DNA of 37,245 nt from the IMG/VR virus record IMGVR_UViG_3300048586_000913, positions 1-37,245 of that record. One strand, written 5' to 3'. Each line of letters begins with the position of its first letter. Positions within the stretch are counted from its first letter, which is position 1. The notes under the pieces are model-generated. The model ran no database searches, was not told the DNA's origin, and was given only the letters and a program-made list of their open reading frames with translations. The stretch comes from a virus. Made by a program: the position numbers and the translations under genes. This document shows positions 1 through 37,245 of the stretch, piece by piece.

Positions 1-387
1 TCATGCCTGATCCTTGGTGCTGCGGGTACCGACATGTTCTGCCAGCTGCTCCCACCGGGTCAATACAAGCTGCTTGCGCCTAAGCCAGAGCCAACTTGCC
101 ATAAAAATACCGAATAATCCGGCAAATAGGGCTGTTTGGCGCAGGGAAAATAGCGGATCGATCCCCATGGGTTGCCAGCTGAAAAACCACATCAACAGAC
201 CCCATAACAGCCCTATGCTGATGCCAAACCCGAGAACGTTGGTTAGCCAGCCCTGATAGTGAGGGGGTTTGACTGGGCAACCCAGCCTGCGCAGCAACCT
301 GAATAAGGGGGGATTGTAGTTGGCGTGCCATACCCCTTTGCTGGCCAGCTCCTGATGGGCTGCTGCCAGTCGCTCTTCGAATGTCAT
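1..387 (-). CDS. DUF6404-like small membrane protein
   Basis: This is a host gene outside the prophage, 128 aa, with its stop at the window edge. The chosen ATG (385-387) follows an AAGGA Shine-Dalgarno about 9 nt upstream; a longer reading frame has no such support. The N-terminus (MTFEERLAAAHQELASKG, then NPPLFRLLRRLG) resembles the DUF6404 family of Vibrio and Aeromonas. Two hydrophobic segments follow: about residues 52-72 (FGISIGLLWGLLMWFF) and about 85-100 (ALFAGLFGIFMASWLWL). The C-terminus is basic and polar. It is probably an inner-membrane protein; its function is unknown. It is transcribed divergently from the interrupted LysR gene, which is a common arrangement for LysR targets, but regulation by that gene is only an inference. 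Confidence 0.8.
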   Translation of the reverse strand: MTFEERLAAAHQELASKGVWHANYNPPLFRLLRRLGCPVKPPHYQGWLTNVLGFGISIGLLWGLLMWFFSWQPMGIDPLFSLRQTALFAGLFGIFMASWLWLRRKQLVLTRWEQLAEHVGTRSTKDQA

Positions 388-579
388 GGTATTAATCCTT
401 GTTAAGGTTGGCGTCATACGATGCCGTATTGGCTGCATTGTACCGGTAAAGGACGAGGGTAGTGTGAGCAGGCCATCACGTTATTTATCTGTGCAAACGA
501 AGATGTGCACCAGAGCTCACTTGCTAATCCAGCGCGGCTGCACCTATAAAGGTCCATCACTCTTGTCTGGATAACAGCA

Positions 580-868
580 ATGAAGACCCATTCTGATGAA
601 CTGACCCTGTTTGTGGCGGTGGTGGAGGCGGGCAGTTTTCGCCAGGCGGCGGAGAACCTGGGGATGGACAATTCTGTGGTGAGCCGTGGCATCAAGCGGC
701 TGGAGGCGAAGCTCTCGACCGTGCTGCTCAACCGTACCACTCGCCGGGTCAGCCTGACCGAAGAGGGGAGCTGGTTCTATCAGCGTGCGGTGAAGATCCT
801 GACCGAGATGAGCGAGGCGGAGGGACACCTGCTGATGCGCAAGGCGCAGCCGGCGGGGATATTACGGG
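580..868 (+). pseudogene. LysR-family regulator, 5' part interrupted by the prophage
   Basis: This is the N-terminal part of a LysR-type transcriptional regulator: ELTLFVAVVEAGSFRQAAE, then VVSRGIKRLEAKL, the standard winged-helix DNA-binding domain in about residues 1-65, followed by the linker helix. The frame runs into the prophage at 869 and stops at the TAG at 880-882, so the last four codons are phage DNA. The remaining piece would be a DNA-binding domain without the effector domain. The other half starts at 36750. Joining TTA CGG (862-867) to GTC GAT (36754 onward) restores the typical family reading GILRVDAATPF. The regulator is therefore functionally disrupted in this lysogen. Confidence 0.93.
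864..868. repeat. Target-site duplication, left copy
   Basis: ACGGG here and ACGGG at 36750-36754 flank the prophage ends (TG... and ...CA). A 5-bp duplication is the hallmark of MuA-type transposition. Keeping a single copy restores the LysR frame. Confidence 0.93.
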
Positions 869-1113
869 TGTATAGACTCTAGTGGATTGATCACTGGGAA
901 TGGTTAGGGAATAAGTGGGATCTTGAGGGAATGAGTGGGATCGGAAAACCAGAAGCTGCGCGGCCTGTAGAGCAATCAAAACTCTGCAGGCCGTTTTCGT
1001 TGGTGCGGATCCGCGAAATGATCAATGGATTCAAAATCGGCGGAAAATCGCTAGTGAATTGATCAATGGCGATTTCGGCAAGCGGCGTTTAAACCGGCTT
1101 TAAATCTGCTTCA
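869..1113 (+). other. Prophage left end with transposase-binding-type sites
   Basis: This is non-coding DNA between the terminus and the repressor stop codon. It holds CTAGTGGATTGATCACT (879-895), CTAGTGAATTGATCAAT (1051-1067) and a weaker GAAATGATCAATGG (1014-1027). Their inverted counterparts are at the right end (36702-36717 and 36723-36737). Shared sites in opposite orientation at the two termini are what MuA-type transposases recognise as L and R sites. Every copy contains TGATCA, that is, a GATC. Two copies of GGGAATRAGTGGGATC (907-922 and 927-942), spaced exactly 20 bp, may be further degenerate sites. Site assignment is by pattern only. Confidence 0.75.
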
Positions 1114-1770
1114 TCACTCTCCTACGTCGTGGGAGATATGGACGACCTGCCCGATCACTTCGAAGGTGTGCTGCTCGTCCTTCGGTACCTCGATCGGCTG
1201 ATAGTGCTTGTTGTCGCTCAGCAGCAGCCAGGCGCTCGGCAGCACCTGCAGGCGCTTGACCCATAGCTGGTCATCGTTGCGCACCACGTAGATGTGCCCA
1301 TCAACCGGGCGCGTTCTGCCCAGGTGTACGACCAGGGTGTCGTTATTGCTGATGGTGGGCTCCATGCTGTCGCCTTTGCTCCAGACAATCGCCAGCTCCT
1401 TCTCAGCAAAGCCACGCCACTTCAGCCACTTGCGGCGAAACGCCAGGTGGCGGCATGGCGCCTCATCTGCTTGGGCCAATGCGCCATGCCCTGCTGATAC
1501 CTGCACTCTATAGCCCGGGATCAGCACGAACTCTTCCATAAACTGGTTTAGATAAACTGCCGCAGGGTCTTCAACCCGCTCACACGGTTCAGGCTGCGCT
1601 ATCTGCTCGCCACTCACCTCAACAAGGTACTCAACACCGGGGCCCTTTACGCCAGTCTGCTTGCGCAGCTGCCATCCATCACGCCTCGCCTTCTTGTGTA
1701 CGCCCTGGATCGTGCTGGGCATTCCAGGGAGTGCAGCGATCTCTTTTGCTGACATCCATTGGTTTATCAC
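1114..1770 (-). CDS. c: c repressor: Mu-type DNA-binding domain plus S24 (LexA-like) domain
   Basis: This 218-aa protein is the lysogenic repressor, transcribed leftward from the operator region. Residues 5-52 (SAKEIAALPGMPSTIQGVHK, then GVKGPGVEYLV) match the Mu-type helix-turn-helix and resemble the N-terminus of the transposase at 2199, as Mu c and MuA resemble each other. Residues 84-215 are a peptidase S24 domain with candidate Ala93-Gly94 cleavage bond, Ser135 (KGDSMEP) and Lys172 (WVKRLQ). The Ser-Lys spacing of 37 equals that in LexA. RecA-stimulated self-cleavage and SOS induction are expected, unlike Mu's own c protein. The GTG start is chosen because GAGGAG lies just upstream; an ATG five codons downstream is the alternative. 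Confidence 0.92.
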   Translation of the reverse strand: MINQWMSAKEIAALPGMPSTIQGVHKKARRDGWQLRKQTGVKGPGVEYLVEVSGEQIAQPEPCERVEDPAAVYLNQFMEEFVLIPGYRVQVSAGHGALAQADEAPCRHLAFRRKWLKWRGFAEKELAIVWSKGDSMEPTISNNDTLVVHLGRTRPVDGHIYVVRNDDQLWVKRLQVLPSAWLLLSDNKHYQPIEVPKDEQHTFEVIGQVVHISHDVGE

Positions 1771-1903
1771 AAACTCTCCTCACATAAACTCAGTTTATCT
1801 AAACTACTGAAAGTTTATTTCTATACAAATCAATGCGTTGTGTTGTTTATCGTTTATTTTAGATATAAACCACTTGCGACAGATTAGTTTATCAATAAAC
1901 TAA
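1762..1903. promoter_or_regulatory. Operator array and divergent c/early promoter region
   Basis: The AT-rich gap between c and ner carries nine copies of GTTTAT or its complement ATAAAC: 1762, 1784, 1793, 1813, 1845, 1852, 1865, 1887 and 1895. Two pairs form inverted repeats. One is ATAAACT-C-AGTTTAT (1784-1798). The other is a perfect 9-2-9 palindrome with arms TTAGTTTAT and ATAAACTAA (1884-1903). By analogy with Mu, these are sites for the repressor and for the homologous N-terminal domain of transposase A (operators and internal enhancer). Promoter boxes could not be fixed with confidence; they must overlap these repeats. Confidence 0.75.
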
Positions 1904-1962
1904 TAATTAGAAACGCTTATCGGAACTGGTAAGAATCCTAAGCCAGAAGTGAGGTTAATGAA

Positions 1963-2187
1963 ATGGAAAATAAAGATTGGCATAGGGCTGATGTGATTTC
2001 GGCGCTGAAAAAGAAGGGGACCAACATGGCTCGCCTGTCCCGTGAGAACGGGCTTGATAGCGGAACCCTTTACAACGCGTTTTCCCGCCCTTGGCCGAAA
2101 GGCGAGCGGATCATTGCTGAAGCTCTGGATGCCAAGCCTGCTGACATTTGGCCGTCCCGTTACCCAGTAATGCAAGAAGCGGTCTGA
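1963..2187 (+). CDS. ner: Ner-like DNA-binding protein
   Basis: This 74-aa protein is the first rightward early gene. The sequence (KDWHRADVISALKKKGTNMARLSRENG, then PKGERIIAEALDAKPADIWPSRY) is a clear match to Mu Ner / Nlp (SfsB) winged helix-turn-helix proteins. The HTH lies at about residues 22-45 and the family-typical IWPSRY is near the C-terminus. In Mu, Ner represses the early and repressor promoters to steer towards lytic growth. A GAGG Shine-Dalgarno precedes the ATG. The gene ends 11 bases before the transposase start, so the two are probably co-transcribed. Confidence 0.93.
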   Translation: MENKDWHRADVISALKKKGTNMARLSRENGLDSGTLYNAFSRPWPKGERIIAEALDAKPADIWPSRYPVMQEAV

Positions 2188-2198
2188 CGGAGGCTGTC

Positions 2199-4211
2199 AT
2201 GGAATGGTTCTCAATTAACGATGTGCTCGGCCTTGCGGGGCTTCCATCATCCGTGATGGGCGTTCACAAGATGGCTAAGCGTGAAGGCTGGGTCAGCCGC
2301 CGCAAAGAAGGCGTGAGAGGAAAGGCGATGGAGTTTTCCGTCTCAAGTTTGCCACCGGTCGTCCAAGCCGCCCTGCTGCGCAAGGCTGGCAAGGTCAAGG
2401 TCGGCAGTATGACGCTGGATCTGCCCAAGCCCCAGGCGCCGCGCTACTGCAAAGATCAGCTGTGGGCCAACTGGAAGAAGGCCAACGACAAGGCGCACGC
2501 CAAAGCCATGGCCCGTGCGGCTGCCGTCAAGGCGGTGCATGCCCTGGTTTCCAGCGGCAGCACCCTGATGCAGGCCTACCAGCACATATCAGACGAATTC
2601 GACATCGCCCTGCCGACCCTGCGCCGCTACTGCGCCATGGTCAAAGGCTTTGACGACAGCGACTGGCTGGCCGTGCTGGTGCCAAAGCAGCAGCAAGCCG
2701 CCACCGAAGGCCGCGCCAGCAAGCTGGCCAAAGTGAGCGAGCAGGCCTGGGAATTTTTCAAAGCAGATTTCCTGCGCAAAGAGCGCCCGAACGCAGCCAG
2801 CTGCTACGAACGGTTGAAGCTGGCCGCCCGCGAGCGCGACTTGGTTGTGCCTAGCCTGCATAGCCTGATGCGCCGGCTGGATCTGGAAGTGCCCCACGCC
2901 CAGCAAGTCATGTTGCGCGAAGGCGACCACGCCATGATGCAGCTATACCCGCCGCAAGAACGCACCATCGAAGGTCTGGATGCCATGAGCTGGATCAACG
3001 GCGACGGCTACCTGCACAACGTGTTCGTGAAGTGGTTCAACGGTGAAGTGCTGCGCCCGAAAACATGGTTCTGGCAGGACATCTACAGCCGCAAGATCGT
3101 GGGCTGGCGCACTGATATCAGTGAGAACACCGACAGCATCCGCCTGTCCCTGATGGATGTGTGCAGCAAATACGGCATCCCGCGTGAGATCACCATCGAT
3201 AACACCCGCGCCGCAGCCAATAAATGGATGACCGGGGGCGTGCCGAACCGCTACCGCTTCAAGGTCAAGCCAGATGACCCGCTCGGCATGATCCCCATGC
3301 TCGGCATCAAGCTGCACTGGTCCAGCGTGCTGCTGGGCAAGGGCCACGGTCAGGCCAAGCCGATCGAGCGTGCCTTTGGTAATGGCGGGCTTGAGGAATA
3401 CATCGACAAGCACCCTGCGCTGGAAGGCTGCTACACCGGCTCCAACCCCATGGCCAAGCCAGACAATTATGGTGAACGGGCGGCGGATGCAGCCGAGTTT
3501 CTGCGCCTCGTGGCTGAAGGGGTCGCCATGTACAACGCCAAGTTAGAGCGCCAGACCGAGGCCTGCCGTGGGGTGATGAGCTTTGACCAGGCATTCGAGC
3601 AGAGCTACCGCCAAGCGACGATCCGCAAGGCCAGCGCCGAGCAGCTCACCATGATGCTGTTGCAGTCAGAAGCCTGCCGCGTCAGTCAGCACGGCACCAT
3701 CACCCTGGAATCGGGCGGCGCCATCGCCAACCGCAGCAACCGCTACTTCCACGCCGATCTGGCCGAGTACGTCGGGCAGAAGGTGGTGGCGCGGTTCGAC
3801 CCGCAGCGCCTGCACGAGGCGGTGATCGTCACCACCCTCAACGGCCTGCACATCTGCGAAGCGGAGTGCCTGGAGAAAGTGGCGTTCGGCGATACCCAAC
3901 AGGCCCGCGAGCACAAGCGCAAGCGCACCCAGTTCGTCAAATCGAACAAGGCTGCCGCACTGGCCAAACAAGGTATGTCAGCCCTCGAAGCTGCCGCCCT
4001 GCTGCCCAGCATCACAGACGAAGAAGCACCCGAAACAAAAGTGGTGGAAATGGTGCGCCCGATCAGCCACGGCAATGCCGCGCTGGCCGTGCAACCGGTG
4101 GCCCAGAACGCCCCCACACCCAGCAGTCAACCCGAACCCGTCATCGACTTCGAGGCCCGCTTTCAAGCAGCCGCCGAAGCCATGGCTGAAAAACAGAAAA
4201 ACCGGATTTAA
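2199..4211 (+). CDS. A: Transposase A (MuA-like DDE recombinase)
   Basis: This 670-aa protein catalyses strand transfer of the prophage ends for integration and replication. Residues 1-60 form the Mu-type operator-binding HTH, followed by end-binding domains. The RNase H-like core carries Asp269 (INGDGY), Asp334 (TIDNTR) and Glu390 (KPIERAF), nearly the positions of D269, D336 and E392 in MuA. The C-terminal Pro/Glu-rich tail fits the domain that contacts MuB and ClpX. ATG 2199 has GACGGAGG upstream; an upstream ATG at 2148 in the same frame lies inside ner and is less likely. It is followed closely by gene B. Confidence 0.96.
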   Translation: MEWFSINDVLGLAGLPSSVMGVHKMAKREGWVSRRKEGVRGKAMEFSVSSLPPVVQAALLRKAGKVKVGSMTLDLPKPQAPRYCKDQLWANWKKANDKAHAKAMARAAAVKAVHALVSSGSTLMQAYQHISDEFDIALPTLRRYCAMVKGFDDSDWLAVLVPKQQQAATEGRASKLAKVSEQAWEFFKADFLRKERPNAASCYERLKLAARERDLVVPSLHSLMRRLDLEVPHAQQVMLREGDHAMMQLYPPQERTIEGLDAMSWINGDGYLHNVFVKWFNGEVLRPKTWFWQDIYSRKIVGWRTDISENTDSIRLSLMDVCSKYGIPREITIDNTRAAANKWMTGGVPNRYRFKVKPDDPLGMIPMLGIKLHWSSVLLGKGHGQAKPIERAFGNGGLEEYIDKHPALEGCYTGSNPMAKPDNYGERAADAAEFLRLVAEGVAMYNAKLERQTEACRGVMSFDQAFEQSYRQATIRKASAEQLTMMLLQSEACRVSQHGTITLESGGAIANRSNRYFHADLAEYVGQKVVARFDPQRLHEAVIVTTLNGLHICEAECLEKVAFGDTQQAREHKRKRTQFVKSNKAAALAKQGMSALEAAALLPSITDEEAPETKVVEMVRPISHGNAALAVQPVAQNAPTPSSQPEPVIDFEARFQAAAEAMAEKQKNRI

Positions 4212-4234
4212 CCGGCCTTTAAACCACAAAAAAA

Positions 4235-4251
4235 GCGGCCTTGTGGGCCGC
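4235..4251 (-). terminator. Hairpin between A and B, terminator-like on the minus strand
   Basis: The perfect stem GCGGCC/GGCCGC with a 5-nt loop has a run of A on its left. Read on the minus strand, this is a GC stem followed by seven T residues, so it would stop leftward, not rightward, transcription. It ends just before the Shine-Dalgarno of B (4254-4261) and might instead affect B translation. Confidence 0.5.
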
Positions 4252-4270
4252 GAGAAAGGAGTTACTTGAC

Positions 4271-5206
4271 ATGACAAACGTAGTCACTTTGGACCAAAAC
4301 GGCAACAGCCAGGACGTACTGGCCAGGGTCAATGCCCTGCTGAAGCAGAGCAAGGTCACCCAGGCGCAGATTGCCAAAGAAGTTGGCGTGAGCAGTTCGA
4401 CCATCAACCAGCTGCTGAACGACAACTACAAAGCCGACTCCACCGCCATGGTGCAGAAGCTGGCCAACTGGCTGACCGCCCGCGACCAGCGTGCCGATGC
4501 CCCCCGCGACCCTGGCTTTGTGCTGACTGAAACCGCCAAACAGATCCGCGCAGACATGACCTATGCGCTGACCACTCAGAGCATCGTCATCATTCACGGC
4601 TCATCTGGCGTTGGCAAAACCACAGCCCTGCGCGAGTTCCAGCGCAACAACAACAACGTGTGGGTCATCACCACCAGTCCGAGCCGCGCCACCATGACCG
4701 AGTGCATGTATGAGCTGGCGATGGAGTTAGGGATGGAAAACGCCCCCCGCCTGCGTGGCCCGCTGGCCCGCGCCCTGCGCCGCCGCTTGCTCAACACAAA
4801 AGGCCTGATCGTGGTGGATGAAGCAGACCACCTTGACCGCGCCACCCTCGAAGAGCTGCGCATCCTGGTGGAAGAGGTCGAGGTCGGCATGGTGCTGGTC
4901 GGTAACTCCCGGGTTTACACCCAGCTGACCGGCGGCCAGCGCTCAGAAGACTTCGCCCGCCTCTATTCCCGCGTGGCCAAGAAGCGCGCCCTCACCAAGG
5001 CCAAGAAGGCCGACGTGATGGCCGTGGCGGATGCCTGGAACATCGACGGCGCGGCCGAGCGGGATCTGTTGCTGCGGATAAGTGAGCGCCCCGGTGCCCT
5101 ACGACTGGTCAGCAAGAACCTGAAACTGGCGGTGATGTACTCCGGCGGCGAACCGCTGACCGAGGCCATCTTGCGCCACGCCTACAACGAGCTGGAGGGG
5201 GAGTAA
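4271..5206 (+). CDS. B: Target-DNA activator B (MuB-like AAA+ ATPase)
   Basis: This 311-aa protein is close to the 312 aa of MuB. It binds target DNA with ATP and delivers it to the transposase, giving target choice and immunity. Residues about 15-55 are a lambda-repressor-like HTH (VTQAQIAKEVGVSSSTINQLL). Walker A is GSSGVGKTT at 110-118 and Walker B is LIVVDEAD at 179-186. The C-terminal helical domain is as in MuB. ATG 4271 has AAAGGAG about 9 nt upstream; a longer GTG-initiated frame has no support. It is co-transcribed with A and the downstream early genes. Confidence 0.95.
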   Translation: MTNVVTLDQNGNSQDVLARVNALLKQSKVTQAQIAKEVGVSSSTINQLLNDNYKADSTAMVQKLANWLTARDQRADAPRDPGFVLTETAKQIRADMTYALTTQSIVIIHGSSGVGKTTALREFQRNNNNVWVITTSPSRATMTECMYELAMELGMENAPRLRGPLARALRRRLLNTKGLIVVDEADHLDRATLEELRILVEEVEVGMVLVGNSRVYTQLTGGQRSEDFARLYSRVAKKRALTKAKKADVMAVADAWNIDGAAERDLLLRISERPGALRLVSKNLKLAVMYSGGEPLTEAILRHAYNELEGE

Positions 5207-5209
5207 GCC

Positions 5210-5482
5210 ATGAAGAACTTTTACTGCTTTGCCTGGGCAAAGGGACTGATCGAGTTCGGTACCGAAGTTCCAGAAGGTGCTCTCCCTATCTACGCAGTAG
5301 TCGGAGCGGATGAGCAGAAAGTCGCGCTTTTGCGCGAGAACGTTGAAGTGCTGTCTCGTCTTGCCTACGACGGCGAAACGCTGCTGGTGCCAGGCATTCC
5401 TGAGGCGGCTGATGAGCATGCTGCCTATGACGCGCTTATCAGATTCAACAGCCGTGTGAAGCACTACATGGAGAGCGTGTGA
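5210..5482 (+). CDS. Conserved early phage protein, unknown function
   Basis: This 90-aa acidic soluble protein starts 3 nt after the B stop. Motifs such as FYCFAWAKGLIEFG, EGALPI and LLVPGIPEA recur in small proteins at this place in other Mu-like phages, some labelled host nuclease inhibitor without strong evidence. It does not look like Mu Gam, which is longer and coiled-coil. Its stop overlaps the next start (ATGA), indicating translational coupling. A role in protecting phage DNA is possible but only suggested by position. Confidence 0.8.
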   Translation: MKNFYCFAWAKGLIEFGTEVPEGALPIYAVVGADEQKVALLRENVEVLSRLAYDGETLLVPGIPEAADEHAAYDALIRFNSRVKHYMESV

Positions 5483-5703
5483 TGAACGCCAAACCCCAAC
5501 AGACAACCTATTTCGGTGTCCCTGCAAACCAGCACTGGACCCACGTTCACCTGATGAGCGGTCGCAAAGGCCGCGAGGTGAGCCGCGAAGATGGCGAAGT
5601 CGTGATCGAAGACGAAAAGCTGCAATGCCAAAGCTATGACGAAGACCTGCTGCACCTGACATGGGCGCCGCTGAACCGTGATTCACAAGGAGAGAAAGCA
5701 TGA
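5482..5703 (+). CDS. Small early protein, unknown
   Basis: This 73-aa charged soluble protein (TYFGVPANQHWTHVHLMSG at residues 9-27, then a Glu/Asp/Lys-rich half) has no recognised domain. The ATG at 5482 shares one base with the TGA of the previous gene. A GTG one codon earlier is also in frame but less likely. The gene sits in a tightly packed early operon, where Mu carries kil, gam and other non-essential host-interaction genes. Confidence 0.7.
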   Translation: MNAKPQQTTYFGVPANQHWTHVHLMSGRKGREVSREDGEVVIEDEKLQCQSYDEDLLHLTWAPLNRDSQGEKA

Positions 5704-6023
5704 ACATTCGAACCAACAGCCTCGGCGTGATCGCCCAGCGTGTTATCGCCACCCTGCGCAAAAGTGGCTGCCAAGTGCTGGCCGTCAAGGCCGCCCAGGT
5801 ACGCCCGATGATCGAGATTGCCTATCCCAGCCACGAGCTGCAGTGCAATGCCATCGAGATCGCAGAACAGGTTAACGGACTGCGCCGCCGCGCCTACGCC
5901 GCTCGCCTCGGTGGTTGCATCATCCACTGGCATGAAGACCCGGTGCGGGAGGAGTTCGAGCTGACCGGCAACATGACCGCCGTCGAGTACCTGCAATATC
6001 GCGGCGGCTGCTTTCCGGGTTAG
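5700..6023 (+). CDS. Small early protein, unknown
   Basis: This 107-aa protein has an AAGGAG ribosome site and a 4-nt ATGA overlap with the gene before it. It has no membrane segment. The central part (YPSHELQCNAIEIAEQVNGL) and C-terminus (WHEDPVREEFELTGNMTAVEYL) look like a compact alpha/beta fold, but no family was recognised. It probably belongs with the non-essential early genes. Confidence 0.72.
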   Translation: MNIRTNSLGVIAQRVIATLRKSGCQVLAVKAAQVRPMIEIAYPSHELQCNAIEIAEQVNGLRRRAYAARLGGCIIHWHEDPVREEFELTGNMTAVEYLQYRGGCFPG

Positions 6024-6033
6024 GAGCAAGACG

Positions 6034-6213
6034 ATGAAACCTAGCCGAGAAAGTCTTCTTGAGTCAGCACTGGAAGCGCTGCTCTCCGAAGTAACGAACG
6101 TCTGTCAGGACTACCCGGCAGAGTCCTGGCGATTCAGCAAAGAGACGATAGCTGATGCCGAGAACGCACTTAACGTACCGAAAGCAGAAATGAAGAAGGA
6201 ACAACAGCAATGA
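6034..6213 (+). CDS. Very small early protein, unknown
   Basis: This 59-aa predicted protein starts MKPSRESLLESALEALLSEV and is largely helical and charged, ending in KKEQQQ. AGGAGC lies just upstream of the ATG, and its stop overlaps the start of the next gene (ATGA). It fits the spacing of the operon exactly, which supports it as a real gene. No function is recognisable. Confidence 0.7.
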   Translation: MKPSRESLLESALEALLSEVTNVCQDYPAESWRFSKETIADAENALNVPKAEMKKEQQQ

Positions 6214-6818
6214 CCACCCAACCCGACAACATGCGCAAGAACGCCCTGGGCCACTTTGTGCCGGAGTCCCTGATTGCCCCGCTCGACCTGCTGCGCGATG
6301 ACTTGGTGACCCGCCTGTGCAACGAGGCGCACGAAGAGCAGCTGCGCCTGCTGGCCCGCAAGGCCAGCATCGCCCAGGAGATCGAAGCCTTCATGGATCT
6401 GTCGGCCGCCGAGTACGGCGTGCAGTACGGCGGCACCAAAGGAAACGTCACCCTCACCAGTTTTGACGGCCGCTTCCAGGTGGTGCGGGCCATCGGCGAG
6501 CACCGCAAGTTCGACGAGCGCCTGCAGACCGCCAAGACCTTGATCGACGGCTGCATCGGCCGCTGGAGCGAGGGCAGCAGCAGCGAGATCCGCGCCCTGG
6601 TGGATCACGCCTTCCGCGTCAACAAGGGTGGCCATGTGGACGTCAATCAGGTGCTCAGCCTGCGCAAGCTCGACATCAAGGATGCCGAATGGCAGGAGGC
6701 CATGAAGGCCATCGCCGACGCCATCACCGTGGTAGGTAAGGCCGAGTACATCCGGTTCTACGAGAAGACCGGTACCGGGGCCTACAAGGCAATCGTCATC
6801 GACTGGTCGAAGCTGTGA
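6210..6818 (+). CDS. DUF3164 family protein
   Basis: This 202-aa protein is typical of DUF3164, found in the early region of Mu-like phages. It starts with a short region (ALGHFVPESLIAPLDLLRDDLV), continues with a long helix, then SFDGRFQVVRAIGEHRKFDERLQTAKTLID, and ends with a C-terminal KAEYIRFYEKTGTGAYKAI motif. The biochemical role is not established. It overlaps its upstream neighbour by 4 nt and its ribosome site is AAGGA. It usually lies between B and gemA, as it does here. Confidence 0.9.
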   Translation: MTTQPDNMRKNALGHFVPESLIAPLDLLRDDLVTRLCNEAHEEQLRLLARKASIAQEIEAFMDLSAAEYGVQYGGTKGNVTLTSFDGRFQVVRAIGEHRKFDERLQTAKTLIDGCIGRWSEGSSSEIRALVDHAFRVNKGGHVDVNQVLSLRKLDIKDAEWQEAMKAIADAITVVGKAEYIRFYEKTGTGAYKAIVIDWSKL

Positions 6819-6826
6819 GGTCCGCC

Positions 6827-7216
6827 ATGAAAATGACCACCATGACCCCCGAGTTTCTGCAGCAACTGATGCTGGCCACCCTGCTGGCAGACCGTTGCGA
6901 CGAGAACGGCACCGACTATGAGGAATCCACTTACGAGCATGGCGTGCGTGATGCCCTGCAGTGGGTGGCCGGATTGATGGATGCGACACCGCACAACGCG
7001 GAGGAATACAAAGACCTGTCAATGCCTCTGCCCGCTGCCGAGGAATACCTCGCCGACCGTGGCGGCATGGAGCTGCTGCGGGTGTGGAACGAGGTGGATG
7101 TGAAAAGTGGCTGCAAGACCATGGGCCCTACCTGCCGTGGCTGCCCTGACTGCGGGCCGGTGATGGGGCATGAAACCTATCAAGAGATGTTTGGCCAGCA
7201 ACAAGATGGAGTTTGA
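6827..7216 (+). CDS. Early phage protein with Cys-rich C-terminus
   Basis: This 129-aa protein has a helical, acidic N-terminal two-thirds. The C-terminal segment holds CKTMGPTCRGCPDC, a cluster of four cysteines that could bind a metal. The ATG at 6827 has GTGAGG at suitable distance; a GTG at 6815 in the same frame overlaps the previous stop and is the alternative. No family was recognised. Confidence 0.7.
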   Translation: MKMTTMTPEFLQQLMLATLLADRCDENGTDYEESTYEHGVRDALQWVAGLMDATPHNAEEYKDLSMPLPAAEEYLADRGGMELLRVWNEVDVKSGCKTMGPTCRGCPDCGPVMGHETYQEMFGQQQDGV

Positions 7217-7490
7217 AACCCGTTATGGCCCGCTGTACGTCACCCGCCACGCCGTCGAGCGTTGGGTGCAACGTACCGGCCGCAGCGAACTGGACATGCT
7301 GGGCGCCCTGTCACGGGCTTGGCGCCCAAGCAAACGACAGCTGCGGCGGATCCGGCAGCGCGAGGCGGGATGGAGCCCGCGCCGGATCCTCGAATGTGAC
7401 CATGCCTATTTCATCCTGAAAAACGGCTCAATCGTCACCGTCTATGACAAGCACCAAACCGAATACGAACAGGAGTTACACCATGATTAA
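7206..7490 (+). CDS. Small basic early protein, unknown
   Basis: This protein is 94 aa from ATG 7206; an in-frame ATG at 7170 would add 12 residues, and neither has a strong ribosome site. YVTRHAVERWVQRTGRSELD and a very basic middle (WRPSKRQLRRIRQREAGW) are followed by a beta-rich end (AYFILKNGSIVTVYDK). The layout recalls short phage proteins with a TRHAxxRWxxR motif and looks suited to nucleic-acid binding. That role is only an inference. Confidence 0.68.
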   Translation: MEFETRYGPLYVTRHAVERWVQRTGRSELDMLGALSRAWRPSKRQLRRIRQREAGWSPRRILECDHAYFILKNGSIVTVYDKHQTEYEQELHHD

Positions 7491-7725
7491 TGCGGCTTTG
7501 AAGGGTGACCAACTCACCCGCCAAATCGAAAACAAGCCCAACGGCTACATGGCGCTGGCCACCCGCGCCGCCGAACTGGAGCGCGAGGGCCGCTATATCG
7601 CCGCCCTGGATCTGTGGAAGGCAGCCTGGATGGTGGCCAAGAACGCATTGAATCGAGAGTGGGCAAAGGGCCGCGTCAATCTCTGCTGCACCTGCATCCA
7701 CCATTTCGGCAAGCGGGAGGCGTGA
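7483..7725 (+). CDS. ANR family transcriptional regulator
   Basis: This 80-aa protein carries the pattern YMALATRAAELEREGRY, then ALDLWKAAW and NREWAKGRVNLC, which matches the ANR family (AggR-activated regulator, Aar type). Characterised ANR proteins bind AraC-type activators and repress virulence regulons; phage-borne members occur. ATG 7483 is chosen for its AGGAG site (7471-7475); a longer frame from 7444 lies inside the previous gene. CTCIHH near the end adds a possible metal pair. The host partner is unknown. Confidence 0.78.
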   Translation: MINAALKGDQLTRQIENKPNGYMALATRAAELEREGRYIAALDLWKAAWMVAKNALNREWAKGRVNLCCTCIHHFGKREA

Positions 7726-8189
7726 TGACTATCAGCAAGGAGCAGTGGAAGGCCATAGAGGCCGAGCTGAAAGGTAGTTGGGTGCAGGTCAAATTCAAGC
7801 TGCACGGCCACGAGATCTACATCACCCGTGCCCGCAAGAGCGAAAGCACCACAGTGCTGGCTGTGTATGTAGATGGCTTTTTGAAAGGCGAATGGTCGAA
7901 GTTTTTGATCGATATCGACCCTAAAGATGAGTTCATGAACAAGGTTATCAAGCAGGTTTTCTTTCACAAATTCCGTGCCAAGTGGAACAAAAAACAGCTT
8001 GAAGGTATCGCCAAGTACAAGCGCCGATTCGGCGCCAAGTCGGCAAAGGAAGCGTATGGAGATAATCCAGAGAAAGATGGCTGGACCTACCTTCTCCCCT
8101 ACTTCGGCAGCAGCACCGCCCTGGTGCGCCAGTTCAAGAAGATCGACGGGCTGGAGCTGGTCAGCGAACTGAAAGAGGTGACCGCATGA
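7725..8189 (+). CDS. Conserved early phage protein, unknown
   Basis: This 154-aa basic protein is coupled to the previous gene (TGATG) and preceded by GGGAGG. The N-terminal half looks like a small beta domain (WVQVKFKLHGHEIYITRAR, then TTVLAVYVDGFLKGEW). A Lys/Arg-rich helix follows, and the C-terminal STALVRQFKKIDGLEL closes the protein. Similar proteins of this length occur in other Mu-like prophages, without known function. Confidence 0.72.
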   Translation: MTISKEQWKAIEAELKGSWVQVKFKLHGHEIYITRARKSESTTVLAVYVDGFLKGEWSKFLIDIDPKDEFMNKVIKQVFFHKFRAKWNKKQLEGIAKYKRRFGAKSAKEAYGDNPEKDGWTYLLPYFGSSTALVRQFKKIDGLELVSELKEVTA

Positions 8190-8299
8190 GCTTTGAAGTC
8201 AGCACCGAAGGCGCCTTCTGGCTGCTGGTTAATGTGATGGCCGCCGTTTATGGGGGCTTCGTTGCCGGTCTGTTTACCGGTCTGTTCCTGGTCCACTGA
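8186..8299 (+). CDS. Tiny single-pass membrane protein
   Basis: This predicted protein is 37 aa, with one hydrophobic stretch covering most of its length (FWLLVNVMAAVYGGFVAGLF at 11-30). AGAGGTG precedes the ATG, and the start overlaps the previous stop (ATGA), as for its neighbours. It could be an inner-membrane effector such as a Kil or superinfection factor, but there is no direct evidence. Confidence 0.6.
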   Translation: MSFEVSTEGAFWLLVNVMAAVYGGFVAGLFTGLFLVH

Positions 8300-8309
8300 G
8301 GTACCCGAT

Positions 8310-8522
8310 ATGGAAAACGTGAAAGCCCTGCTCAACACCAGCGTGGCCGATGCCAAAAGCACAATGGAGTGCCACCTGCAGAGCAATCCGCAACAGGCGC
8401 TGGCCGATGCGCAACTGGCCATCGACTTCATCAACCAGTACGGCAACGTCGAGGGCCAGAAATCCCGTCTGGCCATGCTGGCCGCCATCGTCAACAAGGC
8501 GCGCAAGCGCCTGACCAAGTAA
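8310..8522 (+). CDS. Small helical early protein, unknown
   Basis: This 70-aa all-helical protein (VADAKSTMECHLQSNPQQAL, then QLAIDFINQYG) is preceded by TGAGGT. Its stop codon (TAA 8520-8522) directly abuts the first hammerhead motif, so ribozyme cleavage at 8546 would trim its mRNA 24 nt after the stop. No family is recognised. Confidence 0.7.
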   Translation: MENVKALLNTSVADAKSTMECHLQSNPQQALADAQLAIDFINQYGNVEGQKSRLAMLAAIVNKARKRLTK

Positions 8523-8581
8523 GCGAAACGGGGGTTTGCCCCCGTCTACCCAGCGTGGTGGCTGGGTACTGATGAGCAGCC
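8520..8581 (+). repeat. 62-bp direct repeat, copy 1
   Basis: This stretch is 60/62 identical to 8942-9003. The two differences (T/C at 8535 and G/A at 8538) lie in the 4-nt loop of the first hairpin, so all stems and unpaired core bases are conserved. Both copies start TAAGC and end GCAGCC. Confidence 0.97.
8523..8577 (+). ncRNA. Type II hammerhead ribozyme, copy 1
   Basis: All conserved hammerhead elements are present in type II order. GAA (8525-8527) is followed by stem III with the A-U pair 8528-8545, C-G, and GGGGG/CCCCC closed by loop TTTG. Next is the cleavage triplet GUC (8544-8546). Stem I is the perfect 8-bp UACCCAGC/GCUGGGUA around loop GUGGUG. The catalytic CUGAUGA is at 8569-8575. 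Stem II is open to the flanks and shows only 2 sure pairs (8523-8524 with 8576-8577), the weak point of the model. Predicted cleavage is after C8546. The motif lies between two genes of the early operon. Confidence 0.85.
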
Positions 8582-8938
8582 ATGTGGAATAGAGATATGG
8601 AACATCACAAGACGAACAAAACAGAACAGCTTGCGCAGTTTCTTCTGGAGCAAGGCAAGTACATGAGCGCGTTTGATGTTGTCGAAGCTGACTTTCGATT
8701 TGATGGCGAGAGAGAGCAGCCTGCTGTCAACAAGGTTCAGTCAATGATGAGCAACTTCGCCAAGGTAAGCCGCTACGTCTATGACCGCCGCCATTGTGAT
8801 GTCAGAAGAAAAAACGGCTACCAGATCAAAATGCTGGCCATCACAGAAAGGGGTTCTCAGGCAAGCAAAGATAACGCCAGAACGTTATGCCGAAACAGCA
8901 ACCGCTTGTTGTGGCAGCAGGTTCTGTGCAGCTTTTGA
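8582..8938 (+). CDS. ORF enclosed by the two hammerheads, unknown
   Basis: This ORF is 118 aa from ATG 8582, or 113 aa from ATG 8597; neither has a strong ribosome site, and the leader is the repeat itself. The N-terminal part (TEQLAQFLLEQGKYMSAFDVVEADF, residues 14-38) and the following Arg-rich segment (YVYDRRHCDVRRKNGYQIKM) resemble a small winged-helix layout, but no family is certain. It is AT-richer than its neighbours, consistent with separate origin. It is the only gene between the ribozyme repeats, as if inserted as a cassette. Confidence 0.65.
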   Translation: MWNRDMEHHKTNKTEQLAQFLLEQGKYMSAFDVVEADFRFDGEREQPAVNKVQSMMSNFAKVSRYVYDRRHCDVRRKNGYQIKMLAITERGSQASKDNARTLCRNSNRLLWQQVLCSF

Positions 8939-8941
8939 CAA

Positions 8942-9003
8942 TAAGCGAAACGGGGGCTTACCCCCGTCTACCCAGCGTGGTGGCTGGGTACTGATGAGCA
9001 GCC
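8942..9003 (+). repeat. 62-bp direct repeat, copy 2
   Basis: This is the second copy of the repeat at 8520-8581, displaced by 422 bp. Here the stem III loop reads CTTA instead of TTTG. A perfect 14-bp palindrome (GACCGGGCCCGGTC) follows at once at 9004-9017. Confidence 0.97.
8945..8999 (+). ncRNA. Type II hammerhead ribozyme, copy 2
   Basis: The core is the same as copy 1: GAA (8947-8949), stem III with loop CTTA, GUC (8966-8968), the 8-bp stem I with loop GUGGUG, and CUGAUGA (8991-8997). Predicted cleavage is after C8968. Stem II again has only two sure pairs (8945-8946 with 8998-8999). Loop variation with unchanged stems and core argues that the RNA structure is under selection rather than being a recent chance copy. 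Together with copy 1 it would free a 422-nt RNA. Confidence 0.85.
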
Positions 9004-9039
9004 GACCGGGCCCGGTCATATCAACCCAGAGAGGAAGCT

Positions 9040-9291
9040 ATGACCCGAGAAGTGCTGAACAACCTGTTAAACCGGCTCTATGGCGAGATGACCATAGCGC
9101 TGAACTGGAAAGAGAAGTTGGTGCTGCAGCGCCGCTTCATCGCCCTGGCGCGGGGTGCCAGAAAGTACCGCGCCAACGATCTTGCCGGTGATGCCATGCG
9201 CGGCGCCGAGCAACTGCTGGCAGAGCTGAAGGCCGAGCTGGTGCTAATGGATGGCAAGGGGGCCGTATGCACGGTGAATACACGCCACTGA
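9040..9291 (+). CDS. Small early protein, unknown
   Basis: This 83-aa, mostly helical, basic protein (LNWKEKLVLQRRFIALARGARK) has an AGAGGAAG ribosome site. It follows the second hammerhead and its adjoining palindrome, so ribozyme cleavage would leave this gene at the 5' end of the downstream mRNA. No family is recognised. Confidence 0.7.
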   Translation: MTREVLNNLLNRLYGEMTIALNWKEKLVLQRRFIALARGARKYRANDLAGDAMRGAEQLLAELKAELVLMDGKGAVCTVNTRH

Positions 9292-9515
9292 TGAAACCAG
9301 GGTTGCTGCAAAAGCGGCTCGAAAGCGGCAAGGCCCGCCTTGACCCAGAGATGGGGCTGGAAAAGCTCTGCACCAGATGTAACGAGTATTGGCCGCAGGA
9401 CACCGCATTTTGGTCCGAGTGGAAAAGCCCAAGAGCTTGCGACGGATTGCAGTACTACTGCAAGGCCTGTGAGGCCGAGGTTGCCAGAGCAAGGAAGGAG
9501 GCAAAAGCAGCATGA
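9267..9515 (+). CDS. Small zinc-ribbon-like protein
   Basis: This protein is 82 aa. CTRC (residues 35-38) and CKAC (residues 65-68) form two CxxC pairs about 26 residues apart, with YWPQDTAFW between, a layout typical of small zinc ribbons that bind nucleic acid or protein. An AAGGGGG site supports ATG 9267; ATG 9291, which overlaps the preceding TGA, is the alternative start (74 aa). The role is unknown. Confidence 0.75.
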   Translation: MHGEYTPLMKPGLLQKRLESGKARLDPEMGLEKLCTRCNEYWPQDTAFWSEWKSPRACDGLQYYCKACEAEVARARKEAKAA

Positions 9516-9754
9516 TGGGGGAATACCAACGCAACTTGATGAATTACATCAAGGCCAATTATCCCTGTTATTCACGGCGCAAACGCGCCGGGATGAAGCC
9601 GGAAGAGTTGGCCGAACTGGAGCGGCAGGGCGATGAAGCCGCCATGGTGTGGCTTGATAACTGGGTGCCATGTTGGCGGGAAGGAAACCCGCCCACCGCA
9701 ACCCCGATTTATGTGACCGTCAGTAACGATGATGAGGATGACGACGATGAGTGA
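9512..9754 (+). CDS. Small early protein with acidic tail
   Basis: This 80-aa protein starts with an ATGA overlap and has AAGGAGG upstream. The N-terminal half is basic and the last 9 residues are almost all acidic (NDDEDDDDE). An acidic tail of this sort could mimic DNA charge or simply reflect overlap with the next start codon, which lies inside it at 9747. No family is recognised. Confidence 0.7.
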   Translation: MMGEYQRNLMNYIKANYPCYSRRKRAGMKPEELAELERQGDEAAMVWLDNWVPCWREGNPPTATPIYVTVSNDDEDDDDE

Positions 9755-10253
9755 TATCACCGAACAGCAGCTGAAAAAACTGGCAGGCATGGTTAAGGGC
9801 TTTCGCGACTATCGCCATATGAACGTGCGCGATATTGCCATCAGTCTTTCCCTGAGCGCCGCCTACATGTTTAAAGCCATGGCCGAGCTGCGCGAGCGCG
9901 ACATGATTGCGCCAAAGAGCGACATTGGTCTGGCAGACCTGAAGCGCTATCGCCAGCTCGACATGCTGATGGCCAAGCACCCCAAGACTGATGTCTCGGC
10001 TGCCGTGCGAGCCATCTATGGCGCTGACACTAGCAAGACTCGCTACAAGCTGCGTTATCTGATTAACGCATGCCGTGATGATGGGCTCGATGTGAGCAAT
10101 ATCAAGCAGCTCAGGGTAGACCCTATCAATCACGATCATGGCCGCGCCAAGCAGAGCGCCCTGCGCTTTGTCACCATGACACAGGTCGAGCCCGCCGCGC
10201 TGGCCGAGTTTATCGCTATCTGTAAGCTGAACGGGGGCCGCCATGCAGCCTGA
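9747..10253 (+). CDS. Putative HTH phage protein, unknown
   Basis: This 168-aa protein starts inside the end of the previous gene, with GAGGA in front. HMNVRDIAISLSLSAAYMFK followed by AMAELRERDMI looks like a winged helix-turn-helix at residues 20-50. The rest is helical with basic patches. It lies just upstream of gemA, where Mu-like phages often carry a regulatory protein of this kind. Its DNA-binding role is an inference. Confidence 0.7.
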   Translation: MSDITEQQLKKLAGMVKGFRDYRHMNVRDIAISLSLSAAYMFKAMAELRERDMIAPKSDIGLADLKRYRQLDMLMAKHPKTDVSAAVRAIYGADTSKTRYKLRYLINACRDDGLDVSNIKQLRVDPINHDHGRAKQSALRFVTMTQVEPAALAEFIAICKLNGGRHAA

Positions 10254-10869
10254 CGCCAAACGCCTGCTTACCCTGGTGCACGTTGGCCGCCGCGAGCTGG
10301 GGCTGGATGATGAGGATTACCGCGCCCTGCTTGAATCTGTTACCGGTGCCCGCTCTGCCAAGGGGCTCAAGGTGGCGCAGCTGGAAGCCGTGGTGAATGC
10401 CATGCGCAATATTGGGTTCAAGGTAAAGGTGGCCGCTAGCGGCCGCCGTTCCCCGCCCAGTTCGGCCAAGGTGCAGGCGCCGGAGGTGCGCAAGGTGCGC
10501 GCCATCTGGATCACGATGTACAATGACGGCCTGCTGCATGATGGTTCAGACGATGCCCTGGGCAGTTTCATCAAGCGGATGACGGCGAACAGCAACGGGG
10601 GTGCAGGTATCAACCGCGCTGAATGGTTGACCTCTGCCCAGGCCGAACGGGTGCTGGAAGCATTGAAGAAGTGGCATATCCGGCTGATGACGGCGGCCAT
10701 CGAAGCGCGAGGGGATTCAGTGCCTGATACGCTCAGCTATCGACAAGACGCCAAGCCGGGCTATGACCTGATCCGGGATGCTTACGAAAACCCGGGAACG
10801 CGGCCCGCGCGGATAATGGTGATCGATGGCAGCAAGACAATCAGCGAACTACAGGAAAAGGAGAGTTGA
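10243..10869 (+). CDS. gemA: GemA / gp16 family regulatory protein (DUF1018)
   Basis: This 208-aa protein has an N-terminal segment (RLLTLVHVGRRELGLDDEDYR, then ARSAKGLKVAQLEAVV) that is diagnostic of the gp16/GemA family. In Mu the product modulates host gene expression and DNA supercoiling late in the early phase. A central linker is followed by a second conserved helical block (KVRAIWITMYNDGLLHD and WLTSAQAERVLEALKKW). The start overlaps the preceding gene by 11 nt. It is the last clear early/middle gene before the moron and mor. Confidence 0.9.
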   Translation: MQPDAKRLLTLVHVGRRELGLDDEDYRALLESVTGARSAKGLKVAQLEAVVNAMRNIGFKVKVAASGRRSPPSSAKVQAPEVRKVRAIWITMYNDGLLHDGSDDALGSFIKRMTANSNGGAGINRAEWLTSAQAERVLEALKKWHIRLMTAAIEARGDSVPDTLSYRQDAKPGYDLIRDAYENPGTRPARIMVIDGSKTISELQEKES

Positions 10870-10870
10870 G

Positions 10871-11317
10871 ATGGAAGTAAAAGTGTTATTGGTATTGGCA
10901 CTTATATCATTTGGCGCATCAGCGTCTATCAATGATGTTAAGGCCAGTTTCAAAGCATCGCATGTAGATAATTGGACCACAAATAATGGCGTTGAGCTGG
11001 CAAGCCATGCCGATAAATATCGGATTTTGAATGTTAAGCTTTCTGTTAATGGCGGTGCGGTAAAGGTTGATTTCACTGACCTTGAATCAGATCAGATTAG
11101 TGTGTCAGAGGGATACTGTTGGCGACTTGCCGGGCTGGCGCCACTGGCAATGCCATTATCATGGAGTGAACAAACCCCCGATGAGCAGGCGCTGGCAAAG
11201 ATATACACCGGTGATTTAGCATCAGGTAGCACCAGAAGCGGCGTGATAAATGGTTGGTCATTCACGTTTGGCCGGGTTGAAAACACTATCTACTGTTCGG
11301 CTAATAAGGTCGGTTAG
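10871..11317 (+). CDS. Secreted/periplasmic moron protein, unknown
   Basis: This 148-aa protein has an N-terminus (MEVKVLLVLALISFGASAS) that reads as a Sec signal peptide, cleaved at about residue 19. The mature part is beta-rich with two cysteines (EGYCWRL and IYCSANK) that could form a disulfide. The gene is clearly AT-richer than both neighbours, has a strong AAAAGGAGA site, and is followed by a terminator hairpin, the usual marks of a moron acquired separately. Lysogenic conversion or superinfection exclusion are possible roles; neither is shown by the sequence. Confidence 0.75.
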   Translation: MEVKVLLVLALISFGASASINDVKASFKASHVDNWTTNNGVELASHADKYRILNVKLSVNGGAVKVDFTDLESDQISVSEGYCWRLAGLAPLAMPLSWSEQTPDEQALAKIYTGDLASGSTRSGVINGWSFTFGRVENTIYCSANKVG

Positions 11318-11358
11318 TCACTGAATTGGGCGCCAAGATCCCATGCGTTATCATACAA

Positions 11359-11387
11359 ACACCCGGCACTTGCCGGGTGTTGCTTTA
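11359..11387 (+). terminator. Rho-independent terminator-like hairpin upstream of mor
   Basis: A perfect 10-bp stem ACACCCGGCA/TGCCGGGTGT with a 2-nt loop is followed by TGCTTTAT. It ends the early/moron transcript. A possible promoter (TTGGGC 11326, 17 bp, TATCAT 11349) lies just before it, whose transcript would begin inside the stem, so that promoter is doubtful. Confidence 0.7.
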
Positions 11388-11417
11388 TCTGGCGTTTGCA
11401 CTGCACTTGGAGGCCCT

Positions 11418-11891
11418 ATGAAAGATGCGCACGACCAACAATCCGTTGACCTATTTGGCATCAGCGTTGACCTGGACGCCATCGATCCAGAAACCTACCG
11501 CATGCTGAGCGATGAAACTGCCCCGGGCTGGACCGAGCTGCTGCGCGGCATGTTCGACACCATTGATGCTGTGGTTGAAAAGCACCGCGATGACAAAATG
11601 CTGCCCTTCATCATGCTGTCTGAGTTCTGCCGCACCTTTGGCGGAGCCCCCTTCTATGTACCCAATGGTAAAACCCTGGCCACGGTATTGCGCTCAATTC
11701 AGATCTGGAATGAGTTCACCGGCAATAATGTATTCGAGCTGTCCCGCAAGTTCGGTGTCTCAACCCGCGAGATTCAATTTGTGCTGGCACGCATGCGCCG
11801 ATCTGAATTGCGAAAAGTTCAGGGGGATATGTTCGCCGGGCTGGATGATGTAGCCGATGGAAAAGGGCGGCGTCATGGAAGGGCGTATTAA
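11418..11891 (+). CDS. mor: Mor/C-type transcription activator
   Basis: This 157-aa protein belongs to the Mor/C family that activates middle or late promoters in Mu. Residues 1-60 form an acidic helical dimerisation part. The C-terminal HTH includes GNNVFELSRKFGVSTREIQF followed by VLARMRR. TTGGAGG precedes the ATG. Only one Mor/C-type gene is present, so it probably does the job that Mor and C share in Mu. It sits between two terminators, immediately upstream of its likely target promoter at 11960-12011. Confidence 0.9.
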   Translation: MKDAHDQQSVDLFGISVDLDAIDPETYRMLSDETAPGWTELLRGMFDTIDAVVEKHRDDKMLPFIMLSEFCRTFGGAPFYVPNGKTLATVLRSIQIWNEFTGNNVFELSRKFGVSTREIQFVLARMRRSELRKVQGDMFAGLDDVADGKGRRHGRAY

Positions 11892-11913
11892 CTGCCAATA
11901 AATTAACAGCAAC

Positions 11914-11936
11914 AAGCGGCCATCGTGGCCGCTTTT
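11914..11936 (+). terminator. Rho-independent terminator after mor
   Basis: The stem AAGCGGCCA/TGGCCGCTT with a 3-nt loop is followed by TTTTTATTT, a classical terminator. It separates the mor transcript from the late lysis/head transcript. Confidence 0.9.
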
Positions 11937-11959
11937 TATTTGGCGATGAATTTTCACAG

Positions 11960-12011
11960 TGACGGATTTCGTGATTATGAAGTCCGTCATTACAAGGCAC
12001 TGCCATATAAA
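11960..12011 (+). promoter_or_regulatory. Probable Mor/C-activated late promoter (P_lys)
   Basis: An interrupted palindrome spans 11960-11989, with arms TGACGGATTTC and GAAGTCCGTCA. It is centred about 34 bp upstream of a TATAAA (12006-12011) and no -35 box is seen. That puts the dyad near -42, where Mor and C bind in Mu. The lysozyme gene starts 40 bp downstream. Confidence 0.7.
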
Positions 12012-12051
12012 AAGCACACTGGATTAAATTCATTACCTGTCCAGGTGTGTC

Positions 12052-12522
12052 ATGTCTTCCATCTATGCGCTTCTCCGACTTGAAGAGGGTTGGCGTTCAA
12101 AGCCTTACCTCTGCACCGAGAATTATCCCACCGTCGGTTTTGGCTTTCGCATCGGGCCCAAGGGCGCCGATATCACGCTCTATCAATTCAGCTTGCCGGT
12201 GCGTGCCGGCGAGGCGTGGCTTGATACCCTAATTTCCAATCTGGAAGTAGACATGCGCCGCGATCCCAAGCTGGCCATGGCGCTGCAGGTCTGTGACCGC
12301 GACCCGGCCCGGCTGGCGGTGTTGCAGTCGATGGCATACCAGATGGGTGTCAAAGGGCTGGCCGCTTTCAAGAACACCCTGCAGGCAGTGATTGAGCGGC
12401 GCTGGAACGATGCCGCCGCCGGTATGCTCAACAGCCGCTGGGCCAAGCAGACCCCCAAACGAGCCAAGCGCCATGCCGAGCAGATGCGCACTGGCCTGTG
12501 GGCCCCGGAATACGGAGCCTGA
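12052..12522 (+). CDS. Endolysin, T4-type lysozyme (GH24-like)
   Basis: This 156-aa protein is the murein hydrolase of the lysis module. The N-terminus LLRLEEGWRSKPYLCTENYP followed by TVGFGFRIG aligns with the T4 lysozyme active-site stretch: Glu12 matches catalytic Glu11 and Thr27 matches Thr26. Cys21 stands where T4 has Asp20. No signal peptide is seen, so a holin is needed for export, and one is encoded two genes downstream. The ribosome site (AGGTG) is modest. Confidence 0.88.
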   Translation: MSSIYALLRLEEGWRSKPYLCTENYPTVGFGFRIGPKGADITLYQFSLPVRAGEAWLDTLISNLEVDMRRDPKLAMALQVCDRDPARLAVLQSMAYQMGVKGLAAFKNTLQAVIERRWNDAAAGMLNSRWAKQTPKRAKRHAEQMRTGLWAPEYGA

Positions 12523-12523
12523 C

Positions 12524-12817
12524 ATGGGTCGCAACTGGCAGTGGAGCATTGAGCATGGCCGCGAACAGCGGCTCAAGCTGGAACGGGAGTCAGCCGAACA
12601 GGGCATCGCCGAGTGCGACATCGATCGCACCGTGCCGCTGCACAGTCACGACGCCACTATGCAGGCCTACTTTGCGCAGGGCTGGCGCTCAGTCACCCCG
12701 GCCGACGTCTATCAGGCCCGCAACAAGCACCGCTTCAAGATCCTCACGACCGGCAACGACAAGGTGGCCATGCACTGCGCCAACTTGCGGTCCCTCTTCA
12801 ACAAGGACGCATCATGA
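12524..12817 (+). CDS. Small late protein in lysis module, unknown
   Basis: This 97-aa soluble protein starts WQWSIEHGREQRLKLERESA and continues with a compact C-terminal half (MQAYFAQGWRSVTPADVYQ, then RFKILTTGNDKVAMHCANL). It has no membrane segment and no known family. A CGGAGCC site lies upstream of the ATG, and its stop overlaps the holin start (ATGA), so it is translated with the lysis genes. Confidence 0.72.
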   Translation: MGRNWQWSIEHGREQRLKLERESAEQGIAECDIDRTVPLHSHDATMQAYFAQGWRSVTPADVYQARNKHRFKILTTGNDKVAMHCANLRSLFNKDAS

Positions 12818-13422
12818 TCCCGTTAATCCCCGCACTGGCGGCGCTTGCTGTGCAGCAAGGCCCCGCCATGATCCGTGGCATTGCCAGCCTGTTTGGCGGC
12901 AGCGAAACCGCCAACAAGGTGGCTGATATTGTCGAGCAGGTATCTGGCGTCGGAATGACCGCAGAACAGCAGCAGGCTGCTATCGAGCGGCAGCTTGGCG
13001 GCATCTACAGCCCGGCAGAACGTGCCGAGCTTGAAAAGCTAAAGCTGGAGCTGGAGAAGGAGCAGACCCGCCGCCTCGATATGCAACTGGCCGACCAGCA
13101 ATCTGAGCAGGCCACTACCCAGCAGACTATCCGTGAAGGCGACACCAACCATGACGAGTACGTGCGCCACACCCGCCCGCTGATGGCGCGCCAGAGCTGG
13201 CAAGTGTCGGCTATCTATGTGGTGCTATTCACCGTCCTTAAAGCGTTCGGTTATGGCGAGGGCCCTGACTTCGACATGGTGCTGTTGCTGCTGACCCCCG
13301 CCTGGGCCTATCTCGGCCTGCGTACCCTGGATGGCTTCGCCCCCCACCCCAAGGCCAGCGGCCAGAAGGTCGGCGCGGCCATCACAGGCGCTGTCACCAA
13401 GCTGATGACGAGGGCCAAATGA
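12814..13422 (+). CDS. Holin-like membrane protein
   Basis: This protein is 202 aa. The hydrophobic/amphipathic N-terminus (MIPLIPALAALAVQQGPAMI) is followed by a long charged coiled-coil section (about 70-115) and two C-terminal hydrophobic segments: WQVSAIYVVLFTVLKAFGYG (about 129-148) and VLLLLTPAWAYLGL (about 156-169). This is the layout of the GTA/Mu-type three-segment holin family. It would form membrane lesions that let the adjacent lysozyme reach the wall. Confidence 0.8.
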   Translation: MIPLIPALAALAVQQGPAMIRGIASLFGGSETANKVADIVEQVSGVGMTAEQQQAAIERQLGGIYSPAERAELEKLKLELEKEQTRRLDMQLADQQSEQATTQQTIREGDTNHDEYVRHTRPLMARQSWQVSAIYVVLFTVLKAFGYGEGPDFDMVLLLLTPAWAYLGLRTLDGFAPHPKASGQKVGAAITGAVTKLMTRAK

Positions 13423-13658
13423 CCGACCTTTTCGACCGGGCACAACAACAAGAACAAGAGTTTCGCGAGCGCGCCATTGCCCAGGCACGGCGCCATCAGC
13501 AGGAACAGCCAGACCAGGACGAGCACGGGAATCGCTTTTGCCTGAGCTGTGGGGAGCAGATCGCAAGCCAGCGACTGCAGGCCGAACCGGCAGCGGTGCG
13601 CTGTGTGCCGTGTCAGAGCCATAAAGAGGAAGCGGGGAGACATCGCTATGGAGTTTGA
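13419..13658 (+). CDS. TraR/DksA-type zinc-finger protein
   Basis: This 79-aa protein has FCLSCGEQI followed by RCVPCQ, forming the C4 zinc finger of the DksA/TraR family. The N-terminal acidic helix (QQQEQEFRERAIAQAR) resembles TraR, the short phage/plasmid relatives that enter the RNA polymerase secondary channel and mimic ppGpp/DksA. It overlaps the holin gene end (ATGA) and the following start. A role in shifting host transcription is plausible. Confidence 0.85.
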   Translation: MTDLFDRAQQQEQEFRERAIAQARRHQQEQPDQDEHGNRFCLSCGEQIASQRLQAEPAAVRCVPCQSHKEEAGRHRYGV

Positions 13659-13971
13659 CTGGATCCCTCGTTGGTGGGGCGTTATCACCACGGCCGTCGC
13701 GGTGCTGGCCACCGTGGCCATGCTGTGGCTGAGCAAGACGTTCGTCCGCCGTGAGGAGCTGAAACAGGTGGAGAAGACCATGGCTGATCACAGCACCCGC
13801 CTCGCCAATGTTGAAGAGAAGGTGGCCACCCTGCCGACTCAGGAAGAAATGAATGCCCTGCGGCTCGACCTTGCCGAGATGCGGGGAGATATCAAGGCGC
13901 TACGTGAAGCGCTCAGGCCAGTGAATCACGTTGCCCAGCTGCTGCTTGAGCAACGTTTAAACGAGAAATAA
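13648..13971 (+). CDS. DUF2730 family protein
   Basis: This 107-aa protein has a single N-terminal membrane segment (GVITTAVAVLATVAMLWL, about 11-28), followed by a long coiled coil (EELKQVEKTMADHSTRLANV). This matches DUF2730 of Mu-like phages. The topology also suits an inner-membrane spanin, and the gene lies in the lysis block where an Rz equivalent would be expected, but no outer-membrane partner was found. GGGGAGA precedes the ATG. Confidence 0.82.
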   Translation: MEFDWIPRWWGVITTAVAVLATVAMLWLSKTFVRREELKQVEKTMADHSTRLANVEEKVATLPTQEEMNALRLDLAEMRGDIKALREALRPVNHVAQLLLEQRLNEK

Positions 13972-13982
13972 ACGGGGGTTGT

Positions 13983-14276
13983 ATGAGTGGTAAAGAGTTT
14001 GTGCTGGAAGACCAGCGCCTGATCATCCTGCGGGAACTGAAAGACCAGAACGGCTATGAGACCAACGATTCCATTCTGGATGTGGTGCTCGAAAGCTGGG
14101 GCCATCGTATCAGCCGCGACGCGGTGCGCACCCAGATCTGCTGGCTGGAAGAGCAGAACCTGGTCACCACCCGCACCATGGGCGAGTACCTGATCGCCAA
14201 ACTGACCAGCCGTGGCTTCGATGTCGCCAAAGGCGATGCCACCGTGCCGGGTGTCAAGAAACCGCGTCCGGAGTGA
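13983..14276 (+). CDS. Mu gp26-like winged-helix protein
   Basis: This 97-aa protein contains FVLEDQRLIILRELKDQNGY, then DAVRTQICWLEEQNLV and a C-terminal TVPGVKKP. This is close to the Mu gp26 group, which resembles ArsR-type winged helices. It is encoded immediately before the terminase genes, as in Mu. DNA binding during packaging or late regulation is possible. Confidence 0.82.
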   Translation: MSGKEFVLEDQRLIILRELKDQNGYETNDSILDVVLESWGHRISRDAVRTQICWLEEQNLVTTRTMGEYLIAKLTSRGFDVAKGDATVPGVKKPRPE

Positions 14277-14281
14277 TGACC

Positions 14282-14497
14282 ATGAACAAAATGAAAAGTG
14301 CCCTGGTTGGCTTGCTGATGGGTGGCCTTGGTGGTTTTTCGTTGGCTGAGGCGATCGAACGTCACGTTCGAGTGGTGCGGCGCGCCAGCCGCCACCGCCC
14401 CGCCTTCAATGGCGGTTTGCCTTCCGTCAAGCAGGCGCAGCGTCAGGCCAAGGCCAAGCGTGCTGGCCGCCGTGCGCGTCGGCTGGGTCACGCATGA
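14282..14497 (+). CDS. Small basic membrane-anchored protein, unknown
   Basis: This 71-aa protein has a short Gly-rich hydrophobic N-terminus (SALVGLLMGGLGGFSLAEAI) followed by a strongly basic tail (KQAQRQAKAKRAGRRARRLG). CCGGAG lies 8 nt before this ATG; ATG 14276 is an alternative start that overlaps the preceding stop. It overlaps the next gene by 4 nt. Confidence 0.65.
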   Translation: MNKMKSALVGLLMGGLGGFSLAEAIERHVRVVRRASRHRPAFNGGLPSVKQAQRQAKAKRAGRRARRLGHA

Positions 14498-14625
14498 AAG
14501 CCCGCCTGCTGGATATCGCCGCCATGATGGCCGTGGGCTACCTGCTGGCGCTGGTCATCGTGGGCGACCCAGTCGCTGCGCTCTGGGGCTGCACCGCCCC
14601 GCTGATTGACAAACTGCTGGGGTAG
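14494..14625 (+). CDS. Tiny membrane protein, unknown
   Basis: This is a 43-aa predicted protein with one membrane segment (IAAMMAVGYLLALVIVGDPV). It overlaps the preceding stop by 4 nt and ends 2 nt before the small terminase start. The neat packing supports it as a gene. It may belong to the lysis module. Confidence 0.6.
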   Translation: MKARLLDIAAMMAVGYLLALVIVGDPVAALWGCTAPLIDKLLG

Positions 14626-14627
14626 TC

Positions 14628-15212
14628 ATGACCACCAAGACCAAGAACACCAAGAGCAAGATCCAGCAGCTGCCTGACGACATCCGCAGTCAGCTGTCGG
14701 CCATGCTGCGCTCTGGCTCCATGTCTCAGAAAGACATCCTGGAAGAGGTGAACGCCCTTATCCTGGAATCTGGCCTGCCGCCAGAAGAGCAGATCAGCCG
14801 CACCGGCCTCAACCGCTTTGCCAAGCGGATGGAGGTAGCTGGTAGCCGCATGCAGCAGGCCCGTGAAGTGGCCGAGGTCTGGACCACCAAGCTTGGCCAA
14901 GCCCCCGCCTCTGAGGTCGGCAAGATGCTGCAGGAGTTCGTGCGCACCATGGCGTTCGAGACGTCCATGAAGCTGATGGATGCCAGCGACGGGGAAGAGG
15001 GCAAGATGGTTGACCCCAAATCACTGGGCCAACTTGCCCTGGTGATCCAGCGGGTGGAGCAGGCAGCCATGACCAGCCACAAGGTCGAGAAAGAGATCCG
15101 CGCCGCGTTCGCCGCCGAGGCTGCCACCGCTGCCGAGAAGATTGTGAAGTCGGCAGGGCTGACGGCAGAGACCGCTGCCGAGATCCGGCGCCAGATTTTG
15201 GGGATTGCGTGA
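14628..15212 (+). CDS. Small terminase subunit (Mu gp27-like, DUF3486)
   Basis: This 194-aa protein has an N-terminus (IQQLPDDIRSQLSAMLRSGS, then MSQKDILEEVNALI) that is typical of DUF3486, the DNA-recognition subunit of Mu-like packaging. A helical body follows and the C-terminus (AETAAEIRRQILGI) contacts the large subunit in related systems. Its stop overlaps the large terminase start (TGATG). Confidence 0.9.
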   Translation: MTTKTKNTKSKIQQLPDDIRSQLSAMLRSGSMSQKDILEEVNALILESGLPPEEQISRTGLNRFAKRMEVAGSRMQQAREVAEVWTTKLGQAPASEVGKMLQEFVRTMAFETSMKLMDASDGEEGKMVDPKSLGQLALVIQRVEQAAMTSHKVEKEIRAAFAAEAATAAEKIVKSAGLTAETAAEIRRQILGIA

Positions 15213-16813
15213 TGGACTATAAGCACCTAACCCAAGCAGAAAATCAGCTCATTAACCAGTCAGCGGCCGCCATTATCGGCGGCCAGTTCGATCCAACTGA
15301 GGTGTTGCTGCCCTATCAGAAACGCTGGATAGCTGATGAGGCAAAAATCAAGATTGCCGAGAAGTCGCGGCGAACTGGCCTTACCTGGGCAGAGGCAGCC
15401 GATGCCGCGCTCAATGGCTCCATGTCTACCGCCGCTGGCGGTTGCGATACCTTCTACGTCGGCACCACCAAGGATATGGCCCGCGAGTTTATCGATGCTT
15501 GTTCGATGTGGGCCAAGGCCTATGACTATGCGGCCAGCGAGATTGGCGAAGAGGTGCTGGTCGATGAAGACAAAGACATCCTGGTCTATGTCATCAACTT
15601 CGCCAGCGGCTTCAAGATCAAGGCGCTCAGCTCGAACCCCAGCAACTTGCGGGGTATGCAGGGCAACGTGGTGATCGATGAGGCAGCCTTCCATAAAGAC
15701 CTCGCCGCTATCCAGAAAGCCGCCAACGCCTTGACCATGTGGGGCAGCAAGGTACGGATGATCTCGACCCACAACGGCATCGAGAACCTGTTCAATACCC
15801 TGATCACAGAAACCCGGGCAGGCAAGCGGCCAAGCTACTCCATCCACCGTATCGATATCGGAACCGCCTGTAACGAAGGGCTTTACAAGCGGATCTGTCA
15901 GGTTAAGAAGAAAGAGGAGTGGAGCGAAGAGGGTGAGCGCAAATGGCTGGCAGAACTGCTGTCAGACTGCGCCACCGAAGAAGACGCCCGGGAGGAATAC
16001 TACTGCGAGCCCAAGAGCGGCGGCGGCGCCTATATCAGCCGTGGCCTGCGTGAACGGGCCGCCTGTGGTGATGGCCCCGTGCTGCGCTTCACCGGCTCGG
16101 CCGCCTTCAACGCGGCCAGCGAATCGGAGCGTAACGCCGAAATGCAGGAGTGGCTGGAGGCCGAAGCCTTCCCCGAACTGATGAAGCTGGATCGCAGTCA
16201 TCGCCACGCCCTGGGCGAAGACTTCGCCCGCTCGGGTGACCTGACGGTATTCGCCCCCATTGAGGTGCTACCCACCACCCGCCGCCGGGTGCCCTTCACT
16301 GTCGAACTGAAGAATACCCCGTTCAAGCAGCAGGAGCAGGCGCTCTATTTCATCTGCGATCGCCTGCCGCGCCGCGATGGCATCTGGCTCGATGCCCGTG
16401 GCAACGGCCAGTATCTGGCCGAGCAGGCCGCCTATCGCTATGGGCAAGAGGTGGTGCAGGTGATGCTGTCGGTCGGCTTCTATCGCGAGAACATGCCGCG
16501 CTTCAAATCAGCCTTTGAAGATGACGAGCTCGAGCTGCCCAAGCATGAAGACATCATCACGGATCTGGGGCAAATCCAGATCTACCGGGGCACCCCCGGC
16601 ATTGATGACAGCCGCACCCAGGGCAGTGATGGCAACAAGCGCCACGGCGACTCGGCGGTCGCTATCTTCCTGGCCTATCTGGCCAGCCGGGCCGAGAGCC
16701 ATGTTTATGAACTGCACCGCATCGCCAAGGTAGGTGCACCCCAGAAAGACAACGACGGGCAACGGCAGATGAACCTGACCCGTGGCCTGCGTAACGGAGG
16801 CGGATTACTGTGA
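15212..16813 (+). CDS. Large terminase subunit (Mu gp28-like)
   Basis: This 533-aa protein is the ATPase/nuclease that drives headful packaging from the phage end into host DNA. Its Walker-A-like arginine-rich loop (KSRRTGLTW) lies at about residues 51-59, and Walker B (NVVIDEAAF) at 152-160. The C-terminal nuclease half contains the acidic GEDFARSGDLTVF at about 332-344. ATG 15212 shares its A with the previous TGA. The overlap with the portal GTG shows coupling. Confidence 0.94.
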   Translation: MDYKHLTQAENQLINQSAAAIIGGQFDPTEVLLPYQKRWIADEAKIKIAEKSRRTGLTWAEAADAALNGSMSTAAGGCDTFYVGTTKDMAREFIDACSMWAKAYDYAASEIGEEVLVDEDKDILVYVINFASGFKIKALSSNPSNLRGMQGNVVIDEAAFHKDLAAIQKAANALTMWGSKVRMISTHNGIENLFNTLITETRAGKRPSYSIHRIDIGTACNEGLYKRICQVKKKEEWSEEGERKWLAELLSDCATEEDAREEYYCEPKSGGGAYISRGLRERAACGDGPVLRFTGSAAFNAASESERNAEMQEWLEAEAFPELMKLDRSHRHALGEDFARSGDLTVFAPIEVLPTTRRRVPFTVELKNTPFKQQEQALYFICDRLPRRDGIWLDARGNGQYLAEQAAYRYGQEVVQVMLSVGFYRENMPRFKSAFEDDELELPKHEDIITDLGQIQIYRGTPGIDDSRTQGSDGNKRHGDSAVAIFLAYLASRAESHVYELHRIAKVGAPQKDNDGQRQMNLTRGLRNGGGLL

Positions 16814-18378
16814 GCACCATTCTCGATTCACGGGGCAACCCCATCAAGCCAGACAAGAAGGTGCTGAGCGAGAACATCGCCAATGCCCATATCACCAGCG
16901 TGCGTAACCCGCGCCCCAACTCGGTGGCCAGCACCATCACCCCCCAGCGGCTAGGTGGCCTGCTGCGCTCGGTGGTCGATGGCAACAACCCCCAGGACTA
17001 CATGACCCTGGCCGAAGAGATCGAAGAGCGGGATCTGCATTACGCCTCTGTCTTGCGCACTCGCAAGCTGGCCGTTGCTGCGTTGCCGCCCAGTGTCGAG
17101 GCCGCCAGTGATGATGCCACCGACAAGCGGTTGGCTGATGAAGTACGCCAGCTGATGGATAGCGACCAGATCCCCGAGCTGTTCTTTGACCTGCTCGATG
17201 GCCTGGGAAAGGGCATGGGGGTCTGTCAGATCCTGTGGGACACCAACGGCGGACGCTGGACGCCCAGCGACTACTGCTGGGTTGACCCCCGTTATCTGCG
17301 CCCCGATACCGACACCGTGAGCAAGATCATGCTCATCAGTGATGACGCGCCCCAGGGCAAGCCGCTGGAACCCTATAAGTTCATCGTGCACCTGCCGCGC
17401 ACTAAGAGCGGGAGCATCTGGCGCAATGGCCTGACCCGGCTTTGCGCTGTGATGTACATGCTCAAGTCGTTTACGGTGCGCGACTGGTGGGCGTTCGCCG
17501 AAGTGTTCGGCATTCCCATTAGAGTGGGCAAGTATGGCCCCAATGCCACACCGGAACAGATCGCCACCCTCAAGAACGCCATCGCCACTATCGCCAGTGA
17601 CTCGGGTGCCATCATCCCGGATAGCATGATGGTGGAGTTTGTCGAGACGGCCAAAGGCAACGGCGGCGATACTCTGTTCGAAAGCATGGTGCGCTGGTGC
17701 AACGAAGAGATCAGCAAGGCCGTGCTCGGCCAGACCATGACCACCGAGAACGGCAGCAGTCGGGCGCAGGCCACGGTGCACAACGAAGTGCGGCTGGACA
17801 TCGCCAAGTGGGATGCTCGTCAGCTTGAATCGACCATCAATGAATACCTGGTCAAGCCGTTCATCATCCTTAACTGGGGTGTGCAGAAGGCGTACCCCCG
17901 CGTCTGCATCCGGGTGCCAGAGCCGGAAGATCTCAAGCTGCTGGTCGAAAGCCTGATGCCGCTTGTCGATCGCGGCATGAAAGTGAGCGAGAGCGAGGTG
18001 CGCGACAAGTTCGGGCTGGCCGATCCGAAAGACGATGAGGCTGTGCTGCAACCGCTGACGGTGATGGAATCCGCCGCCGTGCAGCCGCTGGCCCTTAACC
18101 GCCAGCAGCCTCAGCGCCTGGCCATCAACCGGATCCAGCAACCGAATGAGCAGGCCATCGAGCAACTGACCGAGGCGGCCATGAGCGACTGGGTCGAAGT
18201 GGGCGGCGATGACTTCATGAACCCGATCCTCGAATTGGCGGCCAAGGCCACCACCTTCGAAGAGTTCAACGATGGCCTGCTGAAGTTGCAAGAGACCTTG
18301 ACCGCCGAGCAGTTCACCCCGCAGCTGGCTGATTACCTGTTCCGGATGCGCGGCATGGGGGATGTGCAGGATGCCTGA
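16810..18378 (+). CDS. Portal protein (Mu gp29-like, DUF935)
   Basis: This 522-aa protein forms the dodecameric DNA-entry ring of the head. Family features include a conserved N-terminus (RGNPIKPDKKVLSEN), the central NPQDYMTLAEEIEERDLHYA and VLGQTMTTENGSSRAQA. The length matches DUF935 portals. It starts at GTG 16810 overlapping the terminase stop, with GGAGG about 8 nt upstream. Confidence 0.94.
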   Translation: MSTILDSRGNPIKPDKKVLSENIANAHITSVRNPRPNSVASTITPQRLGGLLRSVVDGNNPQDYMTLAEEIEERDLHYASVLRTRKLAVAALPPSVEAASDDATDKRLADEVRQLMDSDQIPELFFDLLDGLGKGMGVCQILWDTNGGRWTPSDYCWVDPRYLRPDTDTVSKIMLISDDAPQGKPLEPYKFIVHLPRTKSGSIWRNGLTRLCAVMYMLKSFTVRDWWAFAEVFGIPIRVGKYGPNATPEQIATLKNAIATIASDSGAIIPDSMMVEFVETAKGNGGDTLFESMVRWCNEEISKAVLGQTMTTENGSSRAQATVHNEVRLDIAKWDARQLESTINEYLVKPFIILNWGVQKAYPRVCIRVPEPEDLKLLVESLMPLVDRGMKVSESEVRDKFGLADPKDDEAVLQPLTVMESAAVQPLALNRQQPQRLAINRIQQPNEQAIEQLTEAAMSDWVEVGGDDFMNPILELAAKATTFEEFNDGLLKLQETLTAEQFTPQLADYLFRMRGMGDVQDA

Positions 18379-19162
18379 ACCCAAGGCCTCGGCCTTTCCG
18401 CCCAAAGAGGCGCTCGACTGGTTCAAGAAGAAGGGGCTACAGCCAGGCTTTGATTATCGCGACATCTGGAAGGAAGAGCACAGCAACGCCTTCACCGTGG
18501 CCAAGATGCTCAACGCCGATCTGCTGGTCGAGGTGCGCGCCCTGGTCGAGCAGGCGCTGGAACAAGGCCAGACCTTTGCCCAGTTCCAGGCGGTCATCAA
18601 ACCGCTCCTGGTAAAGTCCGGTTGGTGGGGGATCCAGACCATGGATGACCCGCTGACGGGCGAAACCAAGCCGGTACAACTGGGTAGTGAAGGGCGGTTA
18701 AAGACCATTTACCGCACCAACATGCGCACCGCTCGCGCCGCTGGCCAGTGGCAACGCATTGAGCGCACCAAGCGGGCTATGCCTTACCTGGTCTATCAGC
18801 TTGGCCCTGCCCGCGAGCATCGCGCCCTGCATGTGAGCTGGAACGGCATCACCCTGCCAGTGGATGATCCCTGGTGGCAAACCCATATGCCGCCCAATGG
18901 CTGGGGCTGCCATTGCTGGGTGCGCCAGATCAGCAAGTTTGAATACGCCAAGCTGCAGGGGGATAGCAGTATCAAGTTCGCTGCCCCAAGCGATGGCAGC
19001 AAGGAGTGGGTGAACAAGCGCACCGGTGAAGTGGATGTGCTGCCCAGCGGCATCGAGCCAGGATGGAACTACAACCCGGGCAGGGCTCGCGAACAAGCCC
19101 TGAAAGCCGACTTGGCAGCCAAGGAACAAACATTGCGTCAGACGCTCTCAGCGCCTCTATGA
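18371..19162 (+). CDS. F: Head morphogenesis protein F (gp30-like)
   Basis: This 263-aa minor head protein has an N-terminal helical part (PKEALDWFKKKGLQPGFDYR) and a central Mu-F-like domain: YRTNMRTARAAGQWQRIERT, then RALHVSWNGITLP and PNGWGCHCWVRQIS with its two close cysteines. It is shorter than Mu F; the missing part is the C-terminus, and the 376-bp non-coding gap follows. It begins 8 nt inside the portal gene; an upstream ATG (18362) is possible. Confidence 0.88.
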   Translation: MPEPKASAFPPKEALDWFKKKGLQPGFDYRDIWKEEHSNAFTVAKMLNADLLVEVRALVEQALEQGQTFAQFQAVIKPLLVKSGWWGIQTMDDPLTGETKPVQLGSEGRLKTIYRTNMRTARAAGQWQRIERTKRAMPYLVYQLGPAREHRALHVSWNGITLPVDDPWWQTHMPPNGWGCHCWVRQISKFEYAKLQGDSSIKFAAPSDGSKEWVNKRTGEVDVLPSGIEPGWNYNPGRAREQALKADLAAKEQTLRQTLSAPL

Positions 19163-19538
19163 GCGATTTTGGCTACCAGCGTATGAATGAAATGCCATGC
19201 GTTGAATCTGACGCTGTTTAAAGGTGGTTTAAAGATGGTGTGGGGTGGCGGCGCCGCCGTGATTTTTGCCCCATACTGCCATCACTTCGCATCACCCACT
19301 TCTCGCCAATCAGGATCCTGTGTACCCTGTTGATGTCCGGTCATCACCGTTCATCCTCGCCTTGTTCAGATAATCACCAGCTGGCTCGCCGGCACCGATA
19401 GCCCCCAGACCTTCCCCTCTTTCGCAGCGAAAACCGTCATTACAGGCCGCCACTCAATTCGGCCCATTATCGATTCGTCCAAACAAACCCACTCAACCCA
19501 AGCCAACTGGCGGGAGGTTGTTATGTGACGGAGCGATC
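19163..19538. promoter_or_regulatory. Central non-coding gap: candidate gyrase site and P_I promoter
   Basis: These 376 bp hold no convincing gene. At 19245-19267 the self-complementary GGCGGCGCCGCC is followed by GTGATTTTT, a terminator-like element after F. At 19431-19446 AAACCGTCATTACAGG closely repeats the right arm of the Mor dyad (GTCCGTCATTACAAGG, 11982-11997), suggesting a second Mor-dependent promoter serving gene I, like Mu P_I. The gap also lies 18.3-18.7 kb from the left end, at the prophage centre, where Mu has its strong gyrase site. Two TTTAAA sites (19217 and 19229) are present. Minus-strand ORFs here are very short. Confidence 0.5.
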
Positions 19539-20486
19539 ATGCCCAAAACCTATCTTGCCCTTTGCCATGACTTTTCACGCCAAGAAGTGCGTGACGAAAA
19601 GGTCTGGTTGCCGTTGATCCCGGCTGGTGAGTTCGAAGGCAATGATGGGCGCCGCTGGAACAACGCCAATCCAGATGAAGTGGTGAAGGCGTTTAACCGA
19701 AAGCGACCGTTCGACATTGAACATGCTACCCACATCCTCGGCCCACAAGGCCAGCCTGCCCCTGCAATGGGATGGATTAAGGCGCTGCAGAACGTTGGCG
19801 GTGAGGTATGGGGGCAAGTCGATTGGAATGAAGAGGGTAAGCAGTTAGTTGATGCCGAGAAATATGCCTATTACTCCCCGACGTTCACTTATGACGCCAA
19901 AGGAGTTGTGCGCGGCATTGCCAGTGCGGCCCTTACCAATGAACCGAATCTTGACCAACTCCCTGCCCTGAACCGTGAGGAAACTACAATGCCCTTGCCC
20001 GTAGAACTGACCCAAGCGCTGGGTCTGGGTGCTGATGCGGATACCGCCTCTGCACTCACCGCCATCAATACCATCAAAGCCGATCACCAGCTGGCCATGA
20101 ACCGTGCTGCGCTCGGCCCTGACCTGACCAAATTCGTCCCGAAAGAGACCTATGAACTGGCCCTTAACCGCGCCACCACCGCCGAGACCAAGGTCAAACA
20201 GACCGAAGAGGCCAAGCTGGTATCCCTGGTCGATGACGCCATCGCAGCCGGCAAGGTATCCCCGGCCAATAAAGAGATGTTCCTGGGCATGTGCCGTCAG
20301 GAAGGCGGGGAAGAGCAGTTCAAGAAATTCGTCGAAGCTGCACCCGTCATTGCCGATGCCAGCAAGGTCAAGACCACCACCGAGCAGTCTGGTGAGCTGA
20401 GCAAAGACGAGCTGGCCATGTGCCGGATGATGAACGTCAAGCCCGAAACCTGGAAGGCCACCAAAGCCGCCCAGCAAGCCAAGTAA
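19539..20486 (+). CDS. I: Head maturation protease (Mu I-like, gp32)
   Basis: This 315-aa protein has an N-terminal half (RWNNANPDEVVKAFNRKRPF, DIEHATHILG, YYSPTFTYDAKGVVRGIASA) that is the Mu-I protease domain, which cleaves scaffold and capsid precursors. The C-terminal half is a helical scaffold, also made separately from an internal start. CGGAGC precedes ATG 19539; an upstream ATG at 19518 is less well placed. It opens the capsid block under the candidate P_I promoter. Confidence 0.92.
   Translation: MPKTYLALCHDFSRQEVRDEKVWLPLIPAGEFEGNDGRRWNNANPDEVVKAFNRKRPFDIEHATHILGPQGQPAPAMGWIKALQNVGGEVWGQVDWNEEGKQLVDAEKYAYYSPTFTYDAKGVVRGIASAALTNEPNLDQLPALNREETTMPLPVELTQALGLGADADTASALTAINTIKADHQLAMNRAALGPDLTKFVPKETYELALNRATTAETKVKQTEEAKLVSLVDDAIAAGKVSPANKEMFLGMCRQEGGEEQFKKFVEAAPVIADASKVKTTTEQSGELSKDELAMCRMMNVKPETWKATKAAQQAK
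19989..20486 (+). CDS. Nested scaffold protein (Mu Z-like), internal start in I
   Basis: An in-frame ATG at codon 151 of the protease is preceded by GAGGAAACTACA, a good ribosome site. It yields a 165-aa helical, Glu/Lys-rich protein beginning MPLPVELTQALGLGADAD. In Mu, the scaffold Z is made exactly this way from within I. The alternative, that scaffold arises only by proteolysis, cannot be excluded. Confidence 0.7.
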   Translation: MPLPVELTQALGLGADADTASALTAINTIKADHQLAMNRAALGPDLTKFVPKETYELALNRATTAETKVKQTEEAKLVSLVDDAIAAGKVSPANKEMFLGMCRQEGGEEQFKKFVEAAPVIADASKVKTTTEQSGELSKDELAMCRMMNVKPETWKATKAAQQAK

Positions 20487-20501
20487 CAGGAGTTCATTCA
20501 C

Positions 20502-21401
20502 ATGGCACTTACTCAAGCACAAATCGTTGAAGCCCTGACAGTTGGCGCAAGTTCCGCCTTTGTTGAAGGCTTGAGCGTCACCACCCCCACTTGGAACAAG
20601 ATTGCTACCAAGGTGCCAAGTTCCGGCAGCGCCGAGAACTATGGCTGGTTGAAAGACCTGCCAGGCATCAAGGAATGGGTCGGTCCTCGTATGCTGGTCG
20701 AGCTGGGATCTCATGGCTATCAGATCGCCAACAAGACCTATGAAGCCTCCATCGTTATCAAGCGCGAAGACCTTGAAGACGATGCGATCGGCAAGTATGG
20801 CGTGGTGGCCAATGGCTGGGGTCGCAAGATTGGTCTGTTTCCGGATCAGAACTGCTATGGCTTGCTGAAGGATGGTTTCTCCACCCTCTGTTTCGATGGG
20901 CAATACTTCTTCGACACAGATCACCCGTTCGAAACCACCCCGGCCAGCACCTTCTCCAACATAGTGGGTGATCCCGCTGCGACCGGTGCGCCATGGTTCC
21001 TTGTGGATAACACCCAGATCCTGCTGCCCATCCTCTTCCAGGAGCGTCGCCCGTTCGCCCTCGAATTTGTCGGCGCAGACAGCGAATTTGCCTTCTTCGA
21101 GAACAAAGTAGCAATGGGGCCGGATGGCCGTCATGGCTATGGTTTCAGCTTCCCGCAGACCGCTGTCGGCTCGAAAGAGGCGTTGACTGCCGCCAACTTC
21201 GAAGCAGGAAAGCTGCTGATGGCCAGCTACAAGGAGACCGATGGCCTGACCCCGCTCGGTACGATGGCCCGCTTGCTCGTCGTCGGCCCCAGCAATGAAT
21301 CGGCCGCCCGTAAAATCCTTGATCGGATGAATCTGGATAACGGCGAATCGAACATCAACTTCAAAAACGTCGAGCTGCATATCAGCCCGTACCTGCCGTA
21401 A
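20502..21401 (+). CDS. T: Major capsid protein (Mu T-like, gp34)
   Basis: This 299-aa protein is the major head subunit of Mu-like phages. ALTQAQIVEALTVGASSAFV, then YGWLKDLPGIKEWVGPR and YEASIVIKREDLEDDAIGKYG are family signatures, and FDTDHPF is also typical. It has a strong AGGAG site. A terminator-like hairpin follows, in keeping with separate strong expression of the most abundant head protein. Confidence 0.95.
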   Translation: MALTQAQIVEALTVGASSAFVEGLSVTTPTWNKIATKVPSSGSAENYGWLKDLPGIKEWVGPRMLVELGSHGYQIANKTYEASIVIKREDLEDDAIGKYGVVANGWGRKIGLFPDQNCYGLLKDGFSTLCFDGQYFFDTDHPFETTPASTFSNIVGDPAATGAPWFLVDNTQILLPILFQERRPFALEFVGADSEFAFFENKVAMGPDGRHGYGFSFPQTAVGSKEALTAANFEAGKLLMASYKETDGLTPLGTMARLLVVGPSNESAARKILDRMNLDNGESNINFKNVELHISPYLP

Positions 21402-21417
21402 GCAGCCCATAAATAAC

Positions 21418-21442
21418 GCCCCGGCATGGCCGGGGCCTATTT
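21418..21442 (+). terminator. Hairpin after the major capsid gene
   Basis: An 8-bp stem GCCCCGGC/GCCGGGGC with loop ATG is followed by CTATTTC. The T-tract is weak, so it may be a partial terminator or a 3'-end stabiliser of the capsid mRNA. Confidence 0.6.
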
Positions 21443-21499
21443 CAACCCGGTATGGGGGGGCTTTAAAGCGTCGAAGCCCATGCCAAAGAGGATGCCGTG

Positions 21500-21751
21500 A
21501 TGCCAACAGTCAAGAAGCCGATCACCTCTACTGCCTGGACGCTGGTTTCTGCCGCCGCATCCGGCTTTATGGAGAATCAGGGGCCGCAGGTCGTGAAGTA
21601 CCGTACCTCGGCTGCTGTGCCAGTGGCTGGTGACTCAATGGGTCATGACCTTGACATATCTAAATCAATTGGCTGGTCACGGCAAAGCGCCGAGAACATC
21701 TATGCCAGAACCATATCAGGCACTGCTGACCTGATTGTGACCGAGGGATAA
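21500..21751 (+). CDS. Small head-associated protein, unknown
   Basis: This 83-aa protein is preceded by GAGGA and lies directly after the capsid gene. It appears beta-rich with no membrane segment (TAWTLVSAAASGFMENQGPQ, then YRTSAAVPVAGD). Its place suggests a capsid decoration or head-stabilising protein; no family was recognised. It is 3 nt from the next gene and probably acts with it. Confidence 0.7.
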   Translation: MPTVKKPITSTAWTLVSAAASGFMENQGPQVVKYRTSAAVPVAGDSMGHDLDISKSIGWSRQSAENIYARTISGTADLIVTEG

Positions 21752-21754
21752 GCC

Positions 21755-22315
21755 ATGTTCTTTAATGCCCCCCCGATTATTCAGGCTGGTCCCTCTCCCT
21801 TACCGACCGATGTGCTGCTGATGCGCGCCAGCTTTCTGGCCAGCACCGGCACGCTAAAACAGACCCTGACAACTGACAACGTGGCGCAGACCGTGCTGTT
21901 CAATAACGCCAGCATGCCTGATGCCGATTTGACGGTGGATCTGGTGACCGGAGAAGTGACATCCGTTAAGGACTTTGCGGGGATGGCCAGCATCAGTTGC
22001 AGCATCCTGCGTGAGAACAGTGGCGGCTCTACTACCCGCTGGGGCCTGTTTATCGAGGTGTTCAATACCGCAACCAGCGTCTGGGATAAAGTGCCCGGTT
22101 CTTTGCGGCCACTGACGCTGCCAAGCACCGATACCAATGTCGAGCGGTTTGTGGACCTCACCTTTTCGGTCAGTCTGGCGGCCGGTCAGAAGTTCAGATT
22201 CCGCCACTTCACCAATCAGGCCGGTCGTCAGGTGTCGCTGATTGCCCAGGCGGCCACCGCTACGTTGCCGAGCAGCTCGGCGGCAGTAATAAGTTTCTGG
22301 GGCATAAAGCCCTGA
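21755..22315 (+). CDS. Putative head decoration/fibre protein
   Basis: This 186-aa beta-rich protein has alternating Ser/Thr segments. RWGLFIEVFNTATSVWDKVP, then SVSLAAGQKFRFRHFTNQAG suggests a jelly-roll-like domain. A GAGGGA site precedes the ATG. It is encoded between capsid and head-completion genes, where decoration or head-fibre proteins are found in other phages. Function is inferred from position only. Confidence 0.7.
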   Translation: MFFNAPPIIQAGPSPLPTDVLLMRASFLASTGTLKQTLTTDNVAQTVLFNNASMPDADLTVDLVTGEVTSVKDFAGMASISCSILRENSGGSTTRWGLFIEVFNTATSVWDKVPGSLRPLTLPSTDTNVERFVDLTFSVSLAAGQKFRFRHFTNQAGRQVSLIAQAATATLPSSSAAVISFWGIKP

Positions 22316-22341
22316 TAAACCCCGTTTAAAGGAGCATTGAA

Positions 22342-22929
22342 ATGGCACCTCGCAAGAAACCAGAACAGACCGGTGACGACAAAAGCCCGCAGCTGGCAGC
22401 TGCAGCAGTGGTTCAAAGTGCCGAGTTGGTTCAAACGCAAGCCGAACCGTTGCAATCCGTAGCGCTGGAGCAGTCAGCCGAAGCGCAGGGGGTGGATCTG
22501 GTTGCTGAGGCTGCCAAGCAAGCTGAAATGCTGGCAGCTGAAGAGATGAGCAAAATTCAAGAAGCGCAGGCCGCCGAAGAGGCGAGACTCGCAGCAGAAG
22601 CGCAAGCCGCTGATATTGCAACGCGACTTTTCGCTGATGAGATTGGTTATCAGCGCGAACAGAATCTCGATGTTGAAGAGCATCAGCCCGACTGGCTGCT
22701 CGGCCAGTTCGACGTCAAGGCCAAGTCACCGGCCGGTTTCTGGCGCTGTGGCATCCAGTTCCTGCACTCCAGCGCGACCCGCGTCTTTGTGGTCACAGCC
22801 AAGGCCGATGTGCCGCACGACCACAGCTGCGAGATCCCGTGCTGCTACCTCACCCAGGAAGAGGCCAAGCGCGTGTATGGCGAACCCTGGCTGAAAGTGC
22901 TTATCGATAGCGAAGTGATCAAGGACTAA
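22342..22929 (+). CDS. Mu gp35 / HI1506-like protein
   Basis: This 195-aa protein has a low-complexity Ala/Glu/Gln-rich first half (about residues 15-95) that forms a long helix. The second half (RCGIQFLHSSATRVFVVTAK, then CEIPCCYLTQEEAKRVYGEP) matches the FluMu HI1506-type domain next to the capsid in Mu-like phages. AAAGGAG precedes the ATG. The role is unknown but virion-related. Confidence 0.8.
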   Translation: MAPRKKPEQTGDDKSPQLAAAAVVQSAELVQTQAEPLQSVALEQSAEAQGVDLVAEAAKQAEMLAAEEMSKIQEAQAAEEARLAAEAQAADIATRLFADEIGYQREQNLDVEEHQPDWLLGQFDVKAKSPAGFWRCGIQFLHSSATRVFVVTAKADVPHDHSCEIPCCYLTQEEAKRVYGEPWLKVLIDSEVIKD

Positions 22930-22932
22930 GCC

Positions 22933-23367
22933 ATGGCCATCTACGCGACGAAACAGGATCTGGAAGACCGCGACGGGAGCATGCTCTACAACTTCGCGCT
23001 CGACCGCAGCACCGACACCCTGAACGATGTCTGGATTGATGAGGCACTGGCTACCGCCGATGACGAAATCAACGGCTACCTGTCTCGTCGCTTTGTGCTG
23101 CCGCTGCCGACCGTGCCTGACCTGCTCAAGCGTCAGGCTATCGTCATCGGCTTCTATTGGCTGGGTGATCGGGATAACCAGGTCACCAAGCTGCTGCAGG
23201 AACGTTACGACAGAGCCATCGCCAAGGTGAAAGAGATAGCGGCTGGCAAGGTTGATCTGGGCCTGCCCACCCCTGACATGCCGCCAGAGGGTAGCGTCGG
23301 CAAGGTGGAGCTGGTGCAGGACAACGAGCGCCTGTTCACCCGTAACAGCCTGAAAGGCGTGCTCTGA
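22933..23367 (+). CDS. Head completion/connector protein (Mu gp36-like, DUF1320)
   Basis: This 144-aa protein is a clear DUF1320 member: YATKQDLEDRDGSMLYNFAL, then VWIDEALATADDEINGYLSR and LKRQAIVIGFYWLG. Such proteins attach beneath the portal as head-tail connectors. Its stop shares a base with the next start (TGATG). Confidence 0.9.
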   Translation: MAIYATKQDLEDRDGSMLYNFALDRSTDTLNDVWIDEALATADDEINGYLSRRFVLPLPTVPDLLKRQAIVIGFYWLGDRDNQVTKLLQERYDRAIAKVKEIAAGKVDLGLPTPDMPPEGSVGKVELVQDNERLFTRNSLKGVL

Positions 23368-23924
23368 TGGCGATCTCGGTTGAGGTCTCGACCCGAGGCG
23401 AAGAGCTGGCGCGTTATCAGCGCCTGCTCGATACCCTGGGCCGCAACGACTACAAGGCCGAGCTGCTCGAAAGCATCGGCGCCGTGGTTGAAAGCCAGAC
23501 CCGCCGCCGCATCAGCGACGAGAAGACAGCGCCGGATGGTACGCCCTGGGCGCCCTGGTCTGCTGCCTATGGCAAGACCCGCCACGGCAACCATAGCCTG
23601 CTGCAGGGTGATGGTGATCTGCTCGACAGCATCGAGTACCAGGTGCAGCGCAACCAGGTGCGTGTTGGCTCTGCCTTGGCCTATGCCGGTGTGCATCAGG
23701 ATGGATTTAGCGGGTCAGTGCAGGTGCCTGCCCACGTTCGCCGCATCAGTCAGGCGTTCGGCAAGGCGCTCAAGTTCCCGGTCTATCAGTCGGTCGGCAG
23801 CTTTACCAGGATGATGGAGATCCCACAGCGCGAATATCTGGGCCTCTCCAGCGACAACCAGACCGAGTTGCTCGCCGTGATTGGCGACTTCTGGCAAGAC
23901 GTGATGAAGGAGGCAGGCCTATGA
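23367..23924 (+). CDS. G: Virion morphogenesis protein (Mu G-like)
   Basis: This 185-aa protein belongs to the phage virion morphogenesis family. It contains TRRRISDEKTAPDGTPWAPW, then HSLLQGDGDLLDSIEYQ and IPQREYLGLSSDN. In Mu, the G gene is next to F; here it lies between gp36 and gp37, an order also known from other Mu-like phages. It takes part in head-tail joining. Confidence 0.9.
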   Translation: MAISVEVSTRGEELARYQRLLDTLGRNDYKAELLESIGAVVESQTRRRISDEKTAPDGTPWAPWSAAYGKTRHGNHSLLQGDGDLLDSIEYQVQRNQVRVGSALAYAGVHQDGFSGSVQVPAHVRRISQAFGKALKFPVYQSVGSFTRMMEIPQREYLGLSSDNQTELLAVIGDFWQDVMKEAGL

Positions 23925-24535
23925 GCCGCCCGGATTTTGGCACCATCGGCAGCACTGTCAGCGCCTGCGAAGGGGTGGTGCAGTATCTCAAACCTTATCT
24001 GGAGGCCGCAGGCCCCGGCGCGGATCTGGTGATTGACCGGGTGCAAACCGTCGAGCGCCATATCGGTCGCTTCAACGAACCGGACGATATCAAGCGCTGG
24101 ATGAGTGGCAAGGATGGCGGCGTCCGCATCGCCGCGATGAGGGTGGTATCGATGCGCCGCGAAGGCAACCTTATCGGCACCATCGAGTTCTCGGCCTTTG
24201 TGTTCTGTGCTGACCAGTACGGCTATGCCAAAGACCAGCGGGCTGAAGTGATCGCCGGTCGTCTGGCTACGGCTCTGATGCTGACCGGCGGCTGGCGGGG
24301 CACCGGTGCCAGCAAGGCCCCCGAAGGGGTGCGGATGGATAACCTCTACACCACCGGCATCGACGAGCTGGGGCTGGCCATCTGGTCGGTGACGTGGCGC
24401 CAAGACTGGCCGCTCGATAACCCCATCGACCCAGCCACCCTGGACGACTTCTTGCGCATGAACTGGCGCGCTGAGCAGGGTGATGGCGCCCCGGTATGTG
24501 AGGCAGATATCACCCTGCCTGGACCCACTCCATAA
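23921..24535 (+). CDS. Mu gp37-like protein (DUF1834)
   Basis: This 204-aa protein is a DUF1834 member and tail-terminator candidate. Typical stretches are PGADLVIDRVQTVERHIGRF and TIEFSAFVFCADQYG, with a C-terminal WRQDWPLDN. It has GGAGG before the ATG and a 4-nt overlap with G. The role as tail-tube terminator follows from position between connector and sheath genes. Confidence 0.85.
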   Translation: MSRPDFGTIGSTVSACEGVVQYLKPYLEAAGPGADLVIDRVQTVERHIGRFNEPDDIKRWMSGKDGGVRIAAMRVVSMRREGNLIGTIEFSAFVFCADQYGYAKDQRAEVIAGRLATALMLTGGWRGTGASKAPEGVRMDNLYTTGIDELGLAIWSVTWRQDWPLDNPIDPATLDDFLRMNWRAEQGDGAPVCEADITLPGPTP

Positions 24536-24555
24536 GACACGCCATAGGAGCAACC

Positions 24556-24735
24556 GTGGAACTGTATCTGAAACCGAAAGAGGGGCTGACTATCCGCAAG
24601 CCGGATGGCAGCAAGCTGGCTGCAGAGGGTGAACGGGTACCGCGCACCAGCTTCTGGCTAAAGCGGCTCGCCGATGGCGATGTCGTTAATGTGAAACCGG
24701 CCGCCAAGGCCACCAACAAGAAAGTGGAGAAGTGA
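24556..24735 (+). CDS. Mu gp38-like protein (DUF2635)
   Basis: This 59-aa protein starts with GTG behind TAGGAG. ELYLKPKEGLTIRKPDGSKL and VPRTSFWLKRLADGDV are typical of DUF2635, the small protein just before the tail sheath in Mu-like phages. It ends 2 nt before the sheath start. Confidence 0.85.
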   Translation: MELYLKPKEGLTIRKPDGSKLAAEGERVPRTSFWLKRLADGDVVNVKPAAKATNKKVEK

Positions 24736-24737
24736 CC

Positions 24738-26228
24738 ATGGCTCTCGGAACTATCCCTAATGACGTGCGCGTGCCGCTCGTCTACATCGAGATCGACAAC
24801 TCGCAGGCCCTGAGCGGCAATATCGCCCAGGATCAGAACGTGCTGTTGTTCGGTCAGATGATCACTACTGGCGCCGATGCCGGCACTGCCGCCCCACTGA
24901 CGGTCACCGAAGTGCCGGTGAGTGATTCGGCCATCGATAGCCTGTTCGGCGTTGGCTCCATGATGGCGCTGGCTGCCAAGCGCTATCGCAAGGCCAACGG
25001 CTACACCCGCACCTTTGCGCTGGCCTGTGCCGACATCACAGCCGGTTCTGCTGCCGCTGGCTCGTTCACCTTTGGCGGACCTGCTGCCGTGGCGGGCACC
25101 ATCTCGCTGCTGATTGCCGGGCAAACCGTGCAGGTCGGTGTGGTCGCCGCAGCAACCGCTGCCACTATCGCCACCAACACCGTGGCCGCTATCAATGCCG
25201 TCAAGAATCTGCCGGTCACCGCTGCCGTGGATGGCACCGATACCGCCAAGGTCAATATCACTGCCAAATGGAAGGGCCTGACCGGCAACGATATCGACTT
25301 GCGTTACAACTACTACGCGGGCGAGCAGCTGCCGAATGGGGTGACCGTTACCACCGTAGCGATGACCGACGGCGCCGGTGCCCCCGACATGGCCGCGCTG
25401 ATCGCCGCGATGCCGGATGAGTGGTACAACCACATCATGATGCCGTTCAGCGACACCGCCAGCCTCAACACCCTGCGTGACGAGCTGCTCGAACGTTGGG
25501 GGCCGCTCAAGATGAGCGAGGCCATCGCCTATACCGCCTTCCGTGGTACCTATGGCGAGACCATCACCTTTGGCGAAGGTCGCAACGACTTCCTGCTCTC
25601 CTGCATGGCGACCAGCAAATCCCCGAGCCCCAGCTGGGAGTTCGCGGCCAGCTATTGCGGCATCGCGGCCTATCACCTGGCTATCGACCCGTCCCGGCCG
25701 CTGCAGACGTTGGTAATGCCCGGCATCCTGGCGCCGGCCAAGGCAGACCGCTTCGCGTTCGACGAGCGCAACAACCTGCTGAAATCCGGTATTGCGACGC
25801 ACCAGATCCAGCCCGGCGACGTGGTGGCCATTGAGCGTGAAGTCTCGATGTACCAGGAGAACGCCTTCGGCGACCCGGATCCCTCTTACCTGGACATCAC
25901 TACCCCGGCCACCCTGGGCAAGATGCGCTATGACGTGAAAGTGATGGTGACCAATCGCTACCCGCGTCACAAGCTTGCCGATGACAACGTGCTGTCGTTG
26001 ATTGACCCGGCACAGCCGATAGTGACGCCCAAGCTGATGGAGCAGGCGATTCTGGAAGTGGCGCTTGGCTGGGTGACCAGCGGCCTGATGGAAAACTTCG
26101 ATCTGTTCAAAGAGACGCTCAACGTCTACCGCGACACCGCCGATCGCAACCGCCTTAACTGCGTGTGCCACCCGGATGTCGTCAACCAGCTGCGCGTCTT
26201 CGCAGCCCTGATCCAATTCAAACTGTAA
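24738..26228 (+). CDS. L: Contractile tail sheath protein (Mu L-like, gp39)
   Basis: This 496-aa sheath subunit has N-terminal DVRVPLVYIEIDNSQALSG and central EWYNHIMMPFSDTASL and FVA/ATSKSPSP-type elements. The C-terminal YDVKVMVTNRYPRHKLADD and the DLFKETLNVYRD region match the Mu family, whose C-terminal domain is the part conserved in contractile sheaths. The ATG lies behind GGAG. It shows that the virion is a myovirus. Confidence 0.95.
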   Translation: MALGTIPNDVRVPLVYIEIDNSQALSGNIAQDQNVLLFGQMITTGADAGTAAPLTVTEVPVSDSAIDSLFGVGSMMALAAKRYRKANGYTRTFALACADITAGSAAAGSFTFGGPAAVAGTISLLIAGQTVQVGVVAAATAATIATNTVAAINAVKNLPVTAAVDGTDTAKVNITAKWKGLTGNDIDLRYNYYAGEQLPNGVTVTTVAMTDGAGAPDMAALIAAMPDEWYNHIMMPFSDTASLNTLRDELLERWGPLKMSEAIAYTAFRGTYGETITFGEGRNDFLLSCMATSKSPSPSWEFAASYCGIAAYHLAIDPSRPLQTLVMPGILAPAKADRFAFDERNNLLKSGIATHQIQPGDVVAIEREVSMYQENAFGDPDPSYLDITTPATLGKMRYDVKVMVTNRYPRHKLADDNVLSLIDPAQPIVTPKLMEQAILEVALGWVTSGLMENFDLFKETLNVYRDTADRNRLNCVCHPDVVNQLRVFAALIQFKL

Positions 26229-26238
26229 GGAGAACCCC

Positions 26239-26595
26239 ATGGGAATGATCCTGGGTGAAGTGACCATTCGCGCGAATGGCAAGCAGTTCAAGACCAAGGG
26301 CGGTGCGGTGCTTAATCCGGGTGGCTTCACCCGTACCCAGCACAATGGCCCCGGCCGGTCATGGGGAAAAAGCCGCAAGTATGTGGGCCCCAGTATCGAA
26401 TTCGTTGTCGCTGCTGATGAAGATGTCGATGTCATGGAGATTAACGCCCTGGAAAGCGCCACCCTGACGTGGGAAGGCGATAACGGTGTGAGCTACATGA
26501 TGACCAAGGCCAGCACCAACGAACCGGCTACCCTGCGAGAAGAGTCTGGCGATATCGCGGCCACCTTCTTCGGCGACAAAGTAGTGAGGATCTGA
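26239..26595 (+). CDS. M: Tail tube protein (Mu M-like, gp40)
   Basis: This 118-aa protein has GEVTIRANGKQFKTKGGAVL and YMMTKASTNEPATLREESGD, typical of the Mu tail tube family. It forms the inner tube inside the sheath. AAGGAG precedes the ATG, 10 nt after the sheath stop. Confidence 0.92.
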   Translation: MGMILGEVTIRANGKQFKTKGGAVLNPGGFTRTQHNGPGRSWGKSRKYVGPSIEFVVAADEDVDVMEINALESATLTWEGDNGVSYMMTKASTNEPATLREESGDIAATFFGDKVVRI

Positions 26596-26597
26596 CC

Positions 26598-26969
26598 ATG
26601 GCCGTGATGACCTTCGAACTGGAACACGGGCTGAAGGCGGAAGGGAGCGACGGTGAGTCGCTCCTTTATCGTGAAGTCGGCCTGCGCGAATTGACCACCG
26701 CCGATCTGATTAAAGCCCAGCTCGATGCTGAAAAAGTAGTGGTGCAAAACGGCAAGGCGGTTGCTTATACCAGTGACGTGGTATACGGCCTTAATTTGCT
26801 CTGTCGTCAGGTTGCCTATATCGGAGAAATACAAGGCCCACTCAACATCAAGATGCTGGAAAAACTCCATGTCGATGATTTCAGTATGCTGCAAGCCAAG
26901 GCAAATCAATTGGATGGTGCTTTGATGGAGGCATTGGCAGAACGGGGGCGATCTAATACAGCTGGTTGA
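26598..26969 (+). CDS. Tail assembly chaperone, short form (Mu gp41-like)
   Basis: This 123-aa protein is the frame-0 product. GLRELTTADLIKAQLDAEKV, then VVYGLNLLCRQVAYIG matches the FluMu gp41 family. Near its end, codons CGG GGG (26943-26948) form a slippery run, and a second reading frame continues to 27096 (see the frameshift entry). The pair lies just before the tape measure gene, as in most long-tailed phages. Confidence 0.9.
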   Translation: MAVMTFELEHGLKAEGSDGESLLYREVGLRELTTADLIKAQLDAEKVVVQNGKAVAYTSDVVYGLNLLCRQVAYIGEIQGPLNIKMLEKLHVDDFSMLQAKANQLDGALMEALAERGRSNTAG

Positions 26970-27096
26970 TGGTGCAATGGGGTTGATGTTTGCCATGAGC
27001 AAATACATTCCTACATCCGAGCTGGAAAACTTACCATTGCGCCATCTGTTTATTCGCTTCGATAAATTAAAGCAGGCGCTGACGCCGAAGAAGTAA
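26598..27096 (+). CDS. Tail assembly chaperone, -2 frameshift fusion
   Basis: Slipping back two bases on CGG GGG (26943-26948) makes the next codons GGC GAT CTA from 26947 and opens 49 codons to the TAA at 27094-27096. The product is about 166 aa with a tail of GDLIQLVDGAMGLMFAMSKY, then LPLRHLFIRFDKLKQALTP. That tail has no start codon of its own with a ribosome site. A -2 shift is described for the Mu counterpart; a +1 shift would reach the same frame but lacks a known signal. Confidence 0.75.
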
Positions 27097-27107
27097 AAGG
27101 AAATATC

Positions 27108-29018
27108 ATGGCCAAGCAACTTGTCACCGATATCGTTATTAACCTCGCTGGCAACTTGGCCAATAAAGCGCGGCAATATGGTCAGAGCATGAATCAGTTC
27201 GCCGCCAATAATCAGCGCGCCATGAGTATGCTCAAGATGTCAGCCTCTGCTGCGGGGCGTGGCATCGATTCCCTGGGTAATCGCTATGTGGCATTGGGGG
27301 CTGCTGTCGTCGGTGGCTCAGCGGTGCGTGGGTTCTCGCAGCTGGACAGGCGGATCTCTCGCATCGCCATCGCTGCCGAGATAAGCCGCGAGAAGTCGGC
27401 AGAGCTGTATGACGAAATCCAGCGGGTATCCAACCTCAAGGGCATTCGCATTGACCCTGCCGAAGCGACATCCGCTATCGAAGAGATCCTGACCAAGACC
27501 GGTGATCTCGAATACGCCATCGCCAACCTGCCCAATATTGCCGCCGTGATCCAGGCCACTGGTGCAGGTGGCCTTGAGGTCGGTGGTATCTTCACCGAAT
27601 TTAAGAAGCTTGGCATTGATACTCAAAAAGCCGCAATGCAGGCGATTGATACCCTTAATATCCAAGGTAAGTCTGGTGCATTCACCCTGCCTGGTTTGGC
27701 TAAGGAGGGGCCTCGCTTGTTTGCTGCTTATGCGGCAACAGGGCGGAAGGGGGCCGAAGCGGTAAATGAGATGGGGGCCGCACTGCAAAATATCAGGCGG
27801 GCGGTAGGATCTGACGCTGAAGCTGCCACTGTATTTGAGGCATTGTTGCGTGATCTAACTCGCCCTCAGACAGTTCAGGCACTCAATCAACTTAGCAAAG
27901 GGAAAATTAACGTTTTCGATCCTGAGCAACTCAAGCAAGGGAAAGAGGTAATGATGAGTTTGCCTGAGTTGATGTCTCAAATTGTTATTCAGTCAAAAGG
28001 CTTGTCTAAAAATATTGCGATGCTCAATTTGTCAGATGAAGCCATTCGGGGTTTCAAACTTCTGAAATCAGAGTTCATGGATACTGGTGATATAAAGGCA
28101 TTCGATCAGTTTCTTCAGATGTCAGGAGATGGCAGTACCACGCTGGATGATGCAGCCGTGGCGGCCAATGACTTTGCCGCCAGCCTGCAATTAGTCAGCA
28201 ACAGCTGGAACCAGTTTTCCAACCAGCAGTTAGCCGGTCCCGTGGCCGAGCTGGCTGACGCCATCAACAGCCTGGAACCGGATGCCGTGCAGAACTGGCT
28301 GGAGACGGGCAAGAACATCGCCCTGGTGGTGGGTGGTCTGGTTGCCGTCAAGAAGGGGGTGGATGCGGTGCGCTGGACCAAGGGCGTCTGGGATGCAGCC
28401 AAGCCGGGCAAGGGGGGTGCAGGCGGCATGGGCGGAGCTATGGCCGATCTCGGCGCGACCCCTGTTTATGTAGTCAACATGCCGGGCGGGGGAATGGGCG
28501 GCGGTGCGGATCTGCCGGGTGGCGGGAGCGGTGGCGGTAAGGGTGGGAAGTTCAAACGGTTCGCCAAAGCGGCACCAGCGCTGGCTGGCGGGGTTGCATT
28601 TACCTTGCTCTATGCGGCCAGCGAATCGGAAGAGGCGAAACGGCTGAAAGCCGAATCGGATAAGGCGCAAGAGGCCAGAGCAACGCTGCCAACTGCCCCG
28701 ATGGTCAGCAACAAAGACGCATATGCCCAAATGGCAAAGGCCCGGCTTACCCCGGTGATCGAGCCATCAAAGCCCGCTCCTGGTATCGATGGTCGCCCGG
28801 TCTTTGCTGACTCCCTCAACTCGACAGATATTGCTGGCGGGATGGCTAATATCCTAGCTGATTTTGGATCTCTGCTCCCACCAACACCGCTCAAACCGCA
28901 GCAGTTTGAGGGTTCGCTCGATATCAAGGTCAGCGATGACCGTGTCACCGTCCGTGCCCGCGACGCGGCCCCTGGCTTTCAGGTGCGCGTGGATAACGGC
29001 CCTTCACTGATGTCTTAA
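27108..29018 (+). CDS. Tail tape measure protein (Mu gp42-like)
   Basis: This 636-aa protein sets tail length. The N-terminal two-thirds carry the TP901-1-type core (SREKSAELYDEIQRVSNLKG, then EEILTKTGDLEYAIANLPNI). A Gly-rich linker follows (about residues 440-485, MPGGGMGGGADLPGGGSGGG), then a hydrophobic stretch (ALAGGVAFTLLYAA) and a polar C-terminal tail. The middle part (about 27600-28140) is AT-richer than its flanks. AAAAGGA precedes the ATG. Confidence 0.92.
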   Translation: MAKQLVTDIVINLAGNLANKARQYGQSMNQFAANNQRAMSMLKMSASAAGRGIDSLGNRYVALGAAVVGGSAVRGFSQLDRRISRIAIAAEISREKSAELYDEIQRVSNLKGIRIDPAEATSAIEEILTKTGDLEYAIANLPNIAAVIQATGAGGLEVGGIFTEFKKLGIDTQKAAMQAIDTLNIQGKSGAFTLPGLAKEGPRLFAAYAATGRKGAEAVNEMGAALQNIRRAVGSDAEAATVFEALLRDLTRPQTVQALNQLSKGKINVFDPEQLKQGKEVMMSLPELMSQIVIQSKGLSKNIAMLNLSDEAIRGFKLLKSEFMDTGDIKAFDQFLQMSGDGSTTLDDAAVAANDFAASLQLVSNSWNQFSNQQLAGPVAELADAINSLEPDAVQNWLETGKNIALVVGGLVAVKKGVDAVRWTKGVWDAAKPGKGGAGGMGGAMADLGATPVYVVNMPGGGMGGGADLPGGGSGGGKGGKFKRFAKAAPALAGGVAFTLLYAASESEEAKRLKAESDKAQEARATLPTAPMVSNKDAYAQMAKARLTPVIEPSKPAPGIDGRPVFADSLNSTDIAGGMANILADFGSLLPPTPLKPQQFEGSLDIKVSDDRVTVRARDAAPGFQVRVDNGPSLMS

Positions 29019-29029
29019 GGAGGGTTTGA

Positions 29030-30436
29030 ATGAGCTTTGAAGAGCGTTTGACCGCCTCGGTACGTGGCGTTGAATTCCTGCTTAATACGGTGGATGGCAA
29101 GGGTGGTCGCCGTGCCATCCCCCGCGAATACCCCAAGCGCGAAAGCGGCTGGACCGAAGACAACGGTGCGATCCTCACAAACGAGCAGATCACCGGCAAG
29201 CTGGTCGGCAAAGACTATCTGGCCCAGCTGCGCAGCCTGCTGGATGCCCTGAATCAGCCTGGCACTGGCGAGATGATCCACCCGTGGTGGGGCGTACGCA
29301 CTGTGCAGGTTGGCGAAGTTAGCCACCGCCTGGATAACGAAGAAGACGGGGTGGCTTATGTCACCTTCACCGTTTGGGAAGCCGGTACCAGGTTGTTTCC
29401 CTCTGCTGCCATCGATACTGCCGCTACCCTGGGTAATGCCGCCGGTCTGGCGCAGGGTGCCAGCGAGCAATCATTCCTAGACTCCTTCATCACTGGCATC
29501 GACAACATGGGCGTGATGGTCGATACCTTCCTTGACGATTTGGACGAGTTGACCCGAGGTCTGCCATCCCTGCCTGACCAGTTTCGCGAGTGGACCAATC
29601 GCCTGATGCGCACAAAGGATAGCGTCGGGGCATTGCTAGCCTATCCTGGCGAGCTGGCCCGCGAAGTGACTGGTATTGTGGAGGATGTGAAAGGTGTTGT
29701 GACGGATCCGATCCGTGCGCTCTCGGTCTATGACCAAGTGAGCCGTCGCTGGGAAGGAATGCGTGCCGAGCTGGCTATTACCGGTGGCCTGCCGACCAGC
29801 ATCAACAGTAATGTGACCACCGGCCGCGCCTCATCAGTGCCGACTATCGATACCCCTACTGAGCTTAATGCCGCGCTCGATAACGGCAAGGCCTTCACCG
29901 CGCTGATTGACCGTGCGACCGCCACGGCGGCCGCCAGTGCCATTGCCAGTGCCGATCTGGGAACTACCCGCGACTTTACTGCAGCCCAAAGTGGCTCTGT
30001 CACTATTGGCCAGTCACTGACCGGAGATCAGGCCAACAACCAGCTCAGCCGCCCGGTGATCATGGATGGGGTAGTGGGGGCGGGCCGCAATCTGCTGCTG
30101 ACCGCCGATGATCTGGAACAAATGGCAAATCACTGGGCCAATCGGCTGGCAGAACTGGCCGTGGATGCGGTAGAGGCCGAACAGAGCGATGCGTGGCGGG
30201 CCCTGCGCGATCTGCGCCTTGCCCTGCTCAATGACAGCCGAGAACGGGGTGCCAAGCTACCACGGCGCCGTCAGATCACCTTGACTACCACCACGGCCTC
30301 GGCGCTGCTGGCGTGGCAGCAATACGGCAATGCCGAGTACCGCGATCGGCTAGTGATGGGCAACAAGCTGCGCGACCCGGCTTTCATTACCCCGAGCACC
30401 GACATTCAGGTTGTGGATGAGGTGACAAATGGCTGA
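29030..30436 (+). CDS. N: DNA circularisation/baseplate protein (Mu N-like, gp43)
   Basis: This 468-aa protein has the Mu N-type N-terminal domain (FEERLTASVRGVEFLLNTVD, then GGRRAIPREYPKRESGW) and a C-terminal half that is mainly helical. It lies between tape measure and hub. The name circularisation comes from a related family; in Mu-like virions it acts at the tail tip. AAGGAGG precedes the ATG, and it overlaps gp44 by 8 nt. Confidence 0.9.
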   Translation: MSFEERLTASVRGVEFLLNTVDGKGGRRAIPREYPKRESGWTEDNGAILTNEQITGKLVGKDYLAQLRSLLDALNQPGTGEMIHPWWGVRTVQVGEVSHRLDNEEDGVAYVTFTVWEAGTRLFPSAAIDTAATLGNAAGLAQGASEQSFLDSFITGIDNMGVMVDTFLDDLDELTRGLPSLPDQFREWTNRLMRTKDSVGALLAYPGELAREVTGIVEDVKGVVTDPIRALSVYDQVSRRWEGMRAELAITGGLPTSINSNVTTGRASSVPTIDTPTELNAALDNGKAFTALIDRATATAAASAIASADLGTTRDFTAAQSGSVTIGQSLTGDQANNQLSRPVIMDGVVGAGRNLLLTADDLEQMANHWANRLAELAVDAVEAEQSDAWRALRDLRLALLNDSRERGAKLPRRRQITLTTTTASALLAWQQYGNAEYRDRLVMGNKLRDPAFITPSTDIQVVDEVTNG

Positions 30437-31508
30437 GCCCATCACCTTGCGCGTGGATGGCCAGATCTATGGCGGCTGGCAGAAGGTGCGTATCACCCGA
30501 AGCCTGCGCGATATCGCTGGCGATTTCGAGCTAAACCTGACTCGCAAATGGGACGATGCCAAGGCCATGGTCATCCGCGAAGGCAGCGCCTGCACCGTGC
30601 ATATTGGCAATGACCTGGTGTTGACCGGATACGTGGATGATTTCACCCCCAGCTATGACGCCAAAGAGGTAAGCTGGGTGGTCAGCGGCCGCAGCAAGAC
30701 CAGCGATCTGGTTGACTGCTCGGCCATCTACAAGACCGGACAATGGCAGAATGTCACCCTCGACAAAGTGGCACGCGATATCTGCCATCCGTTCGGTATC
30801 GAAGTGGTGGTCGAATGCGATCTGGGCGCGGCCTTCCCCCGCGTAGCCATCGAGCAGGGTGAGACCTGTTTCGAGCTGCTCGACCGCCTGGTCAAGCAGC
30901 GCGCCGTGCTGCTCACCACCAACGAGAAGGGTCAGCTGGTGCTGACCCAGGCTAGCGAGCAGGAGATGGGCGCCAGCCTTATCCTGGGCAAGAACATTCT
31001 GGCGGCCCGTGGAAATTTCAGCATGCGCGATCGGGCATCAGAATGGATCGTTAAAGGGAGCAGTTACGGCGGTGGTGCAACGTGGGATTCCACGGCTACC
31101 ACCACCATTGGCGGCCAGAAGGCGACCATCACCGATCCGGATGTGCCGCGCTATCGTCCCCGCATCATCATTGCCGAAGACGTCACCACCGTGGCCGGTG
31201 CCAGCAAGCGCGGCCAGTGGCAAAAACAGCGCAGCATCGGCGAAGGTACCCAGACCGAGATCACCGTTGCAGGCTGGCGCACTCAGGGGATGGAAGGAGG
31301 CAGCGGCCCGCTCTGGCGCATCAACCGGATGTGCCCCGTTAAATGCGAAATACAGGGGCTGGATGTCAACTGGCTGATCGTATCTGTGACCCTGATGGAA
31401 GATGACCAGGCTGGCCGCGAGGCCATCATCAATCTGACCCCGCGCGAAGCGATGCTGATCCCAGCAGAAGTAACCAAGAAGCAGACCAGAGAGGTAACCA
31501 CATGGTAA
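30429..31508 (+). CDS. P: Baseplate hub protein (Mu P-like, gp44)
   Basis: This 359-aa protein is the homologue of P2 gpD / T4 gp27 hubs. ITLRVDGQIYGGWQKVRITR, then GYVDDFTPSYDAKEVSWVVS are typical of Mu P, and LTPREAMLIPAE closes the protein. It forms the platform below the tube that carries the spike encoded next. It overlaps both neighbours. Confidence 0.92.
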   Translation: MAEPITLRVDGQIYGGWQKVRITRSLRDIAGDFELNLTRKWDDAKAMVIREGSACTVHIGNDLVLTGYVDDFTPSYDAKEVSWVVSGRSKTSDLVDCSAIYKTGQWQNVTLDKVARDICHPFGIEVVVECDLGAAFPRVAIEQGETCFELLDRLVKQRAVLLTTNEKGQLVLTQASEQEMGASLILGKNILAARGNFSMRDRASEWIVKGSSYGGGATWDSTATTTIGGQKATITDPDVPRYRPRIIIAEDVTTVAGASKRGQWQKQRSIGEGTQTEITVAGWRTQGMEGGSGPLWRINRMCPVKCEIQGLDVNWLIVSVTLMEDDQAGREAIINLTPREAMLIPAEVTKKQTREVTTW

Positions 31509-32056
31509 ATATTCGAGATGTGCAGAAGCTGCTGGCCCCGCTGCAGCGCCGCCTGCGCCTGATTGCAGATCGCGCCCTCGTCACCCTGGTAAATGACGCC
31601 CTGCAGCGCCAGAACTTGCAACTAAAGGTGTTGGCAGATGAGGGGGCTGATGATGTCGAGCGCTTCCAGAACTACGGCCACACCAGTGTGCCGCCACAGG
31701 GTTCTGAAGCCATCGTGCTGGGGTTGGGTGGGGCCCGAGCCGGTCTGGTGGCCATTGCCGTAGAGCATAAGGAATTTCGCCCGAAAGGCTTGGAGGATGG
31801 CGACTCTTGCTTATACCATCTCGAAGGCCACCACGTGCTCTTGAGCAAGGATGGTCAGCTCGAAATCGAAGCGAAAACCGTCATTATCCGCGCAACCGAA
31901 AAACTCACCATTATATCCCCTGATAACGAGATCCAAGGCCCGCTACATGTCACCGGACTTGTCACATCCGATACGGATGTGAAGGTTGGTGCCGTATCGC
32001 TCAAAGGTCATAAACACAATCAATCAGGTGGGGGGCAAACATCCGCCCCCGTGTGA
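31502..32056 (+). CDS. Baseplate spike protein (Mu gp45-like)
   Basis: This 184-aa protein forms the trimeric membrane-piercing spike. The N-terminal OB-type part (QNYGHTSVPPQGSEAIVLGL) is followed by a triple beta-helix (DGQLEIEAKTVIIRATEKLT). The apex segment SLKGHKHNQSGGG contains an HxH pair of the type that binds a metal ion at the spike tip in related phages. It overlaps the hub gene by 7 nt. Confidence 0.92.
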   Translation: MVNIRDVQKLLAPLQRRLRLIADRALVTLVNDALQRQNLQLKVLADEGADDVERFQNYGHTSVPPQGSEAIVLGLGGARAGLVAIAVEHKEFRPKGLEDGDSCLYHLEGHHVLLSKDGQLEIEAKTVIIRATEKLTIISPDNEIQGPLHVTGLVTSDTDVKVGAVSLKGHKHNQSGGGQTSAPV

Positions 32057-32062
32057 GGGGCG

Positions 32063-32515
32063 ATGACTACAGCCATCATTTGGAACAACGAGACCGGCCG
32101 GGGCGATATTGAAATCACCTCGGCCGGTTTGCGTCAGGATGATGGCCTCGAAACGCTGGTGCTGCAGGTGCTTTTCACCGATGCCCGCGCCGATGATTCC
32201 GACGTGCTTCCAGACGGTACCGGCGATAAGCGCGGCTGGATTGGCGACACCTTCACAGTTCAGCCCTGGGGTAGCAAGCTCTGGCTGCTGGATCGATCCA
32301 AGCTAACCACCGATGTACGCAACAAAGCGGTGACCTACGCACAAACTGCTCTTGATGCTCATTTAAAGCCTGATTACGCCCGCAATATCGTGGTGACCGG
32401 ATCCATCCCACAGTTCCAACTGCTGCAGCTCGTTATCGCTATCACCCGCCAAGATGGAACTGAAATGACTATGACCATCAACCAGCGGTGGGGGGCGCAG
32501 GCCAATGCCGTATAA
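32063..32515 (+). CDS. Baseplate wedge protein (Mu gp46-like)
   Basis: This 150-aa member of the phage GP46 family is related to the gp25-like wedge subunit. It reads GDTFTVQPWGSKLWLLDRSK, then TYAQTALDAHLKPDYARNIV. GAGGGGCG precedes the ATG. It overlaps the baseplate J gene by 11 nt. Confidence 0.9.
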   Translation: MTTAIIWNNETGRGDIEITSAGLRQDDGLETLVLQVLFTDARADDSDVLPDGTGDKRGWIGDTFTVQPWGSKLWLLDRSKLTTDVRNKAVTYAQTALDAHLKPDYARNIVVTGSIPQFQLLQLVIAITRQDGTEMTMTINQRWGAQANAV

Positions 32516-33572
32516 CGTCCCCACCCTACGTCAGATTACCGCCAGCGGTCTGCTGGATATCGAATCAAGCCTTGACACGGTGTTGCCAAAATTCGGCATC
32601 GAGCAGGCGCTTAATGCCGCAGTGTCAGCAGGCCAGCGCGACCTCTATGACCACCAGATGTGGATCGTGCGCCAGATCATCCCGACCAGCGAATCGGATG
32701 ATCAGACCATCATTGAAACCGCTCAATTTGAAGGCGTGATCCGCAAGTCGGCCACCTATGCCGCAGGGCCTGCCACCTTGAATGGCACCGTTCCTTCTCC
32801 TGTCGGCACCGTGCTGCAGCACAGCGACGGCCGTCAATACACCGTTACCAGCAGCGGCAGCCCAAGCGGTGGCACGGTAGCTGTGCAGGTGCAGGCTGTT
32901 AACGCTGGCGCCGCTGGCAACCTTGCAGTCGGCGAGCCGTTGACGCTGGTGACTCCAGTCCCCGGCTTACAATCTAACGGCACCAGTGGCGACATCAGCG
33001 GCGGTGCCGATATCGAGCCAATCAACCAGCTGCTTGAACGCCTGCTGTTTCGCAAGCGCAACCCGCCACTGGGCGGCGCTGTGCATGATTACGTGGCATG
33101 GATGCGTGAGGTAGCAGGCGTTACCCGCGCATGGTGCTTTGATGCATGGCAGGGTGGCAGCACCGTTGGCATTGCATGGGTTTATGATGACCGGATCGAT
33201 ATCCTGCCCACCGTGACCGACAAAGAGAACATGCAGCAATGGTTGTTCCGCCACCCAGACCCTGCCACCGGTGTGCTGGTCGGCCGCCCAGGTGGTATCG
33301 AGCCGGTCGATCTAGGCCTGACCCTGAAACCCACGACTCTGACTATTACTCCGACGCCTGACAGCACTGTTATTCGCGCCGCCATCCAGGCAAACCTGGA
33401 TGGTTATCAGAGCACGCTGCAGCCAGCGCAGACCATGCTCTTGTCGCGTATTCGCACCGCTATCGGCTCGGCGACAGGCGTTGGAAACTATACCCTTAGT
33501 CTGGCTGCCGACGTGCCAGCTGCCAGCAATGAGCTGAACGTGATCGGGGGCATTATATGGCCCACTCTGTAG
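32505..33572 (+). CDS. Baseplate J-like protein (Mu gp47)
   Basis: This 355-aa wedge protein of the baseplate J family contains LPKFGIEQALNAAVSAGQRD, PSPVGTVLQHSDGRQYTV, then VQAVNAGAAGNLAVGEPLTL and GLTLKPTTLTITPTPDSTVI. It links hub and fibre-bearing parts. It overlaps the next gene by 16 nt. Confidence 0.93.
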   Translation: MPYNVPTLRQITASGLLDIESSLDTVLPKFGIEQALNAAVSAGQRDLYDHQMWIVRQIIPTSESDDQTIIETAQFEGVIRKSATYAAGPATLNGTVPSPVGTVLQHSDGRQYTVTSSGSPSGGTVAVQVQAVNAGAAGNLAVGEPLTLVTPVPGLQSNGTSGDISGGADIEPINQLLERLLFRKRNPPLGGAVHDYVAWMREVAGVTRAWCFDAWQGGSTVGIAWVYDDRIDILPTVTDKENMQQWLFRHPDPATGVLVGRPGGIEPVDLGLTLKPTTLTITPTPDSTVIRAAIQANLDGYQSTLQPAQTMLLSRIRTAIGSATGVGNYTLSLAADVPAASNELNVIGGIIWPTL

Positions 33573-35317
33573 CGCAATGGCATGAGGTATTGCTGCAGCA
33601 GATGCCCCGTGGCCGAGCCTGGCCGCGTGAACCTGATTCGAATCTGGCAAAGTACGTGCTTGGCTTTGCCAAACGACTGGTTGATTGCGAGGTCAGTGCA
33701 GACCAGCTTTATCTTGAGATGCGGCCAGAAACGACAGTGCAGTTGTTGCCGGATTGGGAAGAGTATCTTGGGCTGCCAGAGTGCGCTGTGCCTAACCAGA
33801 CCTTTGAGAGCCGCCGCCAAGCGGTGATTGAGAAGTATCACCGCAAAGGCGGACTGCAAACATGGCAGATCGAGGCGCTGGCGCTGGCCCTTGGCTTTAC
33901 TGTCGAGGTGCGCGAGCACTTCCCGCACCACGTTCTGCGGCCGGTGACCTATCCGATCTGGCCAAACCGCTGGCGCTACACTCTCGAAGTGGTGGTGTTC
34001 GGCCTGCCTGATGGCCGTTTTCGCGTTACTGACACCGTAATTACTCCACTTAAAACCCAGACTGCCCTGCTGCTGGAATGCACCCTGTCGCGCTACAAGT
34101 TGGGCGGTTTTACCTATGATTTCGTTTATCAACCTGACCCAATCCAGCTCGGTGTAAGTCTGGACTTTATCAGTAAGCGCTACTTCAAGAATGGAAGCCA
34201 AACTGGCCTTGGCAGTCTGCTTTATTTCACTAGAGCCGGTGGCGGAACAGATTTTTCAGCATCTGGCGAAATTGTTCTGTTTTCTGAAAATCAACCAAGG
34301 GTTGGTGGTGATGGTTTATTGATAGAGCAGTCGGCAACTAACAGGGTGCCAAGTTCTTATTTCCCAGCTGGTTGGCCTAGAACGCTTAATGGAACAATTG
34401 CTGAGATTGTAGATGGTCAATCAAGCGCCAAGACTGGGCGAGGCGTTGCTACAGGATTAGGGGCTTTTCGTCTAACCAGTTCGCAAGATGATGTGATCAA
34501 CGTCCTTGCTGGCGACACTGTGTTCTGTACGGTCAGGTTCAAGATTGGTGCAGACGCTGTTTTCAGAGTTCGAGTCGCAGACCCCACATTCAGAGGGGAA
34601 CGTGGTTTTGATATGACGGGATCCTCTGTTTTTGGCACGCTACCTTACACATCAAACATGCTCCATGATGGTTATGTTGAGGTTGCGGTTTCTTACACAT
34701 CAGTTGGTCCTGGTCAGGTGTTTTTTGAGTTTTTTCTTGTCGGCCAGGGCAGCACCACCACCTCGCCTTTACCGGGAGAGGTTTGTTACATGCAGCTGCC
34801 ACAAGTAGAGGCTTCAAAACAGACCAGTTACATAGCAAGGAACGCTGATGCAGGATTAAGACCTGCTGAGTTTGCCAAGTTATCTTTGAGTGATTTTGAT
34901 ACCACTGAAGGTACCGCTTTTATCGAGTTTTACTGGGATGGTGAAAGTTATAATCGTGGTTTTTTCACTTTGGGAGACAACACGATAGACCACCAGGTTA
35001 GGTGTCGTGCATTAGCAAATGGTAAGTTTGAGGTGCTTTTGTTTGATTCTGGATCAAGCCTTGGCGGTCATAATTTTGACTCTCCTCCTGTCGGCATTGT
35101 CCGCGTGGCTGTGTCCTACTCTCCGACTGAATTGGTTATGGCGGTTAACGGTGTCGCTAAAGTTTCAACACCATCAGGAAGAGTTACATCAATCAATCAA
35201 ATGTCAATTGGGTCAAGACATGCAGGAGCAGAACCTCTTAACAGCCATATTCGCACCGCTCGTTATTACCCGCGCTCAACCTCTGCTGCAGAGCTGCAGC
35301 AGATGACGGTCATATAG
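33557..35317 (+). CDS. gp48-like baseplate protein fused to a lectin-like fibre region
   Basis: This 586-aa protein is about three times the usual length of Mu gp48. Residues 1-195 (QWHEVLLQQMPRGRAWPREP, then KYHRKGGLQTWQIEALALAL) are a standard gp48/DUF2313 baseplate protein. From about residue 210 (FTRAGGGTDFSASGEIVLF, LLIEQSATNRV) the sequence becomes a head-spike/carbohydrate-binding-like module and then a LamG-like domain (EGTAFIEFYWDGESYNRGFF, VRVAVSYSPTELVMAVNGV). Codon and base use become AT-richer at about 34190. The extension probably makes the receptor-binding part of the tail tip. Confidence 0.85.
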   Translation: MAHSVAQWHEVLLQQMPRGRAWPREPDSNLAKYVLGFAKRLVDCEVSADQLYLEMRPETTVQLLPDWEEYLGLPECAVPNQTFESRRQAVIEKYHRKGGLQTWQIEALALALGFTVEVREHFPHHVLRPVTYPIWPNRWRYTLEVVVFGLPDGRFRVTDTVITPLKTQTALLLECTLSRYKLGGFTYDFVYQPDPIQLGVSLDFISKRYFKNGSQTGLGSLLYFTRAGGGTDFSASGEIVLFSENQPRVGGDGLLIEQSATNRVPSSYFPAGWPRTLNGTIAEIVDGQSSAKTGRGVATGLGAFRLTSSQDDVINVLAGDTVFCTVRFKIGADAVFRVRVADPTFRGERGFDMTGSSVFGTLPYTSNMLHDGYVEVAVSYTSVGPGQVFFEFFLVGQGSTTTSPLPGEVCYMQLPQVEASKQTSYIARNADAGLRPAEFAKLSLSDFDTTEGTAFIEFYWDGESYNRGFFTLGDNTIDHQVRCRALANGKFEVLLFDSGSSLGGHNFDSPPVGIVRVAVSYSPTELVMAVNGVAKVSTPSGRVTSINQMSIGSRHAGAEPLNSHIRTARYYPRSTSAAELQQMTVI

Positions 35318-35325
35318 GAGTTACT

Positions 35326-35985
35326 ATGTATTGGATTGATAACGATACCGGCGTATCTTCGACGCCGCTTCCCCCCGCGGTTATCTCGTTAACGAAAAAG
35401 TTTTTCACCAATGGCGGCCTTGGCGAACCGCCAAGCATTCCTGAAGATTTCTGGTTCAACATGGTGCAGGAAGAGCTGCTTGGCGTGCTCACCATGGCAG
35501 GCATAGCGCCAGTCAAGAGTGACCTTGGTCAGCTCGCCAAATCTATCCAGTCCATCGCGTTCAGTGCCTATCCTGTCGGCGCACCTATCCCATGGCCATT
35601 AGCAACTCCACCTGATGGCTACATCATAATGATGGGGCAATCGTTCAGCCCTGCGCTTACTCGATTGGCATCTGTCTACCCATCATTGATTCTTCCTGAC
35701 CCCCGAGGACGAGTCATAAGGGGTTGGGATAACGGTAAGAACTTAGATCCTTCCCGAGCGCTTTTGTCTTTGCAGGCCGGTCAAAACGAAGCACACACCC
35801 ACGACGTGTTGCTTGGAAGTGGCTCAGGCGCTCAGTCTGTGCTTACGAATGATGCTGGTCGCCAACCTGCTGCTACATCAAATTATGTCAATGCTGGTAA
35901 TGGCGGACCATACATCAGGTCATCAGGTGGCACGGAGGCCAGAATGGTGAACATTGCATTCAACTATATTGTGAGGGCTATATAA
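35326..35985 (+). CDS. Tail fibre protein with collar domain
   Basis: This 219-aa protein is shorter than the Mu S fibre. The N-terminal part may attach to the baseplate. The tail-collar domain starts at about residue 82 (YPVGAPIPWPLATPPDGYII, then LPDPRGRVIRGWDNG), followed by the His-containing AHTHDVLLGSGS, and ends with EARMVNIAFNYIVRAI, as fibres of this type do. AGGAG precedes the ATG. It overlaps the assembly gene by one base. Confidence 0.88.
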   Translation: MYWIDNDTGVSSTPLPPAVISLTKKFFTNGGLGEPPSIPEDFWFNMVQEELLGVLTMAGIAPVKSDLGQLAKSIQSIAFSAYPVGAPIPWPLATPPDGYIIMMGQSFSPALTRLASVYPSLILPDPRGRVIRGWDNGKNLDPSRALLSLQAGQNEAHTHDVLLGSGSGAQSVLTNDAGRQPAATSNYVNAGNGGPYIRSSGGTEARMVNIAFNYIVRAI

Positions 35986-36608
35986 TGAACGAACCGCGTA
36001 CAACATTGGATGAGCATGGTTTCGCCATAACTGATGGCTGGTTTTTGTGCCACGCAATGCACTGGCAAACCAGAGAATACATGTCATCAAGCGATGTCTG
36101 GATAGTTCGCTCAACTGGTTTGCCAGGTGATTCGTTTGCTGATGCTCCTGGTGCTCCAGTTGTTGGGTTTTCCTATGTGCGGAATCAAAACAACCAAAGT
36201 TGGGATCTGGTCGTAGACTCTCGCGGGACAACTATTTATGAGAAAGCTACTCGCCTTCCTTCAGTTATTTTCATGCTTGGTCCCATACCCGAAACGCATA
36301 CCATCATTCCTCCGTCATCTCAGTTTGATGTGTGGGATGAACAATTGGGGCGGTGGGTAAAGGATGATGAACAAGAACAGTCGTGGTTGATTGAGCAGGC
36401 ACTCAATCAACGACAATCCCTAATGAGCGAGGCTAGCCAGGAGATCGCTGTTCTGATTGATGCCCTTGACCCCGCTATCATCGACGACCCATCTGATGAA
36501 GACCAGGTCAAGCTGACTGCTTGGAAGGCCTACCGGGTCGAACTCTCCAAGATCGACCAGCAGCCGTCTTATCCCGATGCTATCAACTGGCCTTTAAAGC
36601 CCCAGTAA
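35985..36608 (+). CDS. Tail fibre assembly protein
   Basis: This 207-aa chaperone-type protein is encoded directly after the fibre. The N-terminal half is variable; the C-terminal half is typical of the family (EAIAVLIDALDPAI-type segment, then QVKLTAWKAYRVELSKIDQQ, ending YPDAINWPLKPQ). It would help fold or trimerise the adjacent fibre. The last phage gene, it is followed by a terminator. Confidence 0.9.
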   Translation: MNEPRTTLDEHGFAITDGWFLCHAMHWQTREYMSSSDVWIVRSTGLPGDSFADAPGAPVVGFSYVRNQNNQSWDLVVDSRGTTIYEKATRLPSVIFMLGPIPETHTIIPPSSQFDVWDEQLGRWVKDDEQEQSWLIEQALNQRQSLMSEASQEIAVLIDALDPAIIDDPSDEDQVKLTAWKAYRVELSKIDQQPSYPDAINWPLKPQ

Positions 36609-36632
36609 ACATTCCGCAAACCAGACATGCAT

Positions 36633-36658
36633 AAGGGGCCATTACGGCCCCTTGTTAT
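36633..36658 (+). terminator. Rho-independent terminator of the late operon
   Basis: The 8-bp stem AAGGGGCC/GGCCCCTT with a 5-nt loop is followed by GTTATCT. It ends late transcription before the right phage end. Confidence 0.8.
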
Positions 36659-36749
36659 CTCTCATCACACATACGCCCTAGTGTTTTGATCATTCCAATT
36701 CGTGATCAATTCACTAGCTCGCAGTGATCAATTCACCCGCGCGGCTACA
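36659..36749 (+). other. Prophage right end with inverted transposase-binding-type sites
   Basis: GTGATCAATTCACTAG (36702-36717) and AGTGATCAATTCACC (36723-36737) are the inverse complements of the left-end sites. The weaker CTAGTGTTTTGATCAT (36678-36693) is in the left-end orientation. The element ends GGCTACA at 36749. All three contain TGATCA. No mom or com gene lies here, unlike Mu. Confidence 0.78.
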
Positions 36750-36754
36750 ACGGG
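36750..36754. repeat. Target-site duplication, right copy
   Basis: ACGGG, identical to 864-868, immediately follows the CA terminus of the prophage. Confidence 0.93.
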
Positions 36755-37245
36755 TCGATGCGGCCACCCCCTTTATCCTGCACCGCTTGGTGCCCATCAT
36801 CGGTGAGTTTCGCCGCCGCTACCCCGCCATCGAGCTGCAATTGCACAGCTCGGAGGGCTTTATCAATCTGATGGAGCGGCGGGTGGACATGGCCATCCGT
36901 ATTGGCGAGCTGACCGACTCTTCCCTGCGAGCCCTGCCGCTTGGCCACTCGCGGCTAAGGTTGCTGGCATCGCCCGCTTACCTGAGTGAGCGCGGTACCC
37001 CGCGCCAGCCGGCGGATCTGCTGGTGGGCCACGAGCTGCTGGGCTTTTTGCATCCCGATCACCTCAACCACTGGCCGCTGCTCAGTGCCGAGCAGGGGGA
37101 TCGCTTCGCCATCACCCCCAGCCTGCGGGCCAGCAGCGGTGAGACTTTGCGTCAGCTGGCGCTGGCGGGGCAGGGGATCGTCTGCCTGTCGGACTTTATG
37201 ACAGGGCCGGATCGGGCGAGCGGCGCTCTGGTGGAGGTGCTGGCG
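36750..37245 (+). pseudogene. LysR-family regulator, 3' part, runs off the window
   Basis: This is the effector-binding half of the interrupted LysR regulator, open for 165 codons to the window edge: RVDAATPFILHRLVPIIGEF, then LMERRVDMAIRIGELTDSSL and SSGETLRQLALAGQGIVCLS. This is the standard substrate-binding fold of the family. It has no start codon or ribosome site of its own at the junction, so it is probably not translated in the lysogen. The true stop lies beyond 37245. Confidence 0.93.

Follow-up and report, generated by a model that had tools for sequence, protein, structure and literature searches.

Type II hammerhead ribozymes as probable intercistronic joints around an exchangeable gene in the early operon of a Mu-like phage

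The role of hammerhead ribozymes in phages and bacteria has been in question since 2011, and as late as 2023 the reason for their association with Mu-like phage genes was still termed unknown (PMC10085705). The locus described here – part of a 37,245-base IMG/VR virus record, which was analysed as a whole and is referred to below as the window – poses the question in a compact form: what do two nearly identical ribozymes do on either side of a single small gene? The answer that we consider likely is that the two type II hammerheads serve as intercistronic joints of a Mu-like phage early operon, which excise the mRNA of the intervening gene (ORF2) and turn that gene into a plug-in unit. This reading builds on the sequence and its structure class, on covariation and synteny, on gene swaps whose junctions coincide with ribozyme edges and on stop-codon adjacency, and it predicts cleavage in the window phage, protection of the RNA ends, independent expression of ORF2 and recombination inside the ribozyme.

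A repeat search recovered two direct repeats of 62 nt each, 97% identical and with a spacing of 422, exactly where the first-pass annotation of this DNA had placed them (Table 1). That annotation regarded the repeats as type II hammerheads and proposed a check with Rfam covariance models. When cmscan (Rfam 15) was run on the whole window, Hammerhead_II (RF02276, gathering score 37 bits) matched over its full model length at 8521-8585 and 8943-9007, each time with 71.2 bits (E ~4e-13). The identification is thus upheld by these scores, as well as by the covariation and synteny described below; a chance match is ruled out by the scores and by covariation among relatives. The hammerhead core is complete in both copies (C3-U-G-A-U-G-A9, G12-A-A14, A15.1-U16.1, C17 and the 10.1/11.1 G-C pair), and their order is that of type II, with loops closing stems I and III and with stem II open. 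The annotation was also right about the finer structure: stem III consists of 7 bp and a loop, TTTG or CTTA, and stem I of 8 bp and the loop GUGGUG, the copies differ at two positions only, both in loop III, and the predicted cleavage positions, C8546 and C8968, are rightly placed on the core. Plain folding yields both hairpins, with stem III by itself at -13.5 kcal/mol.

Table 1. Features of the two-ribozyme locus, in window coordinates.
Feature	Position	Strand	Remarks
Upstream early gene	8310..8522	+	70 aa, PHROG 18491; TAA stop adjoins ribozyme 1
Ribozyme repeat copy 1, type II hammerhead	8520..8581	+	Contains the TAA stop; predicted cleavage after C8546
Ribozyme 1 stem III	8528..8545	+	7 bp, loop UUUG
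Ribozyme 1 stem I	8547..8568	+	8 bp, loop GUGGUG
Ribozyme 1 3' tail GCCA	8579..8582	+	Pairable with loop I 8556-8559; published type II consensus (PMC3088659)
ORF2, between the ribozymes	8597..8938	+	113 aa, counted from the start codon shared with L124/L153
Ribozyme repeat copy 2, type II hammerhead	8942..9003	+	Predicted cleavage after C8968
Ribozyme 2 3' tail GCCG	9001..9004	+	Pairable with loop I 8978-8981, two U-G pairs
14-nt perfect palindrome GACCGGGCCCGGTC	9004..9017	+	Immediately 3' of ribozyme 2
Downstream early gene	9040..9291	+	83 aa, syntenic in relatives

Stem II, which the annotation had called the weak part of the structure, does consist of two pairs only (G8523-C8577 and C8524-G8576), but this is no flaw: stems as short as this are common in type II hammerheads (PMC3088659), and both pairs are identical in 34 of 34 aligned ribozymes from relatives. 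The type II fold is stabilised by a pseudoknot in which loop I pairs with the 3' tail (PMC3088659), an element that was overlooked at first and that can, judging by the available pairing, make up for the two-pair stem. In copy 1, UGGU (8556-8559) is pairable with GCCA (8579-8582), and in copy 2 UGGU is pairable with GCCG through two U-G pairs; the four pairs are standard pairs in all 34 ribozymes, one of them being changed on both sides. Across diverse phages, loop I matches its own tail better than it matches swapped tails (z ~7, a value inflated by relatedness).

The same 34 distinct ribozymes – drawn from gemA relatives and other genomes of the genus Aeromonas, and not independent samples – allowed covariation to be scored over the whole structure, of which 99.6% of cells pair. 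Doubly changed cells number 41, compared with 13.1 in shuffles (sd 3.2), and when the structure is slid along the alignment it collapses, with at most 3 such cells remaining. Five of the eight stem I pairs have changed on both sides, and the catalytic core is invariant. Stem III pairs were counted outward from the junction, since MAFFT was unable to align its long and short types, and the parser misreads a few mismatch-containing stems. Covariation, the invariant stem II and the pseudoknot pairing together indicate that RNA structure has been kept, and not sequence alone.

The surroundings are those of a Mu-like early region, in agreement with the first-pass annotation: a repressor on the minus strand, transposase A and B (the transposase and the DNA transposition protein), gemA at 10243 and a late activator at 11343, beyond which follow the head and contractile-tail genes (terminase, portal, major head protein, tail sheath and tape measure). 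The only strong terminator-like site on the plus strand lies downstream of gemA, at 11358-11381, where 10 pairs are followed by GCUUUAUCUG; this hairpin, which is also a sub-threshold match to the Rfam rnk leader, is probably the terminator of the early operon. As it falls inside the 5' end of the listed late-activator ORF (11343-11891), the activator start is likely to lie further downstream. ORF2 itself has no Pfam match, and its NCBIfam matches are all below cut-off; weak relatives, with 28-38% identity, occur only in one Aeromonas phage and two Aeromonas plasmids, and a structure model built from two sequences reached a mean pLDDT of 40. The palindrome GACCGGGCCCGGTC is found after ribozyme 2 and not after ribozyme 1; it is kept in most relatives that have the downstream gene (it is absent from L003, L164 and L168) and might bind a protein or form a small hairpin in the RNA. 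The host of the phages at this locus is probably Aeromonas, which is culturable.

Relatives were collected with gemA and the downstream gene as anchors, which yielded 26 and 12 viral loci, respectively, plus five bacterial-genome loci, including an Aeromonas tecta prophage closely related to the window phage. Rfam places a type II hammerhead above cut-off in 21 of the 28 gemA relatives searched, mostly Mu-like phages; the seven without one include a Photorhabdus genome and five of the six most distant viral relatives. In every one of the 12 loci retrieved with the downstream gene, a ribozyme lies ~35-110 nt upstream of that gene, and in Shewanella phage MuM16-1 a single ribozyme stands ahead of gemA. 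Three layouts recur at the homologous locus. The upstream gene, a ribozyme and the downstream gene may simply follow one another (L152, L156 and L157); an extra gene may precede the ribozyme, with no first ribozyme before it (L143, L148, L149, L151, L155, L158-L161 and L163); or a gene may be enclosed by two ribozymes, as in the window, L153/L124, L150 and L167. Single-ribozyme phages are commoner than double ones at this locus, and a ribozyme at every junction is evidently not required, since so many relatives (L143, L148 and others) have the extra gene without the first ribozyme. Ten unrelated gene families directly precede the ribozyme among the 21 loci read in detail.

The window and L150 are 97% identical over the 150 nt upstream of ribozyme 1 and 95% identical over the 150 nt downstream of ribozyme 2, and their ribozymes are 96-98% identical; between the ribozymes identity is 52% and the genes are unrelated. 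Identity breaks off where ribozyme 1 has its 3' edge (GCAGCCA) and restarts where ribozyme 2 has its 5' edge (TAAGCGAAAC). L153 shares ORF2 with the window (~90% identity) and has a different upstream gene and a different stem III in ribozyme 1. The lone ribozyme of L156, for its part, resembles ribozyme 1 of L153 in its 5' part and ribozyme 2 of L153 in its 3' part: L156 tracks L153 through all of ribozyme 1 and then runs on like L153 after ribozyme 2, as would be expected if a unit of ORF2 plus ribozyme had been inserted at a ribozyme.

In a comparison of 20 relatives, ribozyme zones cover 2.1% of the sequence and receive 16.8% of the BLAST match ends, an 8-fold enrichment, although match ends would gather likewise at any island of conservation within variable sequence. 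The left ends are most frequent at the TAA and immediately past stem III, the right ends immediately past GCAGCC. In the array records L127-L130, some match ends lie at ribozyme edges and many elsewhere, which weakly supports exchange. The ribozymes appear, then, to stay in place while the intervening gene is replaced wholesale, which hints at why phages keep them; we infer that the genes were swapped by recombination within the ribozyme sequence, with the proviso that the original crossovers may lie outside it, in the flanking genes.

A second regularity concerns where ribozymes sit. Of 178 distinct ribozymes parsed from a diverse set of phages and prophages, a collection to which the structural parser may have admitted some false positives, 134 (75%) have a same-strand ORF whose stop codon falls between -10 and +3 nt of the ribozyme; 12.7 (~7%) would be expected at random positions, and the antisense control gave 16. 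With the gemA-anchored loci and the Aeromonas genome hits left out, the figure is 108 of 151. The next start codon mostly lies 10-35 nt past CUGAUGAG, so that the order stop codon, ribozyme, ribosome-binding site, start codon recurs in unrelated phages. In cases where a gene terminates with TGA a few bases short of the ribozyme, GCGAAAC is often still directly preceded by another stop, TAA (in L148 and L163, and in the window at 8936-8944, TGACAATAA), as though the TAA were part of the ribozyme unit and not of the gene.

Ribozymes at such positions may also be numerous. At least two hammerheads occur in 21 of the 42 positive records among the 50 searched, a share that is not a survey estimate, the sample having come mostly from a motif pattern search; these Rfam counts, like the 21 of 28 relatives above, are independent of the structural parser. 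The extreme case is a 57-kb virus (G040) with 24 Rfam hammerhead matches within 7.6 kb on the minus strand (G040:C1:9932-17520). Nearly all ribozymes of this region (L125, G040:C1:7500-20500) separate single small ORFs, which are mutually unrelated save for one 21-residue match and most of whose stops adjoin the next ribozyme; a search with one array protein returned the G040 record alone. In L127 (962-1098, reverse-complement; G013:C1:5049-5185, minus strand), two hammerheads follow each other at a distance of 3 nt without an intervening gene, which may be a joint whose gene has been lost.

How might the window's pair work? In the polycistronic early RNA, each ribozyme would fold just past the stop codon of the preceding gene and cut itself after C8546 or C8968, which would free ORF2 as an mRNA of its own, of ~422 nt. 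The upstream product of each cut would end in the stem III hairpin with a 2',3'-cyclic phosphate, and the downstream product would start with the stem I hairpin and a 5'-OH. Because both hairpins of the type II form are closed, the products would begin and end in hairpins that possibly shield both ends and may slow decay from either; a stem II of two pairs would let the cleavage products separate. The gene between the ribozymes would then be a plug-in unit, which relatives change while retaining the ribozymes. Processing of the polycistronic early mRNA, the role that the first-pass annotation had inferred, has also been proposed in print for such clusters (PMC3088659).

Other explanations have to account for the same observations. 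The repeats might be kept mainly as islands of DNA homology that let genes be swapped by homologous recombination, with RNA cleavage incidental. Their length of 62 nt and near-identity would suit this, as would gene swaps and insertions bounded by ribozyme edges and the fact that the copies within a two-ribozyme phage share the stem I pair next to the closing one, be it U-A, A-U or G-C. However, DNA homology needs neither compensatory changes in stem I nor an invariant catalytic core; nor does it call for a ribozyme that adjoins the stop codon of a sense-strand ORF, and stem III may differ wholly between ribozymes (CGGGGG versus CCATGCC), as expected for an RNA structure. We therefore think it unlikely that homology is the main reason for their retention. 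Active ribozymes could, alternatively, serve mainly to excise an RNA that circularises, through RtcB or the reverse reaction, and so stabilise the ORF2 message, and two ribozymes in the same orientation 422 nt apart do have the geometry for a unit-length RNA with ligatable ends. Yet spliced or circular products of such clusters were sought by Perreault et al. and none was found (PMC3088659), and, given that phages with a single ribozyme outnumber double ones at the homologous locus, the ribozymes cannot in general be there to excise what lies between two copies; we rate this explanation as distinctly improbable.

The chances are slimmer again that the ribozymes are neutral relics or selfish passengers that travelled with phage modules and do little. 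A second ribozyme that is optional in relatives, and a literature that still calls the biological reason for the association unknown (PMC10085705), would be compatible with this, but passengers would hardly be expected to retain core and pairing across diverged relatives, to occupy a fixed place after stop codons in unrelated phages or to form arrays in which as many as 24 copies keep the core. As for terminator or attenuator hairpins in place of ribozymes, G+C-rich hairpins in an intergenic gap might bring them to mind, but they would leave the full hammerhead core unexplained, and a terminator is ruled out, as neither repeat has a U-run or a terminator-like plus-strand site; this idea, already largely refuted, has next to no probability left.

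If mRNA processing at intercistronic joints is the preferred reading for the window, a broader one can be put forward more tentatively, and with rather less than even confidence: that stop codon, type II hammerhead and ribosome-binding site form a portable joint, in which self-cleavage insulates, the ribozyme acts as a crossover zone and the genes are interchangeable. Were this true, a gene could be inserted, lost or swapped at a joint without disturbing its neighbours; arrays such as the 24 ribozymes of G040 would be ribozyme-bounded arrays of gene cassettes; and the association of self-cleaving ribozymes with Mu-like phages and variable small genes would find an explanation. Integron cassettes are small promoterless ORFs, each followed by a structured element, that are exchangeable as units and occur in arrays. 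The ribozyme-gene units resemble them in layout only and are not members of that class; to our knowledge, no integrase or attC-type site is known for them.

Much of this has precedents. The arrangement itself, ribozymes flanking a single phage gene, had already been published (PMC3088659), as had the clustering around prophage genes, the idea that mRNA is processed there and the enrichment in the vicinity of Mu-like phage genes (PMC3088659; PMC10085705). Clustered hammerheads flanking single prophage genes were reported, with mRNA processing proposed, by Perreault et al. (2011, PMC3088659), who found that comparable tandem sets from three bacteria cleave in vitro and that a set from Agrobacterium tumefaciens cleaves in E. 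coli. In the literature searched, which covers the field in part, we found no report of the swapped-gene pattern with junctions at ribozyme edges, of a measured stop-codon adjacency or of the 24-copy array.

With the published Hammerhead_II class (RF02276; Perreault 2011, PMC3088659) the window copies share order, core, closed stems I and III, short stem II and the loop I/3'-tail pseudoknot; nothing essential differs, and they are typical members. Like the A. tumefaciens triple around ardA (PMC3088659), where several ribozymes flank one small gene of a phage operon and single-gene mRNA processing was proposed, as it is here, the window has two hammerheads around one gene in a phage operon. In the window's close relatives, unlike the clustered prophage hammerheads described before (PMC3088659), the gene is seen swapped between conserved ribozymes. 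The locus makes the question of function testable: it comes with natural near-isogenic sets (one ribozyme, two ribozymes, the same ribozymes with a different gene), and in what is probably a culturable host these would allow mRNA processing, gene exchange or both to be told apart directly. Finally, to the enrichment of hammerhead and twister ribozymes both close to genes of Mu-like phages and in each other's vicinity (Roth 2014 and Weinberg 2015, as cited in PMC10085705), the window adds a worked locus with synteny across ~20 relatives.
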